Source: Flavobacterium inviolabile (GTDB taxonomy: Bacteria > Bacteroidota > Bacteroidia > Flavobacteriales > Flavobacteriaceae). Taken from it: a stretch of DNA of 64,000 nt. The stretch lies in NCBI RefSeq assembly GCF_013389455.1, contig NZ_CP058278.1, positions 1,860,001 through 1,924,000 of the forward strand. The letters run 5' to 3'. The translations under genes were made by a program, and so were the position numbers. Below are positions 1 to 64,000 of this stretch, in pieces (within the stretch, counting starts at the first letter, position 1; each line of letters begins with the position of its first letter). A model generated the notes under the pieces. That model saw only the letters and a program-made list of their open reading frames with translations. It was not told the DNA's origin and did no database searches.

Positions 1-255
1 GAATTTAAAACCAACGAAACCAAAGCCAATGAAAAATATCTGGACAAGGCTATAGAAGTATACGGGAAAGTAACGGGTATGGATTTGGAAACCAATTCTG
101 TTATTATTGATGAAAAGCTTTTTATTGTTTTTAAGGATAAAATTAAAGAAGGTGAAATGATGCTGTTATCCAATGTAAATGTGAAAGGGAGATTTATCGG
201 CTATGATGACCTGCTGGGTGAATTGAAAATGGATGAAGGTTCTGTTGTAAAATAA
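1..255 (+). CDS. tRNA_anti-like OB-fold protein, 3' part only
   Basis: An open frame runs from the window edge to a TAA at 253-255, giving the last 84 residues of a protein whose start lies outside. The visible part has the pattern 'ANEKYLDKAIEVYGKV', then alternating hydrophobic strands, then 'VNVKGRFIGYDDLLGEL'. This resembles the OB-fold tRNA_anti-like family of small putative lipoproteins in Bacteroidota, but the family call rests on pattern memory only. It lies 78 bp upstream of a DUF5777 gene on the same strand, so the two may be co-transcribed. Function unknown. Confidence 0.55.
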   Translation, partial: EFKTNETKANEKYLDKAIEVYGKVTGMDLETNSVIIDEKLFIVFKDKIKEGEMMLLSNVNVKGRFIGYDDLLGELKMDEGSVVK

Positions 256-333
256 AATACAGACCATTGCCGTCCGAAACACCAAAATCATCGTATAGAT
301 AAGTATAACCATTATACCCAAAAAAGTAATTAT

Positions 334-1212
334 ATGAAAAAAACCTTACTCACCTTATGCTTATTGCCTTTCTGCTCCTTTGCGCAAGATGATTTACTTT
401 CTCAGATTGATACCGTAAAAACGGATAATAAAGTCGAAGCTGTTTTTAAATCTTTGAAAATTGTTAATCTGGAATCTACAAAATTAGCCTCGAAAGGCGA
501 CTTTTATTTTATAGTGGCGCACCGTTTTTCGTATGTTAAAAACGGGTTTTCCGACTTTTTTGGAATGGACGATGCAAACACCCAGATTAAGTTTGTATAC
601 GGAATCAATAACTGGCTAACGGCACATGTGTCCAGAAGCGGTTTTGAAAAAACCTATGAAATGGCGCTGAAATACAGACTGATGTCGCAGGAAAAAAATG
701 GCTTCCCGGTAACTCTGGTTGGGTTTAACAGCCTGGCGATCAATTCGGAATTAAAGAAAGACGATTTTCCGAATCTGAAATTTGAGAACCGACTCAGTTA
801 TGTGACCCAGTTATTAGTGTCCCGAAAGTTTACGGAAAGATTATCGCTGGAACTGGCACCCTCCTATTTTCATCAAAATACCCTGCGGGATTTTCTGGAT
901 GCCGATAATAATGTGGTATTGCCCAATCCGCAGTCCAACGATCAGTTTGCATTGGGAATGGGAGGACGATACAAGCTCACCAAACGCTGGTCCATTAATA
1001 TGGATTATGCGGCACACCTGAACCGTGCCAAACATTCTATCTACACCAATCCGTTGTCAATAGGGGTCGATCTTGAAACCGGAGGGCATGTTTTCCAGAT
1101 GCACTTTACCAATTCGAGAGCGATGCATGAGGCAGGATTCCTGGGAGCAACCACCGGGAACTGGTCCAAAGGAGAAATCGCATTCGGCTTTAATTTAGTC
1201 CGCGTGTTTTAA
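334..1212 (+). CDS. DUF5777 family outer-membrane beta-barrel protein
   Basis: 292 residues with a signal peptide (about 1-17, ending CSFA before QDD). The rest is alternating beta-strand sequence without transmembrane helices, ending in a strand with a terminal aromatic residue (NLVRVF), as expected for an outer-membrane barrel. It matches what I know of DUF5777, a Bacteroidota family often found near cytochrome c and YceI or OB-fold genes; a diheme cytochrome lies 2 kb downstream on the other strand. No enzymatic motif is visible and the substrate or role is unknown. It ends at a strong bidirectional terminator. Confidence 0.7.
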   Translation: MKKTLLTLCLLPFCSFAQDDLLSQIDTVKTDNKVEAVFKSLKIVNLESTKLASKGDFYFIVAHRFSYVKNGFSDFFGMDDANTQIKFVYGINNWLTAHVSRSGFEKTYEMALKYRLMSQEKNGFPVTLVGFNSLAINSELKKDDFPNLKFENRLSYVTQLLVSRKFTERLSLELAPSYFHQNTLRDFLDADNNVVLPNPQSNDQFALGMGGRYKLTKRWSINMDYAAHLNRAKHSIYTNPLSIGVDLETGGHVFQMHFTNSRAMHEAGFLGATTGNWSKGEIAFGFNLVRVF

Positions 1213-1214
1213 TA

Positions 1215-1244
1215 AAAAAAGTCCCGAATCTTCGGGACTTTTTT
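1215..1244. terminator. Bidirectional rho-independent terminator
   Basis: A-tract, 7-bp GC-rich stem GTCCCGA/TCGGGAC with a 4-nt loop, then a T-tract. It sits between two convergent genes and can serve both strands. Confidence 0.85.
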
Positions 1245-1248
1245 ATGA

Positions 1249-3261
1249 TTAATTCTTGATGAATTTTGTTGAGTATTTCTGACCGTTGGCGCTTTCTATA
1301 TTCAGGATATAGGTTCCTTTGGAAAGTGTACGGATGTCAATCTGTTCCGACTGGATCGCTGCTTTCAGTACTAAACGACCGGTTGTGTCATAGAAAAGTG
1401 CTTTTTTCGCACTGCTGTCAAGGTTGTTAAAATGTACTTTAACAAAGTCCTGTGCCGGGTTCGGATAAATCATAAATGTATCCAGGGCAACTTCAGGATT
1501 GTTAAGTGCTGTACCTTCAACCACCATAAGGCTTTGATTTACGGCTGGATTGTTAATAACATCTACCGTTCCGGAAGGCCATTTAACGATTACCTGGTAA
1601 ATTTCGGTAGCTGTTCCCAGACCAAAATGAACATTTAAAGAGCTCATGTTTCTAAAACCATCGCCACTTCTTACATCTCTGATTTGTTTGCCCCACGGAC
1701 CGAATATTTCAATTCTTGCCCCGATACCGTTAATGTTGCTCTGCACACCTTTCAGTAATATTTTTAGCCATTTGTTGCTGTTGCCGTTATTCATATAAAC
1801 GTTGTCGTTGTTCTGGATATCCAGGAAGCCATCGTTGTTTAAATCGCCTATAGGACCGTTTGTAACACCAATAGGCTGTGGTGTAAAGGTCATGTTGCCG
1901 TTATTGATCATGATGATGTTTCCTGCTCCGAATACATCCACAAAACCGTCGTTGTTAAAATCATGGGCAACATTTTCCTGTCCTAAGTTGGTCAGTTGCG
2001 GGTATCCGGAACCGGCTGTAACATCGGTAAAAGTTCCGTCGCCGTTGTTGCGCATTAATTTGTGCATTCCGTTTGCATTCGAGCTTGCTCCGACTAAAAC
2101 ATCCATATCACCGTCATTGTCAAAATCGGCCCATGCTGACGACCAGGTCTGGATAGGGTCGGCAAGACCGGCCTGAACGCTCACATTGGTAAAAACACCA
2201 TTACCATCGTTACGGTGCAGTTCATTGATGTTTGCAGTAGTGTTCCCGCCTCGGCATTTGGCTATAAACAAATCCGGATCTCCGTCGTTGTCATAATCCA
2301 CCCAGATAGAGCCATAATTTCCGCCTTCGGGATGATCTCCCATACCGCCCTGATGGAACGTAAAGTTATTATTACCGTCGTTCAGGAAATAAACATTAGG
2401 ATCGACATCATGGCATACAAAGGCATCCAGGTTACCATCATTATTAATGTCCACAAAGTTGGTTCGCTGGCAGAAGATATAATTAGGATAGGAGGTAGCG
2501 GTATAAGCTGTTCCGTTGCTGTTGGCTTTCATAAAGGTTGCCCCGCTGCCGCCTCCGTAGATCAAATCGTTATATCCGTTTTTGTCGTAATCTGCTGCGG
2601 CAATACTCCAGGAAGGTACGTTGTTAACCATCGTTGTCGGATAGGTGACGGTGGTAAACCCACCGGTAGCATTCTGGTATAAAATTTTAATCTGGGAACC
2701 GCTCACGCCAACAATGTCGTCCAGGTAGTCCCCATTCATATCCACCACACAGTTCTTATAGGAAGAACCGGCAAGCGAAGCGGAAACCGGAGAGAAACTA
2801 ACAAGCGTTGGCGGTGGAACTACCGGTGCCTGTTCGGTGATTTTAAAGTCAAATCCCACAGGACTCCAGCGGTTATCAAAAGCAATATAATAGGTAGTGC
2901 CCGGAGTACCGTTAATCGTAGCGATGGATAAATATCCGGTACCGCTATCGTCATCACCGCCCACGCATTCCAGGGAACCGCAAAGTCCTTTGTAAATGTG
3001 TACACGGGTATCTTTACCGGTATTTACGGCAAGATCGGTAGATACGGTAATGCTGTTGTTTGTGGTCGCGTTGTATTTGTACCATTTACCGGAAGTAGCA
3101 GTATTGCTGTTTGGGGGGCAAATAGGGGATGGTGCTTCCGATCCGTCAATAGCATTAACGGTGTAGGTGCCGATGCTTACCAGTTGCGCCGTCTGACAGT
3201 TGCTTTGGGAAAAGGCACTGACGGCACACGTTAAAAATAGTAAAAGTGTAATTTTTTTCAT
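1249..3261 (-). CDS. Secreted FG-GAP/VCBS and ASPIC/UnbV repeat protein with T9SS sorting domain
   Basis: 670 residues. A signal peptide (1-18) is followed by a domain resembling pre-peptidase C-terminal domains (about 25-140; 'VHIYKGLCGSLECVGGDDDSG'). Next come repeated FG-GAP/VCBS units with DxDxDG-like calcium loops ('DYDNDGDPDLF', 'DFDNDGDMDVL', 'DFNNDGFVDVF'), then an ASPIC/UnbV segment near 510-580 ('VKWPSG'). A type A T9SS sorting domain follows from about 595 ('YPNPAQDFVKVHF', ending KFIKN). The FG-GAP repeats predict a calcium-binding beta-propeller. The protein should be exported by T9SS and attached to or released from the cell surface. Ligand unknown. Confidence 0.85.
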   Translation of the reverse strand: MKKITLLLFLTCAVSAFSQSNCQTAQLVSIGTYTVNAIDGSEAPSPICPPNSNTATSGKWYKYNATTNNSITVSTDLAVNTGKDTRVHIYKGLCGSLECVGGDDDSGTGYLSIATINGTPGTTYYIAFDNRWSPVGFDFKITEQAPVVPPPTLVSFSPVSASLAGSSYKNCVVDMNGDYLDDIVGVSGSQIKILYQNATGGFTTVTYPTTMVNNVPSWSIAAADYDKNGYNDLIYGGGSGATFMKANSNGTAYTATSYPNYIFCQRTNFVDINNDGNLDAFVCHDVDPNVYFLNDGNNNFTFHQGGMGDHPEGGNYGSIWVDYDNDGDPDLFIAKCRGGNTTANINELHRNDGNGVFTNVSVQAGLADPIQTWSSAWADFDNDGDMDVLVGASSNANGMHKLMRNNGDGTFTDVTAGSGYPQLTNLGQENVAHDFNNDGFVDVFGAGNIIMINNGNMTFTPQPIGVTNGPIGDLNNDGFLDIQNNDNVYMNNGNSNKWLKILLKGVQSNINGIGARIEIFGPWGKQIRDVRSGDGFRNMSSLNVHFGLGTATEIYQVIVKWPSGTVDVINNPAVNQSLMVVEGTALNNPEVALDTFMIYPNPAQDFVKVHFNNLDSSAKKALFYDTTGRLVLKAAIQSEQIDIRTLSKGTYILNIESANGQKYSTKFIKN

Positions 3262-3293
3262 GTTGTTTTGTTTTTTGGTAGGTGGTTACTAAA

Positions 3294-4412
3294 TCATGGA
3301 CAGTTGGGATTTAAAGAGTTTATCCATTGCTCTATCATTTGTACACCTTCTTCGTGTACAATTGTTCTTCCGAGAAGCGGCATTCTGTTTGCTTCGTCTG
3401 TAGAATTCATTCTGAAATGTAACATGGAACGTTGGAAACTTCCTCTGGTTACAATATGGGTAAGCGAATTGTCGATATATTCCTGAGGGGAAACACAAAT
3501 ACCCAGATTTACGGGATTACCGGTTTCGCTGAATGCAAAGCGCATCGGGCGGTAATCGCAATGGCTGTTTTCGGCATGACAATGCGCGCAGTTAATATCA
3601 ATATAGGAGCGTACTCTCAGTTCCAAAGGTTTGGAAGTATCCTGCCAGTTTACCGTACTGGCAATATTGGATGGGTATCCGGATTGCAGCATACCGTTTT
3701 CCATCCATTTGGTGAGCTGGTTTTTGGCGCCGTCCGTATAGTTGTAGGTAATATTCAGGTTTTGTGGTTTCGGACCAATCGGAATTGCTTTTTCATTCTT
3801 TTTATGACAGGTCAGGCATTCCGTTGCGGAAGGTATTCTGTAGTTGGTCGATTTTGTTACATTGTTTTCTTTCCAGGTGAGTGGTTTATAGCTGCCGTTC
3901 ATATCCAGTGTTGCTTCCGTCTGGTTTTCATTCCAGATATAATTGGCAAAGATCCAGATGTCATTGCCGCTGCCGTCAACTCCTTTTTTAACCATCAAAC
4001 GGGTTTCGATAATCCGGGTGTCATTGGACGGCTGTACATTGTCGTAGTAAAAAGTTTTAACCAGTGCTGTTCCCACCGGAAATTTAAGGACTTTACCGTC
4101 GCCGTCATAAACGGCTTTGGTGCCTTCGGGCATCCATACAAAACGTTTTTTATGGGCATAATCGGTAAACAGCCCGCTGGCAATTTCATAAGGCAGCACC
4201 CGGGCATTGGGTGTGTTATTTTTTAAAATACCGGTAAAGAAATGGTAGTCCGATAATTTTTGATAGGGAATCTGATTGAGATCCAGGGAGACCGGAGTAG
4301 TGGTTGGAGTGGGCGTAATCGTTTCATATTCGTCACTGTCGGACTGACAGGAGAATAAGGTGAAAACCCCCAGAAATGCAATAATTGTAAGGGATAAGTA
4401 GCTTTTCTTCAT
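3294..4412 (-). CDS. Diheme c-type cytochrome lipoprotein (SO2930-like)
   Basis: 372 residues from the ATG at 4412. The frame can be extended five codons to a TTG at 4427, but the ATG gives a clean lipoprotein signal (MKKSYLSL, lipobox cysteine C22 in LFSC). Two CxxCH heme c attachment motifs are visible, CLTCH at 199-203 and CAHCH at 275-279. Length, order of motifs and surrounding sequence fit the SO2930-type diheme cytochrome family, whose electron partners are not established. The protein is probably anchored in the periplasm or at the outer membrane. It lies 32 bp upstream of the FG-GAP protein gene on the same strand, so both may form one unit. Confidence 0.8.
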   Translation of the reverse strand: MKKSYLSLTIIAFLGVFTLFSCQSDSDEYETITPTPTTTPVSLDLNQIPYQKLSDYHFFTGILKNNTPNARVLPYEIASGLFTDYAHKKRFVWMPEGTKAVYDGDGKVLKFPVGTALVKTFYYDNVQPSNDTRIIETRLMVKKGVDGSGNDIWIFANYIWNENQTEATLDMNGSYKPLTWKENNVTKSTNYRIPSATECLTCHKKNEKAIPIGPKPQNLNITYNYTDGAKNQLTKWMENGMLQSGYPSNIASTVNWQDTSKPLELRVRSYIDINCAHCHAENSHCDYRPMRFAFSETGNPVNLGICVSPQEYIDNSLTHIVTRGSFQRSMLHFRMNSTDEANRMPLLGRTIVHEEGVQMIEQWINSLNPNCP

Positions 4413-4524
4413 ATACTTGTTATTCAAATGTTTATGTTTTTGTATAACAAATATATAGTATTTGTGGATTTGTTTTTAAATTAACAATTATTTTAAACAA
4501 TATTAATTAATTTGTTTAAAAAAG

Positions 4525-5070
4525 TTATATATCTAACTGTACTCCGTAATTTGATAATCCTTCCAATGCTTCTTTAGTGGTATGGTCAAAGCGGTTTAAA
4601 TGGTCATTATGTTCTTTCCTGATATTGTTGCGGCGTATGGAATCATAAAAACGGCGCACTTCATCCAGGCTGGTCAGTATCGGTTTCGGAGCGGTTACAT
4701 TTTTACCGGTATCATCTTTGGCAACCATCGTAAAATAAGAAGAATTGCAATGTTTGACCTTTCCGGTCTGAATGTTTTGGGAAACCACACGGATACCGAC
4801 AACCATCGAACTTCTGCCCACATAGTTCACACAGGCTTTCAGGGTAACCAATTCCCCGACTTCTATAGGATTCAGGAAGTCCACCGTATCTACAGACGCG
4901 GTTACACAGTAACGGCCGGAATATTTGGAAGCACAGGCAAAAGCAATCTGATCCATTAGGGAAAGAATATAGCCACCGTGAATTTTTCCGCTGAAATTGG
5001 AATGGGAAGGGAGCATCAATTCTGAGATAGTGATTCTCGAAGAATTTATTTTTTTGTAGTCGGTTTCCAT
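4525..5070 (-). CDS. Acyl-CoA thioesterase, hotdog fold
   Basis: 181 residues with the hotdog thioesterase pattern: 'GKIHGGYILSLMDQIAFACA' at about 29-48, in which H/G/D residues form the active-site helix, then 'VTASVDTVDFLNPI' and 'VNYVGRSSMVVGIRV'. This is the YciA/acyl-CoA hydrolase type that cleaves acyl-CoA to free acid and CoA in the cytoplasm. Substrate chain length cannot be read from sequence. The gene starts 4 bp after the rmuC stop on the same strand, so the two are probably co-transcribed although functionally unrelated. Confidence 0.85.
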   Translation of the reverse strand: METDYKKINSSRITISELMLPSHSNFSGKIHGGYILSLMDQIAFACASKYSGRYCVTASVDTVDFLNPIEVGELVTLKACVNYVGRSSMVVGIRVVSQNIQTGKVKHCNSSYFTMVAKDDTGKNVTAPKPILTSLDEVRRFYDSIRRNNIRKEHNDHLNRFDHTTKEALEGLSNYGVQLDI

Positions 5071-5074
5071 AGTG

Positions 5075-6442
5075 TTATTCGTTTTGTTCGTGATTAGTAT
5101 TCGCTCTGTTCAGGATATTTTCGGGCAGCGATTTTTTCGCCTTGGCGCCCATTTTCTTTAATTTTTCCACACTGCTGATGAGGTTGCCTTTACCGTCTGT
5201 AAGCTTATTCATAGCGCCCTGATATTCCGTTTTGGCTTCGTCCATTTTTTTGCCGATTTTAACCAGATCGGTTACAAAACCATCGAATTTATCGTATAAG
5301 GCGCCGGCCTGACGGGCAATCTCATAGGCGTTCTCCTGCTGTTTTTGGTTTGTCCACATACTGTCGATAGTGCGCAGGGTGGCCAGTAAAGTAGAGGGTG
5401 TTACGATTACAATATTCTTTTCGAAAGCTTTATTGTAAAGTGTGTTGTCCTCGTTAAGCGCTATTGCAAAAGCCGGTTCCATCGGGATAAAAAGCAATAC
5501 GAAATCCGGGCTTTCCATCTGGTACAGATCGTGGTAATTTTTGCTGCCCAATTGTTCTACGTGGCGTCTGATTGAATGCAGGTGTTCTTTCAGGTGGGCT
5601 GTTTTTGCCGGTTCGTCTTCTTCATTTACAAAACGCTCGTAGGCGGTTAGCGATACTTTTGAATCCACCACCATTTTTTTTCCATCCGGTAAATTGATGA
5701 CTACATCCGGTTGTACGCGGCTGCCGTCTGCCGTTACAAAACTTTGCTGTACTTCATATTCACGTCCTTTTTCAAGACCCGATTTTTCCAGTACTTTTTC
5801 CAGAATCAATTCGCCCCAGTTCCCCTGCATTTTGCTGTCGCCTTTTAATGCTTTTGTCAGGTTGAGCGTTTCTTTGCTCATCTGTTCGTTCATTTCCCGT
5901 AATCCTAAAATCTGCTGGCGTAAAGCTGCATGGTAATCAATGCTTTCCTTATGGGTGTCTTCTACCTTTTTTTCAAACAAATGAATTTTTTCCTGTAAAG
6001 GAGACAGTATGTTTTTCAGGTTTTCTTTATTCTGTTCGGTAAACTTAGCCGATTTTTCTTCCAGGATTTTGTTGGCAAGATTTTCGAATTCTTTCGCAAA
6101 CTTTTCCTGCAGCTGGTTAACCTCTTCTTTTTGTTCTTTATTGCGTTCCCAGAGATTGTCAAAATCCACTTCTTTTTTAGAGAGTTGTATGGCTAAGGCA
6201 TCTTTTTCCGTACGGATCTGTTCTTTCTCCATATTCGACTGGGCGAGCTGCCTGTCAAACTGGTTGCGCTCCTGCAGGAATTGCTGTTTGAGCTGTTCCG
6301 CCTGAGCCAGTAAGCCATTGATGCGTTCGTCCCGTCCGGATTGCTCCGATTTGGAAGCAGCGGCAGCCAGTATTTTTCCTATCCATATCCCGATAAGCAG
6401 GGCAATGATAAATGCGGCGGGTAGTATTACGTTTTGTGACAT
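5075..6442 (-). CDS. rmuC: RmuC family DNA recombination protein
   Basis: 455 residues. An N-terminal membrane anchor (about 5-27) is followed by a long charged coiled coil (about 35-190). The conserved RmuC core contains 'GDSKMQGNWGELILEKVLE' and 'LPDGKKMVVDSKVSLTAYE'. RmuC is a putative nuclease-related protein that limits rearrangements at inverted repeats. The core belongs to a restriction-endonuclease-like fold family. The start ATG at 6442 is preceded by an AT-rich stretch and the tracrRNA terminator on the same strand. This gene marks the left border of the CRISPR locus. Confidence 0.9.
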   Translation of the reverse strand: MSQNVILPAAFIIALLIGIWIGKILAAAASKSEQSGRDERINGLLAQAEQLKQQFLQERNQFDRQLAQSNMEKEQIRTEKDALAIQLSKKEVDFDNLWERNKEQKEEVNQLQEKFAKEFENLANKILEEKSAKFTEQNKENLKNILSPLQEKIHLFEKKVEDTHKESIDYHAALRQQILGLREMNEQMSKETLNLTKALKGDSKMQGNWGELILEKVLEKSGLEKGREYEVQQSFVTADGSRVQPDVVINLPDGKKMVVDSKVSLTAYERFVNEEDEPAKTAHLKEHLHSIRRHVEQLGSKNYHDLYQMESPDFVLLFIPMEPAFAIALNEDNTLYNKAFEKNIVIVTPSTLLATLRTIDSMWTNQKQQENAYEIARQAGALYDKFDGFVTDLVKIGKKMDEAKTEYQGAMNKLTDGKGNLISSVEKLKKMGAKAKKSLPENILNRANTNHEQNE

Positions 6443-6499
6443 CGTATAATTAAAATTTGCGTGTTATGTAAAAATAGGAATTTGTTTTTATTGAATAAT

Positions 6500-6597
6500 A
6501 AAAAAAAGAAAGTCCCACCGAAGCAGGACTAAAGGTTTTCACCTACGGCATATAGCCTTATTGTGATAAGATTAAAGATTAGAATAATTTTTTCACA
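6500..6597 (-). ncRNA. tracrRNA: tracrRNA of the type II-C CRISPR-Cas9 system
   Basis: Read on the minus strand from about 6597. An anti-repeat at 6563-6587 pairs with the first 25 nt of the CRISPR repeat: a 15-bp perfect helix, a 2-nt internal mismatch, then 8 pairs including G-U wobbles. Then come a short nexus-type hairpin (GGC, 5-nt loop, GCC; 6547-6557), a GAAA-loop hairpin (AGGT/ACCT) and a terminator hairpin (AGTCC...GGACT, 6511-6530) followed by a run of T. This order matches known tracrRNAs. It is divergent from cas9. The 5' end is inferred from the -7 box at 6601-6608; processing sites are not known. Confidence 0.85.
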
Positions 6598-6600
6598 TTT

Positions 6601-6608
6601 CAAATGTA
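6601..6608 (-). promoter_or_regulatory. Putative -7 promoter element of the tracrRNA
   Basis: Minus-strand TACATTTG matches the Bacteroidota -7 consensus TAnnTTTG and lies just upstream of the anti-repeat. No convincing -33 TTG element is seen at the usual spacing, so the promoter is only partly supported. Confidence 0.5.
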
Positions 6609-6700
6609 ATAAAAAAATGCTTGACTTTTATTATGGAAATCCGTAAACAAACAATACTAATTTTTTAGTAGCTTTAAAATTCTTAAAATTTTAGAATGTC

Positions 6701-9700
6701 ATGACGAAAATATTAGGATTAGATTTAGGAACAAACAGTATCGGCTGGGCGGTTGTGGATAAGGATGGAAATGATTTTACTTTATTGGATAAAGGTGTCA
6801 GAATATTTTCTGAAGGAGTGAAATCAGAAAAAGGTGTAGAGAGTTCCCGCGCTGCAGAACGCACCGGTTATAGAAGTGCCAGAAAAATTAAATACCGCAG
6901 GAAATTAAGAAAATATGAAACTCTTAAAGTGCTTTCTGTAAACGGAATGTGCCCGTTGACTGTTGAAGAAGTGGATGAATGGAAAAAATCAGGGTTTAAA
7001 ACATATCCGCTTAATCCGGAATTTTTAAAATGGTTGCGTACCAATGAAGATGAAAATATAAATCCGTATGTTTTTAGGGATAAGGCAAGTAAGCAAAAAG
7101 TTCCTTTATATGAATTTGGAAGAGCGCTGTATCATATAGCGCAAAGACGCGGTTTTTTGAGTAATCGATTGGATCAATCGGCAGAAGGGATAATGGAAGA
7201 GCATTGTCCGGTTATTCAGACAGCGATTGAAGATCTGAATACTATAGATGAAATGAAAACGGAATTAAAAGACTATTTTTTTAATACAGGAATCCTTGAT
7301 GAAAGTATAAAAGGTGGCTTTAAAAAAGATTTAGATGAAGGGGAAACTAAATTAAAATCGCTTTACAATGCCCTAATTGGCATTGTGAAAAAGAATGAAA
7401 ATGATATTGCTAAAGCAAAAGATGAAGTTATTGCCCGTTTAAACAGGAAAGAGGATTTAGGAGCTGTTAAGCGAGTGATTGGGGAAATCTCCCAAGCAAT
7501 GAAAGATGGCAACTTTGCTACTCTTGGACAATATTTTTTTAGTTTATATAGTAAAGATAAGATAAGAAATAAATATACGGCGAGAGAAGAACACTATTTA
7601 AAAGAATTTGAAATACTGTGTAAAATACAAGGAATTGACGGGATTGATGAAAAAGAACAATTGCCAGAAAAAAGATATTTTGGATTGGCTAAGGAATTAT
7701 ACAAAGCGATTTTTTTTCAACGACCTTTAAAATCTCAAAAAGGATTGATTGGAAAATGTTCTTTTGAAAAAAGTAAGTCCCGTTGTGCTATTTCTCATCC
7801 TGATTTTGAGGAATACAGAATGTGGACTTATTTGAATACCATTAAGTACGGAACACAATCAGAGAAAACCCTGCGTTTTTTATCACAGGATGAAAAAATG
7901 AGTTTAGTATCTAAATTTTTTAGAAAAAAAGACAATTTCAATTTTGAAGATTTAGCTAAGGAATTAATCCCGAAAGGCACTACATTCGGATTTTATAAAT
8001 CTTCTAATAAGAACGAGTTTCATTATTGGTTCAACTACAAACCAACAGATACGGTTACAGGTTGTCCGGTTTCGGCTTCCTTGAAAAATGTAATTGGTGA
8101 AAACTGGAAAACAAAGACTTTTACCTATGAAACATTAAATTCAAAAGCCGAGCGTGTGTCAAGGACTGTAGATTATAAAGATCTATGGCACTTGCTTTCA
8201 GTTTCGACTTCTGAGGTTTATTTGTATGAATATGCCAAGGACAAATTAGGTTTAGAAGATAAGGCTTCTAAGGCATTCAGCAGAATTCGGCTAAAAAAAG
8301 ATTTTGCAAGTTTGAGTTTAAATGCGATTAATAAAATTTTGCCTTATGTGAAAGAAGGTTTGTTATATTCTCATGCAGTATTTATGGCGAATATTGAGAA
8401 TATTGTAGATAAGGAAATCTGGGAGGATATCACTCAAAGAAAATATATTCAAGATAAAATCGCTTTAATTATTGAGAATCATATCTATGAAAATAGCTTG
8501 CTCGAAGTGGTAAATTCGTTGATAAAAGATTGTAAAACGGACAATTGTTATTATTCAAAAGAAGCGGAAACAACCTATAAGGATGATTTGAATAAAAAAC
8601 TTATAACGTTCTTTAAATACAATAAAATGGAGGACGCCGGTGAACAGCAATCGCTTTTGGATAAGCTCTTTCCAATCTTTATTGAACAATTGAAAGCGTA
8701 TGAATTTATAAAGATCAAGCGTCTGGATGAAAAAGTTTTTGAGTTTTTAAATGGCGAAAGCGAAGATGGACAAGTATTTTGTATGAATGAAAAACGTTTG
8801 AAAAAACTATACCATCCGTCTGATATTGAAGTTTTTAAAAAGAAAATTATTAAAGATGCATTTGGAAATGAGAAAATAGTTCTCGGTAGTCCATTAACTA
8901 CATCCATTAAGAATCCTATGGCAATGCGCGCGCTGCATCAATTGCGAAAGGTCTTGAATACCTTGATTTTTGAGGGGCAGATTGATGAAAAAACAAAAGT
9001 TCATATCGAAATGGCCCGTGAGTTAAACGATTCAAACAAACGAAAAGGAATTCAGGATTATCAAAACGAGAATAAGAAGAAAAGGGATGACGCAATCAAG
9101 GACATTAAGAAACTTTATTGGGAAGAATGTAAAAAAGAGATTGAACCCACGGATGATGATTTACTGCGTTATCAGCTCTGGCTGGAACAAAACAGGTCTG
9201 AGATATATGAAGAAGGCAGGAACATCAGTATTTGTGATATAATTGGAAATAATCCCAAATATGATATTGAACATACTATTCCAAGAAGTATCTCACAAGA
9301 TAATTCTCAGATGAATAAGACACTTTGCAGTCCAAAATTTAACAGAAATATCAAAGGGAATAAAATGCCGGTTGAATTAAGTAACTATTTAGAAATTCTG
9401 CCCAGAATAGCACATTGGAAAAAAGAAGCAGAAAATTTAAGCCGGGAAATTGAATTAATTACACGTTCCATAAAAGGAGTTGCAACTAAAGAAGCAAAAG
9501 ATAAAAAAATAAGAAGAAGACACTTTTTAACTTTAAAAAGAGATTATCTGAAAGGGAAATACGAGCGTTTCATTTGGGAAGAGCCGAAAGTAGGATTTAA
9601 GAACAGTCAAATTCCGGACACCGGAATCATCACCAAATACGCCCAGGCATATTTAAAATCGTATTTCAAAAGAGTGGAAAGTGTAAAAGGCGGCATGGTT

Positions 9701-11068
9701 GCTGAGTTTAGAAAAATTTGGGGAGTTCAGGAAAGTTATCATGAGAATGATAAAAAGTATTTTCTTGAAAAAGACAGGAGTAAGCACACCCACCACACTA
9801 TCGATGCGATAACGATAGCTTGTATGACTAAAGAAAAATACGATGTGTTGGCTACTGCCTGGACTTTGGAGGATAAGGAACAAATAAATGAAGCCCGAAA
9901 GTTATTGGCTGATTCAAAACCCTGGAAAACTTTTAAAGAAGATTTAAAAAAACTGGAAGAAGAAGTTTTAGTGTCACATCACACACCGGACAATGTTAAA
10001 AAACAATCTAAAAAGATTGTTCGGATTAGAGGGAAAAAGCAATATGTTGCAGAAACAGAAAAGGATGCTAATGGTAAAACAGTTGTAAAAAAAGATGTTA
10101 ACCAAAAGATAGTTTATAAGTTAGACGGAAAAGGTAATAAAATACCAAGATTGCAGCAAGGAGATACTATCCGGGGATCATTACATCAGGACAGTATTTA
10201 TGGTGCTATAAGAAATCCGTTAAATAATGAAGAAATCCGCTATGTAATTCGTAAAGATTTAGAAAGTATTAAAGCGACTGATCTGGAAAATATTGTTGAT
10301 GAGACAGTAAAAGAAAAAGTAAAAAAGGCTATTGAAAATAAGGTACTGTTAATTTCTTCAAATGCACAGCAAAAAAACAAGCTTAACGGAACGGTTTGGA
10401 TGAATGAAGAAAAAGGGATTGTAATAAAGAAAGTCAGAATATATGCTAATTCTGTAAAAAATCCTTTAGAGATAAAAGAGCATAGTCCATTGTCGAAATC
10501 GAAATATAAGCATAAACAAAAAGTTTATGGACAAAATGATGAGAACTATTGTATGGCTATTTATGAACTGGATGGGAAACGAGATTTTGAATTAATTAAT
10601 AATTTTAATTTAGCAAAATTGATAAAACAAGGTCAAGGTTATTATCCTTTATATAAAGAAAAAGAAATAAAAGGAAAAAAAGTACAAATTCCGGTTGCTA
10701 AAAGTAATAACAGAGATGTTATTTTGAAAAAAGGGCAACAAGTTGTTTTTTATGACAAAGAAGTGGAAAATCCCAAAGACATTACAGAAATAATTGATTT
10801 TAAAGATAGAGCCTATATTATTGAAGGATTGTCGATTAATAGAGTTAAATCCGGTAATAACTTTTACGAGTTTGGAGTTATTCAACTGAAATACTTTAAA
10901 GAAGCAAGAAAAGCTGATGATATAAAAAAAGATAATTTTAAACCAGATGGAGATTTTAAATTAACAGAATATAAACCAACAAGAAAAATGAGTCCGGGTC
11001 AATTTACAGCTTTTGTTGAAGGAATTGATTTTAAAGTTTTAACATCTGGTAAGTATAAGAAAATATGA
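6701..11068 (+). CDS. cas9: CRISPR-associated endonuclease Cas9, subtype II-C
   Basis: 1455 residues. RuvC-I is 'ILGLDLGTNSIGWAV' with D8. An arginine-rich bridge helix follows at about 53-72 (AAERTGYRSARK...). RuvC-II is 'VHIEMARELNDSN' with E770. The HNH motif is 'YDIEHTIPRS' around 853-862, and RuvC-III is 'HTHHTIDAI' around 1029-1036 with D1035. All catalytic positions look intact. A lysine-rich C-terminal part of about 400 residues should hold the PAM-interacting domain. It is an RNA-guided double-strand DNA nuclease using the crRNA:tracrRNA duplex encoded on either side. No csn2 or cas4 is present, hence II-C. It is at the large end of II-C proteins, as in other Bacteroidota. The coding sequence is visibly more A/T-rich than the flanking housekeeping genes. 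Confidence 0.97.
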   Translation: MTKILGLDLGTNSIGWAVVDKDGNDFTLLDKGVRIFSEGVKSEKGVESSRAAERTGYRSARKIKYRRKLRKYETLKVLSVNGMCPLTVEEVDEWKKSGFKTYPLNPEFLKWLRTNEDENINPYVFRDKASKQKVPLYEFGRALYHIAQRRGFLSNRLDQSAEGIMEEHCPVIQTAIEDLNTIDEMKTELKDYFFNTGILDESIKGGFKKDLDEGETKLKSLYNALIGIVKKNENDIAKAKDEVIARLNRKEDLGAVKRVIGEISQAMKDGNFATLGQYFFSLYSKDKIRNKYTAREEHYLKEFEILCKIQGIDGIDEKEQLPEKRYFGLAKELYKAIFFQRPLKSQKGLIGKCSFEKSKSRCAISHPDFEEYRMWTYLNTIKYGTQSEKTLRFLSQDEKMSLVSKFFRKKDNFNFEDLAKELIPKGTTFGFYKSSNKNEFHYWFNYKPTDTVTGCPVSASLKNVIGENWKTKTFTYETLNSKAERVSRTVDYKDLWHLLSVSTSEVYLYEYAKDKLGLEDKASKAFSRIRLKKDFASLSLNAINKILPYVKEGLLYSHAVFMANIENIVDKEIWEDITQRKYIQDKIALIIENHIYENSLLEVVNSLIKDCKTDNCYYSKEAETTYKDDLNKKLITFFKYNKMEDAGEQQSLLDKLFPIFIEQLKAYEFIKIKRLDEKVFEFLNGESEDGQVFCMNEKRLKKLYHPSDIEVFKKKIIKDAFGNEKIVLGSPLTTSIKNPMAMRALHQLRKVLNTLIFEGQIDEKTKVHIEMARELNDSNKRKGIQDYQNENKKKRDDAIKDIKKLYWEECKKEIEPTDDDLLRYQLWLEQNRSEIYEEGRNISICDIIGNNPKYDIEHTIPRSISQDNSQMNKTLCSPKFNRNIKGNKMPVELSNYLEILPRIAHWKKEAENLSREIELITRSIKGVATKEAKDKKIRRRHFLTLKRDYLKGKYERFIWEEPKVGFKNSQIPDTGIITKYAQAYLKSYFKRVESVKGGMVAEFRKIWGVQESYHENDKKYFLEKDRSKHTHHTIDAITIACMTKEKYDVLATAWTLEDKEQINEARKLLADSKPWKTFKEDLKKLEEEVLVSHHTPDNVKKQSKKIVRIRGKKQYVAETEKDANGKTVVKKDVNQKIVYKLDGKGNKIPRLQQGDTIRGSLHQDSIYGAIRNPLNNEEIRYVIRKDLESIKATDLENIVDETVKEKVKKAIENKVLLISSNAQQKNKLNGTVWMNEEKGIVIKKVRIYANSVKNPLEIKEHSPLSKSKYKHKQKVYGQNDENYCMAIYELDGKRDFELINNFNLAKLIKQGQGYYPLYKEKEIKGKKVQIPVAKSNNRDVILKKGQQVVFYDKEVENPKDITEIIDFKDRAYIIEGLSINRVKSGNNFYEFGVIQLKYFKEARKADDIKKDNFKPDGDFKLTEYKPTRKMSPGQFTAFVEGIDFKVLTSGKYKKI

Positions 11069-11139
11069 TTTTTTAGATTGTTTAATATAGGTTTTTATGA
11101 TTTTAAAATATCAAAATGATAATGAAAACTCATCCATTG

Positions 11140-13081
11140 ATTGTAAGATGGACAAAGATTAGAAAACACGATATTTACAGCATAGTACAGTATGTCAAAT
11201 TTGTTGTTGTGGTTTGATTAAAGATTAGAGAACACGATATTATGCTAGGTTAACCCACAACAAAATTCATGTTGTGGTTTGATTAAAGATTAGAAAGCAC
11301 GATATTGCTTTCAGTAACTTCATTATAATTGATGTGGTTGTGGTTTGATTAAAGATTAGAAAACACGATATTCTTAAAACTAAATGGTGACCTACAGCTT
11401 ATGTTGTGGTTTGATTAAAGATTAGAAAACACGATATTAATCGTAGAGAATGGGATATCAACTACGGCGTTGTGGTTTGATTAAAGATTAGAAAACACGA
11501 TATTGCCGAGATTTCAACACGACTATAATGATTAGTTGTGGTTTGATTAAAGATTAGAAAACACGATATTGTTGAACATCTTTTTTAACATCGACTATAG
11601 TTGTGGTTTGATTAAAGATTAGAAAACACGATATTCTTATTAAACAAGTATATATGGTCATACAAGTTGTGGTTTGATTAAAGATTAGAAAACACGATAT
11701 TGCGCTAATACAACTATATCTAATTCACATGTTGTGGTTTGATTAAAGATTAGAAAACACGATATTGTATAATAATTAACAGTTCATTACATCATGGTTG
11801 TGGTTTGATTAAAGATTAGAAAACACGATATTAATTGAAATGGTAATTAAAGATGTTTTAGGTTGTGGTTTGATTAAAGATTAGAAAACACGATATTAAC
11901 GCTGCTTTCATTTTGCCAAAAATCTTTGTTGTGGTTTGATTAAAGATTAGAAAACACGATATTATCTTTATTACTAAAGATCACGGACACGGGTTGTGGT
12001 TTGATTAAAGATTAGAAAACACGATATTAGAAGCAGCCAGCAAAGTGCAAGGAATTGCGTTGTGGTTTGATTAAAGATTAGAAAACACGATATTAGATGG
12101 TTCGTTAACATATATCTTAAAATAGTTGTGGTTTGATTAAAGATTAGAAAACACGATATTCCTCGAAACACAATATGACTATAAGATAAGGTTGTGGTTT
12201 GATTAAAGATTAGAAAACACGATATTAGATGGTTCGTTAACATATATTCTGAAGTAGTTGTGGTTTGATTAAAGATTAGAAAACACGATATTCAGGTCAG
12301 ACGTTACCAGACCCTGAATTATGTTGTGGTTTGATTAAAGATTAGAAAACACGATATTTCAACCTTTCGTGCAGAAAATGCGTGAAATGTTGTGGTTTGA
12401 TTAAAGATTAGAAAACACGATATTCAGTAGTGTTGGATTGTATATATTCAAGGGGTTGTGGTTTGATTAAAGATTAGAAAACACGATATTCATAGGAAGT
12501 AAAATACTAGGTAACGACATGTTGTGGTTTGATTAAAGATTAGAAAACACGATATTACTAGCATACTTCGATGCGTATAAAAACTAGTTGTGGTTTGATT
12601 AAAGATTAGAAAACACGATATTCAGGGGACGGAAAGATAAAAACAGTACGAAGTTGTGGTTTGATTAAAGATTAGAAAACACGATATTTAGCACAAGCTA
12701 CAGAAACAACAAGTGTGAGTTGTGGTTTGATTAAAGATTAGAAAACACGATATTCACCATTATATAATGGTGTGACGGTTAGTAGTTGTGGTTTGATTAA
12801 AGATTAGAAAACACGATATTCGAACGAGCAAAAAAAGCTAAAAAAGAAGGTTGTGGTTTGATTAAAGATTAGAAAACACGATATTTGGTATATCACCAGT
12901 AGCATTCTCGGAAGGTTGTGGTTTGATTAAAGATTAGAAAACACGATATTTTGCCACTCTAAACCTAGACGCTCGAATAGTTGTGGTTTGATTAAAGATT
13001 AGAAAACACGATATTCGGAATGCCACTGACAGCAAAAATGCTGGAGTTGTGGTTTGATTAAAGATTAGAAAACACGATATT
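11140..13081 (+). CRISPR. Type II-C CRISPR array, 30 repeats and 29 spacers
   Basis: The repeat is 36 nt (starts GTTGTGGTTTGATTAA, ends AACACGATATT). Full repeats begin at 11206, 11271, 11337, 11403 and so on to 13046-13081. The first unit (11140-11175) is degenerate: 8 mismatches, all in its first 14 nt, with the last 22 nt perfect. Repeats at 11206 and 11271 carry one A-to-G change each; the others are identical. Of the spacers, 21 are 30 nt and 8 are 29 nt. Pairing with the tracrRNA anti-repeat shows that the guide strand is plus, the same direction as cas9. Decay at the cas9-proximal end suggests that end is oldest and that new spacers enter on the cas2 side. Confidence 0.98.
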
Positions 13082-13133
13082 AGTTGCGTTTTTAGCTTCT
13101 GATTATTAAGTGTTTAAAAGTAAATATCGTGAT
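13082..13133. other. Array flank on the cas2 side, possible leader
   Basis: A short AT-rich stretch between the last repeat and the shared terminator. AATATCGTG at 13123-13131 is the exact reverse complement of the last 9 nt of the repeat (13073-13081). The intact state of the repeats here and decay at the other end make this the probable spacer-integration side. Confidence 0.4.
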
Positions 13134-13183
13134 AAAAAATGCTTCTTTTTTAGAGTGATAAGCTAAGCTTGAAGCATTTTTTT
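13134..13183. terminator. Shared terminator between array and cas2
   Basis: Stem AAAATGCTTC/GAAGCATTTT with A-tract on one side and T-tract on the other, and a loop of about 25 nt that itself holds an AAGC/GCTT repeat. It can end both array transcription (plus) and cas1-cas2 transcription (minus). Confidence 0.65.
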
Positions 13184-13193
13184 ATTTCTAAGG

Positions 13194-13499
13194 TTAAAAC
13201 AATTCCAGTTGTGTGGGTTGCGGCGCTTTGGGGACTTCTGCTTTACCCCAGAAATTAATGATATTTCCAAACTGTTTGTCGGTGATCCTTAAAACACTCA
13301 CTTTTCCTAAAGGCGGCAGCAGCTTATAAATCCGTTTTTCATGAACATCAGCACTTTCACTACTTGCACAATGCCGTATGTAAACAGAATACTGCATCAT
13401 CGAAAAACCGTCCTTTAACAGGCTGTTTCGAAAACCGGAAGCATTTTTCCGGTCTTTTCTGGTATCAGTTGGTAAATCAAAAAATACAAACAGCCACAT
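13194..13499 (-). CDS. cas2: CRISPR-associated endoribonuclease Cas2
   Basis: The start is placed at the ATG at 13499-13497, which overlaps the cas1 stop by one base (TAATG), a typical coupled start. The 101-residue product then begins MWLFVFFDLPTD, the normal Cas2 N-terminus with conserved D8. A longer frame reaches 13565 but would overlap cas1 by 67 bp and add residues foreign to the family. Cas2 forms the dimeric core of the Cas1-Cas2 integrase. The C-terminus (QPTQLELF) is typical of II-C Cas2. The gene is convergent with the array. Confidence 0.93.
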   Translation of the reverse strand: MWLFVFFDLPTDTRKDRKNASGFRNSLLKDGFSMMQYSVYIRHCASSESADVHEKRIYKLLPPLGKVSVLRITDKQFGNIINFWGKAEVPKAPQPTQLELF

Positions 13500-14398
13500 T
13501 ACTCGGTATCCGTTAAGTTCCATAACGAAGGATATTTGATCTTTTTGCGGCTTCCTGTAAAACATTGCTGCAGTGAACTTGCCGTTTTTTGCAAACCCAC
13601 CATCAGCGGACTTTTTTCCTCTTTAAAATAAACCGTTCGGGTTAACACCTGCAGGAGTTCCGACTTTATTAGCGTATTTAATTCCTCTTCATCATATTGC
13701 TGTATGACTTGATAAACCAGCTCATCTACAGCCGGGCGAAAAGGCTCCATGATATCATCGGCAAGTGCAAAAGCATTGTATTTGCTTTTATGATGAATGC
13801 CCAAAGTGTTCAGCAGGCCGCTTCCGGATAAAGCCCTGGCAGTAGCGGCTCTTAATATGGCGTAGCCGTAGTTAAAAAAGTTATTCGGATATTCGCCAAA
13901 ACGTTCCCTTTTAAAACTGTGCTCAAAAAAGGACTTCCAGTATTGCGATGCTGCGACACCTTCCATATTGCTGGAATCGCCGCTGAGTACCTTACCGGCC
14001 AAAAACGGAAACGTATTTTTTTGCCTGGTGATTTTTTCCAGAAGTAATCCCTGATTCTTAATTTTCTCGACAACGGTTTGCTGCCATAATTGCTTTTTTA
14101 GCGGTAAAGAAGCCTCAATCTGGTTTCGGAATATTTCCTGTTGGATATGATGGCTGTTAAGATTCAGAAACATCCCGTTGGGCAGATGACTTTTGCCGCA
14201 AACAATAATCGCAGTATTATTTTCGATAAGCAGGTTCATGGCAGGAATGCTTAAATAAACCTCGGGATTATCAATAACAAGAAAACCGATATCTTCAACA
14301 GGAATAAAACTTTCCCGGATCTCGGATTGTAAAACCAGCTGGAGATTTTTTGTAGTAATACGGGTTTTGTTTTCTACAAGAACGGTACGTTTAATCAT
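13499..14398 (-). CDS. cas1: CRISPR-associated integrase Cas1, type II
   Basis: 299 residues with the Cas1 metal-binding triad: E146 (in NMEGVAASQYW), H203 (in LGIHHKSKYNAF) and E218 (in DDIMEPFRP). Spacing matches type II Cas1. It inserts new spacers together with Cas2, into which it is translationally coupled. Both are on minus while cas9 and the array are on plus, so the adaptation genes have their own promoter upstream of 14398, where two inverted repeats lie. No csn2 or cas4 is linked. Confidence 0.95.
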   Translation of the reverse strand: MIKRTVLVENKTRITTKNLQLVLQSEIRESFIPVEDIGFLVIDNPEVYLSIPAMNLLIENNTAIIVCGKSHLPNGMFLNLNSHHIQQEIFRNQIEASLPLKKQLWQQTVVEKIKNQGLLLEKITRQKNTFPFLAGKVLSGDSSNMEGVAASQYWKSFFEHSFKRERFGEYPNNFFNYGYAILRAATARALSGSGLLNTLGIHHKSKYNAFALADDIMEPFRPAVDELVYQVIQQYDEEELNTLIKSELLQVLTRTVYFKEEKSPLMVGLQKTASSLQQCFTGSRKKIKYPSLWNLTDTE

Positions 14399-14412
14399 AG
14401 CTTTAATTTTTT

Positions 14413-14472
14413 AAGGTGCAATACCTTATAAAAAGAGCTAAAAAAAACGAAAAAGCATTACGGAAAACCGTA
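14413..14472. promoter_or_regulatory. cas1 upstream region with two inverted repeats
   Basis: AAGGT-GCAAT-ACCTT at 14413-14427 and TACGG-AAAA-CCGTA at 14459-14472 lie between the start of cas1 and the end of the XRE gene. Both could be operator sites or RNA hairpins. No good TAnnTTTG box is seen, so the cas1 promoter is not located. Confidence 0.35.
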
Positions 14473-14502
14473 CCCTGTTTGTTGGGCAATGTATTAAACC
14501 GA

Positions 14503-14859
14503 TTACCGTTCTTTCTTCAGCAAAGCAATCAGTTCATCTTTTTCCTGCAGCCGTTTTTCATACTGCTCGATCAGTTTTTTATAAACGTCATTCAAGGCTT
14601 TAATACTATCCAGGATAATCTCCTTATCTTTTCTTTTTTTAGGATCGGTTCCGTTTTTCTGTTTGGCTAAAAAGCTTTTGGGTTTCACTTCAAAAATCAA
14701 ACTCAACTGTTCGATATGGGAAGCCCACGACTGACTTTCACCATTTTCAATACGGGCATAGGCAGATTGCGATATACTGAGTTTTTCGGCTACTTCTTCC
14801 TGCGAAAAGCCTTTTAATTTTCTCATATGGCGAATTTTTTCCCCGACTGTTCTGTTCAT
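14503..14859 (-). CDS. XRE family helix-turn-helix transcriptional regulator
   Basis: 118 residues. A Cro/C1-type HTH occupies about 5-60 ('IRHMRKLKGFSQEEVAEKLSISQSAYARIE'). A charged linker and a C-terminal coiled coil (about 80-118, ending LLKKER) probably dimerise. It is a small DNA-binding regulator with no visible ligand domain. It is on the same strand as cas1-cas2, 104 bp upstream of cas1, and divergent from the lanthipeptide precursors. It could control either cluster or only itself. The shared AAGG/CCTT inverted repeats on both sides make local regulation plausible but unproven. Confidence 0.88.
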   Translation of the reverse strand: MNRTVGEKIRHMRKLKGFSQEEVAEKLSISQSAYARIENGESQSWASHIEQLSLIFEVKPKSFLAKQKNGTDPKKRKDKEIILDSIKALNDVYKKLIEQYEKRLQEKDELIALLKKER

Positions 14860-14916
14860 GTATACTGTTGTTTTCTGCTTCTAAAAATAAAAAAAATAAA
14901 GGTTATCTTATAAAAA

Positions 14917-14934
14917 AAGGGTAGAATTACCCTT
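14917..14934. promoter_or_regulatory. Inverted repeat between XRE gene and lanthipeptide cluster
   Basis: AAGGGTA-GAAT-TACCCTT is a perfect 7-bp-arm palindrome in the divergent intergenic region. It is a candidate operator for the XRE protein; its half-sites resemble those of the repeat at 14413-14427. Confidence 0.4.
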
Positions 14935-15044
14935 AAATCGCATAAGAGAGTGCTTTTTAAGTCGTTAAATTTGGAATTATTAAGGCTTATTTCAGAAAAG
15001 GAAACACAAATTAGAACAATAATAATTATTCAAAATGTACCATT

Positions 15045-15260
15045 ATGAAGAAACTTAATCTTAAGAAAAAAATTGTTTCCGTATTAACGGATAAAGAAAA
15101 AGCAACCATCCAGGGTGGTGGAACAAACGTAACCTGTGCCAGCTTTGCAACAGAAATAAGATGGACCGAAGACCCTTGTGTAGTACCGCCGCCGCCAACA
15201 AAAAGATGTCCGAATGACGGGATCACACCGCCAACCAGCGATCCGATATTCGTGCCTTAA
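15045..15260 (+). CDS. Class I lanthipeptide precursor 1
   Basis: 71 residues. The leader begins MKKLNLKKKIVSVLTD and ends in a double-glycine cleavage site (IQGG at about 22-25). It fits the Bacteroidota class I leader pattern (LxLKK...L...E...IxGG). The core holds Thr/Ser and three Cys (TCAS..., DPCV, KRCP), so up to three (methyl)lanthionine rings are possible, with a proline-rich tail. The adjacent lanB/lanC genes support modification by glutamylation, dehydration and cyclisation. Product structure and activity cannot be read from sequence. It is nearly identical to precursor 2 through the leader and first 16 core residues. Confidence 0.85.
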   Translation: MKKLNLKKKIVSVLTDKEKATIQGGGTNVTCASFATEIRWTEDPCVVPPPPTKRCPNDGITPPTSDPIFVP

Positions 15261-15290
15261 AACTACCGTAACCAATCAAACTATTATACA

Positions 15291-15518
15291 ATGAAACGAT
15301 TAAACCTAAAAAAGAAAGTGGTTTCCGTATTAACGGATAAAGAAAAAGCAAACATTCAGGGTGGAGGAACAAACGAAACCTGTGCGAGCTTTGCAACAGA
15401 GATAAGATGGACAGAACAGCCTTGTGGTGTACCTGTTACCAGATTAGAGTGCCCAAGTATTAAAGTGGCTTGTGTAACACATTTAGTGTGCCCTACAACT
15501 ACTCTTGAAGAGATGTAG
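15291..15518 (+). CDS. Class I lanthipeptide precursor 2
   Basis: 75 residues. The leader is almost the same as precursor 1 (MKRLNLKKKVVSVLTD..., IQGG), followed by a core with five Cys and many Thr/Ser. The first core part (GTN.TCASFATEIRWTE.PC) is shared with precursor 1; the C-terminal half is different (LECPSIKVACVTHLVCP). This looks like a tandem duplication followed by divergence of the core tail, which is usual in lanthipeptide families. It lies 30 bp after precursor 1 and before a hairpin that should partly stop transcription ahead of lanC. Confidence 0.85.
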   Translation: MKRLNLKKKVVSVLTDKEKANIQGGGTNETCASFATEIRWTEQPCGVPVTRLECPSIKVACVTHLVCPTTTLEEM

Positions 15519-15662
15519 TAAACAGACAAAATAAAATAGCAGTAATGTATTTTACTATAATCTTTTAAAGATCGCAGTACAGGTGTTGAACCAAAAGAGA
15601 AGATTGTTCTCTTCTGTCCAAACCGGTTAAAAATACAATTACTTCATAATGAACGCTATTTT

Positions 15663-15697
15663 AAACCGTTGAAGAGTTGCTGTTCTTCAACGGTTTT
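15663..15697 (+). terminator. Attenuating terminator between precursors and lanC
   Basis: A perfect 13-bp stem AAACCGTTGAAGA/TCTTCAACGGTTT with an 8-nt loop and short T-rich tail. In this position it probably reduces read-through, so precursor mRNA exceeds enzyme mRNA. Confidence 0.7.
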
Positions 15698-15728
15698 GTA
15701 TTTAAATAAATAATCTCACAACACCACT

Positions 15729-16946
15729 ATGGAACTGGAAGGCTATAAAGAACTAAAAGAAATTACCGACTACTTACAAAATCCGGAACAGGTTTTTAAA
15801 GAAGAAAAAGCCGCCAATATTGCATTGCATTCCGGTTTGTCAGGTGTTATCATAACATTGGTAAACATCCGTAAAAAATTCCCGGAACTGGTTGATCCGG
15901 ATATCATTCGGCAATATATCGCCAAAACCTACGATATCCTTTCCGAAAGTGAAGCCTTCTATCCGTCATTTTGCGGTGGTCTTGCCGGATATGCCTATCT
16001 GCTGCACCTGCTCAAAGAAGAACAGATCCTGGAAGGCGACTACAGTGAGGTACTCGCTGAAATTGATGAAATCCTTGACGAACATTTTGAAATAAACCTC
16101 GAAGAAGAAGATATCGACATCCTTCACGGTGCGATGGGACTTGGCTTGTATTTTATAGAAACGGGCAAAAAACAACAGGTTGAAGCATTGATCGACAGAC
16201 TTGCGGGGATAGCCCAAAGAGAAGGCGATCAGTGTTATTGGAAAACATTCGATCACTATAAAACCCGGAAATACAAAATTGATTTCGGACTGGCACACGG
16301 CAACGCCGGAGTACAATATTTTCTGGGAAAATGCATTTACCACAACATTAAAGCCGATGCCTGTAAAGAGCTGCTCGAAGCCAGCCTTAATTTTTACAAA
16401 AACAACATCCAGGACCACAATGCGATACAATCGTATTTTCCGGTACACATACCGGAAGAAAACTATCTCGATAAAACCTACGCGCCCGAAACATCCCGAA
16501 TGGCCTGGTGTTACGGCGATTTAGGCATCTTATATACCCAATTGTTTGCAGCCGATATTATGGAAATGCCGGATTTAAAATTGGAAATAATCGGACAATT
16601 GAAGCAAACAGCCCAACGAAGAACCAAAGAAAACACAATGCACAACGATGCCGGATTTTGCCATGGCACCAGCGGACTGTCCATTATGTTTCAAAACATA
16701 TACCAGCTGACGAAAGAACCTGAATTTCTGGAAACAGCCCAATACTGGCTGCAACAAACGCATGCTTATAAAAACAGCACGGCAACCTATGATGTGGTTG
16801 CCTACAGACTATTTGAAGGAAGCCGGAAAAATGAGATTGATGTTACACTGCTGGAAGGAATTTCCGGTGTGGCAGCGGCCTATCTGGCCAATCTTAGAAC
16901 CGGAGGAACAACCTTATTGGACAAAACACTATTCTTAAGGTATTAA
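15729..16946 (+). CDS. lanC: Lanthionine synthetase C family cyclase
   Basis: 405 residues with the LanC (alpha,alpha)6-barrel pattern of repeated GxxG turns ('HSGLSGV', 'FCGGLAGYAY', 'LHGAMGLGLY', 'GLAHGNAGV', 'CYGDLGILY', 'CHGTSGL', 'LEGISGVAAAYL'). The zinc ligands are C261 (AWCYGD), C311 and H312 (FCHGTSG), and the likely active-site H190 lies in GLAHG. It catalyses Michael addition of Cys thiols to dehydrated Ser/Thr in the two precursors. It is followed after 14 bp by lanB, so the three enzyme genes form one operon. Confidence 0.93.
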   Translation: MELEGYKELKEITDYLQNPEQVFKEEKAANIALHSGLSGVIITLVNIRKKFPELVDPDIIRQYIAKTYDILSESEAFYPSFCGGLAGYAYLLHLLKEEQILEGDYSEVLAEIDEILDEHFEINLEEEDIDILHGAMGLGLYFIETGKKQQVEALIDRLAGIAQREGDQCYWKTFDHYKTRKYKIDFGLAHGNAGVQYFLGKCIYHNIKADACKELLEASLNFYKNNIQDHNAIQSYFPVHIPEENYLDKTYAPETSRMAWCYGDLGILYTQLFAADIMEMPDLKLEIIGQLKQTAQRRTKENTMHNDAGFCHGTSGLSIMFQNIYQLTKEPEFLETAQYWLQQTHAYKNSTATYDVVAYRLFEGSRKNEIDVTLLEGISGVAAAYLANLRTGGTTLLDKTLFLRY

Positions 16947-16960
16947 GCGATAACACCATT

Positions 16961-19186
16961 ATGAAAAAGAAGAACATACGCTATAACAGGTTTGATAAAT
17001 ATGTTTTGAGAACACCGTTAATGCCGGTCAATTTCCTGATGGAACTCACCCGGCAGGCAGATACTCCTGACGAAACAATACAGCAGCAGTTCCGGGATCC
17101 GGTAGTCCGGGAAGCCATCTTCCTGGCATCGCCGGTACTCTATAAGGAAATTGAAAAATGGACGGAAGGAAAAGTAGAAGACCCTAAAGAATGCAAAAAA
17201 ATAAAGCTTTCCTTCCTGAAATATTTAACCCGGATGGCATTCCGTCCGACACCTTTCGGACTTTTTGCCGGTTGTAAACTGGGAAGTATTACAGAAAATA
17301 CCCGTATTGAAAACAGTGATTTCTCTAAAAACAAGCGTCATACAAGGCTGGATATGAATTTTGTAGGAGCTTTAAACCAATCCCTTACCGCGAATAAGAA
17401 TATTCGGGAACAGCTGCAGTATTATCCCAATTCGAGCCTTTATTTTATTGGGAATAACATCCGTTATGTGGAATGTATCTACCAGAATACAAATCGTTCG
17501 CATCATCTTATCGAAATAGAAACCTCCGATTACCTGAACGACTGCCTGCAACTGGCCAAAAACGGTGCCGATAAAGCGGCATTGGTAAAGTTGCTGGCAA
17601 AAGAAGACATCACTGTGGAGGAAGCAGCCGGATTTGTAGATGACTTAATTGACAATCAGATCCTGGTTAGTGAAATGGAACTTTCCGTTTCCGGCGAAGA
17701 ATTCATCCGGCAGACCATCAAAACGTTAAAAAGACTAAAGGACACGGAAAACCTTATTGCCATTCTGGAAGAAACGGCACAAAAAATAGCGGCACTGGAT
17801 CATTCCATTGGAAATGATCCGAAGGAATATGAAGCGCTGCTGGCAATACTGAAAAAATTTGACATTCCGTTTGATGAAAAATACATCTTTCAAACCGACA
17901 TGATTCTCAATACCAGCCATAACACACTGGGAGAAGCCACTACTGCACAGCTTCAAAAAGGAATTGCGCTGTTAAACAGAATGACCTCGCGCATGCCCAA
18001 TCTGCAGCTGCAAAAATTTATAGACAAATTTCAGGAACGCTATGAAGACCGGGAGGTGCCGCTTGCTTTGGCACTTGATAACGAACTCGGTATCGGCTAT
18101 CCGGTAAACAGCTATAAAGGCAACCTGAATCCGTTGTTAAACAAAATATACATTCCTTCCGGCCAGCAGACCAACCGGCAGCGGGAAATGAAATGGTCGG
18201 CAGTAGACAGTATTCTTTTTGGTAAAATGAGAACGGCTCAAGCCAATAAAGAATATACCATTCAGCTACAGGATGAAGATTTTAGCAGCTTTGAGCCAAT
18301 ATGGGACGATTTACCGGATACGATTTCGTCCATGACAGAAATTGTAACCAGTGGTGACGAACAGAAAATTGTCATTAAAACGGTTGGTGGTTCCGGTGCG
18401 GCCAATTTGTTCGGCAGGTTCTGTCTGGGCGATCAGGAGCTTCATGAATATGCCAAAACAATCATCGAAAAAGAAGAGGCGCTAAACAGCGATAAATTAC
18501 TGCCCGAAATCATACACCTTCCGGAAAACAGAGTAGGGAATGTGCTGATGCGCCCTGCCTTCCGGAAATTTGAAATACCGTATCTGGCTTCTTCCGGAAA
18601 AACGGCAGACCATCAGCTCCCGATTGAAGATCTGGTTGTTTCCATAAGGGATAACACTGTTGTACTCCGTTCGCTGAAACACAATAAAGAAATCATTCCC
18701 CGTTTAACCAACGCCCATAATTACTCCCATAACGCCTTGCCTATTTATCACTTTTTGTGTGATTTACAGGCGCAGGGAAAAAGAGGCGGTTTGTACTTTA
18801 CCTGGGGAGGACTGCGTGATGAATATCCTTTTCTGCCAAGGGTCGAATATGAAAACATCATCCTTTCCAGAGCCAAATGGAAAATAACCCATAAAGAAGT
18901 GGAAAAACTGTTAGCCATCGATGCGGTATCGGAGATCGGTACCATTACCGAATGGCGCAATGAAAGGAATATTCCGCAATATGCCATTTTGGTGGAAGGC
19001 GACAACAAGCTGCTGATCAATTTTGAAAACCTGACCTCTTTTCAGATGCTTGCCACGGCAGTAGCGAAAAGAAACGTTTTTGAAATAGAAGAATTCCTGT
19101 TTTTTGAAGATGCCGTGACCAGAGGCAGTAAAGAGGACTATTTTGCAAACGAGGTGGTCTTTTCATTTTATAAAGAATTAAATTAA
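16961..19186 (+). CDS. lanB: Lantibiotic dehydratase, glutamylation domain (split LanB)
   Basis: 741 residues with class I LanB N-terminal features: 'RTPLMPVNFL' near 17-26, the family signature 'RPTPFGLFAG' at 95-104, and 'FLPRVEYENIILSRAKW' near 625-641. This part glutamylates precursor Ser/Thr using glutamyl-tRNA. The elimination domain present at the C-terminus of NisB-type enzymes is not here but is encoded by the next gene, which makes this a split LanB as in pinensin-type clusters of Bacteroidota. Precursor leader recognition should lie in this protein. Confidence 0.9.
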   Translation: MKKKNIRYNRFDKYVLRTPLMPVNFLMELTRQADTPDETIQQQFRDPVVREAIFLASPVLYKEIEKWTEGKVEDPKECKKIKLSFLKYLTRMAFRPTPFGLFAGCKLGSITENTRIENSDFSKNKRHTRLDMNFVGALNQSLTANKNIREQLQYYPNSSLYFIGNNIRYVECIYQNTNRSHHLIEIETSDYLNDCLQLAKNGADKAALVKLLAKEDITVEEAAGFVDDLIDNQILVSEMELSVSGEEFIRQTIKTLKRLKDTENLIAILEETAQKIAALDHSIGNDPKEYEALLAILKKFDIPFDEKYIFQTDMILNTSHNTLGEATTAQLQKGIALLNRMTSRMPNLQLQKFIDKFQERYEDREVPLALALDNELGIGYPVNSYKGNLNPLLNKIYIPSGQQTNRQREMKWSAVDSILFGKMRTAQANKEYTIQLQDEDFSSFEPIWDDLPDTISSMTEIVTSGDEQKIVIKTVGGSGAANLFGRFCLGDQELHEYAKTIIEKEEALNSDKLLPEIIHLPENRVGNVLMRPAFRKFEIPYLASSGKTADHQLPIEDLVVSIRDNTVVLRSLKHNKEIIPRLTNAHNYSHNALPIYHFLCDLQAQGKRGGLYFTWGGLRDEYPFLPRVEYENIILSRAKWKITHKEVEKLLAIDAVSEIGTITEWRNERNIPQYAILVEGDNKLLINFENLTSFQMLATAVAKRNVFEIEEFLFFEDAVTRGSKEDYFANEVVFSFYKELN

Positions 19187-19197
19187 AAGAAGTGAAT

Positions 19198-20094
19198 ATG
19201 GATACGACTATAAAACAATCATTTCTTATTGGTGACGAATGGCTGTACTATAAAATATATACCGGCTTTTCCACGACCGACACTATTCTGACCCATCATC
19301 TTCATGCGGTCATTACCGGTTTGCAGGAGGAAGGAATACTCGATAAATGGTTTTTTATCCGCTATACCGATCCGGACCATCACATTCGGCTGCGGGTGCA
19401 TTTGGTCAATACGGAACAGCTGGGAAAAGTAATGCTTGCCTTTCAGGAATGCCTGCGCAATTTATGGGAACAGAACAGCATCTGGAAACTGCAGACGGAT
19501 ACCTACAGCAGGGAGATGAAACGTTACGGAGCTACGCTGATAACGGAAGCCGAAACAATTTTTTTTCACGACAGCCATTGTATCACGGCCGTTTTAACTG
19601 TTTTGGAAGAACCGGAAAGTGAAAATACCAGGTGGATTTTCGGAATGGCTTCCATTGATACTTTTTTAGATACTTTCGGTTATCCGATCCATGAAAAACG
19701 GGCAGTAATGGAAAGCCTGAGAGAAGGTTTTTTTAAAGAGTTTAAAGTGGATACGCCTACTAAAAAAGGCTTGAGCGCCAAATACAGGGAACACAAAAAT
19801 GAGATTGCTGCTTTTATGAAAACCGAAACCGGCGCACTAAAACAGCTGTTAACGGAAAGGAATACCCGATTAGCAGAACCGGTAGTAGCCATTCGGGAAA
19901 AAATACACCACAGCGGTAAAACGCTGAATGATTTGCTGGGCAGTTATATCCACATGAACATGAACCGTTTGTTCCCGTCCAATAACCGCCAATGTGAAAT
20001 GATCATCTATGACCTGCTTTGCAGCTACTATACCACTGAAATGGCAATTGCCAAAAAACAGCAGCTCCAAAAGGAAGCGGCTGCACCGGTATAG
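19198..20094 (+). CDS. Thiopeptide-type biosynthesis protein, LanB elimination domain (SpaB_C)
   Basis: 298 residues from the ATG at 19198; a GTG two codons earlier (19192) is equally possible. Motifs 'WFFIRYTDPDHHIRLRV' (about 59-75) and 'DTYSREMKRYG' (about 103-113) are those of SpaB_C proteins, which eliminate glutamate from glutamylated Ser/Thr to form dehydroamino acids. It works with the 741-residue LanB encoded 11 bp upstream. It is the last gene of the cluster; no transporter, protease or immunity gene follows. Confidence 0.9.
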   Translation: MDTTIKQSFLIGDEWLYYKIYTGFSTTDTILTHHLHAVITGLQEEGILDKWFFIRYTDPDHHIRLRVHLVNTEQLGKVMLAFQECLRNLWEQNSIWKLQTDTYSREMKRYGATLITEAETIFFHDSHCITAVLTVLEEPESENTRWIFGMASIDTFLDTFGYPIHEKRAVMESLREGFFKEFKVDTPTKKGLSAKYREHKNEIAAFMKTETGALKQLLTERNTRLAEPVVAIREKIHHSGKTLNDLLGSYIHMNMNRLFPSNNRQCEMIIYDLLCSYYTTEMAIAKKQQLQKEAAAPV

Positions 20095-20136
20095 CATTCC
20101 TCCGGATTGCAGTAACCGGCACCAGCCAAAAAAGTG

Positions 20137-20144
20137 TATTTTTG
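20137..20144 (+). promoter_or_regulatory. -7 promoter element upstream of rluE
   Basis: TATTTTTG fits TAnnTTTG and lies 17 bp before the chosen ATG. A -33 element at the usual distance is not clear. Confidence 0.45.
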
Positions 20145-20160
20145 CCGCAAATTAATTGTT

Positions 20161-20742
20161 ATGCAGCACCGCCACTTTCTGATCCACAAACCGCATGGTT
20201 ATTTAAGTCAGTTTATTTATGAAAAGAAAAGACATAAAAAACTACTGGGGGAACTTTATGATTTTCCGGAAGGAACCATGGCTATCGGAAGGCTGGATGA
20301 AGATTCGGAAGGATTGCTTTTGCTCACTACCGATGGTATGATGAGTGAAATTGTGCGCAGTAAAACCGTGGAAAAAGAATACTACGCCCAGGTGGACGGT
20401 GTGATTACGGCGGAAGCTATTGCCCGGTTGCAAACCGGCGTTGAAATAGGCTTTAAAGGCATCCGCTACACGACAAAACACTGTGAAGCCGGCATTCTAA
20501 ATGAATTACCCGATTATATAGGTGAAGGAAGACGAATCCGGGATGAACGCCATGGCCCTACAAGCTGGCTATCCATTACCTTAACCGAAGGCAAATTCCG
20601 GCAGGTGCGCAAAATGACAGCAGCTGTAGGATTTCCCACCCTGCGGTTGGTCCGCGTTAGGGTAGGAACTATATCTTTGCAAAATCTTAAAGCCGGTGCG
20701 GTGCGGGAAGTAGAACACTTTTCGCTACCCGGGGCATTATAA
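20161..20742 (+). CDS. rluE: 23S rRNA pseudouridine synthase, RluE type
   Basis: 193 residues from the ATG at 20161, just after a -7 element; an upstream in-frame start at 20134 would overlap that promoter. The catalytic motif 'GRLDEDSEGLLLLT' holds the essential Asp. 'GKFRQVRKM' and 'LRLVRVRVG' are typical of the RsuA/RluB/E/F group. There is no N-terminal S4 domain, as expected for RluE. It isomerises a specific uridine in 23S rRNA. It begins a short run of RNA-modification genes with trmL (9 bp gap) and is the first housekeeping gene right of the accessory block. Confidence 0.85.
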   Translation: MQHRHFLIHKPHGYLSQFIYEKKRHKKLLGELYDFPEGTMAIGRLDEDSEGLLLLTTDGMMSEIVRSKTVEKEYYAQVDGVITAEAIARLQTGVEIGFKGIRYTTKHCEAGILNELPDYIGEGRRIRDERHGPTSWLSITLTEGKFRQVRKMTAAVGFPTLRLVRVRVGTISLQNLKAGAVREVEHFSLPGAL

Positions 20743-20751
20743 AATACCGTT

Positions 20752-21201
20752 ATGTTAAATATTGTTTTAGTAGAACCTGAAATCCCGAACAATACGGGCA
20801 ATATAGGTCGTTTGTGTGTGGGCACCGGAAGCCGGCTGCATTTAATCCATCCGTTCGGATTTGAAATTACCGATAAGAACCTCAAACGTTCCGGATTGGA
20901 TTACTGGGTACATCTTGACTGGTTCGAATACCAGTCGGTTGACGAATGGAAAGCGGCTGTTCCCGATTTATCCCGCGTTTTTCTGTTTAGTTCCCATAGC
21001 ACTGTTTCGTATCTGGATGCCGAATTTCAGGATGGTGACTGGCTGGTTTTCGGAAAAGAGAGCGTAGGACTCAGTAAAGAAGTGCTGGCACTTTTTGAAA
21101 AGCAACTGACTATTCCGATTTCGCCATTGGTAAGAAGCTATAACCTGGCCAATTCGGTAGCTTTCGCTGTTGGCGAAGCAAAAAGACAATTGCGAAAATA
21201 A
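20752..21201 (+). CDS. trmL: tRNA (cytidine/uridine-34-2'-O)-methyltransferase TrmL
   Basis: 149 residues, the compact SPOUT length of TrmL. Motifs are 'LVEPEIPNNTGNIGRLC' at the N-terminus, 'LVFGKESVGLSKE' and the knot loop 'RSYNLANSVAFAVGEA'. It uses S-adenosylmethionine to methylate the ribose at the wobble position of tRNA-Leu isoacceptors. It lies directly downstream of rluE, so both probably share a transcript. Confidence 0.93.
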   Translation: MLNIVLVEPEIPNNTGNIGRLCVGTGSRLHLIHPFGFEITDKNLKRSGLDYWVHLDWFEYQSVDEWKAAVPDLSRVFLFSSHSTVSYLDAEFQDGDWLVFGKESVGLSKEVLALFEKQLTIPISPLVRSYNLANSVAFAVGEAKRQLRK

Positions 21202-21251
21202 TACGGAATAACCGGATATTTGTCATAATTGTTTAAAAAACAACAATAATT

Positions 21252-21284
21252 TTTGCTAAAAGATTTGAACATTGGTTACATTTG
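21252..21284 (+). promoter_or_regulatory. Bacteroidota promoter of the VOC gene
   Basis: TTTG (21252-21255), 21-bp spacer, TACATTTG (21277-21284): both -33 and -7 elements at acceptable spacing. Confidence 0.65.
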
Positions 21285-21325
21285 GTATTGCAAAAATGAA
21301 CCAAACAAACAAAAACAAACAAATT

Positions 21326-21760
21326 ATGGCAAATGTAAATCCTTATCTGACATTCAACGGTACGTGTGAAGCGGCCTTTGATTTTTATCAATCCGTATTT
21401 GGAGGAGAATTTCCGTATAAAGGGAAATATAAAGATATGCCGCCCGGAGAATATCCGCTTCCGGATGCTGAAAAAGAAAAAATCATGCATATATGTCTGC
21501 CAATTGGCGGCGGAAGCATGTTAATGGGAAGTGATTCTTCCGAAGCTTTTGGAAAAGCCACCACTATGGGTGACAATATCGCTATTTCCATCAATACTGA
21601 TTCCGAAGAAGAAGCGACGCGTCTTTTTAACGGACTTTCAGCAGGAGGAAAAATAACAATGCCTTTGGACAAAACATTCTGGGGAGCATTTTTTGGTATG
21701 TTTGTAGATAAATTCGGAATTCACTGGATGGTCAATTACGATTACGAACAAGCAGAATAA
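21326..21760 (+). CDS. VOC family protein (PhnB-like)
   Basis: 144 residues from the ATG at 21326 (MANVNPYLTFNGTCEAAF). The frame extends to 21272, but that region overlaps the promoter. The sequence has the PhnB/glyoxalase-like fold pattern: 'FNGTCEAAFDFYQSVFGG', 'IMHICLPIGGGSMLMGSD', and C-terminal 'WGAFFGMFVDKFGIHWMVNYD'. Members are small metal-binding proteins of unknown or varied function; no specific reaction can be assigned. It is monocistronic, with a promoter in front and a terminator behind. Confidence 0.8.
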   Translation: MANVNPYLTFNGTCEAAFDFYQSVFGGEFPYKGKYKDMPPGEYPLPDAEKEKIMHICLPIGGGSMLMGSDSSEAFGKATTMGDNIAISINTDSEEEATRLFNGLSAGGKITMPLDKTFWGAFFGMFVDKFGIHWMVNYDYEQAE

Positions 21761-21780
21761 ATAATACAGCGAAAAAATAT

Positions 21781-21811
21781 AAAAGCCAGTGCAATTGCAC
21801 TGGCTTTTTTT
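21781..21811. terminator. Bidirectional terminator
   Basis: AAAAGCCAGTGC/GCACTGGCTTTT with an AATT centre, flanked by A- and T-tracts, between convergent genes. Confidence 0.85.
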
Positions 21812-22583
21812 ATTTAAAGATCTCATCAAAAAAGTCCAGCATGGCTTTCCAGGAGCGTTGTGCCGCTTTTTCATTGTAGGCAACGCCTTTGCTGTTGTCG
21901 GTTCCGGCATCTTTATGGGTAAAGCCGTGAACGGAATTGGCATAATACACCATTTGCCAGTCGGCTTTGGCATCGCGCATTTCCTTTTGAAAAGCTTTGA
22001 TCTCGTTCTCGGAAACATACGGATCATCGGCACCGTGAAGTACCAGTACTTTAGGCGTAATCGGTTCTGTTTTTCGGGAAGCATCTTTGCCCAGGCCGCC
22101 GTGAAAAGAAACAACGCCCTTTACCGGAAAATTGGCCCGTGCTGCTTCAAGTACTCCCGTACCGCCGAAGCAATAGCCGATTACCGCAATTTCATTCGGA
22201 TTTGCTCCTTGTTTTACCAGTTGTTCCAAAGCCAGACGAATGCGCTTCTGGTATTCGGAATAATTATTTTTGTAAAATCCGGCACGTTCACCTGCCTGTT
22301 TTGCATTTTCAGGTTTATTCCCCACGCCGTAAATATCGGCAACAAAAGCATAATAACCCTGTTGTTCCAGCGTAACGGCACTTTCTTTGGCGTTGTTGTC
22401 TATGCCCATCCAGGCCGGTAAAATCAAGACACCGGCTTTGTTGGCTTTTGCCTTTTTAGGAGTGGCAGACAGCCCCTGTAGTTTTTGATTTCCATCTGAA
22501 TAATCGACGGTTTTTAGCTGTGCTTGTGTTGCAATGGTTGTTAAGATAAGCACAACAGAAGCGGTTGAGGTTTTCCAGTTCAT
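21810..22583 (-). CDS. Secreted dienelactone hydrolase family protein
   Basis: 257 residues from the ATG at 22583 (MNWKTSTASV...), which gives a clean signal peptide ending TQAQ; an upstream ATG at 22601 only adds six residues. The alpha/beta-hydrolase has a cysteine nucleophile in GYCFGG (DLH type), Asp in 'HGADDPY' and His in 'NSVHGFTH'. These form the Cys-Asp-His triad of dienelactone hydrolases. Many members act on other esters, and the periplasmic location makes a role in aromatic degradation unlikely. It stands alone between a VOC gene and the B12 transporter. Confidence 0.8.
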   Translation of the reverse strand: MNWKTSTASVVLILTTIATQAQLKTVDYSDGNQKLQGLSATPKKAKANKAGVLILPAWMGIDNNAKESAVTLEQQGYYAFVADIYGVGNKPENAKQAGERAGFYKNNYSEYQKRIRLALEQLVKQGANPNEIAVIGYCFGGTGVLEAARANFPVKGVVSFHGGLGKDASRKTEPITPKVLVLHGADDPYVSENEIKAFQKEMRDAKADWQMVYYANSVHGFTHKDAGTDNSKGVAYNEKAAQRSWKAMLDFFDEIFK

Positions 22584-22627
22584 AGCATGTTTTTTAAACA
22601 AGCTTAAAATTACGAAACCTTTGGAAT

Positions 22628-23413
22628 TTAACGGATAATAAATTTCCCTTTTTCTTTATCAAAAAAGATATTTTCATCTTTAAACAACGTGTCGAACAAA
22701 CCGTTTGCAATGTGGTTGCAGGGTTGGTCCTGGGTGATGTGTTCCGGTGTCATGATAATCATTTCATCACTCAGCTGTATGGCAAGATCGATATCATGTG
22801 TTGAAAAAAGAATACACTTTCCGGTTTCATGCGTGAGTTTTCGCAGCAGTTTGAATAAAGCCACTTTGTGCAGCAAATCCAGATGGGTTGTGGGTTCATC
22901 CAGAATGATCAGCGGCGTATCCTGGGCAAGAGCGCGCGCAACCAAAACTTTCTGCAATTGGCCGTCGCTGATTTCATAATGCCTTTTATTGGCCAGAGCG
23001 GTAATTTGCGTCAGCTCCAGAGCGGTATTCACTTTTGCAATATCTTCGTCAGACAATGTTCCGATCCAGTTAGTATAGGGCTGGCGGCCTAAAGCGACCA
23101 ATTCGAAAACGGTAAGATTGCTTGGCGGCAGTTTTTCGGTAAGAACAATGCTCAGGTTTTGGGCAAGCTCCGTAGGCTGATAGGCCGTAACTTTTTTATT
23201 GTTCAGTAAAACCGCACCTTTCAGCGGTGCCTGTATGCCGGTAATGGTTCGTAACAGGGTCGATTTTCCAATACCGTTAGCACCGATAAGCGTGACTAAT
23301 TTGCCTGCCTGTAAGTTCAGGTTTAAGCTTTCGGCAATGACCGTTACCGAAGTTTTGGTCTTATAACCAATACTCAGATCGGTAGTAACTAATATGTCGT
23401 TCGTTGTACTCAT
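22628..23413 (-). CDS. btuD: ABC transporter ATP-binding protein, BtuD-like
   Basis: 261 residues with Walker A 'GANGIGKST' (44-52), signature 'SDGQLQKV' (a variant of LSGGQ) and Walker B 'PLIILDEPTTHLD'. It belongs to the FecE/BtuD/FhuC class that energises uptake of cobalamin, heme or siderophores. It is last in a three-gene minus-strand operon (binding protein, permease, ATPase) that is divergent from a riboswitch-controlled btuB, which favours cobalamin or cobinamide as substrate. The substrate is inferred from context, not from residues in this subunit. Confidence 0.82.
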   Translation of the reverse strand: MSTTNDILVTTDLSIGYKTKTSVTVIAESLNLNLQAGKLVTLIGANGIGKSTLLRTITGIQAPLKGAVLLNNKKVTAYQPTELAQNLSIVLTEKLPPSNLTVFELVALGRQPYTNWIGTLSDEDIAKVNTALELTQITALANKRHYEISDGQLQKVLVARALAQDTPLIILDEPTTHLDLLHKVALFKLLRKLTHETGKCILFSTHDIDLAIQLSDEMIIMTPEHITQDQPCNHIANGLFDTLFKDENIFFDKEKGKFIIR

Positions 23414-23430
23414 GGCTATCTTTTACACCG

Positions 23431-24462
23431 TTAATTCATCATTTTTCGTTTTCGAAGCAGCAGCCATATTACTATCGGAGCTCCGATAATAGAAGTAATT
23501 GCATTTATCGGTAAGGTCATGTCGCTTCCTGGCAGCTGCGAAATACAATCGCACAACAGCATGATGGAAGCTCCTAAAAGCAGCGTTGCCCAAAACAAAA
23601 CAGCATGATTACTGGTTTGGAACAACAGTTTTGCGATGTGCGGAACGGTCAGGCCGATAAAGGCAATTGGTCCGGCAAAGGCTGTAATACTTCCGGAGAG
23701 TAAACTGGTGGCAAGGATAATGATAAGCCGGGCTTTTTTAAAATTCAGTCCCAGGCTCCGGGCATAATTTTCTCCCAGCAATAAGGCATTTAAAGCTTTA
23801 ATACTGCCAAGGCTGAGCAGTAAACCTATAAGAACCGTTATTAAAAGGATGATAATGGAAGTCCATGACAGGTTTCCTAAGCTTCCCAAAGACCAGAAAG
23901 TGAATTTCTGTAACTGTTCGGCCGTACTGAAATAGGTTAGTACGCCCACAATGGCACCGGTAAAGCTGCTAAACATCAGGCCGACGATTAAAATCCCCAT
24001 GGTATCGCGCAAATACCGGGATACTAAGAGTACAGCCAGAAGCACCGCCAGGCTGCCTAAAGTGGAAGCGAATACGATACTATAAGGCGATACGGCAATT
24101 TCCCTTAAAAAAGGCGGTAAAAATGCAGCGCCTAATATCACCAGGGCTACACCCAGGCTGGCACCCGAACTGACGCCTAAAACATCCGGTCCGGCTAACG
24201 GGTTGCGGAACAAAGTTTGCATGAGCAAACCGCTGGCAGACAGTCCCATTCCGGCGAGTATAGCCGTAATGGCTTTGGGCAGTCGGTAACTGCTAATAAT
24301 ATAATCCCATGAGGTTTTGCTAACGGGATTCCCGGTAAGGCTATTGACAATTTCTTTTAAAGGAATCGCAATGGAACCGGTACTGATATTGATAAAAAAC
24401 AGCAACACCAGGCTTATGCCCAGCAGGATAAAAAGAATACTGTTTCGGTTATTTGTTGTCAA
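23431..24462 (-). CDS. btuC: FecCD-type ABC permease, BtuC-like
   Basis: 343 residues, strongly hydrophobic with about nine or ten membrane helices. It has typical FecCD motifs 'ASGLLMQTLFRNPLAGPDVLGVSSGASLGVAL' split over two helices, 'LLGENYARSLG', and 'FAGPIAFIGLTVPHIAKLL' near the C-terminus. It forms the homodimeric inner-membrane channel for the vitamin B12/siderophore class. The gene starts one base after the btuF-like stop (24464) and precedes btuD by 17 bp, so translation is probably coupled. Confidence 0.85.
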   Translation of the reverse strand: MTTNNRNSILFILLGISLVLLFFINISTGSIAIPLKEIVNSLTGNPVSKTSWDYIISSYRLPKAITAILAGMGLSASGLLMQTLFRNPLAGPDVLGVSSGASLGVALVILGAAFLPPFLREIAVSPYSIVFASTLGSLAVLLAVLLVSRYLRDTMGILIVGLMFSSFTGAIVGVLTYFSTAEQLQKFTFWSLGSLGNLSWTSIIILLITVLIGLLLSLGSIKALNALLLGENYARSLGLNFKKARLIIILATSLLSGSITAFAGPIAFIGLTVPHIAKLLFQTSNHAVLFWATLLLGASIMLLCDCISQLPGSDMTLPINAITSIIGAPIVIWLLLRKRKMMN

Positions 24463-24463
24463 C

Positions 24464-25609
24464 TTATTCTAATTTTTGAAAAAAGTGTAATTGATAATCC
24501 GGTAAAGCTTCAGGATGGAGTATGCGGATCATGTCTTTAAGAACCAGATCCGGTCGGGTTGGTGCCAGTTCAAAATAAATAATACCGCCTTTTTTACCTT
24601 TCTTTACCGCAAATGAATATACGTTTTTATTCTTTACGGCATCAAATTGTCCGTAATGCGGATTTACCGCCAGCATTTCCTGTATGGAAGTAAACTGTCC
24701 GGGACCGATCCAGAAATCGGCTTTTTGGGCTTTATCAAAAACGGCTTCAAACGAAAGGGATATGCTGCCGGTTCCTTTGCTGTCTTTCCATAAATAATCG
24801 GCATTGGCGTCTTTTAAAAAGAGGGCAGCCCAACTGTCGCCTTGCGGCAGATACCAGGTGTCCTGATACATCGCACCGCTAAAAACGGTTGGCTTTTTTG
24901 TGGTGTTTTGGGCTATTGCCAGTGTTTTGGTATAATTCTGTTCAATGGAGCTGAAAAGAGCATCGGCTTCTTTCTTTTTGCCGAATAAAGCCCCGAAAAA
25001 TTTGATCCATTCGGCTTTTCCAAGCGGTGTCTGTTCTGTCCAGTCGCCGTTATACACTATTTTTAGTCCCGCTTTTTCAAGAGTAGCGTAGGTTTTATTG
25101 TTGTTGTCAATGCTGAAACCTACGATCACTTCCGGAGCCAGATCGATCAGTACTTCGGTGTTGAGGTTTTCGTTTTTGCCAACTTCTTTTACTTTTTTAG
25201 CCTCTATCAGCGCTCTGGTTTTTTCGGAAGAGATATAATCGGTATTCGGGAAACCGACTAATTTGCTTTCCACACCAAGCAATTCCAGTGAAGGAACGTG
25301 AGTGGTGGAAGTTACCACAACCGATTGAACGGGAACTGAAATGGTTGTATATTTTTGCAGGCTATCCGGAACCTTGCCGTTTTTTTCCTGTAGAATATAG
25401 GTAAAACCTTCTTTGGCTTCCGGCCACGGATTCGTCACTTTTACAACACTGTAACCGTCGTAGTTGTAAATGGAAAGTCCTTTGGCATGTTTGATGGTAT
25501 TCTCACCTGGGGTAGTATTTACGGCAGTTTTTTCCGTTTCTTTTTTACAGCTCACGGTTGTAAATACCATAGCCGAAAGCAGTAATAAAAGTGCTATTTT
25601 TCTCATCAT
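24464..25609 (-). CDS. btuF: Periplasmic substrate-binding lipoprotein, BtuF-like
   Basis: 381 residues with a lipoprotein signal (MMRKIALLLLLSA..., lipobox cysteine C21). The fold is class III periplasmic binding (TroA/BtuF): 'VVTSTTHVPSLELLGVESKLVGFPNTDYI', split around a loop, then 'IDLAPEVIVGFS' and a long backbone helix. It should deliver the ligand to the BtuCD-like permease. The protein is longer than E. coli BtuF, which is usual in this phylum. Cobalamin is inferred from the divergent btuB riboswitch operon; an iron-siderophore substrate remains possible. A -7 box is present upstream. Confidence 0.8.
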   Translation of the reverse strand: MMRKIALLLLLSAMVFTTVSCKKETEKTAVNTTPGENTIKHAKGLSIYNYDGYSVVKVTNPWPEAKEGFTYILQEKNGKVPDSLQKYTTISVPVQSVVVTSTTHVPSLELLGVESKLVGFPNTDYISSEKTRALIEAKKVKEVGKNENLNTEVLIDLAPEVIVGFSIDNNNKTYATLEKAGLKIVYNGDWTEQTPLGKAEWIKFFGALFGKKKEADALFSSIEQNYTKTLAIAQNTTKKPTVFSGAMYQDTWYLPQGDSWAALFLKDANADYLWKDSKGTGSISLSFEAVFDKAQKADFWIGPGQFTSIQEMLAVNPHYGQFDAVKNKNVYSFAVKKGKKGGIIYFELAPTRPDLVLKDMIRILHPEALPDYQLHFFQKLE

Positions 25610-25628
25610 TTGATAGTTGCGGTTTCTG

Positions 25629-25636
25629 CAAAATTA
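25629..25636 (-). promoter_or_regulatory. -7 promoter element of the btuFCD-like operon
   Basis: Minus-strand TAATTTTG matches TAnnTTTG, 20 bp upstream of the btuF-like ATG. No riboswitch is visible on this strand. Confidence 0.5.
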
Positions 25637-25711
25637 AATTTATTTTCATTGTATTTTTGTCATATATGTAAAAAAAATCGAATTCGGATTAGATAATTTC
25701 AATCTTACGAG

Positions 25712-25719
25712 TATCTTTG
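25712..25719 (+). promoter_or_regulatory. -7 promoter element of the btuB transcript
   Basis: TATCTTTG matches TAnnTTTG and lies just upstream of the riboswitch. A second possible box, TATTTTTG, is at 25652-25659. Confidence 0.55.
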
Positions 25720-25747
25720 CGTTGTATTGTGGTTATACTTAAGTAGT

Positions 25748-25943
25748 TTACTGAGTATATTAAAAGGGAATCAAGTGTTCACGGGGAAATTTTTCCGGTG
25801 TTTTAATCTTGAGCTGTACCCGCAACTGTGAGCTTTGTTTCTTTAATATAGAAATGCCTGTTATTATGCTTCAACCACTGCAATTGTAACGATTGCGGGA
25901 AGGTGAATAACAGGACGCAAGCCAGGAGACCTGCCATAGTAAT
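25748..25943 (+). promoter_or_regulatory. Cobalamin riboswitch
   Basis: Conserved pieces are in canonical order: GGGAATCAAGTG near 25766, GCTGTACCCGCAACTGT at 25813-25829, and the B12 box GCCAGGAGACCTGCC at 25921-25935. The variable arm between them can fold. The element ends about 40 nt before the btuB start. Binding of adenosylcobalamin should lower btuB expression, probably at translation, since no clear intrinsic terminator follows. Confidence 0.93.
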
Positions 25944-25984
25944 TAATCATTAAAAGCTTTCGGGAAAAAAGGCTTATTAAGACT

Positions 25985-27811
25985 ATGAAATTAAAATTAC
26001 TTTTTGCTTTTCTTTTTTTGGGCCAGTGTTTGTTCGCCCAAAACGATACTATTAAATTAAATGAAGTAGTAGTATCCGATGTTCAACTGCGTGACAATAC
26101 GGTTTCCCAAACGGTATTGCAGCTGAATGACTCCATTATTCACCAAAATCAGCCCGCACTGACGTCATTGTTAAATTACAATTCGGTGATCTATTTTAAG
26201 GAAAACGGATACGGTATGGTTTCTTCTGCTTCCTTCAGAGGTACTACGGCACAGCAAACCGCTGTTTTGTGGAACGGGATCAACATCAATTCACAATTGC
26301 TCGGGCAAACGGATTTCAATACGGTTACGACCCGTGATTTCAACTCCATTTCGGTAAAATCGGGTGGGGGAAGTGTGATTTACGGCAGCGGAGCGATTGG
26401 CGGAACCGTCCACCTGAACAATGAGTTTCAGTTTAAAGACCAGTTCAGAAACGAGTTGTACCTGGGTTACGGAAGTTTTAATACGATCAACACACAATAC
26501 CGCCTGAATGCCGGTTCTGAAAAATGGAATACCCAGATCAGTTTTAGCCGTAACAGTTCGGATAACGATTATCCGTTTGTGGGTACTGATGAAAAAAATA
26601 CCAATGGGCAGTATTTCAATACCACCGTTAATGCGAATATCGGCTATAAAATAAATGCGAAGAACGTTCTTAAACTATACAGCCAGTTTTATGAAGACGA
26701 GCGCCATTTTGCATTGACATCGGCGAATGCCATCAAAACAAAGTACCGCAACTACAATACCCGTAATTTATTGGTCTGGACCAATTATTCCGGGGCTTTT
26801 ACCTCTAATGTTAAAGCGGCAATTTTAAAAGAGCGTTACCAGTATTATGACAATATTGAAAATGATAATTTTTCTTTTGGTGAGGTCAAGACGTTTATCG
26901 GAAAGTATGATGTAGTGTATTCGATTTCCAAAAACATGAAACTGAATGCAATTTTCGATTATACGATAAACGAGGGTGAAGGTGAAGGAATTGGCGAAGC
27001 CACCCGGAAAATCGGTTCGGGAGTTTTGTTGTTCAAACACCAGGTATCCGATTCGTTCACGTATGAAATAAGCGGAAGAAAAGAAATCACGGATGCTTAT
27101 CAGAGCCCGTTTTTATTCTCTGCCGGTGCCACTTATGCCGTCACAAAATGGTATAAGCTAAAATTAAACGGTTCCCACAATTTCCGGATACCCACCTTTA
27201 ATGATTTGTACTGGAAACCGGGAGGAAACCTGAACCTGCGTCCGGAAAGTGCTTATCAGGCCGATTTTGGTCAGGAGTTTACCTTTAACGGTTTAAAACT
27301 AACGGCTACGGCTTATTATATGAAAATTAAGGACATGCTGCGCTGGCTGCCTACAAGTGAAGGATATTGGGCTCCGGTGAATACCGACAAAGTGCAATCC
27401 TACGGAGCGGAAGTTTTGCTGGATTATACCAAAAAAATGGGCGCTCATGAACTGGGATTAAAAGGTACCTATGCCTATACCGTTTCGGAAGACGAAACAA
27501 CCAAAAAACAACTGATTTACGTACCGTATCACAAACTAACCGGTGCGGTTTCCTATAGCTATAAAAACATGGCAGCCTATTATCAGACGCTGTACAACGG
27601 TGAGGTGTTTACCTTATCGGACAATGATCCTAAATATATGGTAAAGGATTACCTGGTTTCCAATTTCGGAATCGATTACAGTATCGGTAAAAAAAGCCAA
27701 TACCGTTTGGGAGCCCAGGTTCGTAACCTGACCAATGAAAAATATGAAAGCGTAGTCAGCCGATTAATGCCTGGCAGAAATTATAACATTACCCTAACTT
27801 TAATTTTTTAA
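25985..27811 (+). CDS. btuB: TonB-dependent cobalamin receptor BtuB
   Basis: 608 residues with a signal peptide (1-18, LFA before QND), a plug domain ('SASFRGTTAQQTAVLWNGI', 'GGSVIYGSGAIGGTVHL') and a 22-strand-type barrel ending 'NITLTLIF'. It imports cobalamins across the outer membrane using TonB energy. The assignment rests on the cobalamin riboswitch directly upstream and on the two BtuG-like genes directly downstream (5 bp gap). The length is like E. coli BtuB and shorter than SusC-type receptors; no carboxypeptidase-like extension is present. Confidence 0.9.
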   Translation: MKLKLLFAFLFLGQCLFAQNDTIKLNEVVVSDVQLRDNTVSQTVLQLNDSIIHQNQPALTSLLNYNSVIYFKENGYGMVSSASFRGTTAQQTAVLWNGININSQLLGQTDFNTVTTRDFNSISVKSGGGSVIYGSGAIGGTVHLNNEFQFKDQFRNELYLGYGSFNTINTQYRLNAGSEKWNTQISFSRNSSDNDYPFVGTDEKNTNGQYFNTTVNANIGYKINAKNVLKLYSQFYEDERHFALTSANAIKTKYRNYNTRNLLVWTNYSGAFTSNVKAAILKERYQYYDNIENDNFSFGEVKTFIGKYDVVYSISKNMKLNAIFDYTINEGEGEGIGEATRKIGSGVLLFKHQVSDSFTYEISGRKEITDAYQSPFLFSAGATYAVTKWYKLKLNGSHNFRIPTFNDLYWKPGGNLNLRPESAYQADFGQEFTFNGLKLTATAYYMKIKDMLRWLPTSEGYWAPVNTDKVQSYGAEVLLDYTKKMGAHELGLKGTYAYTVSEDETTKKQLIYVPYHKLTGAVSYSYKNMAAYYQTLYNGEVFTLSDNDPKYMVKDYLVSNFGIDYSIGKKSQYRLGAQVRNLTNEKYESVVSRLMPGRNYNITLTLIF

Positions 27812-27816
27812 TAAAA

Positions 27817-28899
27817 ATGAAAATCAACAAACTACTTGGACTAAGTCTTCTATCGGCAGTCTTTTTTGCCTCTTGTACAGATGAAGAGATTATTTATAAA
27901 GAAAATCCGGCACCGGTTTCTAAAGGAGCGTATGAGAACGGGATTTTAGTAATGAACGAAGGGAACTTCGGACAGCCGAATGCAGAGGTTTCTTTTATTT
28001 CCGCACAATACCCAACGTTATTCCAAAACAATATCTTCAATGTGGTGAACCCTACAAAAGTATTAGGGAATACTGGTCAGAGCATCGGATTCAATGGTGA
28101 TAACGCTTATATCGTTTTAAACGGAGACAATAAAATTGAAGTAGTAAACCGTTATACTTTTGTAAGTGTAGCGACGATTCAGACCGGACTTCAGAATCCT
28201 CGTTATATTTCATTTGCTAACGGAAAAGGATATGTAACCAACTGGGGTGATGCTGGTGTGGCTACAGACGATTATGTAGCGGTACTTAACCTGACAACAA
28301 ACCAGATTACCGGTAATATTGCTGTAGTGGAAGGACCGGAGCAAATTATTACTTACAACAATAATTTATATGTAGCACACAAAGGTGGTTACGGATTTAA
28401 CGATAAAATATCGGTAATTAACAGTACTTCAAACACGGTACAAACAACAATCACTGTTGGCGATGTACCTTCTGTAATTGAAGTAAGCCAGGATAACCTG
28501 TATGTTTTATGTTCCGGAAAACCAAGCTGGGCTGGAGCTGAAACCGGAGGAAAACTGGTAAAAGTGAACTTAGCAAACAATACCGTTGCACAAACACTTG
28601 ATTTCGGCGCTACAGAACATCCTGGATTTATGGATATCGAAAACGGAACTATTTATTATATGAAAGGTAAAGGAGTGTATCAAAAAGATGTGGCCACTGC
28701 AACGTTGCCAACAACACCAACTTTTACTTCGACTGCTACAACTGTTTATGGTTTTGCAGCACATAACAATAAAATTTATGTAGGGGATGCCCTTAACTAT
28801 GTTGATAATGGTAAAGTTTTCGTAACCACGATGACCGGAGCTGCATTAAACACTTATACAGTTGGTGTAATGCCAAACGGGTTTTATTTTAATAACTAA
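27817..28899 (+). CDS. BtuG-like beta-propeller surface lipoprotein (copy 1)
   Basis: 360 residues. A lipoprotein signal with C20 (FFASC) is followed by acidic residues and about seven YncE-type blades ('GQSIGFNGDNAYIVLNGDNKI', 'VATIQTGLQNPRYISFANGK' and similar). This matches the DUF5074/YncE beta-propeller family. In Bacteroides the homologous BtuG is a surface lipoprotein that binds B12 very tightly and sits on BtuB. The position directly after btuB under the riboswitch supports that role here. Copy 2 follows after 12 bp. Confidence 0.8.
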   Translation: MKINKLLGLSLLSAVFFASCTDEEIIYKENPAPVSKGAYENGILVMNEGNFGQPNAEVSFISAQYPTLFQNNIFNVVNPTKVLGNTGQSIGFNGDNAYIVLNGDNKIEVVNRYTFVSVATIQTGLQNPRYISFANGKGYVTNWGDAGVATDDYVAVLNLTTNQITGNIAVVEGPEQIITYNNNLYVAHKGGYGFNDKISVINSTSNTVQTTITVGDVPSVIEVSQDNLYVLCSGKPSWAGAETGGKLVKVNLANNTVAQTLDFGATEHPGFMDIENGTIYYMKGKGVYQKDVATATLPTTPTFTSTATTVYGFAAHNNKIYVGDALNYVDNGKVFVTTMTGAALNTYTVGVMPNGFYFNN

Positions 28900-28911
28900 A
28901 AAAGAACAACC

Positions 28912-29964
28912 ATGAAAACTAACATGATGAAATGGAGTAAGCTTTTTGCTTTAGCGGTTTTATATTTTTCTTTTGCTGCCTGTAATCAGAGCGATGATTC
29001 GGTAGTATATGAAAATCCGTTACAGGCTTATGATAATGGTGTTTTTATGTTGAATGAAGGAAATTTTGGAACGCCAAATGCTTCCGTATCGTTCATTTCA
29101 AATGACCTTTTGACCTTTCAGGACAATATCTTTTTTGTGGTTAACCCGACAAAAGTGCTTGGAGATGTAGCACAAAGCATGGGATTCTATAATGAGAAAG
29201 CCTATATTGTTGTGAATACTTCAAACAAAATAGAAATAGTAAACAGACACTCGTTTGCAACATTGGGAACAATTACAGACGGTTTGGCACTGCCTCGCTA
29301 TGTGGTGGCACTAAACGGAAAAATATATGTAACCAATTCTTCAAACAATACGGTGACGGTTTATGATGCCGATACATTTGCCAAACTGGCAACTATCGCG
29401 ATCAATAAAACCGTTGAAAAGATTGTTGCGGTAAACGGGAAAATATATGTGATGAATGCTTCTTTCGGTACAGGATCGGAAATTACCGTTATTAATCCTG
29501 CAACAAATACCGTAACGGCAACCCTTCAGGTGGGTGATGGATTAAATTCCATTGAAGCTAAAGGAAACACTTTATATGCGCTTAGCGGTGCAGACAGCGC
29601 CAGCAAGCTGGTTAAAATAAATACGCAGAACGACCAGATTACCGGTACAGTAACGTTCCCTGCAACATTGGTTAATGCCCGAAATATGGACATTGACGGG
29701 GAAGTGGTTTACTTTACAAAAGGTAACGGCGTGTACCGTATGGGAATTAACGATACAACGGTTAGTGATACTTCTATATTTACAGTACCGGATAATGATT
29801 TTTCTACGTTTTATGGCTTTGCGGCTATAAACGGAAGAATATACGTGTCTGATGCAAAAGGATTTGTCAACAAAAGTGCTGTAACGATTTACTCCAGTGC
29901 CGGAACCGTTCTGAGTCAGAAAACAACAGGAATAGGAACCAACGGATTCTATCCCAATAACTAA
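28912..29964 (+). CDS. BtuG-like beta-propeller surface lipoprotein (copy 2)
   Basis: 350 residues. The lipobox cysteine is C24 (SFAAC), with the same YncE/DUF5074 propeller pattern as copy 1: both share 'NEGNFG.PNA.VSFIS' and 'VVNPTKVLG'. They are clearly diverged paralogues from an old tandem duplication. It probably captures corrinoids at the cell surface for BtuB; the two copies may differ in corrinoid preference. The ATG used is at 28912; an internal Met pair (5-6) is an alternative. The gene ends at a strong terminator that closes the riboswitch operon. Confidence 0.78.
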   Translation: MKTNMMKWSKLFALAVLYFSFAACNQSDDSVVYENPLQAYDNGVFMLNEGNFGTPNASVSFISNDLLTFQDNIFFVVNPTKVLGDVAQSMGFYNEKAYIVVNTSNKIEIVNRHSFATLGTITDGLALPRYVVALNGKIYVTNSSNNTVTVYDADTFAKLATIAINKTVEKIVAVNGKIYVMNASFGTGSEITVINPATNTVTATLQVGDGLNSIEAKGNTLYALSGADSASKLVKINTQNDQITGTVTFPATLVNARNMDIDGEVVYFTKGNGVYRMGINDTTVSDTSIFTVPDNDFSTFYGFAAINGRIYVSDAKGFVNKSAVTIYSSAGTVLSQKTTGIGTNGFYPNN

Positions 29965-29970
29965 AACTTT

Positions 29971-30000
29971 TAGGCTATCTGATTCAGATAGCCTAATTTT
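29971..30000 (+). terminator. Terminator of the btuB operon
   Basis: Stem TAGGCTATCTG/CAGATAGCCTA with a 3-nt loop and a T-rich tail right after the second btuG-like gene. Confidence 0.8.
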
Positions 30001-30031
30001 TAAAACAGTATATTCAATACCTTAAGGATTA

Positions 30032-31432
30032 ATGAAGAAGAAAATTACAATTTTAAGAATTTTATTTACACTGTGCCTTACAGCACTTTCAGGATTTACC
30101 CAGACACTTTCTGCACAATGCAAACAGCAAATCAGTGCCGGATCCAACCACTCTTTAGTGGTGGAAAGCGACGGCGGATTATGGCTGAGCGGTAAAAACA
30201 CTTTCGGGCAGTTGGGCGACGGAACAAAGAATAACAAAAAGCAATTACAAAAAATAGGCAGCCAGGTTTGGAACATTGTTTCCGGCGGGTTAAACCACAC
30301 GTTAGCAATAAAGGCAGACGGTACTTTATGGGCGTGGGGAAACAACAGAAGAGGACAGCTTGGTGACGGAACGATACTGGACAGGGTAGACCCGGTTCAG
30401 GTGGGTACTGATACCGACTGGCAGGCGGTGAGTGCCGGCGGAAACCATACGTTAGCCTTAAAAACGAACGGTACCTTATGGGCATGGGGATACAATACTT
30501 CCGGCCAGTTAGGGAATGGAACAGAAACCGGAAATGCCAGTACGCCGGTTCAGGTAGGAACAGATTCGGACTGGAAGCTGATTGCTGCCGGCGGTAGTCA
30601 CAACCTGGCACTGAAAGCGGATGGATCACTATGGGCATGGGGACTTAACCTGAGCGGACAATTGGGCGACGACACGGTAATCACTAAAAGTGTGCTTACA
30701 AGAATAGGAACGGCGAACGACTGGAAAACAATCAGTACCGGTTACAGCCATTCTTTAGCAATTAAAGAAAATGGTACGTTGTGGAGCTGGGGCAGAAATG
30801 CCGAAGGCGCTCTGGGCGACGGAACGACAATACAAAAAAACAGCCCGGTACAGGTGGGCAGCGAAAACAGCTGGTCGGCCATCAGCGGAGGCTGGGATTT
30901 CAGTTTAGCCTTAAAAAACGACAAGACATTATGGAGTTTCGGTTATAATTCCAGCGGACAGATTGGCGATGGAACAACGGTAAACAGAACACTGCCATTA
31001 CAGGTTGGTACTGCTTCAAACTGGGAAAAGATCAGCGCCGGATCAAACCATGCGATGGCTTTAAACAATGACAATAAATTATTTACCTGGGGAAAAAACA
31101 ATGAAGGACAGCTGGCCGACAATACTTTGGTTGACAAGCGCAATCCGATTGGTATCGGGGAGAACTGTTCGTTAACCGCTCCGGAATTTGACTGGAAAAA
31201 CATCACATTATATCCCAATCCGACAACTTCGGAATTTACCATTCATTTTAGCGGAGTAATCCCGGAAGCTAAAATAACGGTCCTGAATACCTACGGACAG
31301 GTAATTGCCCGGAAAAATGCTGCTGCTGTTGAAACGGTAACCATGAACATTGCTGCCGCTGCCGGTATTTACCTGGTTACAATAGAATTGGGGAACACTA
31401 AAACACTAACCTACAAGATTATAAAAAAATAA
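30032..31432 (+). CDS. Secreted RCC1-repeat protein with T9SS sorting domain
   Basis: 466 residues. A signal peptide (ending about TLSA before QCK) is followed by seven RCC1-type repeats with the pattern 'ALK.(N/D)G(T/S)LWAWG.N..GQLG(D/N)GT', predicting a seven-bladed propeller. A type A T9SS sorting domain begins at about 395 ('LYPNPTTSEFTIHF', ending YKIIKK). Such proteins are surface or secreted; no enzymatic motif is visible. It lies after the terminator of the B12 operon but is followed after 11 bp by another T9SS protein, so those two form a unit. A link to B12 uptake is possible from position only. Confidence 0.85.
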   Translation: MKKKITILRILFTLCLTALSGFTQTLSAQCKQQISAGSNHSLVVESDGGLWLSGKNTFGQLGDGTKNNKKQLQKIGSQVWNIVSGGLNHTLAIKADGTLWAWGNNRRGQLGDGTILDRVDPVQVGTDTDWQAVSAGGNHTLALKTNGTLWAWGYNTSGQLGNGTETGNASTPVQVGTDSDWKLIAAGGSHNLALKADGSLWAWGLNLSGQLGDDTVITKSVLTRIGTANDWKTISTGYSHSLAIKENGTLWSWGRNAEGALGDGTTIQKNSPVQVGSENSWSAISGGWDFSLALKNDKTLWSFGYNSSGQIGDGTTVNRTLPLQVGTASNWEKISAGSNHAMALNNDNKLFTWGKNNEGQLADNTLVDKRNPIGIGENCSLTAPEFDWKNITLYPNPTTSEFTIHFSGVIPEAKITVLNTYGQVIARKNAAAVETVTMNIAAAAGIYLVTIELGNTKTLTYKIIKK

Positions 31433-31443
31433 CACAAACGAAC

Positions 31444-32409
31444 ATGAAAAGAATATTACTTATCGCTTCTTTAAGCCTTACGACTCTTCTTAACGCACAA
31501 TCCTATGCACCGGCAGCGGGTGTAGCCGGAACGACTGCTATTCCGGGTAACAGCTCCCAGTTTGTTGGCTGGGCTACCGGAGCTACGGTAGTTCGCGGAC
31601 CGCAGAATATTACCAATCCTACCGGGCCTTTGGCTACTGTGGGAACTGCTGACGATGCTACCGGACCGGCTAACGGCAGTGCTATTGTCAGTCTGGGTGA
31701 CGGCGGTAGTGCCGTGATGACTTTTGCTACGCCAATTGCAAACGGACCAGGATTTGATTTTGCTGTTTTTGAAAATAGTTTTTCCGATACCTTTTTAGAA
31801 TTGGCTTTTGTTGAGGTAAGTTCAGACGGAATTAATTTTTTCAGATTCCCGTCGCATAGCGAAACGCAAACCACCACACAGATCGGCGGTTTCGGAAACC
31901 TGGATTGCCGTTACATTAACAACCTGGCAGGAAAGTACCGTGCAAACTTCGGGACACCTTTCGATCTATCCGATATTCCAAATGACCCGTTATTGAATAA
32001 AGACAGAATTACCCATGTAAAAGTAATCGATGTGATCGGTACGATCGATCCGGTATATGCAACACACGACAGCCATGGGAATATTATCAACGAACCGTAT
32101 GCAACGCCGTTTGCATCCGGAGGATTTGACCTGGATGCTGTGGGGGTAATCAATCAGAGTACTTTAGGAATCCATGATTTCGATACCACGGCATTCCGTA
32201 TGTATCCTAATCCGGCAAGTGATGTTGTTTATCTGGAATCGGATGAAGCAACTACGGTAGTGATTTACGATCTTTACGGACGTGTTGTTAAAAGCCTGAA
32301 CAAAGGAAACCACAACCAGATACCGGTATCGGGTTTAGCTTCCGGAACATATATGATTGAAGTGGCAACAACCGGCAGAAAAGAAATAAAAAAGCTGATA
32401 ATCAGATAA
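31444..32409 (+). CDS. Secreted T9SS-sorted surface protein
   Basis: 321 residues with a signal peptide ending NAQ (about 19). The central domain of about 220 residues is rich in Gly, Asp and aromatic residues ('GDGGSAVMTFATPI', 'DFAVFENSF', 'FVEVSSDGINFFRFPS', 'FDLDAVGVIN'), resembling surface proteins that bind ligands through a beta-sandwich. A T9SS sorting domain starts near 250 ('MYPNPASDVVYLES'). The family is recurrent in Bacteroidota, but I do not know a defined function. Its location next to the btuB-btuG operon makes a corrinoid-binding role worth testing. Confidence 0.7.
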   Translation: MKRILLIASLSLTTLLNAQSYAPAAGVAGTTAIPGNSSQFVGWATGATVVRGPQNITNPTGPLATVGTADDATGPANGSAIVSLGDGGSAVMTFATPIANGPGFDFAVFENSFSDTFLELAFVEVSSDGINFFRFPSHSETQTTTQIGGFGNLDCRYINNLAGKYRANFGTPFDLSDIPNDPLLNKDRITHVKVIDVIGTIDPVYATHDSHGNIINEPYATPFASGGFDLDAVGVINQSTLGIHDFDTTAFRMYPNPASDVVYLESDEATTVVIYDLYGRVVKSLNKGNHNQIPVSGLASGTYMIEVATTGRKEIKKLIIR

Positions 32410-32432
32410 ACATTAGCAGCATTCCACAATTG

Positions 32433-32470
32433 AAGCGGTCAGGAGATACTATTCCTGACCGCTTTTTTTA
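32433..32470 (+). terminator. Rho-independent terminator
   Basis: Stem AAGCGGTCAGGA/TCCTGACCGCTT, 8-nt loop and T-tract after the T9SS gene pair. Confidence 0.85.
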
Positions 32471-32498
32471 TTATTTTTAATAAAATTTACGAACGGAT

Positions 32499-32524
32499 GT
32501 AACAAAAAGAAATACTGTTCGTCT
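32499..32524 (+). promoter_or_regulatory. ECF-sigma type promoter, probably autoregulatory
   Basis: GTAAC (32499-32503), 16-bp spacer with an A-tract, then CGTCT (32520-32524): the -35/-10 architecture of ECF sigma promoters, directly in front of an ECF sigma gene. Confidence 0.65.
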
Positions 32525-32559
32525 TGCTATTATAAACCAAAACTAACCAACAGCGAATT

Positions 32560-33075
32560 ATGAACCAACAGGAGTTTATAAAATTGATTTCTCCTTTTAA
32601 AGACAAATTGTTTCGGATGGCGAAACGTTTGCTTGTGAGTACTGAAGAAGCCGAAGATGCTACTCAGGAAGTTTTGGTGAAATTATGGAAAAATAACAAT
32701 GTACTGTCGAGTTATTCCAGTGTTGAAGCTTTTGCAATGACGATGACCAAAAACTACTGTCTTGACCAGTTAAAGTCAAAAAGGGCCTCAAATTTGCAAA
32801 TCGTACATAGCAATTACTCGGACGGAACGGCAAATGTTCAAAAACAACTTGAAGATAAAGACAGCTGGGACTGGGTGGAAAAAATAATGGAAACATTACC
32901 CGAGCAGCAGCGGCTTATTCTTCAAATGAGAGAAGTAGAGGAATATGAATTCTCGGAAATCGCCAAAATCATGGATATGAATGAAACAGCAGTGCGGGTG
33001 GCATTATCGAGAGCAAGGAAAATAATAAGAGAACAATTGGTTAAAAAACACAATTATGGAATTCAATTCAATTAA
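32560..33075 (+). CDS. ECF RNA polymerase sigma factor
   Basis: 171 residues. Region 2 is at about 15-80 ('LFRMAKRLLVSTEEAEDATQEVLVKLWK') and region 4 HTH at about 110-160 ('LPEQQRLILQMREVEEYEFSEIAKIM', split by a turn, then 'ETAVRVALSRARKII'). It has the typical two-domain ECF length. It overlaps the next gene by 20 bp and heads an operon with a membrane protein and two DUF4252 genes. An ECF-type promoter just upstream suggests positive autoregulation. The signal sensed is unknown. Confidence 0.92.
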   Translation: MNQQEFIKLISPFKDKLFRMAKRLLVSTEEAEDATQEVLVKLWKNNNVLSSYSSVEAFAMTMTKNYCLDQLKSKRASNLQIVHSNYSDGTANVQKQLEDKDSWDWVEKIMETLPEQQRLILQMREVEEYEFSEIAKIMDMNETAVRVALSRARKIIREQLVKKHNYGIQFN

Positions 33076-33499
33076 TAAACTAGTCGAAAAATACTTTTCA
33101 GGAGAAACCAGTATTGCAGAAGAAAAGCAGTTGAAAGATTACTTTTCACAGCCGGATGTGGCGCCCCATCTGGAACAATACCGGGCAATGTTTGGTTACT
33201 TCACTCAGGCAAAACAAGAACAGTTTACCAAAACAGTTCCACTACAACCCAGAAAACGAAACTATGTAGCGTGGATATCTGTTGCGGCAAGTGTTGCCCT
33301 TTTGTTTGGACTGTTTACCTTTTTGAACCAGCATCCGCAAACACATGAACACGATCTTGGAACTTTTGAAGATCCGGAAGTCGCTTACAGAGAAACTCAA
33401 AAAGCGCTGGAACTTGTTTCTGAAAATGTTAATGTAGGTGTGAAAGGTATGAGTTATATGAAAGAGTATGAAAAAACAACAAAAACAATTTTTAGATAG
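33056..33499 (+). CDS. Putative anti-sigma or sigma-associated membrane protein
   Basis: 147 residues. The cytoplasmic N-terminal part (about 1-68, 'LVEKYFSGETSIAEEKQLKDYF') resembles the zinc-less start of Bacteroidota anti-sigma proteins. One transmembrane helix (about 70-88, 'WISVAASVALLFGLFTFL') and a short periplasmic tail follow. The 20-bp overlap with the sigma gene indicates translational coupling, as expected of an anti-sigma factor. There is no ZAS (HxxxCxxC) motif and no FecR domain, so the call is from context. Confidence 0.65.
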   Translation: MEFNSINKLVEKYFSGETSIAEEKQLKDYFSQPDVAPHLEQYRAMFGYFTQAKQEQFTKTVPLQPRKRNYVAWISVAASVALLFGLFTFLNQHPQTHEHDLGTFEDPEVAYRETQKALELVSENVNVGVKGMSYMKEYEKTTKTIFR

Positions 33500-33530
33500 T
33501 AAACCACAACAATTTTAAAACCCCTTTATT

Positions 33531-34070
33531 ATGAAAGCAATTATAAAGAAAATAGTATTCACTTTAGTTTTAGCAGTATTACCAAGCATGATTTTTGCCC
33601 AATCGGCTTTTGAAAAATTTGCCGATCAGGACGATGTTACTTCGGTAGTTGTCAACAAAAAGATGTTTGAAATGATGAGTAAAGTGAAAGTAGATACTTC
33701 GGACAAGCAAACACAGGGATATATCAGTTTACTTAAAAAACTGGATAACCTGAAAGTGTACACAACAACAAGTGCAAAACCGGCTTCGGAAATGAGAGCC
33801 AGTGTAGCATCCTATTTGAAATCCAATCCTCTTGAAGAATTAATGAGAGTGAATGATAATGGTAAAAATGTTAAGATCTACGTAAAATCAGGAGCAACCA
33901 GCAGCCAGATAAAAGAGCTTTTAATGTATATTGAAGGCGGAAACGGAAAAGGAAACGAAACCGTATTGATGTCACTGACCGGTAACTTTGATTTAGACGA
34001 AATATCAGCTTTAACAGAAAAGATGAAACTTCCCGGAGGAGAATCTTTAAAGAAAGCGTCACAGAAATAA
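33531..34070 (+). CDS. DUF4252 domain protein, secreted
   Basis: 179 residues with a signal peptide (ending FAQ at about 24). The DUF4252 pattern is 'FEKFADQDDVTSVVVNKKMFEMM', split over a short loop, followed by 'YISLLKKLDNLKVYTT' and 'VKIYVKSG'. It is a periplasmic or secreted protein of unknown function, commonly encoded downstream of an ECF sigma factor in Flavobacteriia. Followed by a hairpin terminator and then a second DUF4252 gene. Confidence 0.8.
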   Translation: MKAIIKKIVFTLVLAVLPSMIFAQSAFEKFADQDDVTSVVVNKKMFEMMSKVKVDTSDKQTQGYISLLKKLDNLKVYTTTSAKPASEMRASVASYLKSNPLEELMRVNDNGKNVKIYVKSGATSSQIKELLMYIEGGNGKGNETVLMSLTGNFDLDEISALTEKMKLPGGESLKKASQK

Positions 34071-34081
34071 AACCATTCCAG

Positions 34082-34117
34082 ATGCAAACGGATAATCATT
34101 TATCCGTTTGCATTTTA
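34082..34117 (+). terminator. Hairpin terminator between two DUF4252 genes
   Basis: Stem ATGCAAACGGATAA/TTATCCGTTTGCAT with a 4-nt loop and short T-run; probably partial, reducing expression of the second DUF4252 gene. Confidence 0.65.
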
Positions 34118-34139
34118 CAACCCCATAACATTATAAAAG

Positions 34140-34685
34140 ATGAAAAAATTAGGACTAATAGCAGGAATGCTTGCGCTTGTACTGACAAGTTGCGACAGTC
34201 ATCCGTCTTTACAGAAGTATTTTGTAGAGAATTCCAACAATAAAGAGTTTATCGCTGTTGATATTGCTCCCAGTTTTATAAATGTTGATAAGGTTGCCTT
34301 GTCCGATGAGGAAAAAGCAGCTTTAAAGTCGTTTAAAAAAATGAATGTACTGGCTTTTAAAGCAGATGGCAAAAACCAGAAAGAATTTGAAACGGAGCGT
34401 GCTAAAGTGAATACCCTTTTAAAGGATGAAAGCTATCAGGAGCTGATTAAAATGGGTTCCGGAAAAGAAGGAGGCGCTATTTATTTCGTAGGGGATACAG
34501 ACCACGTTAGTGAGTTTGTACTGTACGGAAATAAAAGCGATCAGGGATTTGCAGTGGTCCGTATTTTAGGTGACGATATGAATCCTAATCATGTTATGTC
34601 GCTGGTAGGTCTTCTTAAAAAAGGAAATTTAGATCTGGATCAGTTAGCACCATTAAAAGAATTGATGCCCAAAGAGCAAAAATAA
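34140..34685 (+). CDS. DUF4252 domain lipoprotein
   Basis: 181 residues with a lipoprotein signal (lipobox C19 in LTSC). It is a second, diverged DUF4252 domain ('FIAVDIAPSFINVDK', 'SYQELIKMGSGKEGGAIYFVGD', 'EFVLYGNKSDQGFAVVRILGDDM'). It is paired with the preceding DUF4252 gene but anchored by lipid instead of free, so the two may interact at a membrane. Function unknown. The C-terminus runs into a strong terminator. Confidence 0.8.
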   Translation: MKKLGLIAGMLALVLTSCDSHPSLQKYFVENSNNKEFIAVDIAPSFINVDKVALSDEEKAALKSFKKMNVLAFKADGKNQKEFETERAKVNTLLKDESYQELIKMGSGKEGGAIYFVGDTDHVSEFVLYGNKSDQGFAVVRILGDDMNPNHVMSLVGLLKKGNLDLDQLAPLKELMPKEQK

Positions 34686-34715
34686 AAAAAGCCCCGAAAC
34701 GGGGCTTTTTTTTAT
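34684..34715. terminator. Bidirectional terminator
   Basis: Stem AAGCCCCG/CGGGGCTT with flanking A- and T-tracts between convergent genes. Confidence 0.88.
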
Positions 34716-35872
34716 TTCTTTTTAAAATTCCTGCCGTACCAGATCAGGAATCCTGTTACGGGCAGCATGCCACAAATAAAACAGGCAATAAAGGCGATTA
34801 TCTTTCCGGGTATTCCCAGTATAGCGCCCACATGAATGTCATAGTTGGCAGTAATGAGTTTCTCTCCGAAGTTTTTTTCATCGTGTTTTCTTTCCAGCAG
34901 CAGTTTACCGGTATATTGATCAAACTGCAAACTGTGGTTGATGTAATAAGCACCATCCACTACCTGAACATACACATTTACCGCACCGGTACTGTCGGCC
35001 GGTTTGCTGATGCTGTAGGCGCTTGCGGCCGGATATTTGCTTTTGGTCACCATGTAAACACTGTCTATAGCGGCATCGGTATTTCCTTTTACCACTTTTG
35101 AGGTGGCTGTTTTAACATCCGGTGGCGTTGTTGTGCCGGATCCGGCTACATAAACAATGGCCTGAAACCAGGTGAATGCCCAGACCATTCCGGTAAAAGC
35201 AATGATAATGGCTATTGAGGCAATGTAAAAACCGAGAATGTTGTGCAGGTCATAATTCTTGCGCTTCCATTGTGTTGTGGCTTTCCATTGGAACCAGACA
35301 CGCTGCTTCCGGGCGGCTTTGTTTTTGGGCCACCACAAAATAATACCGGTTATCAGCATGATCACGAAAATAAAGGTTCCCCACCCGATAACGGGCTGAC
35401 CGATTTCGGTTTCAAACAACAGGCTCCAGTGAAGAAACTTTACAATATTGAAAAAGTCGGTTGTTTCATCATAAACACCCAAAATCTTCCCGGTATAAGG
35501 GCTGACATAGATGGACTGATAATAATCGATATTCCCGAAATAAAAAACAGAATCCGGTTTGTCACTTCTTTTAAACGTACGGAAAACCCAGGCTTTGTCC
35601 GGATCGGTATAAGTAATTACCGAAGCCGACCGGATGCGTTCTCCCATTTGTTTTGCCGTTGATTCCCATAATTGACTAACGGGGATGGTTTTTTCCGCTT
35701 TGTCCGTTACATAAATAGCCTCTTTTCGGATAAGCGTGGTTATCTCATCATTAAAAACATAAATGCAGCCGGTAACGGAAAGTAAAAGAACGATAATGCC
35801 GGAAGCCAGTCCCAGCCATAAATGGACTTTTCCAATCCACTGTTTAAAAGTATTTTTCTTTTTTTTAGTCAT
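34712..35872 (-). CDS. PepSY-associated transmembrane protein, putative ferric reductase
   Basis: 386 residues. Four membrane helices (about 15-37, 140-165, 200-225, 345-370) enclose periplasmic PepSY regions. Motifs include 'KVHLWLGLASGIIVLLLSVTG', split by a helix turn, 'KFLHWSLLF' and 'NYDLHNILGFY', with His pairs that could bind heme. This family (often annotated as iron-regulated membrane protein) includes reductases that release iron from siderophores. It is the last gene of the siderophore receptor operon, 56 bp after DUF4198. The reductase role is inferred from family and context. Confidence 0.8.
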   Translation of the reverse strand: MTKKKKNTFKQWIGKVHLWLGLASGIIVLLLSVTGCIYVFNDEITTLIRKEAIYVTDKAEKTIPVSQLWESTAKQMGERIRSASVITYTDPDKAWVFRTFKRSDKPDSVFYFGNIDYYQSIYVSPYTGKILGVYDETTDFFNIVKFLHWSLLFETEIGQPVIGWGTFIFVIMLITGIILWWPKNKAARKQRVWFQWKATTQWKRKNYDLHNILGFYIASIAIIIAFTGMVWAFTWFQAIVYVAGSGTTTPPDVKTATSKVVKGNTDAAIDSVYMVTKSKYPAASAYSISKPADSTGAVNVYVQVVDGAYYINHSLQFDQYTGKLLLERKHDEKNFGEKLITANYDIHVGAILGIPGKIIAFIACFICGMLPVTGFLIWYGRNFKKK

Positions 35873-35928
35873 CAGGGTATTTTCAAATAGGGCTTTTACC
35901 GTTTGGCAGTAAAATAAATTAAAGATTG

Positions 35929-36660
35929 TTAAAACGGAATGGCGTAGGTAGCACTGTGCCAGATAAACTGATACTCTTTGTTGTTGTATGTACCCGGAGT
36001 TTCCTCTTTATGGGTCGCTTCAACAAGGTATTGTGTTTTGTAAGGCGCTTTAAAAGTGATGATCCCTTCTTTATTGGTCTTTACTTTTCTCGACCATTGG
36101 TTGGGAATAAACAAATCGATTTCCTTTTCTGCAAAAGGCTCATTTTTATAGGTTATTTTCAATGTGATCTCCCCGTTTAAACCTACTTGTTTTTTAGAAA
36201 TATCACTGATGGATAATCCGTTCGGATTTGCCGAAGCCGAAGCGGTATAACCGGAACCAACTTCTGTTTTTGCCGTAGCATGGTAATGGGTTTTAAAAAT
36301 ACCGAAGTTGTATTTCGTAAAGTCAATCACCTCAATTTTGTCGTTATCCAGTACAAAAGTGTAGGTACCGTTTGTTTTAGGGGTAAAAGCCGCTTTGTAA
36401 TACAGATCGGCAGGTGTAACGGTCAGTTTTGTTTTTTCGCCATTCGGAGCGATTGCCCAAAGTGTGAAAGCCTGCATTTTGTTAAAAGTATCGCTTCCTA
36501 CTTTTTCACGGACATCATGACCGTATTCGCCAAAGTAAACCCGTACTTCCTGGGAAGTATTGATTTTTCCGGTGGCATTGGTTTCAATCCACATAAAATG
36601 AGCAAAGCTTTTGCTAAGTCCCATCACTAACAGGGCGGTAATCAGGAATAAATTTTTCAT
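35929..36660 (-). CDS. DUF4198 domain-containing periplasmic protein
   Basis: 243 residues with a signal peptide (ending SFAHF, about 20). A beta-rich fold of the DUF4198 family follows: 'HFMWIETNATG' at the N-terminus, 'VYFGEYGHDVREK', 'GITSK'-like Ig strands and a terminal 'EYQFIWHSATYAIPF'. DUF4198 proteins are often encoded with TonB receptors and nickel/cobalt or iron transporters and are thought to bind metal or ligand in the periplasm; the N-terminal His fits this. It lies between the receptor and the PepSY gene. Confidence 0.75.
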   Translation of the reverse strand: MKNLFLITALLVMGLSKSFAHFMWIETNATGKINTSQEVRVYFGEYGHDVREKVGSDTFNKMQAFTLWAIAPNGEKTKLTVTPADLYYKAAFTPKTNGTYTFVLDNDKIEVIDFTKYNFGIFKTHYHATAKTEVGSGYTASASANPNGLSISDISKKQVGLNGEITLKITYKNEPFAEKEIDLFIPNQWSRKVKTNKEGIITFKAPYKTQYLVEATHKEETPGTYNNKEYQFIWHSATYAIPF

Positions 36661-36732
36661 ATTGGTATGATTAAGTTTTTAAGACAAAAACTCCCCGTTT
36701 AATAGGGGAGTTTACTAACTAACTGGAATAAA

Positions 36733-39108
36733 TTAAAATTTATAGGTTAATCCGGCTGTAATGGAACGCAATGCCTGCGGACTAACCGTTGACCATCCTG
36801 AATAATATTTTTCGTTGGTAATATTATTCATCTTTAAAATGATGTGGAATTTCTCGGTGCTGTATGATAAAGAGGAATTTACGATCGTGTAGCTTGGTAA
36901 GCTGAAAGTACCAATGTTGGATCTGTTCAGGGTTTTCTGCTCACTCGCATAGTTTCCTCCGAAACCGAAACCGAAACCTTTGATGCTGCCTTCGTTAAAC
37001 GTATAGTTTGCCCAGAAGTTAACCAGTGTTTCCGGACCGGCACTTTCCGGACGCATTCCGATATAACCTGCTGTATCCAAATCTTTGGTTACTTCCGAAT
37101 CGTTTTTACTGAAACCGGCAATAAGGTTCAATCCTTCAACCGGGTTGGCTACAACACTCACTTCAACACCTTTGCTGGTTACCTCACCACCTTGTGTATA
37201 GGTAGCAGGACCGTTACCAACATTCATCACGATATTGCTTACTTTAATATCATAGTAACTTACGGTAGCGCTCAATTTGTTGTTGAAGAAACTTGATTTT
37301 ACACCAAATTCCATCTGGTTGGCTTTTTCCGGATCAAACGTTCTGTAACCTTCTCTTTCCTGAGTTGTCTGGTTGGTGATTGCCTGTGGCAAAATGTTTT
37401 TGAAACCATTCATATAGTTTGCAAAAACGGATAGTTTATCTTTTAACGGCTGGTATAATAAACCGAATTTAGGCGATAAAGCCGTTTGCCCTTTCTTTTC
37501 ATTGTCTACCTGACCCACAAAATGATCCACACGTAAACTACCCATAGCCGATAATGTAGGGGTAATATTGATAACATCGGAAATATAGGCAGCATAGGTT
37601 TCTGTTTCTGCTGTCGATTTCGTAACCGGTGAGGCAGCCAAAGCATTGTCTACAGACGGACGGGTGGTGTTTCCGGTATCGCTGCCATCTGCTAACGATA
37701 CAAAACCTAATCCTACCCAGCCGGTACTGTTGTCTTTCATAATGCTGTTATAGTAATCCAGACCAACAACCATTCTGTTTCGTAAACCTGCAATTTTGAA
37801 GTCTCCGATAAAGTTTTGCTGAATATCCGTACCGAATGATTCTGCATTTAGCTTGGTGATATAACGATCGAATTCATTTCCGTTACCTCTGTCAAATAAA
37901 TACGAGTAATATCCGTCCGATTTTGAAGTACTTCTGGATAAAGCAGTCTGTGAAGTCCATGAATCGGATATTTTGTACAGCATTTGTGCCTGTAAGCTAA
38001 AATTCGGATTCTTGATGGAAAGGTCATTTGACGTAAATGAATTTTTATAATTCTTGTCAAATAGATCGATACTGTTGAATGATAACGGTAAATTACGGTT
38101 TAAGAACAACATAGGCGCATAAGAACCTTCAGAACTGAAGAACTCTGTGTTGATCATAAACGTTAGTTTGTCTGACGCTTTATACGTTATTGAAGGGGCT
38201 ACGAATAATGATTTCGAAAAACCGGCATCCTGAAAACTGTCGTTAGTCGTATAAGCGGCATTGACTCTGAAAAATACATCGTTGTTTTTGCCAAGCGGCG
38301 TATTAACATCGGCTGTAATTCTGTTTAATCCGTAAGTACCGGCATTGTAGGCCAATTCTCCGCCAAAAGTTTCATACGGTTTTTTGGTAACCACATTAAT
38401 CAAACCGCCGTAAGAAATCAGGCTGCTTCCGTACAATGTTCCGGATGGGCCTTTGATTACTTCAATACTTTCGGTGTTTGCCAGATCCAGAGTACCGTTG
38501 TTAATATACGGCAATCCGTTTAACATGCTCGGCTGTACAGAGAAACCTCTCATTGAGAAGTATTGCGCTCCGTCACCGCCACGACCTGTAGATTCCCATA
38601 AACGGGTAACACCGGTTGCATTTTTTAAAGCATCGTTAAAGTTGGTAACCACCTGTTCTTTTAACAATTCTGCCGGAACTGATACATAAACCTGCGGGTT
38701 TTCAATATCTTTTAAAGGCATTTTCGAAACGGTCGCACTGACTCTTTTTGTGAACTTGTTCGTTTTCTTTTCATTAATAACCACATCATCCAGTTCATTA
38801 ACGGTTTCTTTAATTACCCATACAGGTACTGTCGTTACTTCTGAATTGACCGTGATTTTTGTTTCTGATTTTTGGTAACCTACCATTGAGAATCGTAGTG
38901 TGTAGTTACCGTAGGGAAGATTGGGGATGGAGTATTCTCCGAGATTGTTGGTGGAAGTGCCGTTAGTGGTTTTTAAAACGGTTATACTTGCATTTGGAAT
39001 GGGAACTCCGGATTCATTAACGATATTTCCTTTAACGGTTCCCCTGTTTTGAGCAAATGAAATCATTGAGAAGAAGCTCAACAAAAACACGACTAATTGT
39101 CTGTTCAT
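36733..39108 (-). CDS. TonB-dependent siderophore receptor
   Basis: 791 residues. A signal peptide (1-20) is followed by a carboxypeptidase-like regulatory domain (about 22-95, 'RGTVKGNIVNESGVPIPNASI') and a plug (about 120-260, 'YFSMRGFSVQPSMLNGLPYI', 'IEVIKGPSGTLYGSS'). A 22-strand barrel ends with 'ITAGLTYKF'. Plug motifs match the FhuA/FpvA siderophore class. The operon with DUF4198 and PepSY suggests iron-siderophore import followed by reduction. A complete promoter is present at 39143-39174. Siderophore identity cannot be told. Confidence 0.9.
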   Translation of the reverse strand: MNRQLVVFLLSFFSMISFAQNRGTVKGNIVNESGVPIPNASITVLKTTNGTSTNNLGEYSIPNLPYGNYTLRFSMVGYQKSETKITVNSEVTTVPVWVIKETVNELDDVVINEKKTNKFTKRVSATVSKMPLKDIENPQVYVSVPAELLKEQVVTNFNDALKNATGVTRLWESTGRGGDGAQYFSMRGFSVQPSMLNGLPYINNGTLDLANTESIEVIKGPSGTLYGSSLISYGGLINVVTKKPYETFGGELAYNAGTYGLNRITADVNTPLGKNNDVFFRVNAAYTTNDSFQDAGFSKSLFVAPSITYKASDKLTFMINTEFFSSEGSYAPMLFLNRNLPLSFNSIDLFDKNYKNSFTSNDLSIKNPNFSLQAQMLYKISDSWTSQTALSRSTSKSDGYYSYLFDRGNGNEFDRYITKLNAESFGTDIQQNFIGDFKIAGLRNRMVVGLDYYNSIMKDNSTGWVGLGFVSLADGSDTGNTTRPSVDNALAASPVTKSTAETETYAAYISDVINITPTLSAMGSLRVDHFVGQVDNEKKGQTALSPKFGLLYQPLKDKLSVFANYMNGFKNILPQAITNQTTQEREGYRTFDPEKANQMEFGVKSSFFNNKLSATVSYYDIKVSNIVMNVGNGPATYTQGGEVTSKGVEVSVVANPVEGLNLIAGFSKNDSEVTKDLDTAGYIGMRPESAGPETLVNFWANYTFNEGSIKGFGFGFGGNYASEQKTLNRSNIGTFSLPSYTIVNSSLSYSTEKFHIILKMNNITNEKYYSGWSTVSPQALRSITAGLTYKF

Positions 39109-39142
39109 TTTACTGTGATATTTAAGTTCATTTAGTTTGCTT

Positions 39143-39174
39143 CAAAATTAAATTCAACGGATTGAATAGACAAA
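39143..39174 (-). promoter_or_regulatory. Bacteroidota promoter of the siderophore receptor operon
   Basis: On minus: TTTG (39174-39171), 20-bp spacer, TAATTTTG (39150-39143). Both elements and spacing fit the phylum consensus, 35 bp before the receptor ATG. An AT-rich stretch just upstream (39178-39210) could hold a Fur site; I cannot identify it. Confidence 0.8.
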
Positions 39175-39470
39175 TTAATTTAGAATAAATATAAATAAAT
39201 TATTTAACTATTTGTTTTTTAGTTATTTGTGTGTTTTTTTAACGGTCGGACGGAATGTTTTTATAAGAATTTTATTTCTGAAAATACTTCAACGGGACAA
39301 TCGGCATTCCGGAAGATTTCCGTTTTTCCGCGAATAAATGCTTACAGGGCATCGCAATGAGATTATTTGCATTTTGAAAAAAGGAATACCAACGGGGAAA
39401 TCCGGACGCTGTTTTTTACGGTTTACTGTGGTCTTTTTTGCAGCATACGGAACAGGTATGCCAAAGAAAA
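39175..39470. other. Intergenic region upstream of the receptor promoter
   Basis: About 300 bp between the MerR stop and the receptor promoter. AT-rich near the promoter, mixed composition towards MerR. No open frame or clear hairpin is seen. Confidence 0.5.
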
Positions 39471-40370
39471 TTACAGGTAAAGTTCCAGTTTTTGCAGCGA
39501 ATTGATTAAGACGACTTTTGAAGAGATATTTTTGGGGTTAATAAAAGCCGTAGCAGAACCCAGTAACCATAATTTGCTGTTTGCTTTCTGCAACAATTCA
39601 TTTTCCAGTGAAGCTATATAATCGTTTAATTGTTCCTTTTTGGGTTCTACAGTGGAATAGCACACAAAGGTGACGTTTTCAAAGTGTTTGAATATTTCGG
39701 ACAGGTTTTCTTTGGGAATGCTTTCGCCCAAATATAGGGTTTGGTATCCGTGTCGTAAAAGTTCATAATTCACATAGAGCAATCCCAATTCATGAATTTC
39801 ATTCAATGGTAAAAAGAGGATAAAAACACGATCCTTTCGGGTCGGTTCATTGGCCTGTATCAGTTCGGTATTGCGAAGCAGTTTCAGCCGGATCAAATGA
39901 CTGATAAAATGTTCATGAGCCGGCGTGATGGTTTCGGTTTGCCATAGCAGACCCAGTTCACTCAATAGCGGGAGGAAAGCTTCATAGAAGATTTCTTTAA
40001 AGGTTTTGTGCGTAATCAGGTTGTTGTAGGTTTCGATGAATAATTGCTGATTAAAGCTCATCATTGCCATTTTAAAGGCATTCACTGCATGGTTTTGAGC
40101 ACTTTTATCCGATGCGGTTTCTTTAACCAGAGTGTTTAAAGCGTTGTCGGAAAGTACTGCTATTTCCGAAATTTTATAACCGTGATGGTGCAGTAAAGAA
40201 ATGTTTAACAGTTTTTGAAGATGAACAGTGTCGTAATAGCGGATATTGGTATCGGTTCTCATGGGTTGTAAGATATCGTATCTTTTTTCCCATATTCTGA
40301 TTGTGTGGGCTTTTACTCCTGAAAGATTTTCAAGGTCTTTAATACTGAACAGGTTTTTAATAATGTTCAT
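39471..40370 (-). CDS. MerR family regulator with cobalamin-binding domain (CarH/LitR-like)
   Basis: 299 residues. The N-terminal MerR winged HTH (about 7-75, 'FSIKDLENLSGVKAHTIRIWEKRYDIL', split by a turn) is followed by a helix-bundle domain carrying the W-x9-EH motif (W143...E153 H154). A Rossmann-like domain carries ExHxxG (E191, H193, G196). In CarH these residues cap and ligate adenosylcobalamin, and light breaks the tetramer to release DNA. All key residues are present, so B12-dependent light sensing is likely. In this phylum such genes usually flank carotenoid genes, but none are here. Confidence 0.85.
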   Translation of the reverse strand: MNIIKNLFSIKDLENLSGVKAHTIRIWEKRYDILQPMRTDTNIRYYDTVHLQKLLNISLLHHHGYKISEIAVLSDNALNTLVKETASDKSAQNHAVNAFKMAMMSFNQQLFIETYNNLITHKTFKEIFYEAFLPLLSELGLLWQTETITPAHEHFISHLIRLKLLRNTELIQANEPTRKDRVFILFLPLNEIHELGLLYVNYELLRHGYQTLYLGESIPKENLSEIFKHFENVTFVCYSTVEPKKEQLNDYIASLENELLQKANSKLWLLGSATAFINPKNISSKVVLINSLQKLELYL

Positions 40371-40526
40371 CTTTTAATCTGTTTTGTTAAACAAAGTTAG
40401 GAGATTAATCAATACCCGTTTGATAATTTCCTCTTAAATCCTTCATGCCCGCCGGTAATTTGAAGCGTTACCGGTTTGGAAGGATCCGGCCGTATTGACT
40501 AAAAGGAAAAGGCATAAGCAGCAGCT

Positions 40527-41600
40527 TTATTCTACATATTTTTTACCGCCCATTATTGCTAATACAGCATTGGTAACCGGCCACATTTGAAGGGCATCAC
40601 CATTATTGGTCAGCAGGATGATCGTGATTTTTTTATCCAGATCTCTCCAGATCATTGTTCGGTAGCCGTTTAGTCCGCCGGTATGAAAAACCACTTTTTT
40701 AGTGTCGTCTTCAATAATATTCCAGCCAAATCCGTAATCGGAATAAGTACCGTTGTTTAGTCTGGGTTTTGTAAACGCTTCTTCGAGTACCGTATCTTTT
40801 AATAACCGATTGCTGGATAAGGCCTGATCCCAGATAAATAAATCGTGTGTGGTGGCGAAAATTCCGCCGTCGCCGGTAGTCAGGATGTTGTAATCGTCCG
40901 GTTTGCTGTTTTTGTCAAAGCCGGCAGCCCTGTTTTTAATTGCTGTGGTATTAGCTTCAAATACTTGTGTGTGTTCCATTTTTAGCGGATCGAAGATGGA
41001 TTCTTTCATAAACAGGGCGAATGGTTTGGAACTCACTTTTTCTATTATTAACGATAATAACAGGTAGCCGGTATTGCTGTATTCGTATTTTTCACCGGGA
41101 GCAAAATTCAGCTTTTTTTCATTTTGCAGCCAATGGAATACCTGCTGATTGGTCAGTCCCGGTTTGATTAAACTCGGGGATTCGAAATAATCCTTTAATC
41201 CGGATGTGTGATTCAGCAGATTCCGGATGGTTATCGATTTTGCATACTCCGGCAGTTCCGGCAGGTATTTTGAAACGGGATCGTCATAGTTTAACAGTTG
41301 TTTTTGCGCTAACAGCATAATGCCCATGGCAGTAAATTGTTTGGATAAGGATGCCAGGTAAAAAGGACTGTCCGGCTGTAAGTCTTTTTTGGTGGTAAAG
41401 TCGGCCAATCCGATAACGGTATCGTAAACAACCGTACCGTTCTGGGCAACCAGTATAGCACCGTTAAAAGCACCCTGAGTATGGAAATCTTTTATAACCG
41501 CATCAATCTGCCGGTGTTTGTCTTGCTGTTGGCAGGAAAAAAAGCACACGATTAACAGTAGGGATGGTAGTAAGGTGTATTTGGTTTGTTTGAAAATCAT
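40527..41600 (-). CDS. Serine hydrolase lipoprotein, beta-lactamase/DD-peptidase fold
   Basis: 357 residues with a lipoprotein signal (lipobox C23 in FFSC). Class C beta-lactamase-like motifs are SxxK (S84-K87, 'YLASLSKQFTA'), YxN ('YSNTGYLL') and HxG ('VFHTGGLNGY'). The family covers D-aminopeptidases, esterases and penicillin-binding-like enzymes; the substrate cannot be inferred. There is no sign of a real beta-lactamase (no partner ampR). The upstream side, 41601-42052, holds only a decayed reading frame. Confidence 0.85.
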   Translation of the reverse strand: MIFKQTKYTLLPSLLLIVCFFSCQQQDKHRQIDAVIKDFHTQGAFNGAILVAQNGTVVYDTVIGLADFTTKKDLQPDSPFYLASLSKQFTAMGIMLLAQKQLLNYDDPVSKYLPELPEYAKSITIRNLLNHTSGLKDYFESPSLIKPGLTNQQVFHWLQNEKKLNFAPGEKYEYSNTGYLLLSLIIEKVSSKPFALFMKESIFDPLKMEHTQVFEANTTAIKNRAAGFDKNSKPDDYNILTTGDGGIFATTHDLFIWDQALSSNRLLKDTVLEEAFTKPRLNNGTYSDYGFGWNIIEDDTKKVVFHTGGLNGYRTMIWRDLDKKITIILLTNNGDALQMWPVTNAVLAIMGGKKYVE

Positions 41601-41778
41601 GACTGGTGTTTTTTATTGTTATGGTTCCTGTGAATTGTTTAACAATGTGTCTGTTTATAAAGTAATCTGTTACAAAAGTGTTGGCTGTTTTTAGGATTGT
41701 TTCCAAAGTTAAATTTATTAAAAAGTAATATATAAATATAATGTGGCGTCAGCAGATTCAAAATGGTGATTGACGGCT

Positions 41779-41945
41779 TTATTTATCAATATAGCGGAAT
41801 TGTTGCTGTAGCGGATGCTGTCTGAAATCCTTTTTCTCGTTGCGTATTGCTATTTCATAAAAGTATTTTCCTGATGCCGGTTCATAAACGGGATAGTTGA
41901 TCTTCGCTTCAATGTAGTTTCTGTAATACTAAATTGATTTGCCAG
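41779..41945 (-). pseudogene. Decayed reading-frame remnant
   Basis: A minus-strand frame of 49 codons (41928-41779) reads like real coding sequence ('YYRNYIEAKINYPVYEPAS', ending QFRYIDK) but begins straight after an in-frame TAG. In another frame just upstream, 'LANQFSITETTLKR' resembles the helix-turn-helix of AraC-type regulators. Together they look like a frameshifted 3' end of a lost regulator gene. The rest of 41601-42052 shows nothing else. Low certainty. Confidence 0.3.
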
Positions 41946-42052
41946 CTGTTTTCGGTCCTAACGGTAAAAAGTATACAATAATCGTGGATTTGTCTTAAAG
42001 GTATGGCTCCTGGCCGCCAGATATTTGCAGTATAAAATAAAACATCAGGAAA

Positions 42053-42868
42053 ATGGGAAAAGTAATCTTAATTACCGGAGCAAGTTCCGGAATGGGAAAA
42101 GAAACTGCAAAGAAACTTATCAGCGAAGGCCATACGGTTTATACAGTAGCCCGAAGAATCGACCAGATGCAGGACATCGGACAAATTGGCGGTCATCCAA
42201 TAATGATGGATGTAACCGATGAAGCGGACATTGACAATGTAGTCAATACGATTATCCGAAAAGAAGGGAGAATAGATGTGCTTTGGAACAATGCGGGTTT
42301 TGGTTTGTATGGTTCGGTTGAAGATGTTCCCTTAGACGAAGCCCGAAAACAATTTGAGGTCAATGTTTTTGGGATGGCTGCAATGACGCAGAAAGTGGTT
42401 CCTTATATGCGTAAAGCCGGGCAGGGGACCATTATCAACACATCTTCAATGGGCGGGAAAATGTATTTCCCAATGGGAGCCTGGTACCATGCAAGCAAAC
42501 ATGCAGTAGAAGGTTTGAGCGATTGTTTGCGGTTAGAGCTGAAACAGTTCAATATTAACGTCGTGGTGCTGGAACCCGGTTTTATAGCTACGGAATTTGG
42601 ATCGGTATTGCTGGATGGGTTTGCAAAGATTAGAAAGGACAGTGCTTACAGGCAGATGATGAACAAGATTGAAGACGGTACCCGTAAAGCGGCGGAAGGG
42701 AACGGTTCTTCCAAACCGGCAGTTATTGCTAATGCGGTAACCAAAATAATAAACAGTAAAAAGCCCAAAACAAGATACAGGGTTGGGAAATTTGCCAAAC
42801 CTATGGTGTGGATGAGGACATATCTGGGAGATAAGCTGTTCGATAAAATCGTAATGAGTCAGTTATAA
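42053..42868 (+). CDS. SDR family oxidoreductase
   Basis: 271 residues. Classical short-chain dehydrogenase: coenzyme motif 'TGASSGMG' (8-15), 'NNAGFG', catalytic Ser in 'INTSSMGG' and YxxxK ('YHASK'). An Arg pair near the coenzyme loop ('VARRIDQM') favours NADP(H). Substrate unknown. It is the first of three plus-strand genes followed by an AraC regulator, probably an accessory detoxification or redox cluster. Confidence 0.88.
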   Translation: MGKVILITGASSGMGKETAKKLISEGHTVYTVARRIDQMQDIGQIGGHPIMMDVTDEADIDNVVNTIIRKEGRIDVLWNNAGFGLYGSVEDVPLDEARKQFEVNVFGMAAMTQKVVPYMRKAGQGTIINTSSMGGKMYFPMGAWYHASKHAVEGLSDCLRLELKQFNINVVVLEPGFIATEFGSVLLDGFAKIRKDSAYRQMMNKIEDGTRKAAEGNGSSKPAVIANAVTKIINSKKPKTRYRVGKFAKPMVWMRTYLGDKLFDKIVMSQL

Positions 42869-42908
42869 CCGGATTGCGAACGTAATAAACAACCATTAAA
42901 TTTTTAAG

Positions 42909-43346
42909 ATGAAAACAATAAAGATCATATTTATACTAGTACTGGCATTTGCCGGGAAAACATTTGCACAGACCGGAGCGGACGCTATTTTGGGAAAATG
43001 GGAATCGGATAAGAAAGATGTAAAACTGGAAATCTTTAAACAGGGAGATCAATATTATGGAAAATACCTGTGGGGTAACCAGATTGTAGAAAATGATGGA
43101 GTTACCTCAAAGAAAGATAGCCGGAATCCTGATCCGAAACTTCGGACAAGGGATGTAATCGGGATTACCAGTCTGACGAATCTCAAATGGGACGGGGAAG
43201 CGTATGTGGACGGGAAAATATACAATGCACCAAGTGGCGATACCTATAGCTGTAAAGCCTGGATTAAAAATGAAAAAATGTACCTGCGTGGCTTTATGGG
43301 AGTTTCCTTTTTAGGGAAGACCGCTACATTTCACAGAATAAAATAA
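42909..43346 (+). CDS. DUF2147 domain secreted protein
   Basis: 145 residues with a signal peptide (1-20, ending TFA before QTG). The DUF2147 pattern: 'ILGKWESDKKDVKLEIFKQGDQYYGKYLW' (split over two strands), 'DPKLRTRDVIGI' and 'DPKNG'-like 'IYNAPSGDTYSCKAW' and 'YLRGFMGVSFLGKTATFHR'. A lipocalin-like beta-barrel of unknown ligand, common in Bacteroidota and Proteobacteria. It lies 40 bp after the SDR gene. Confidence 0.85.
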   Translation: MKTIKIIFILVLAFAGKTFAQTGADAILGKWESDKKDVKLEIFKQGDQYYGKYLWGNQIVENDGVTSKKDSRNPDPKLRTRDVIGITSLTNLKWDGEAYVDGKIYNAPSGDTYSCKAWIKNEKMYLRGFMGVSFLGKTATFHRIK

Positions 43347-43480
43347 CCTTTTTACCTCAAAACATACCGGCTAATGATTAGCTTAAAAAGTAGTGGAACA
43401 ATTCGTAGCCAGAATAAAGCCCGGCATCAAAAAATATATCGTATTTTGTATGAGTAATATCCGGAAACAAATATTTTAAT

Positions 43481-44143
43481 ATGAAAGCTGTTATAATAGG
43501 CGCTACAGGCGCTACGGGAAAAGAGTTACTGGAACTGCTGATGGCAAGTCCGGAAGTGACAGAAATTGTGGCGCTGGTTCGGAAACCGCTCCCTGTAAAA
43601 CATACAAAACTAAAAGAACAGGTAGTCGATTTTGACAGGATAGGCGAATGGGATGAGGCCATTGCTGCCGATGTAGCTTTCTCCTGTATGGGAACAACAT
43701 TGAAAGCGGCGGGAAGCAAGGAAGCCCAGTATAAAGTTGATTATGGCTATCAGTATGAATTTGCCAGAATAGCGAAATCGAAACAGATCCCCACTTTTAT
43801 ACTGGTATCTTCAACCTCGGCTAATCCGGAATCGTCATTGTTCTATTCGAGAATGAAAGGAGAACTGGAGCAGGCTGTTGAAGCGCTAAACTTTAAGAAC
43901 CTGATTGTTTTTCGTCCCGGACCATTGTTAAGACCCGATTCCGACAGGGCCGGAGAAAAAATTAGTGTTGCCATTATTTCTTTTCTGAATAAACTCGGAC
44001 TACTCCGGAAAATAGCACCATTACCGGTAAAAGCTCTTGCGGCATTACTGTTTCAGTATGCTGTGCGTCCACCTGCGGGGCATACCATAGTAGAATCGGC
44101 ACAGCTATTAAAAGAAGCAGGAGCATTAGCAAAAACAAAATAA
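43481..44143 (+). CDS. NAD(P)-binding oxidoreductase, HTATIP2/atypical SDR type
   Basis: 220 residues. The Rossmann motif is 'AVIIGATGATGKELLELL' (3-20), followed by 'VALVRKP', 'AFSCMGTTLKAAGSKE', 'FILVSSTSANPESSLFYSRMK' (split, with YxxxK) and 'VFRPGPLLR'. This is the atypical SDR group related to HTATIP2/TIP30 and NmrA-like proteins. Some act as NADP(H) sensors or reductases; the reaction is not known. It is in the same direction as the SDR and DUF2147 genes, with a 134-bp gap. Confidence 0.8.
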   Translation: MKAVIIGATGATGKELLELLMASPEVTEIVALVRKPLPVKHTKLKEQVVDFDRIGEWDEAIAADVAFSCMGTTLKAAGSKEAQYKVDYGYQYEFARIAKSKQIPTFILVSSTSANPESSLFYSRMKGELEQAVEALNFKNLIVFRPGPLLRPDSDRAGEKISVAIISFLNKLGLLRKIAPLPVKALAALLFQYAVRPPAGHTIVESAQLLKEAGALAKTK

Positions 44144-44272
44144 GACCCTAAGGGGATAAAATACCGTTTTACAGTATGCGGTAAAGCATTAAAGAGAATT
44201 ACGGATTAACCAAAAATCAGGAATACCCGGTTACAGTAGTAACTGCAATAGGAAAACGAACACAGTATAGCA

Positions 44273-45184
44273 ATGAAGCAGATTATACATCTGGAGACCA
44301 TCTCCGAGATCAACAGGTTTGTACAGCAGGGAGGCGCAAAGCATCCTCTGGTTGCTGTAATTGATTTTAGTAAAGTAGATGAATATATTGAGGCGGGTAC
44401 GCGGATATCCTGCGGTTTTTATTCGGTTATGTTTAAGAACTACTGCATCAATAATATGAAATATGGCAGACAGCAATATGATTTTCAGGAAGGAAGTCTG
44501 ATCTGTATCGCTCCCAAACAGGTTGTGGAACTGGACAGTGAGATCGAAAAACGGGAAGACATGATGGGATGGGGACTGTTTTTTCATCCGGATCTGGTAA
44601 GGGGAACAGCATTGGGTTCCAGGATGAAAGACTATTCCTTTTTCTCTTATGAGGCATCTGAAGCCCTGCATTTATCAGAAAAAGAGAAACAGGTTTTACA
44701 TGATTGTATTGTGAATATTGAGAATGAATTAAATGAGAATATTGATAGTCACAGTCAGAACCTGATAGTTTCCAATATAGAGCTGTTTTTAAACTATTGT
44801 GCAAGATATTATGGCAGGCAGTTCATTACAAGAAAACATACAAACAGGGATGTCGTAGGACAGGTTGAAAAAGCCCTGAAAGACTATTTCTATTCGGACA
44901 AACTGGAAAAGAAAGGACTGCCTACGGTTAGCTATCTGGCAGCGATTGTCAATTTTTCACCCAACTATTTAAGCGACCTGTTAAAAAAAGAAACAGGCAT
45001 GAATGCAAAGGATCATATCCATCATTTTGTTATTGAGGAAGCGAAGAACATATTATTGGGCAGCAGCAAAAGCATAAGTGAAATAGCATATCAGTTAGGC
45101 TTTGAATATCCGCAGTACTTCAGCAGATTATTCAAGCAGAAAACAGGCAATACACCTCAGGAATTCAGGAATTTGACGGTATAA
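44273..45184 (+). CDS. AraC family transcriptional regulator
   Basis: 303 residues. An N-terminal cupin-like ligand domain (about 1-165) is followed by a C-terminal AraC double HTH (about 205-300: 'LAAIVNFSPNYLSDLLKKETG' region and 'ISEIAYQLGFEYPQYFSRLFKQ'). It probably activates the preceding oxidoreductase genes; such linked AraC regulators are common for redox clusters. No binding site can be named. The inducer is unknown. Confidence 0.9.
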   Translation: MKQIIHLETISEINRFVQQGGAKHPLVAVIDFSKVDEYIEAGTRISCGFYSVMFKNYCINNMKYGRQQYDFQEGSLICIAPKQVVELDSEIEKREDMMGWGLFFHPDLVRGTALGSRMKDYSFFSYEASEALHLSEKEKQVLHDCIVNIENELNENIDSHSQNLIVSNIELFLNYCARYYGRQFITRKHTNRDVVGQVEKALKDYFYSDKLEKKGLPTVSYLAAIVNFSPNYLSDLLKKETGMNAKDHIHHFVIEEAKNILLGSSKSISEIAYQLGFEYPQYFSRLFKQKTGNTPQEFRNLTV

Positions 45185-45225
45185 AAGCAGCCAAAATTAT
45201 CTGAAAAAGATCATTTTATTAGGCT

Positions 45226-46515
45226 TTAATCCTCTTTCATCTCTTCTTCTGTCCGTTTTACAATGCTTGCGACTACTGTATCCAGCTCTTGCGCAGACTG
45301 CATCAGGTAAGAAAGCAGCTGATCCAGTTCCTCTGCTGCAACAGGATCCGACTGTAACAACTCGATGATTCCCATTATTCTGGATAAGGGATTTCGTATA
45401 ACATGTGATTGCAGATGGGCTATTTCCTTCATCTTTTTATTCTTTTTCTCAATAGCAGCAATATAGGCTGCTTCTGACGTAATGTCCCTGATGATGGCTA
45501 AACGTACCCATGATCCGTTTAACCGTATATTACTGGCATTGATATCCACCAGTATGGGATTTCCGTTTTTACAATAATGCTGGTCTCTTTGATGAACATA
45601 ATCTCTGCGTACCTTGTTCCTGAATGCTTCTTCATCACACTGCAGAAGCCGGTTTACTTTCATATCCAGGAACTCTTTCTTGTTGTATCCGTAGCAGTGT
45701 ATGGCACTTTTGTTTACATATAATAAACGTAAAGTAGTGGGATGATAAATGATCATCGGCAGCGGATTAAAAAAAAACAAACTTTTATAATGGGTCACCG
45801 CTTCCTGTAGCAGATTTTCCTTGACAACCTTTTCCTGTACTTCCTGACGGAGTTTGATATAAAGATTTTCAGATTTTAGAATGGTCTTTTCAAAACCGCT
45901 GATAACATATATAATAATGGAGACCATTACCAGATTTGAAAATATAAAGTTGAACGAGTAGAGTATCCATCTGTAGGGTATGTTATCATGTACCAGTTCC
46001 AGTTCGTGTATCGGAAAACCCTCAAATAAAGCGATGCCAAACAAAATACAGATCATCGCATTGACAGCAACCGACAGGTAAGCCATTTTTTTAGAAAACA
46101 GAAGCGTAACAAACACACTGAGCAGCAGCAGAAAAACCGTTCCGCACATCAGGGAATGTAAGGTTACTATTTTGATAATGGAGAAGAGCATCATTACGGT
46201 CACTCCAAAAAACTTCTTAAATCGGATCGTAAGTTTTTTATGCAGCACTACGATAATAATCGATACGAATGCGAGTAAATCGGTTATGGCTGTTATATAA
46301 CTACTGTGAGAACATTCTATTACAATATTAACGATAAGGGAGACTATTCCTGTTGGTATTGCAAATTTTATGATTTGTGTGAAAAACCGGTCCTTCCACA
46401 TTTCGTTCCTGTTCAGGTACTTTTTCCCTGTTCGCGTTCTCTTGTTGATAAAGAGGGAGTATCTTCTCCATATATACTTAAAATCATCAATTGATGGACA
46501 AGAGCTTGTTTTCAT
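45226..46515 (-). CDS. Membrane PAS protein with histidine-kinase DHp helix but no ATPase domain
   Basis: 429 residues. About six membrane helices lie between 45 and 210, then a coiled linker, then a PAS domain (about 245-360, 'HYKSLFFFNPLPMIIYHPTT', 'CYGYNKKEFL', 'IIRDIT'). A DHp-like helix carries the phosphoacceptor-type motif 'HLQSHVIRNPLSRIMGI' (about 374-390). The protein stops about 40 residues later: N, G1 and G2 boxes of the catalytic domain are absent. The DHp motif resembles that of the complete kinase at 47174. It may be a signalling partner or a truncated kinase. Confidence 0.8.
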   Translation of the reverse strand: MKTSSCPSIDDFKYIWRRYSLFINKRTRTGKKYLNRNEMWKDRFFTQIIKFAIPTGIVSLIVNIVIECSHSSYITAITDLLAFVSIIIVVLHKKLTIRFKKFFGVTVMMLFSIIKIVTLHSLMCGTVFLLLLSVFVTLLFSKKMAYLSVAVNAMICILFGIALFEGFPIHELELVHDNIPYRWILYSFNFIFSNLVMVSIIIYVISGFEKTILKSENLYIKLRQEVQEKVVKENLLQEAVTHYKSLFFFNPLPMIIYHPTTLRLLYVNKSAIHCYGYNKKEFLDMKVNRLLQCDEEAFRNKVRRDYVHQRDQHYCKNGNPILVDINASNIRLNGSWVRLAIIRDITSEAAYIAAIEKKNKKMKEIAHLQSHVIRNPLSRIMGIIELLQSDPVAAEELDQLLSYLMQSAQELDTVVASIVKRTEEEMKED

Positions 46516-47173
46516 ATAGGGGCTTACTTAAAGAACTCAATTTTACGAATAAATTCTGTATTTGTTAAGGATTAAAAGCCTTTTTAACGGCTATTGCCGG
46601 TTTGGAAAATAACAGCTAATTCCGGTCAGATCGAAAAAGGTAAAACTTCAGGCAGGCAGCTAAAAAATAAATCCTGTAACCTGATTAGAGAATCCTTTTC
46701 GCAGGATATCCCATAGCACTATAAAAATGACAGAAGCGATAACTGCAGTCTGCTTTACAGGGAAAAATAGGGTCGGCGGCAACAAAAGTGATTGGAATAA
46801 TACTGAAAGTTTCCTAAATAGTTAGCAGGAGCGAACATTTTTAGCAATTAAAACGTATCTTTCGCCAATTAAGGAATTGCTTAGACGGGAGTTAGGAGTT
46901 TGAAACAGGAAGGTCATTTCGGCCGGTTTGGCTGAATCTGACAAAAGTCATTGGTTTTTTCTGAAAGAATAATTTGCTAAACGGTCCCCCCACTAAGTAT
47001 ATAGAACTATATATTTAAGCATATTAAAAAAGCGACAGTGCTTTAAACGATTATTTTTGATTGTCTTCTTTTCTTGTCTTCAAGAGCATTAATAGAAGAT
47101 AATCCTTGTTTTCTAGTGATACCAATCTCTATTTAGAATTTTATTATTTTAGTTTATCAATAAAAAAAAAGAT
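46516..47173. other. Long intergenic region without a recognisable gene
   Basis: 658 bp between two divergent signalling genes. It should contain both promoters. I see no convincing TAnnTTTG box, coding frame or RNA family signature; a C-run (46985-46991) is the only oddity. Confidence 0.5.
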
Positions 47174-49054
47174 ATGCATTCAGCGGAACTTCAGAACATG
47201 TTGAGCGATGAAATATTTGGCATTACGCAAAATATTAGTAAAGAATGTTTGATTCTTGCAGACTTTGAAGGAAACATCGTTTTGGCTAACAAAAAAGCCA
47301 AAGCCGTTTTATGTCTGGACGAGCAGAATTATCAGGGCAGCAGCTGCTTTGAATTGTTTAGTTTCTCCTATGCGGAAGACCAGACTCCGCTGGATCGGAA
47401 CGGATTGCCGTTTATTGCAACACTGGAAACGGACAAAACGGTAGAGGACAGTGTGATTGGAATAGAAATCGGTGAAAAGCCGCTGATCTGGATATCCGTT
47501 AGTTCCAGGATGATCGAGATCTCGGGAACAAAATATGCAATTATCGGTTTTTTTGATGTTACAGAAACGATCCGGAAAAGTCAAAAACTACAAACCAGAA
47601 AAAACCAGCTGGATCAGCTTTTGGCTTCAATAGACGATATGGTATTTGAGGTCAGTATTACCGGTGAGATCCTTAATTGCTGGACGAATGACGAAGACCA
47701 ACTTTTTTATGATCCGACAATGTTTCTGGGAAAGAATCTGGAAGTTATTTTTCCAAACAAGCTTGGTAGATCTTTTGTTTCCCTTATCAGGGATTCCTTA
47801 AGAGAGAACAAATCCCTAAGTATGGAATACCAATCTCCTTTGGAGGATAACAGTGAACGATGGTACAGGATGCAGGTGAGACCTGTTTATTATTCAAAAC
47901 AAAAAGCGGCCGTTATTATTACGGATATCAGTAACAGGATGAAAATTGAGGATGAGGTCAGGGTTAACGAACAAAAGTTCAACCAGGCTTTTCTGCATTC
48001 AGGATTGGGAATGGCTTTAGTGGGTACCGACGGGCGCTGTATTGAAGTAAACAATACCCTTACAAAGATACTGGGTTATGATGTGTCGGAAATGTCCAGG
48101 ATGAAATGTAGTGACTATACACATCCGGACGACCTGCCGTATATTGAAGAGAATATGAATAAGCTTAAGACGCTTGAAACCGAAAGTTACACTATAAAAA
48201 AGCGGTATATCCATAAAGACGGACGTTTTATCTGGTGCCTTCAGACCATGTCGGCCGTCTTTGATCAGCATGGAACGCCCATTTTCTATATCGCGCAGAT
48301 ACAGGATATTACACAGTATAGAAAGTATGTGGAGGAACTGCAGCGGAATAACCGACAGCTGGAGATTGCAACGATCGACCTGGAAACCAAAGTGCGGCAA
48401 TTGGAAGAATTTAACCAGATCGTTGCACACAATCTGAGAGGACCGGCCGGAAATATCCAGATGCTGGTTGCCGAGATTGAACATGCAGATAATGAAACAG
48501 ACAGAAAAGAATATCTGGAGCTCCTGCAGTGTTCAAGTGACGGACTTATCGAAATTATGCAGGAACTTATCGAGATACTGGAAGTCAGAGGCAGTAAATC
48601 GCTGCCAATGGAGAGATGTGGTTTCGAACAGATATACAGGAAGACCATCCAGCAATTCTCGGCAGAGATCCATACTAAGGGCGCTGTAATAGAAGCTGAT
48701 TTTGAAGTTCCGGCTATTTCCTATTCAAGAATCTATCTGGAAAGCATCATGTATAACCTGATAGGGAATGCCTTAAAGTACACAGTACCGGGCAGAAAAC
48801 CGCAGATTACGATCAGATCCTATGCTTCAGAAGGAAAATGCGGCTTTAGCGTTAAGGATAATGGAATAGGGATTGATCTGGACAGGTATGGGATGCATGT
48901 GTTCAAATTTAGGAAGACCTTTCATAGCGGATATGACAGCAAGGGGATTGGACTTTTTATGACCAGACATCAGATAGAATCATTGGGAGGGAGGATTTAT
49001 GTAGTTAGTGAGCCTGATAAAGGAAGTACTTTTTATGTCCAGTTTGATAAATAA
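47174..49054 (+). CDS. Multi-PAS sensor histidine kinase
   Basis: 626 residues without membrane helices, so cytoplasmic. Three PAS domains (about 12-130, 140-258, 263-385; the last with PAC 'YTIKKRYIHKDGRFIWCLQTM', split) are followed by a coil and a DHp with H419 ('VAHNLRGPAGNIQML'). The HATPase has N box 'NLIGNALKYT', G1 'DNGIGIDL' and G2 'GIGLFMTRHQIE'. It is complete and probably active. A single-domain response regulator follows after 23 bp, so they form a two-component pair. Confidence 0.92.
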   Translation: MHSAELQNMLSDEIFGITQNISKECLILADFEGNIVLANKKAKAVLCLDEQNYQGSSCFELFSFSYAEDQTPLDRNGLPFIATLETDKTVEDSVIGIEIGEKPLIWISVSSRMIEISGTKYAIIGFFDVTETIRKSQKLQTRKNQLDQLLASIDDMVFEVSITGEILNCWTNDEDQLFYDPTMFLGKNLEVIFPNKLGRSFVSLIRDSLRENKSLSMEYQSPLEDNSERWYRMQVRPVYYSKQKAAVIITDISNRMKIEDEVRVNEQKFNQAFLHSGLGMALVGTDGRCIEVNNTLTKILGYDVSEMSRMKCSDYTHPDDLPYIEENMNKLKTLETESYTIKKRYIHKDGRFIWCLQTMSAVFDQHGTPIFYIAQIQDITQYRKYVEELQRNNRQLEIATIDLETKVRQLEEFNQIVAHNLRGPAGNIQMLVAEIEHADNETDRKEYLELLQCSSDGLIEIMQELIEILEVRGSKSLPMERCGFEQIYRKTIQQFSAEIHTKGAVIEADFEVPAISYSRIYLESIMYNLIGNALKYTVPGRKPQITIRSYASEGKCGFSVKDNGIGIDLDRYGMHVFKFRKTFHSGYDSKGIGLFMTRHQIESLGGRIYVVSEPDKGSTFYVQFDK

Positions 49055-49077
49055 GTAAGCCCTAAATACCCAATTAT

Positions 49078-49509
49078 ATGACAAAACTACGTATTGCTAT
49101 TATCGACGACGATTCGATATTCCGGTTCATATTCGGAAAGATGGTGATGAAGTTTCCCGAGGCAGCTACCGAGGTAATCGGTTTTGAGGATGCCGTTTCG
49201 GCTATAAAGCATTTCCAGTCTGTTAAGGATAGGAGAGAAGACTGGCCGGACATGTTATTTGTGGATATTAATATGCCGCAGATGACCGGATGGGAATTCA
49301 TGGATGAGGTTTGCAGGATGGAAATGGATTTTGTAAGTAACATTCCCGTTTTTATCTTAAGCTCCTCTACTAGCCTTGCCGATATGGAAAAAATAAACGA
49401 ATATGAGTTTATTGACGATTATCTGATTAAACCGTTGAAAAAGATAGAATTTATGGAGTTGCTGCGTGAATATTATCATAAAACCGTCGGCTCCGATGGA
49501 GAAGGCTGA
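49078..49509 (+). CDS. Single-domain response regulator
   Basis: 143 residues, receiver domain only. An acidic pocket ('IIDDDS', D10-D12), phosphoacceptor D63 ('FVDINMPQMTGWEF'), Ser/Thr switch ('ILSSSTS') and K118 ('IKPLKK') are present. There is no DNA-binding output domain, so it acts by protein interaction or phosphotransfer, as CheY-like or Rcp1-type regulators do with multi-PAS kinases. Cognate kinase is the upstream gene. Confidence 0.92.
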   Translation: MTKLRIAIIDDDSIFRFIFGKMVMKFPEAATEVIGFEDAVSAIKHFQSVKDRREDWPDMLFVDINMPQMTGWEFMDEVCRMEMDFVSNIPVFILSSSTSLADMEKINEYEFIDDYLIKPLKKIEFMELLREYYHKTVGSDGEG

Positions 49510-49628
49510 TTCAAACCTGTTGCGTAAGCCGCAGTAACGAATTTTAGCCTTGTGCTTATGAAAGTATTTAAAACAAAAAAAGACGCAGCAATTGCGTCTT
49601 TTTTTATGACTCCGGTGGAACCATTTTG

Positions 49629-49701
49629 TGACCCGGCTGGGATTCGAACCCAGGACCCCATCATTAAAAGTGATGTGCTCTACCAGCTGAGCTACCGAGT
49701 C
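49629..49701 (-). tRNA. tRNA-Lys (anticodon UUU)
   Basis: Cloverleaf on minus: acceptor GACTCGG/CCGGGTC, anticodon stem CATCA/TGATG with loop CTTTTAA (anticodon TTT), T-loop TTCGAAT. CCA is not encoded. Same sequence as the three other Lys copies. Confidence 0.95.
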
Positions 49702-49734
49702 GGTATTTTTTAAGAAATAATTCAGGTTAATTAG

Positions 49735-49807
49735 TGACCCGGCTGGGATTCGAACCCAGGACCCCATCATTAAAAGTGATGTGCTCTACCAGCTGAGCTA
49801 CCGAGTC
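49735..49807 (-). tRNA. tRNA-Lys (anticodon UUU)
   Basis: Identical in all 73 positions to the copy at 49629, spaced 33 bp from it. Last-but-one in the minus-strand tRNA operon. Confidence 0.95.
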
Positions 49808-49907
49808 TGTAATTATTTCTTAATCTCTTTATCAATATTTCCTGAAACAGTTTTCGGGAACCTCCCGTACTATTTCTGATCATTCAGACTACTTTAGGCA
49901 ATCCTCG

Positions 49908-49989
49908 TGACCACGATGGGATTCGAACCCATACGTCTTTCAACACCACCCCCTCAAGATGGCGAGTCTACCAATTTCTCCACGTGGCC
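49908..49989 (-). tRNA. tRNA-Leu (anticodon GAG)
   Basis: 82 nt with a long variable arm, as expected for tRNA-Leu. Acceptor GGCCACG/CGTGGTC, anticodon stem CCATC/GGTGG with loop TTGAGGG (anticodon GAG). CCA not encoded. Confidence 0.95.
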
Positions 49990-50026
49990 TTAAAAAAAAA
50001 AGTCAAACATCGCTGTTCGACTTTCG

Positions 50027-50099
50027 TGACCCGGCTGGGATTCGAACCCAGGACCCCATCATTAAAAGTGATGTGCTCTACCAGCTGAGCTACCGAGTC
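50027..50099 (-). tRNA. tRNA-Lys (anticodon UUU)
   Basis: Identical to the other tRNA-Lys copies; separated from tRNA-Leu by 37 bp containing an A-tract. Confidence 0.95.
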
Positions 50100-50132
50100 T
50101 TGCTTTCAGAAAATAAATTCAGGTCATTTTTG

Positions 50133-50205
50133 TGACCCGGCTGGGATTCGAACCCAGGACCCCATCATTAAAAGTGATGTGCTCTACCAGCTGAGCTACC
50201 GAGTC
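50133..50205 (-). tRNA. tRNA-Lys (anticodon UUU)
   Basis: Promoter-proximal copy of the tRNA operon, identical to the other Lys copies, 26 bp downstream of the -7 box. Confidence 0.95.
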
Positions 50206-50230
50206 TGTAATCATTTCCTGATTGCGGGTG

Positions 50231-50259
50231 CAAATATAAGACGTATTTTTTATTATCCA
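50231..50259 (-). promoter_or_regulatory. Promoter of the tRNA operon
   Basis: Minus-strand TTG(G), about 19-bp spacer, then TATATTTG (50238-50231). It fits the Bacteroidota -33/-7 consensus and sits directly before the first tRNA. Confidence 0.7.
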
Positions 50260-50333
50260 AGGGAATTTTGGTTTAAATTTGCCTTTTTTTTACAGGGATT
50301 ATTTAAGTTTCTGTTTATTAGATATTTATTATT

Positions 50334-50852
50334 ATGAAAAAAATAGTCCTCATTGGCTATATGGGTTCCGGCAAGTCAACAATAGGTAAAATATTATCAG
50401 AAAAAATAGCAATACCGGCTTTTGATCTGGATAAAATTATTGAAGAAAAGACAAAAAAGACCATTCCGGAATTGTTTTCGGAGATTGGAGAAGTCAGATT
50501 TCGCAAGATCGAGCACGAAACACTCCGGAAATTTATAACAGAAAAGGATGACTATATATTAAGTCTGGGTGGTGGTGCTCCCTGTTATGCCAATAACCAT
50601 GAATTTTTACAGCTGGAAGGTATCGTATCGGTATACTTAAAAGCATCCGTCAAGGAGTTAATGCAGCGACTGGAAAATGAAAAGGCGGGCAGACCTTTGC
50701 TGGCTTCGTTAAAAGAAACCGAAATAGAAGAATTTATAGCCAAACATTTGTTTGACCGAAGCTATTTTTACCACCAGGCCAAACATGTGATTGCCGTTGA
50801 TGGTAAAAAGCCGGATCATATTGTTTCGGAAATTGAAAGCCTGTTAACTTAA
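50334..50852 (+). CDS. aroK: Shikimate kinase
   Basis: 172 residues. P-loop 'GYMGSGKSTIG' (8-18), substrate-binding Asp in 'FDLDKIIEE', 'GEVRFRKIEHETL', 'LSLGGGAPCY' and a lid with 'GRPLL'. It phosphorylates shikimate in aromatic amino-acid synthesis. It has its own -7 box (TAAATTTG, 50274-50281) and ends 9 bp inside the convergent phosphoribosyltransferase gene. Confidence 0.95.
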   Translation: MKKIVLIGYMGSGKSTIGKILSEKIAIPAFDLDKIIEEKTKKTIPELFSEIGEVRFRKIEHETLRKFITEKDDYILSLGGGAPCYANNHEFLQLEGIVSVYLKASVKELMQRLENEKAGRPLLASLKETEIEEFIAKHLFDRSYFYHQAKHVIAVDGKKPDHIVSEIESLLT

Positions 50853-51338
50853 ATAGGCGTATTCCTCTGTTTCTTCAAAAACAACCTGGATGTGCTCTAA
50901 TAGTGAAGTCGACAAGGAGAGGCCTTTAAAATCGGCTTTAACGGGATATTTTTTATGGTTCCGGTCTACCAGTACCGCGGTTTTGAATTTTTTCAGCGGA
51001 ACGTCAAGAAAATGCTTTACACCATAGATCAAAGTGGTGCCGGAACTAAGCACGTCATCAATCAGTACCAAACCTTTATTTTCGTACTGCTCCGGGCTTA
51101 GTGAGGTAGTGATTTTTTCCTGAGGTTTGGTTTTGTTGATTTTTACTTCGCATAAAATAACCTTCAAATCGGAAATCTGTTCCAGTTCTTTCGCAATTTT
51201 CTGAGCGAAAATATACCCGTTGGAAGCGATCCCCGCTAAAACAACTTCGTTTTCATCTACAAAAGTTTCGTAGATCTGAAAAGCAATTCGTTTGGTTTTA
51301 TGGTTGATTTCCTGCTGGGTTAAGATAATATTTTTCAT
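50844..51338 (-). CDS. Phosphoribosyltransferase domain protein (PyrR-like)
   Basis: 164 residues from the ATG at 51338 (MKNIILTQQEI). An upstream Met at 51368 would overlap the next gene by 14 bp and adds an Asn-rich stretch, so the inner start is preferred. The PRPP-binding motif 'GLVLIDDVLSSGTTLIYG' is intact. The N-terminal 'QEINHKTKRIAFQIYE' resembles PyrR/PRTase proteins of Flavobacteria. It may be a purine or uracil salvage enzyme or a regulator; specificity is unclear. In a minus-strand run with a methyltransferase and an S4 protein. Confidence 0.82.
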   Translation of the reverse strand: MKNIILTQQEINHKTKRIAFQIYETFVDENEVVLAGIASNGYIFAQKIAKELEQISDLKVILCEVKINKTKPQEKITTSLSPEQYENKGLVLIDDVLSSGTTLIYGVKHFLDVPLKKFKTAVLVDRNHKKYPVKADFKGLSLSTSLLEHIQVVFEETEEYAYLS

Positions 51339-51354
51339 TGTTTTTGTGTTGTTG

Positions 51355-51942
51355 TTATTTTTTTTCAAAGATAAAGAAGAACTCTTTTTCTTGTCTTGGT
51401 TTTATGGAATTATAAGCTCTTTCAAGTGTTTTTATCGAAAATATGTCTGAAAAAAGGCTTAAATATGCTTCTTTGCTGCCGCCAAACGGAGGTCCGGCTT
51501 CGGTGAGCGGGAAATCAAACAGCAGTCCGGCGATTTTTCCGTTAGGGTTTAGTAATTGTGCCATTTTGGAAACATAATTTTTGCGAAGCTCCGGTGACAG
51601 TGCGCAGAAAAAAGTCTGCTCCAGGATCAGATCGAAGTGTTCCTCCAGCTCAAAAAAATCACCCTGAATCAACTGGGATCCGGGAAACAGCGGATTTCTT
51701 TTTTTGATGTTCTGTAACGGCGAAGCGGCCAGATCTATAACAAATACATTCTGGAACCCTTTTGAAAACAGGTAATCCAGCTCGTGTGCATTTCCGGCAC
51801 CGGGTATTAAGATCTTCAGTGTCTTATCGTCAATCTGGTCAATATAATCCTTCAGCGGGGTGGTAATTGAACCGGCATCCCATCCGGTTTCATTGTTCAG
51901 ATAGCGGTCTTCCCAGTAATTTTTATTCAGTTTCAGTATCAT
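51355..51942 (-). CDS. TPMT-family SAM-dependent methyltransferase
   Basis: 195 residues from the ATG at 51942 (MILKLNKNYWEDRY); an in-frame start four codons earlier is possible. Motifs 'ETGWDAGSITTPL', 'KILIPGAGNAHELDYLF' (SAM site) and 'LILEQTFFCAL' are those of the thiopurine S-methyltransferase superfamily. Bacterial members methylate small thiols, halides or metalloids; the substrate here is unknown. It overlaps the S4 gene by 20 bp. Confidence 0.85.
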   Translation of the reverse strand: MILKLNKNYWEDRYLNNETGWDAGSITTPLKDYIDQIDDKTLKILIPGAGNAHELDYLFSKGFQNVFVIDLAASPLQNIKKRNPLFPGSQLIQGDFFELEEHFDLILEQTFFCALSPELRKNYVSKMAQLLNPNGKIAGLLFDFPLTEAGPPFGGSKEAYLSLFSDIFSIKTLERAYNSIKPRQEKEFFFIFEKK

Positions 51943-52327
51943 CTTCGTCGGCATCTAAGGTATAATCGTCAATGTCCCGTCTGTCTTTTTTAGTAGGACG
52001 GCCTGTTCCTCTGGCGCGGTAATGCTCCTTGGAAAGCCTTAGTAATTCCAGATGTTCAAAAGACTCTAAAGGCGTTTCGTCTTTTCGGTATATGTCAACC
52101 AGTTTGGCGCCCACTCTGCTTTCGGGAACATCCAGAACGGTCAGTATGTAGTTAATCTGATCTTTTCGTAATGTAATTTTATCTGTAGCAAAAACTTCCC
52201 TGGAAGGCTTTGCTGTTTGTCCATTTACAGTGATGTGCCCCTTTTTACAAGCTTCTGTTGCAATGTTTCTTGTTTTATAGTAGCGTACACACCATAAATA
52301 TTTATCCACTCTCATATGAAAATTCAA
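51923..52327 (-). CDS. S4 domain RNA-binding protein, Hsp15-like
   Basis: 134 residues. S4 RNA-binding domain at the N-terminus ('MRVDKYLWCVRYYKTRNIATEACKKGHI', split over two helices, then 'VNGQTAKPSREV'), a linker, and an acidic C-terminus (DADEDDTETE). It resembles ribosome-associated heat shock protein Hsp15, which binds stalled 50S subunits with nascent chain. The upstream Met (MNFHMRVDKY) may start at residue 1 or 5. Confidence 0.88.
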   Translation of the reverse strand: MNFHMRVDKYLWCVRYYKTRNIATEACKKGHITVNGQTAKPSREVFATDKITLRKDQINYILTVLDVPESRVGAKLVDIYRKDETPLESFEHLELLRLSKEHYRARGTGRPTKKDRRDIDDYTLDADEDDTETE

Positions 52328-52395
52328 AATTCAATGTTAATATTAAAACAAAAATAAATGAAAATTGTATCTTGCACCGTTAAATTTTATTAATA

Positions 52396-53319
52396 ATGAA
52401 TAGATTATTTAAGATAGTAGGGAGCTTAGTCCTTATGTTTTCTCTTTTTGCATGTGATGATAAAGGTAGCGGTGGTGCTGAAATCCGGGATTATTCTGAG
52501 CAATTTGCCGCTGATAATACAGCCATTGAAAATTATTTGAAAACACATTACCTGGAAGTTACTCATAATGCACATGGAGATGTTGAGGATATGACAATCA
52601 CAGCGATTCCTGCCGGAGGAAGTCAGGTTTCTATCTGGGATCAGACAACCTATCCGTTATTGAATAAAACAGTGAAACTTCACAATATCTTATATAAAGT
52701 TTATTATTTAAAAACTGCTGCCGGTACAGGTGATGCCCCTTGTGGTGTAGATAAACTGTACACTTCCTACAGAGGAACGCTGTTAACGGGATACCAGTTT
52801 GATTATGCTCCGAATGCTACCGAAATCAGCCTTGTGGGAGCGATAAAAGGATGGGAGTTTATTTTTCCGGAATTCAGAAGAGGAGTTACAGTAGAAAATG
52901 TAAACGAAGCGGGAGTGCCTGACGGAACATTGCGTCATGAAGATTACGGAGCAGGAGTAATGTTCCTGCCTTCAGGATTAGGTTATTATAGCCAATATGT
53001 AGGAAGTATTCCGGAATATTCACCGTTGGTGTTTACGTTTAAATTATACGATATACAATTTTTAGATCAGGATGCCGATGGTGTATTGTCAAGATATGAA
53101 TATGGTTTTGATGCAAATTACAATCTGATTGATACAGATGGTGACGGTATTGCCGATATTTTTGACGTGGATGATGATAATGATGGCGTACCTACAAAAG
53201 AAGAGATCCGTATTCCGGGTACTATTAACCAGTATACCTATGATTTGATCCCGGATTGTAGCGGAAACAACACGAATCCGGCACGATTAAGAAAACATCT
53301 GGACGCTACTTGTCACTAA
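52396..53319 (+). CDS. FKBP-type peptidyl-prolyl isomerase lipoprotein with calcium-loop tail
   Basis: 307 residues. A lipoprotein signal (lipobox C20 in LFAC) is followed by an FKBP-like domain (about 85-215, 'YTSYRGTLLTGYQFD', 'GAIKGWEFIFPEFRRG', 'GAGVMFLPSGLGYYS'). A C-terminal part carries Asp-rich loops ('DQDADGVLSRYE', 'DTDGDGIADIFDVDDDNDG') like thrombospondin type 3 or EF-hand calcium sites. It probably assists folding of outer-membrane or secreted proteins in the periplasm, as GldI-type isomerases do in gliding bacteria. Catalytic activity is not certain. Confidence 0.8.
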   Translation: MNRLFKIVGSLVLMFSLFACDDKGSGGAEIRDYSEQFAADNTAIENYLKTHYLEVTHNAHGDVEDMTITAIPAGGSQVSIWDQTTYPLLNKTVKLHNILYKVYYLKTAAGTGDAPCGVDKLYTSYRGTLLTGYQFDYAPNATEISLVGAIKGWEFIFPEFRRGVTVENVNEAGVPDGTLRHEDYGAGVMFLPSGLGYYSQYVGSIPEYSPLVFTFKLYDIQFLDQDADGVLSRYEYGFDANYNLIDTDGDGIADIFDVDDDNDGVPTKEEIRIPGTINQYTYDLIPDCSGNNTNPARLRKHLDATCH

Positions 53320-53340
53320 GAGTAAGCCAGTAAAATAAAA

Positions 53341-53369
53341 AAAGCCCTTCTTGAAGAGGGCTTTTTTTT
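53341..53369 (+). terminator. Terminator of the FKBP gene
   Basis: Stem AAAGCCCT/AGGGCTTT with T-tract. A second hairpin follows for the opposite strand. Confidence 0.8.
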
Positions 53370-53390
53370 ATGGTAAATACTGCTGTATAA

Positions 53391-53420
53391 AAAAACCTGT
53401 CCATTCGGACAGGCTTTTTT
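53391..53420 (-). terminator. Terminator of the transketolase operon
   Basis: Stem CCTGTCC/GGACAGG with a 4-nt loop and A/T-tracts on both sides, just after the transketolase stop on minus. Confidence 0.8.
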
Positions 53421-53436
53421 GTATAAAACATATTGA

Positions 53437-54390
53437 TTATTTTCGTGTGATAACCTTTTCAGCAGCTGCAAAAATAGCCTGATTGTTCAACTGGTATTTC
53501 TCCATTAACTGATCCGGTGTTCCGCTTTCGCCAAAACTGTCCTTAACGGCTACATATTCCTGTGGTGCAGGATTGTTTAACGATAATGTTCTGGAAACAC
53601 TTTCGCCTAAACCGCCAAGCATATTGTGCTCTTCAGCAGTAACAACACAACCTGTTTTAGCAACCGATTTAAGAATTGCTTCTTCATCCAGTGGTTTTAT
53701 CGTGTGGATGTTGATTACCTCGGCAGAAATACCTTTTGCTTCCAAAGCTTCTGCAGCAACCAAAGCTTCCCAAACCAAATGTCCGGTAGCGATAATTGTA
53801 ACATCAGTACCTTCGTTTAATACGACAGCCTTACCAATTTCGAATGTTCCGTTTTCCGGAGTGAAGTTAGGTACAGACGGTCGGCCGAAACGCAGGTAAA
53901 CCGGTCCGTGGTGCTCAGCAATAGCTAATGTAGCTGCTTTTGTCTGATTGTAATCACAAGTGTTGATTACCGTCATTCCAGGCAGCATTTTCATCAAACC
54001 GATATCTTCAAGGATCTGGTGTGTAGCACCATCTTCTCCTAATGTTAATCCGGCATGCGAAGCACAGATTTTAACGTTTTTATCGGAGTAAGCTACCGAC
54101 TGACGAATCTGGTCGTAAACCCTTCCGGTAGAAAAGTTAGCGAAAGTTCCGGTAAAAGGAATTTTGCCGCCAATAGTCATTCCCGCTGCAATTCCAATCA
54201 TGTTAGCTTCTGCAATCCCGATCTGGAAAAAACGTTCCGGATGATTTTTTTTGAAATCATCCATTTTTAATGAACCGATCAGGTCAGCGCAAAGTGCTAC
54301 TACATTTTCATTTTTTTGACCAAGTTCTGTAAGTCCGGCTCCAAAACCAGAGCGCGTATCTTTATTTCCTGTGTTTGTATATTTTTTCAT
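53437..54390 (-). CDS. tktB: Transketolase, C-terminal subunit
   Basis: 317 residues: pyrimidine-binding domain ('RFFQIGIAEANMIGIAAGM' with the catalytic-type Glu, 'GEDGATHQILEDIGLM') and C-terminal domain ('VTAEEHNMLGGLGESV'). It pairs with the N-terminal subunit encoded 42 bp upstream on the same strand to give a two-subunit transketolase of the pentose-phosphate pathway. The split form is usual in Bacteroidota, so no frameshift is suspected. Confidence 0.92.
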   Translation of the reverse strand: MKKYTNTGNKDTRSGFGAGLTELGQKNENVVALCADLIGSLKMDDFKKNHPERFFQIGIAEANMIGIAAGMTIGGKIPFTGTFANFSTGRVYDQIRQSVAYSDKNVKICASHAGLTLGEDGATHQILEDIGLMKMLPGMTVINTCDYNQTKAATLAIAEHHGPVYLRFGRPSVPNFTPENGTFEIGKAVVLNEGTDVTIIATGHLVWEALVAAEALEAKGISAEVINIHTIKPLDEEAILKSVAKTGCVVTAEEHNMLGGLGESVSRTLSLNNPAPQEYVAVKDSFGESGTPDQLMEKYQLNNQAIFAAAEKVITRK

Positions 54391-54432
54391 TTGTTGACGT
54401 AATTAAAAGAATTTAAAAATTAGAAAGATCGA

Positions 54433-55281
54433 TTAATAATCTCCTAAAGTTTCCGGATTTTGAGCTAAAGCACTTTCCAATTGTGTATCGTTTGGTGCTT
54501 TCCCGTGCCATGCGTGTGTGTGCATCATGAAATCAACACCGTTACCCATTTCGGTATATAGCAATACACAAACTGGTTTTCCTTTTCCGGTTCTTGATTT
54601 GGCATCAGTCATACCATTGATGATAGCCTCAAGGTTGTTTCCTTCTTTTATCTCAAGAACATCCCATCCGAAAGCCTCAAATTTGGCTCTTAAATCGCCT
54701 AAGGATAAAACTTCTTCTGTTGTTCCGTCAATTTGTTTTCCGTTTAAATCTACGGTAGCAATATAGTTGTCTACTTTTTTAGCAGAAGCATACATCGCCG
54801 CTTCCCAGATTTGCCCTTCCTGTAACTCACCGTCACCATGTAAACTGTAAACAATATGGTTGTCACCGTTTAATTTTTTGGTTAGCGCAGCTCCGATGGC
54901 AACAGACATTCCTTGTCCTAATGAACCTGAAGCAACACGAATTCCCGGTAACCCTTCATGCGTAGTCGGGTGCCCTTGTAAACGGGAATTGATAAGGCGG
55001 AAAGTAGCTAATTCAGCAACAGGGAAATACCCGCTTCTTGCTAATACGCTGTAAAAAACCGGCGAAATGTGACCATTGGACAGGAAGAAAAGATCTTCAC
55101 CGCTACCATTCATGTCAAAACCTTCTTTGCGGTCCATTAAATGTTGGTAAAGGGCTACTAAAAATTCGGTACAGCCAAGTGAACCTCCAGGGTGTCCTGA
55201 ATTTACAGCATGAACCATACGAAGAATATCTCTTCTAACCTGAATTGTTAAGTCGTTTAATTGTTGAGTGTTAGGCTTCAT
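54433..55281 (-). CDS. tktA: Transketolase, N-terminal (thiamine diphosphate-binding) subunit
   Basis: 282 residues: 'NSGHPGGSLGCTEFL' near the N-terminus, 'LGQGMSVAIGAAL', and the ThDP/Mg motif 'HGDGELQEGQIWEA' followed by Asn ('VDLNGKQIDG'). It binds the cofactor's diphosphate and works with the C-terminal subunit downstream. Start ATG at 55281 fits the family. Confidence 0.92.
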   Translation of the reverse strand: MKPNTQQLNDLTIQVRRDILRMVHAVNSGHPGGSLGCTEFLVALYQHLMDRKEGFDMNGSGEDLFFLSNGHISPVFYSVLARSGYFPVAELATFRLINSRLQGHPTTHEGLPGIRVASGSLGQGMSVAIGAALTKKLNGDNHIVYSLHGDGELQEGQIWEAAMYASAKKVDNYIATVDLNGKQIDGTTEEVLSLGDLRAKFEAFGWDVLEIKEGNNLEAIINGMTDAKSRTGKGKPVCVLLYTEMGNGVDFMMHTHAWHGKAPNDTQLESALAQNPETLGDY

Positions 55282-55458
55282 TTTTTATGTAAAAGTTAAA
55301 CTATGGCAAAAATAGTTTTATTTTAAAGATGTACCAACTCTTTTTGTTTTTTAGTTTCAGATTTAGCACGTAATAATTTCGCTTAATGATAGGAGGAAAC
55401 GCTTTAAATGTAGTACTTTTAGTAACTTTTTAATTGTATCCCCTTTTCGGTTTAACAG

Positions 55459-56661
55459 ATGAAACGTTTTTTAGATATTTATTTGGATTCGTATCGCGGT
55501 TTGTCAAAACCCGCATGGATGCTTGCGCTGGTTATTTTTATCAACAGAAGCGGAGCCATGGTGCTTCCTTTCTTAGGGATTTATATGACGGAAGCTCTGC
55601 ACTTTTCGCTAAAGGAAGCCGGTACGGTACTAAGCTGTTTTGGTCTGGGAGCGGTAACCGGTTCCTGGTTAGGCGGCTGGCTGACGGATAAAGTAGGACA
55701 TTTTAAAGTGCAGACGGTAAGCTTATTGCTGTCGGTTCCGATGTTCTGCCTGCTGCCGCTATTTAAAACGGTGGAAACACTGGCGGTAGGAATATTTATA
55801 TTGAGCGTGATTACCGATTCGTTCCGGCCGGCCAATTCCGTTTCGGTGGCATACTATGCCAAACCGGAAAATATTACCCGTGCTTTTTCGCTCAATCGTA
55901 TGGCTATTAACCTTGGATTTTCCATAGGTCCTGCTTTGGGCGGCTTGCTGGCAATTATATCCTACAGCTGGCTTTTTTACGGCAATGCGATCGGTGCTGT
56001 TTTGGCCGGGCTGTTATTCTTCTTTTATTTCAGAAACAGAAAAGGGAACGAAAACGTATTGAAAAAAGAAGCGGATGCGGCGGCAGAAGCTAAAGAAGTT
56101 TCTCCGTACAGGGACAGACAGTTTATCTGGTTCAACATACTAACGGCTCTATATGCAATCTGTTTCTTTCAGTTGCTGAGTACACTGCCTTTGTTTTATA
56201 AAGAAGTCCATAAATTAACCGAAGCAGACATCGGGATATTGCTGGCCTATAGCGGTTTTGTGGTCTTTGCGCTGGAAATGCTGCTGGTGCATATTGCCGA
56301 ACGTAAAATGACATCGGCACAGGTAATCATTTTAGGAACGATTTTATGCGGCTTGTCGTTTATAATGCTGGTACTGCCGGGTAAATACCTGGTATTGTAT
56401 GTGTCCATGTTTGTTTTGTGTATCTCGGAAATCCTGGTAATGCCGTTTGTGGCTACCGTGACGGTTCAGCGTTCCGGAGCAACAAACAGAGGCGCTTATA
56501 TGGGATTTGGCGCCCTGGCCTATTCTGCGGCCCATATCGTATCGCCTTATTTGGGAACCCGTGTAGCCGATTTTTACGGATTTGATACGCTGTGGATCGG
56601 AACCGGAGTACTGACTGTTTTTATTGCCTTTGGATTTTACGTTATAATGAAGAAAATGTAA
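55459..56661 (+). CDS. MFS transporter
   Basis: 400 residues with twelve predicted membrane helices. The MFS motif after helix 2 is 'GGWLTDKVGHFKVQ' (a variant of GxxxDrxGrk/r). A central loop at about 190-220 is rich in Lys/Glu. It resembles proton-coupled drug or small-solute exporters of the 12-helix class. The substrate cannot be inferred. Monocistronic. Confidence 0.87.
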   Translation: MKRFLDIYLDSYRGLSKPAWMLALVIFINRSGAMVLPFLGIYMTEALHFSLKEAGTVLSCFGLGAVTGSWLGGWLTDKVGHFKVQTVSLLLSVPMFCLLPLFKTVETLAVGIFILSVITDSFRPANSVSVAYYAKPENITRAFSLNRMAINLGFSIGPALGGLLAIISYSWLFYGNAIGAVLAGLLFFFYFRNRKGNENVLKKEADAAAEAKEVSPYRDRQFIWFNILTALYAICFFQLLSTLPLFYKEVHKLTEADIGILLAYSGFVVFALEMLLVHIAERKMTSAQVIILGTILCGLSFIMLVLPGKYLVLYVSMFVLCISEILVMPFVATVTVQRSGATNRGAYMGFGALAYSAAHIVSPYLGTRVADFYGFDTLWIGTGVLTVFIAFGFYVIMKKM

Positions 56662-56773
56662 GTAAAACAATTGCTTATTATTATTTCGGCGGATTTGTTT
56701 AAAAAGAATATTAAATAAAGACGCAATCGTTAATATTTTCTAAGGAACTCCCAATCGAATAGTTGAATTCGAT

Positions 56774-56781
56774 TATCTTTG
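56774..56781 (+). promoter_or_regulatory. -7 promoter element of tgt
   Basis: TATCTTTG fits TAnnTTTG, 19 bp before the tgt ATG. Confidence 0.5.
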
Positions 56782-56800
56782 CCGATTGTAAAAAGTAAGT

Positions 56801-57931
56801 ATGAAGTTCGATTTATTACACAAAGACCCGTTGTCAAAAGCCAGAGCGGGAAGTATAACTACAGATCACGGTGTTATTGAAACACCAATATTTATGCCTG
56901 TCGGAACAGTTGCTTCCGTTAAAGGAGTGCATCAGCGAGAATTAAAAAACGATATTAATCCCGATATTATTTTAGGAAATACCTATCATTTGTATTTGCG
57001 CCCACAAACCGAAATATTGGAAAAAGCGGGTGGATTGCACAAATTCATGAACTGGGACCGGAATATATTAACGGATAGCGGCGGTTATCAGGTATATTCC
57101 CTTTCTTCCAATAGAAAAATTAAAGAAGAAGGTGTAAAATTCAAATCGCACATTGACGGATCCTATCATTTTTTCTCACCGGAAAATGTGATGGAAATCC
57201 AGCGTACCATCGGAGCTGATATTATCATGGCATTCGATGAATGTACGCCATACCCTTGTGATTACCGGTATGCAAAACGTTCGATGCACATGACCCACCG
57301 TTGGTTGGACAGATGTATTGCACATTTGGATAAATTACCGTTTAAATACGGATACGAACAAACATTTTTCCCGATTGTACAGGGAAGTACCTATAAAGAC
57401 CTGCGTCAGCAGTCGGCAGAATACATTGCCGGTGTAGGAGCGCAGGGTAATGCCATCGGAGGACTTTCTGTAGGGGAGCCTGCAGAAGAAATGTATGCGA
57501 TGACAGAAGTGGTTACGGCCATTTTACCGGAAGACAAACCGCGTTATTTAATGGGAGTGGGAACACCGGTTAACATCCTTGAAAATATAGCATTGGGAAT
57601 TGACATGTTCGATTGTGTGATGCCAACGCGTAATGCCCGTAACGGAATGTTATTTACAGCTAACGGTACAATTAACATTAAAAATAAAAAATGGGAAGAC
57701 GATTTTTCCCCAATTGACGAAATGGGAATTACTTTTGTAGATACCGAATACTCAAAAGCCTATTTACGCCATTTATTTGCTGCTAACGAATACTTAGGGA
57801 AGCAAATCGCAACCATTCATAACTTAGGGTTTTATATGTGGCTGGTTCGCGAAGCCAGACAGCATATTTTAGCAGGTGATTTTTATGCATGGAAGGAAAA
57901 AATGGTAAAACAGATGAGCCAACGTTTATAA
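56801..57931 (+). CDS. tgt: tRNA-guanine(34) transglycosylase
   Basis: 376 residues. Active-site motifs 'DSGGYQVYSLS', 'AFDECTPYPCDYRYA' and 'FDCVMPTRNARNG' are intact, including the nucleophile Asp. It exchanges G34 for the queuosine precursor in tRNAs with GUN anticodons. The zinc motif CxCxxC that normally precedes 'S(R/K)AYLRHL' is missing: Gly, Thr and Asp stand at the three Cys positions ('DEMGITFVDTEYSKAYLRHL'), while the His in TIHNL remains. The rest of the zinc-site region aligns without gaps, so this is a real substitution, possibly shared by related Bacteroidota. Confidence 0.93.
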   Translation: MKFDLLHKDPLSKARAGSITTDHGVIETPIFMPVGTVASVKGVHQRELKNDINPDIILGNTYHLYLRPQTEILEKAGGLHKFMNWDRNILTDSGGYQVYSLSSNRKIKEEGVKFKSHIDGSYHFFSPENVMEIQRTIGADIIMAFDECTPYPCDYRYAKRSMHMTHRWLDRCIAHLDKLPFKYGYEQTFFPIVQGSTYKDLRQQSAEYIAGVGAQGNAIGGLSVGEPAEEMYAMTEVVTAILPEDKPRYLMGVGTPVNILENIALGIDMFDCVMPTRNARNGMLFTANGTINIKNKKWEDDFSPIDEMGITFVDTEYSKAYLRHLFAANEYLGKQIATIHNLGFYMWLVREARQHILAGDFYAWKEKMVKQMSQRL

Positions 57932-57964
57932 TGCTAACAATTAATTTTCTATTCTAACTTGCGA

Positions 57965-59041
57965 ATGAACATAATCGATAAATATATCCTAAAACGGTAT
58001 TTAGCAACCTTCTCGGTCATGTTATTAATGTTTATTCCTATAGGAATCGTTATTGACGTCTCGGAGAAGATCAATAAAATGCTTGCTAATAAAGTACCTT
58101 TAGTAGCCATTTTAAAGTACTATTACGATTTTACAATATATTTTGCCAATTTACTTTTCCCGATATTCCTGTTCCTTTCCGTAATATGGTTTACCTCGAA
58201 ACTGGCAAATAACACCGAGATCATTGCGATTTTAAGTTCCGGAATTTCGTTTAGCCGTTTTTTACGGCCGTACATTATCGGGGCAACGTTAGTATCGCTG
58301 TTTTCATTGGTTATGGGATTCTTTCTGGTGCCCAAGGCAAGTCAGGGATTTAACGATTTCCGTTACAATTACCTGTCCAGTAATCCAACCGTCAGGGAAA
58401 ACCAGGATGTTTACCGGCAGATTAGTAAAGACGAATTTATCTATGTGAGTAATTTTAACTACGAATCCAAGATAGCGTTCAACTTTACCCTTGAAAAATT
58501 TAAAGGCGATCAGTTAGAATATAAAATCAATGCCAGCCGTATAAAATGGAATCCTGCCGACAGTACGTACACCTTATTCAATTACAGCAAGCGTACCATT
58601 GGAGAACTGGATGATAAAATTGAAAAACAGGAACAAAAGGACATGATTCTGGATTTTGACCTGGAAGATTTAACACCGGTTGTTTATGTTGCAGAAACCA
58701 TGACCTTAGGAGAACTGAACCGGTTTATCGAAAAGGAAAAACAACGTGGTTCCCCCAATATCAACACCTATCTGGTTGTCAAATATAAAAAATACAGTAT
58801 CCCTGTTTCGGCATTTATCCTGACCATTATTGCCGTTTCGGTTTCTTCCATGAAGCGAAGAGGAGGAATGGGTGTAAACTTAGCCCTGGGAATTGCGATA
58901 GCCTTTACCTTTATTTTCTTTGACAAGATTTTTGGAACACTGGCCGAAAAATCCAGCGTACCGCCTTTAGTGGCCGTATGGTTCTCTAATTTTGTTTTTG
59001 GAATTTTAGCGATTTACCTACTTAGAAATGCCAAACGATAA
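57965..59041 (+). CDS. LptF/LptG family permease
   Basis: 358 residues from the ATG at 57965; a TTG two codons earlier is less likely. Three N-terminal helices ('LATFSVMLLMFIPIGIVIDV', split; 'NLLFPIFLFLSVIWF') and three C-terminal helices surround a periplasmic jellyroll domain (about 130-250). This is the YjgP/YjgQ family that moves lipopolysaccharide from the inner membrane to the Lpt bridge. Bacteroidota often have single LptF/G-like genes. It overlaps the next gene by 14 bp. Confidence 0.88.
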   Translation: MNIIDKYILKRYLATFSVMLLMFIPIGIVIDVSEKINKMLANKVPLVAILKYYYDFTIYFANLLFPIFLFLSVIWFTSKLANNTEIIAILSSGISFSRFLRPYIIGATLVSLFSLVMGFFLVPKASQGFNDFRYNYLSSNPTVRENQDVYRQISKDEFIYVSNFNYESKIAFNFTLEKFKGDQLEYKINASRIKWNPADSTYTLFNYSKRTIGELDDKIEKQEQKDMILDFDLEDLTPVVYVAETMTLGELNRFIEKEKQRGSPNINTYLVVKYKKYSIPVSAFILTIIAVSVSSMKRRGGMGVNLALGIAIAFTFIFFDKIFGTLAEKSSVPPLVAVWFSNFVFGILAIYLLRNAKR

Positions 59042-59915
59042 TATTAAAAGTTACTTAAACCTCCATCTAATTGTTTTTATATGGGGGTTTACCGCTATTT
59101 TAGGCGGATTGATTTCCCTGGAAGCCCTGCCTTTGGTGTGGTATCGCATGATGGTAGCGGTATTTCTGGTATTACTTTACCTGTTATACCGAAAAAGACC
59201 GATAGCCGTTTCCGGGACTACGCTCGTGAAATTCCTTTTGGGCGGATTGGTCATTGCGCTGCACTGGCTGACCTTCTTTATGGCAATTAAAGTTTCCAAC
59301 ATTTCCGTAACATTAGCCTGTCTGTCTACCGGCGCTTTCTTTGCCTCATTTCTGGAACCCATTTTTTATGGAAGAAAAATGATCTGGTATGAAGTGCTTT
59401 TCGGCCTGATAGTCGTGTTGGGATTGGGAATCATCTTTAATGTGGAAGGCGACCATGTTAACGGAATAATCTTAGCGCTGACCTCGGCATTTTTATCGGC
59501 ACTTTTTTCAGTGATCAACGGGAAGTTTGCCCAAAAACATGACGCAGGAGTCATCACTTTTTATGAACTGCTGGGCGGTGTCGGATTTCTGACGGTTTAT
59601 ATGCTGGTATCCGGATATTTTACCCGGGAATTCTTTGTACTGAGCTTATCCGATTGTATCTGGCTGCTGGTTTTAGGATCAGTTTGTACAGCCTATGCCT
59701 TTTTAGCCTCAGTGAAAGTCATGAAATATTTAAGCCCGTATACCGTAATGCTGACGATTAATCTGGAGCCTATTTACGGAATTATATTAGCCGTTTTGGT
59801 TTTCCGGGAAAAAGAAAAAATGAGCCCTTCTTTTTATGTGGGAGCGGCCATAATACTGCTTACGGTTCTGCTAAACGGAATCGCCAAGAACTATAAAAAA
59901 ATAAAAACAAATTAA
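59028..59915 (+). CDS. EamA family transporter (DMT superfamily)
   Basis: 295 residues with ten hydrophobic segments in two EamA repeats ('FIWGFTAILGGLISLEALPLVWYR' region; 'FYELLGGVGFLTVYM' and 'LTINLEPIYGIILAVLVFREKE'). A drug/metabolite exporter fold. Substrate unknown. Overlaps the lpt gene by 14 bp, suggesting translational coupling. Confidence 0.87.
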   Translation: MPNDNIKSYLNLHLIVFIWGFTAILGGLISLEALPLVWYRMMVAVFLVLLYLLYRKRPIAVSGTTLVKFLLGGLVIALHWLTFFMAIKVSNISVTLACLSTGAFFASFLEPIFYGRKMIWYEVLFGLIVVLGLGIIFNVEGDHVNGIILALTSAFLSALFSVINGKFAQKHDAGVITFYELLGGVGFLTVYMLVSGYFTREFFVLSLSDCIWLLVLGSVCTAYAFLASVKVMKYLSPYTVMLTINLEPIYGIILAVLVFREKEKMSPSFYVGAAIILLTVLLNGIAKNYKKIKTN

Positions 59916-59946
59916 TAAATTGTTACTACAATATAAAATGATAATT

Positions 59947-59954
59947 TATCTTTG
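59947..59954 (+). promoter_or_regulatory. -7 promoter element of accA
   Basis: TATCTTTG fits TAnnTTTG, 33 bp before the accA start. Confidence 0.5.
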
Positions 59955-59987
59955 TAGCTCAAACTAAACCCAAAAAGGTACTAAAAA

Positions 59988-60941
59988 ATGGAATATTTAG
60001 ATTTTGAACTTCCTATTAAAGAACTTGAAGATCAGTTAGATAAATGTCAGATAATCGGGCTGGAATCGGATGTTGATGTTTCTAATACGTGCAAACAAAT
60101 TGAGAAAAAATTAGAAGAAACCAAGAGAAATATATATAAAAATCTAACGGCATGGCAACGTGTTCAGCTTTCGAGACATCCAAGCAGACCGTACACGATG
60201 GACCATGTCAGAGCCCTTTGCGGGGATACTTTCCTGGAACTTTTTGGAGACAGAGGCGTTAAGGACGACAAAGCAATGATTGGCGGACTTGGTAAAATTG
60301 GCGGACAGTCGTTCATGATTGTCGGACAACAAAAAGGATACAATACGAAAACCAGACAATTCCGTAACTTCGGAATGGCAAATCCGGAAGGATATAGAAA
60401 AGCACTTCGTTTAATGAAAATGGCCGAAAAATTCGGAATCCCTGTAGTTACATTAGTAGATACTCCGGGAGCATATCCGGGATTGGAAGCAGAAGAAAGA
60501 GGACAAGGGGAAGCTATTGCCAGAAACATCTTCGAAATGATTCGTCTGAAAGTGCCTATCATCACGGTTATCGTTGGTGAAGGAGCTTCAGGTGGAGCTT
60601 TGGGAATTGGTGTTGGTGATAAAGTTTACATGTTGGAAAATACCTGGTATTCTGTAATTTCTCCGGAATCGTGTTCTTCTATTTTATGGAGAAGCTGGGA
60701 ATACAAAGAGCAGGCTGCCGAAGCGTTGAAATTAACTTCTTTCGATATGAAAAAACAAAAGTTAATTGACGATATTATCCCGGAACCGCTTGGTGGTGCT
60801 CATTACGACAGAGAAACGACTTTCAGAACCGTTGAACAATATATCACCAAAGGATATAACGAGTTGAAAGACTTATCAACAGAAGAATTAGTGGCTCAGC
60901 GTATGGAAAAATACAGTAGAATGGGTGAGTATAAAGAATAA
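59988..60941 (+). CDS. accA: Acetyl-CoA carboxylase carboxyltransferase subunit alpha
   Basis: 317 residues. Family motifs: '[19 protein letters not shown]', '[20 protein letters not shown]', '[22 protein letters not shown]' (split by a turn) and '[21 protein letters not shown]'. It transfers carboxyl from biotin to acetyl-CoA with AccD in fatty-acid synthesis. The length is canonical. A terminator follows. Confidence 0.96.
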
Positions 60942-60966
60942 TCGAAATTACCTTACAAATCATAAC

Positions 60967-60998
60967 ATCCGGAGCCTTACAGCTTCGGATTTTTTTTA
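60967..60998 (+). terminator. Terminator of accA
   Basis: Stem ATCCGGAGC/GCTTCGGAT, one G-U pair, with an 8-base T-tract. Confidence 0.8.
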
Positions 60999-61084
60999 AC
61001 TATTAACATTTTTTGAGAGGTTATGAACAGCACAAGACTAACAACTCAAAATATATTCACCTAAAAATTGGCTACCTTAGCAAT

Positions 61085-62632
61085 ATGGAAAACCTCAAAA
61101 ATGTAAACCCAAACAGAGTAGATAAAACTACTATTATTAATCTGGAAAAAGGCAAATTACCACCTCAGGCATTAGACCTTGAAGAGGCGGTTCTGGGTGC
61201 CATGATGATTGATAAAAAAGGAGTGGATGAGGTTATCGATATTTTACAACCCGATGCTTTTTACAAAGATGCCCACAAGCATATCTTTGAAGCCATTGTA
61301 GAACTTTTTAACGATACACAGCCGATTGACCTTCTGACCGTTTCCGCACAGCTGCGAAAAAACGGGAAGTTAGAATTAGCCGGAGGCGATTTTTACCTGA
61401 TTCAGCTGACTCAGAAAATATCATCTTCCGCACACATTGAGTTTCACTCAAGAATTATATTGCAGAAATACATTCAGCGAAGCCTTATCAAAATTTCAAA
61501 TGAAATTATTGAAGAATCGTATGATGAAACGACCGATGTATTCGACTTGTTGGACAAAGCCGAATCCAAACTGTATGAAGTAACGCAGGGAAACATTAAA
61601 AGAAGTTCCGAAACGGCACAAAGTTTAGTGATCCAGGCAAAAAAACGTATTGAAGAAATTGCCAATAAAGAAGGATTGAGCGGAATCCCTACCGGTTTCC
61701 ACGATCTGGATAAACTTACTTCCGGTTGGCAGCCTTCCGATTTAATTATTATCGCAGCACGTCCGGGTATGGGTAAAACCGCATTCGTACTTTCAATGGC
61801 AAGAAATATGGCTATCGATGCCGGAGCACCGGTTGCTTTGTTCTCGCTGGAGATGTCATCCGTACAGCTGATCACCCGTTTGATCTCTTCCGAAACCGGT
61901 TTGTCTTCTGAAAAACTGCGTACCGGAAAACTGGAAAAACACGAATGGGAACAACTTTCCATTAAAGTAAAAGACCTCGAAAAAGCACCTTTATATATTG
62001 ACGATACCCCGTCACTGTCCATTTTCGATTTACGTGCAAAAGCCCGTCGTCTGGCTTCCCAGTACGGAATCCGTATGATTGTGATCGATTACCTTCAGTT
62101 AATGACGGCCGGCGGTAACGGAAAAGGCGGCGGCGGAAACCGTGAGCAGGAGATTTCCACCATTTCCCGAAACTTAAAAGCCCTGGCAAAAGAGTTAAAT
62201 GTTCCGGTAATTGCACTGTCACAGCTATCACGTGCGGTGGAAACCCGTGGAGCCAGTAAGCGACCGTTGCTTTCCGACTTACGTGAATCCGGAGCGATTG
62301 AGCAGGATGCCGATATCGTATCCTTTATTTACCGCCCGGAATATTATAAAATTGACGAATGGGATGACGAAGAGCGTTCGCCAACACAAGGTCAGGCAGA
62401 ATTTATCGTAGCCAAACACCGTAACGGTGGATTGGATAACATTCGTCTGAAATTTATCGGAAATCTGGGTAAATTTGACAACCTGGACGATTTCGGTTCT
62501 CCTTTTGACGAATTGCCATCCCGAATGAATATGGACGATAATCCTTTCATCACCAAAAACCTGCCATCGGCTAATGAAGCTTTCGGAAGCAACATGAACA
62601 GTTTTGACGACGACAGCGATGTTCCGTTCTAA
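61085..62632 (+). CDS. dnaB: Replicative DNA helicase
   Basis: 515 residues from the ATG at 61085 (MENLKNVNPNRVDK); the frame reaches 61013 but only through non-ATG codons. N-terminal DnaB domain ('PPQALDLEEAVLGAMMID'), linker, then a RecA-type helicase with Walker A 'ARPGMGKTAFVLSMA', Walker B 'MIVIDYLQLM', and 'LSQLSRAVE'. It unwinds DNA at the replication fork as a hexamer. No intein is present. Confidence 0.96.
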   Translation: MENLKNVNPNRVDKTTIINLEKGKLPPQALDLEEAVLGAMMIDKKGVDEVIDILQPDAFYKDAHKHIFEAIVELFNDTQPIDLLTVSAQLRKNGKLELAGGDFYLIQLTQKISSSAHIEFHSRIILQKYIQRSLIKISNEIIEESYDETTDVFDLLDKAESKLYEVTQGNIKRSSETAQSLVIQAKKRIEEIANKEGLSGIPTGFHDLDKLTSGWQPSDLIIIAARPGMGKTAFVLSMARNMAIDAGAPVALFSLEMSSVQLITRLISSETGLSSEKLRTGKLEKHEWEQLSIKVKDLEKAPLYIDDTPSLSIFDLRAKARRLASQYGIRMIVIDYLQLMTAGGNGKGGGGNREQEISTISRNLKALAKELNVPVIALSQLSRAVETRGASKRPLLSDLRESGAIEQDADIVSFIYRPEYYKIDEWDDEERSPTQGQAEFIVAKHRNGGLDNIRLKFIGNLGKFDNLDDFGSPFDELPSRMNMDDNPFITKNLPSANEAFGSNMNSFDDDSDVPF

Positions 62633-62643
62633 AAAATAAAATT

Positions 62644-62668
62644 AAGCCTGCATCTGTAGGCTTTTTTT
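62644..62668 (+). terminator. Terminator of dnaB
   Basis: Stem AAGCCTGC/GTAGGCTT-type with T-tract directly after dnaB. Confidence 0.7.
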
Positions 62669-62693
62669 ATGAGTTTTTATTTTTGAAATCACT

Positions 62694-62701
62694 TATCTTT
62701 G
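62694..62701 (+). promoter_or_regulatory. -7 promoter element
   Basis: TATCTTTG fits TAnnTTTG, 17 bp before the ATG at 62719; this also argues against the longer frame starting at 62683. Confidence 0.5.
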
Positions 62702-62718
62702 AAAATAAATCAATTGTA

Positions 62719-63984
62719 ATGCATCTCAAAAAGTCCGTTTATATATTCTTAGTATTCCTGTTTTCAATTTCGGCAAAAGCAGCATTTATACTGCTGCCGA
62801 TGGAAGCCGAAGTGCAGCAAAACCATTTAAAAGCCTATGGAATTACCTATTGGGCACTGGATAAGCAGTATAAAGTGAGCTGGCTGCTAAATTACAGGGG
62901 CGGTTCTTTTCTGTTGCCGGATGCGGCCGAGATTCGTAAAGAATGCCAGATCCGCGGGGTAACTTTTGAAATACTGTCCGACAATCAGGCAAACGGAATC
63001 CTGAATGAAATTAGTTCCCCTTCACAAAATATGGAAACGGTTGTGCTGGAAAAAGCACCAAAAATTGCCGTATATACACCCAAAGGGAAAAAACCATGGG
63101 ATGATGCGGTGACACTGGTTTTAACCTATGCCGAAATTCCGTTTACGGCAATCTATGATGAAGAAGTACTAAGCGATGCCCTTTTACTATACGATTGGCT
63201 GCATTTGCACCACGAAGATTTCACCGGGCAATATGGGAAATTCTTCGGAGCCTACCGGAATGCACCCTGGTATATTGAACAAAAAAGAGAAGCGGAAGCT
63301 TTGGCAACCAAGTTGGGATTTAGCAAAGTATCACAGGAAAAACTGGCTGTAGCCGCTAAGATCCGAAACTTTGTAATTGGCGGTGGTTTTATGTTTGCCA
63401 TGTGTTCTGCAACAGACAGCTTTGATATTGCCCTTGCTGCCGAAGGAGTGGACATCTGTGAACCGATGTTTGACGGCGATGACAGTGAGGCAAACTATCA
63501 GGCGCGGATTGACTACAATAAAAGCTTTGCATTCAAGGACTTTATCCTGGAAAGAAACCCGCTTGTTTATGAATTTTCAGATATTGATATGTCGCGAAAG
63601 CGAAAAGTATTGCCCGATAATGATTATTTCACGCTGATGGAATATTCGGCAAAATGGGATCCCATCCCGAGTATGCTTTGCCAGAACCATACCCAGCTGG
63701 TGAAAGGTTTTATGGGACAGACCACCGCTTTTGACAGCGAGCGGATCAAATCGAATATCCTGGTTATGGGAGAGAACAAGTTTAATGGCGAAGCCCGTTA
63801 TATACACGGTACCAAAGGCAAAGGAATGTTCACATTTTACGGCGGGCATGATCCGGAAGATTACGAGCATCGGGTAGGCGATGCGCCAACGGTTTTGGAC
63901 CTGCATCCCAATTCTCCCGGGTACCGTTTAATCTTAAACAATGTATTATTTCCGGCAGCCAGAAAGAAAAAACTCAAAACATAA
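62719..63984 (+). CDS. Conserved secreted protein, often labelled asparagine synthetase B
   Basis: 421 residues from the ATG at 62719 (MHLKKSVYIFLVFLFSISAKA), which gives a signal peptide; the -7 box makes the longer frame unlikely. A segment 'FVIGGGFMFAMCSATDSFDIAL' (split by a turn) resembles the nucleophile elbow of class I glutamine amidotransferase-like folds, and 'TFYGGHDPEDYEH' carries a His. In Flavobacteria this family is often called asparagine synthetase B, but the N-terminal Cys and ATP-binding motifs of AsnB are absent and the protein is exported. True function unknown. Confidence 0.6.
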   Translation: MHLKKSVYIFLVFLFSISAKAAFILLPMEAEVQQNHLKAYGITYWALDKQYKVSWLLNYRGGSFLLPDAAEIRKECQIRGVTFEILSDNQANGILNEISSPSQNMETVVLEKAPKIAVYTPKGKKPWDDAVTLVLTYAEIPFTAIYDEEVLSDALLLYDWLHLHHEDFTGQYGKFFGAYRNAPWYIEQKREAEALATKLGFSKVSQEKLAVAAKIRNFVIGGGFMFAMCSATDSFDIALAAEGVDICEPMFDGDDSEANYQARIDYNKSFAFKDFILERNPLVYEFSDIDMSRKRKVLPDNDYFTLMEYSAKWDPIPSMLCQNHTQLVKGFMGQTTAFDSERIKSNILVMGENKFNGEARYIHGTKGKGMFTFYGGHDPEDYEHRVGDAPTVLDLHPNSPGYRLILNNVLFPAARKKKLKT

Positions 63985-64000
63985 AATTCTGATCACAATT

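Follow-up and report, generated by a model that had tools for sequence, protein, structure and literature searches.

Paired spacers in a type II-C CRISPR array of Flavobacterium inviolabile probably record two alleles of one protospacer

How does one CRISPR array come to hold two spacers of the same length that differ at just four bases? The question is raised by a 64,000-nucleotide window (the whole stretch of DNA analysed here) from Flavobacterium inviolabile, whose genome is one contig of 3.9 Mb. Judged by the models behind the class assignment (cas9, cas1 and cas2), bases 6499-14398 are an ordinary type II-C-like locus, in the order probable tracrRNA, cas9, array, cas2 and cas1, of which the probable tracrRNA, cas2 and cas1 are on the minus strand. 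Cas9 (6701..11068, plus strand, 1455 aa) scores 403 bits with TIGR01865 (cut-off 100) and is 67-80% identical to the seven named relatives found, while cas2 (13194..13565) scores 62.5 bits with TIGR01573 (cut-off 24.5) and cas1 (13499..14398) scores 289 bits with the type II model cas1_NMENI, TIGR03639 (cut-off 120). The probable tracrRNA (6499..6584, minus strand) combines a candidate anti-repeat of 24 nt upstream of cas9 (6561-6584), proposed by local alignment of the CRISPR repeat to this region, with a terminator-like hairpin (6511-6530) that was read by eye and is followed by a T run. The array itself (11140..13081, plus strand) comprises 30 repeats of 36 nt and 29 spacers of 29-30 nt, and a second terminator-like hairpin, also read by eye, lies between its right end and cas2 (13138..13186, plus strand).

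The two spacers in question are spacer 15 (12095..12124, plus strand) and spacer 17 (12227..12256, plus strand), both of 30 nt and in the same register (offset 0). They differ by transitions at positions 22 (C/T), 23 (T/C), 25 (A/G) and 28 (A/G), that is, 3, 6, 8 and 9 bases from the 3' end. Their identity of 26/30 in register compares with 10/12 for the array's next best pair by score, and among about 4.3 million spacer pairs between different arrays of the first survey set described below, at least 2 had six or fewer mismatches, a lower bound because the count used a word prefilter. The likeness of spacers 15 and 17 is thus far beyond chance.

Read from position 2, both spacers encode DGSLTYILK, and all four changes are silent in that frame; the initial annotation had given the letters, the positions and this reading correctly. 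Its statement that all four changes are silent holds for forward frame 2 but overlooked reverse-strand frame 1, which is open in both spacers (YFKIYVNEPS and YFRIYVNEPS) and in which one of the four changes is a K/R replacement while the other three fall at wobble sites. Positions 22, 25 and 28 are third codon positions whichever of the two frames is read, and silence is therefore true of one among several open frames. With six frames available, the chance that at least one open frame absorbs four random changes without altering an amino acid is 0.026 with uniform positions, 0.054 if they fall among the last nine bases, 0.061 for transitions at uniform positions and 0.13 for transitions among the last nine. 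By itself, the silence of spacers 15 and 17 counts as weak evidence (P 0.03-0.13).

We therefore turn to a survey of 135 distinct arrays with 4,014 spacers from Flavobacterium and its relatives. A first set holds 93 arrays and 2957 spacers, nearly all from Flavobacterium (one array is from Lacinutrix), and a second holds 42 arrays and 1057 spacers from other genera of the family. The Cas9 model TIGR01865 matched 149 of 398 genus genomes (129 over the cut-off) and 97 of 397 family genomes (83 over the cut-off), and the loci were taken among the matches listed for those 149 and 97 genomes. In all, 175 loci (115 + 60) were fetched, in addition to the 7 named ones and the window, and some had no detectable array. 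Duplicates (L022, L025 and L026) and arrays with repeats shorter than 34 nt (L085, one of L107 and one of L157) were dropped, whereas two odd stretches were kept, L189 (34-nt repeat, 2 spacers of 42) and L047 (2 spacers); in L121, L150 and L160 the repeat is seemingly one base too long, and these arrays are the source of no mismatched pair.

The survey also bears on the direction of growth. Read in crRNA orientation, first-set arrays with 36-nt repeats (n = 57) carry a degenerate repeat 5' in 16 cases and 3' in 1, and those with 46-51-nt repeats (n = 35) in 19 and 0, respectively; over the 92 arrays, the degenerate end is left in 35, right in 1 and neither in 56. In the window array the leftmost repeat is degenerate (8 mismatches), the second and third have 1 mismatch each and the others are perfect, and new spacers therefore probably enter on the right, the left being the trailer end. 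With the leader on the right, spacer 15 would be the older of the pair.

A pair was defined as two spacers of the same array with a common 3' end and at most 8 mismatches. By this definition there are 35 identical pairs and 28 distinct non-identical ones, 10 with a single mismatch and 18 with several, the window pair included (the L127 25/47 pair, which equals 25/50, was dropped). The first set supplies 26 of the non-identical pairs and the 42 arrays of the second set just 2, so replication rests on few cases.

Silence is pronounced among the multi-mismatch pairs, which is what alleles of coding genes should show. In their best frames the 18 pairs hold 12 amino-acid differences against 36.1 in simulation (sd 4.8; 0/2000 as low), and without the window pair the figures are 12 against 34.5 (0/1000 simulations). 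Fully silent pairs make up 6 of the 15 with three or more mismatches, where 0.65 were expected (0/2000), or 5 of 14 against 0.6 once the window is left out (0/1000). These others encode LRVYVNGVPT (L069, five changes), FKMQKELMDI (L127, four), PIETMVALF (L117, three), KIWKECFGIT (L106, three) and VFEEGIQNT (L040, three), the last two of which also have a silent reverse frame, while some same-register pairs are not silent (2 amino-acid differences in L049 5/45 and 3 in L024 9/20, best frame). The mismatches also follow a period of three, the major class holding 41 of 60 against 33.3 expected (P = 0.001), which holds without the window.

Along the spacer, the multi-mismatch changes number 28 in the last ten bases, 20 in the middle ten and 18 in the first ten. 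A mismatch in the last six bases occurs in 11 of the 17 first-set pairs of this class against 9.8 expected (P = 0.37), that is, with no 3'-end enrichment, and escape is therefore not shown for spacers 15 and 17. The mean spacing of the class is 13.7 units against 19.1 (P = 0.04). The window pair belongs to this diverged kind, with four changes, silent in one frame and all in the last nine bases.

Single-mismatch pairs behave differently with respect to position. In all ten the differing base is 2-6 positions from the 3' end (distances 2, 2, 3, 3, 3, 3, 4, 5, 5 and 6), a bias with P = 1e-7 if positions were uniform, the six-base cut having been chosen after the pairs were seen. Seven come from 36-nt-repeat arrays and three from 46-50-nt ones, one of the ten is from the second set, and the mean spacing is 10.5 against 15.2 (P = 0.09). 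Provided that the PAM follows the protospacer, as it does in F. columnare, these bases would lie in the PAM-proximal seed, and the class thus suggests escape. Identical pairs, at a mean spacing of 4.3 units against 14.5 expected (25 pairs, two block-duplicated arrays left out), look like local array duplications, apart from four in which one copy is longer at its 5' end. In these four (L041 18/21, L077 30/33, L095 20/22 and L127 47/50), a 29-nt and a 30-nt copy share the 3' end and are otherwise identical, which plain array duplication would not produce.

A further kind of pair is slipped, with 3' ends shifted by 1-4 bases on the same strand and one mismatch, which lies 18-27 bases from the 3' end (five rows, four independent cases: L064, L073, L118 and L074). 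A slipped spacer would have its PAM misplaced and may fail, and the host would therefore gain from a second, correct spacer, whatever the allele. Slipped and allelic pairs may thus obey one rule, by which a site is retaken when the first memory fails.

Several arrays showed other features. In L040 (array at 3556), four mismatched same-site pairs occur (9/34, 14/42, 20/39 and 26/27), two of which are single 3'-end changes. Spacers 4 and 38 of L042 (array at 11399) are exact reverse complements, in register, over 29 bases, which might mean that a single site was sampled on each strand or that one of the spacers went in inverted. Spacers 39 and 42 of L118 and spacer 13 of L046, from two genomes, both strands and two repeat classes, share the motif NKWGK[T/K]SI. 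Meanwhile, L145 (array at 3694) has 36-nt repeats and mixed spacer lengths, 27, 28 and 29 nt being commonest, whereas most other arrays have 29-30 nt.

Can silent differences between spacers lead to a real gene? Pairs between genomes provide a control. Three same-register pairs link different arrays, two fully silent and one with three amino-acid differences (L106 24 / L124 19). L032 8 and L036 1 silently share FKRIRVLKD; spacer 72 of L049 (array at 1007) and spacer 27 of L061 (array at 2205), from two genus genomes, share the codons YACLGGNRY with six silent differences. Of six peptide patterns taken to viral contigs, YACLGGNRY was the one that matched, its back-translation finding at least 120 stretches. 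Twelve contexts among the matches listed read LNLYACLGGNRYKW in one frame (one example spans 214 aa), and 41 residues of one such protein match PHROG 363 (phrog_363), DNA methyltransferase, at E = 4e-4. The match falls in the inferred frame, and thus silent spacer differences led to a real phage gene. When all spacers were compared with those at least 120 stretches, the closest full-length matches among those listed had 2 mismatches (L052 spacer 12 and L161 spacer 14), and no exact spacer match was among them. The target lies near the 5' end of the methyltransferase gene, and downstream of the site TAA stands at +6 to +8 in some copies and is absent in others.

The most probable explanation for spacers 15 and 17, and one we hold with some confidence, is that a type II-C CRISPR-Cas9 system took the same protospacer twice, from two diverged alleles of one coding gene of a mobile element or phage. 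Support for independent acquisition comes from the ensemble more than from the pair. Cas1-Cas2 would take a 30-base fragment adjoining a PAM, so that the array stores one allele; when the other, a fresh mutant or a long-diverged relative, is met later, a conserved PAM would let the same site be retaken. Beyond the spacer end of the source alleles we would expect such a PAM, e.g. NNNNNTAA, and a cut by Cas1-Cas2 at the same PAM both times would give the identical register. The differences left between the spacers would be those that purifying selection on the protein permits. Since they lie 3, 6, 8 and 9 bases from the presumed PAM-side end, spacer 15 probably guides Cas9 poorly to the spacer-17 allele, and retaking the site would benefit the host.

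The initial annotation had proposed independent acquisition from alleles of a coding gene, and this is the best explanation. Its observation is confirmed; its interpretation is largely right, but only partly supported, the pair alone being insufficient to prove it. It had also set array duplication aside. The alternative, in which spacer 15 and its neighbour were copied within the array and neutral point mutations then built up there, is indeed disfavoured by the class statistics, mismatched pairs being less local than identical ones, but the two spacers are only two units apart, as array duplications typically are, and identical pairs at short range are common and often in blocks (the 35 above). 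Neutral drift, however, gives no reason for class-wide silence, for the period of three or for single mismatches confined to the 3' end. Moreover, neither neighbouring spacer is duplicated, and the repeats flanking both spacers are perfect; with 4 changes in 30 spacer bases and 0 in the adjacent repeats, duplication would need a very uneven mutation rate, and we consider it improbable.

Very improbable, in our judgement, is an origin of the 3'-end single mismatches, and perhaps of part of the 15/17 differences, in PAM-side processing or fill-in errors at integration instead of phage alleles. All ten single mismatches do lie near the spacer's leader-facing end as modelled for F. columnare in the accessible part of PMC8092290, and the sole opposite-strand single-mismatch pair (L033 13/27) also has its mismatch close to that end, 4 bases from the 3' terminus of spacer 13. 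Such errors leave unexplained the silent, period-3 differences that the multi-mismatch class spreads across the whole spacer as well as the silence of spacers 15 and 17, and the mismatches of the slipped pairs lie far from that end. An extension of two-allele acquisition, by which type II-C adaptation would preferentially re-sample the protospacer where immunity has just failed, in a site-specific updating of memory, is doubtful. Cas9 might, for example, still bind or slowly cut the escaped target and supply Cas1-Cas2 with the PAM-anchored fragment a second time. Across these arrays, exact site reuse (28 non-identical pairs) exceeds overlaps shifted by at least 4 bases (4) or on the opposite strand (4), although neighbouring PAM sites should, on a rough estimate, be about as frequent. 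The scores used, however, detect shifted overlaps less readily. Intrinsic hot spots with ordinary selection could give the same picture.

If the two spacers do come from two alleles, on which strand did the gene lie? We regard the forward strand as the more probable, but the opposite one, with YF[K/R]IYVNEPS and a single conservative K/R replacement, deserves weighing even though it is unlikely. Besides being open in both spacers, the reverse frame finds a counterpart in spacer 18 of L093, from another genome, which reads AIRIYVNESA in the same frame and register and differs from spacer 17 only by silent codon changes over RIYVNE. That likeness is near the edge of chance, its score of 29 being reached by 1% of 3000 sampled spacer-frame queries with 8 queries made for the pair, and the reverse reading costs one amino-acid change where the forward one costs none. 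Of the 14 other pairs with at least three mismatches, 9 are best read forward and 2 in reverse, with 3 ties. In 199 genus genomes the reverse pattern gave two 2-mismatch matches outside its own array; both were rejected, the motif occurring there in no listed frame of at least 60 aa. As a side observation, among multi-mismatch pairs with a unique best frame in the 135 arrays, the gene mostly reads along the spacer strand (9 vs 2), although across the 30-nt spacers as a whole open frames do not clearly favour either strand.

The search that had been advised, of phages, plasmids (spacer 15 only), viral contigs and related genomes, yielded no accepted match for either spacer. The whole window array found no protospacer in 50,697 phage records (11 records with chance-level partial matches), and spacer 15 none in 72,556 plasmid records (7 records, partial matches covering 60-77% of the spacer). 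In viral contigs no match was found for the degenerate forward peptide DGSLTYILK, the reverse-strand peptide (neither pattern matching exactly), the 20-mer shared by the two spacers or the degenerate peptides of three other silent pairs. Nor did 397 family genomes contain a protospacer within 3 mismatches, or 398 genus genomes an accepted match to the degenerate pattern with one mismatch. Thirty-two spacers of the sister pairs, representing 25 of the 26 first-set pairs (the L024 pair was left out, and 18 pairs entered by one member only), likewise gave chance-level hits in 9 of the 50,697 phage records, and parts of the L040 and L073 arrays matched no phage; the relevant phages are therefore suggested to be under-sampled in the collections searched.

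Several candidates were rejected. Three matches from the 398 genus genomes, outside the window's own genome (L019-L021), are antisense to host-type genes, and of three viral matches to a relaxed pattern with PAM, the two inspected (L324 and L326) are out of frame in an ATPase-like gene, named by eye. Self-targeting was set aside, since nothing else in the own genome matches the degenerate pattern at up to 2 mismatches, as was, by argument, a diversity-generating retroelement at the source, which would favour non-silent change. All spacers against the fetched loci with arrays masked gave 4 matches of at least 40 bits; three were array units of L196 left unmasked, and the fourth was partial.

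The type II-C system of F. columnare is the closest in kind. According to the accessible parts of PMC5524643 and PMC8092290, it has a 36-bp repeat starting GTTGT, as in the window array, a crRNA transcribed from the conserved end and a downstream PAM, NNNNNTAAA. The same sources report phage protospacers that changed after a matching spacer had appeared (Laanto 2017, PMC5524643; Hoikkala 2021, PMC8092290), while one experiment with many new spacers found no phage mutations in that treatment (PMC9233685, in the part available). In the available text of PMC5524643 the four most specific protospacer changes are non-synonymous, whereas the window pair is silent in one frame; and unlike those data on protospacer change, the window evidence consists of two memories of one site in one array. 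We met no mention of same-site re-acquisition in the accessible F. columnare texts, and 'same protospacer' has 0 occurrences in that of PMC8092290.

Seed and PAM escape is already established in what we could consult of PMC6452269, where phage 2972 changes the seed or PAM of protospacers targeted by S. thermophilus, in an arms race between spacer gain and protospacer mutation, as is, in the accessible PMC5524643, protospacer change after spacer gain in F. columnare. The former is a phage-side experiment, whereas our survey concerns host arrays of natural genomes that hold both variants. In primed or cleavage-driven type II adaptation, as outlined in the available part of PMC8092290, new spacers cluster around an already targeted site, in contrast to the exact reuse of a protospacer from another allele proposed for the survey pairs. 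The nearest precedent is the type II-A system of Streptococcus agalactiae, in which 25 of 450 spacers are one or two nucleotides off another, mainly at the ends, largely by gain or loss of end bases, and point mutation is suggested (PMC4466440, in the part available to us). The survey pairs differ from these in lying within one array and a common register, with differences inside the 3' end or at silent sites. A literature search by title and the start of the abstract, with most subscription papers outside it, found no report of same-array, same-register spacer pairs with 3'-end-limited differences, which leaves novelty unproven.

While the locus is ordinary, the pair class that recurs across genomes is the finding worth keeping. 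Natural arrays usually record just an encounter with a phage; same-site pairs suggest, in addition, that the phage changed, that it was met again and where it changed. From arrays alone, without a phage genome, the survey picks out bases 2-6 from the 3' end as candidate seed positions, brings to light silent divergence between alleles and indicates the likely coding frame of phage genes. If the reading of two alleles is true, escape and renewed immunity in nature would be countable from genome data, and the peptides would be tags for finding the missing flavobacterial phages.

Beside the CRISPR locus, the window also holds a putative lanthipeptide-type cluster (15011-20094). Beyond cas1, the open reading frames at 14503-14859, 15729-16946 and 16961-19186 have below-cut-off matches to HTH regulators or lanthipeptide synthetases, or none; the protein at 15729-16946 matches the C-terminal part of lanthipeptide synthetases below the cut-off. 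Positions 16961-20094 encode what we take to be two dehydratase-like proteins, the first of which (16961-19186) has no NCBIfam match. The cluster includes two small precursor-like peptides in tandem, encoded by a direct repeat (15011-15187 and 15257-15433) of 79% identity.
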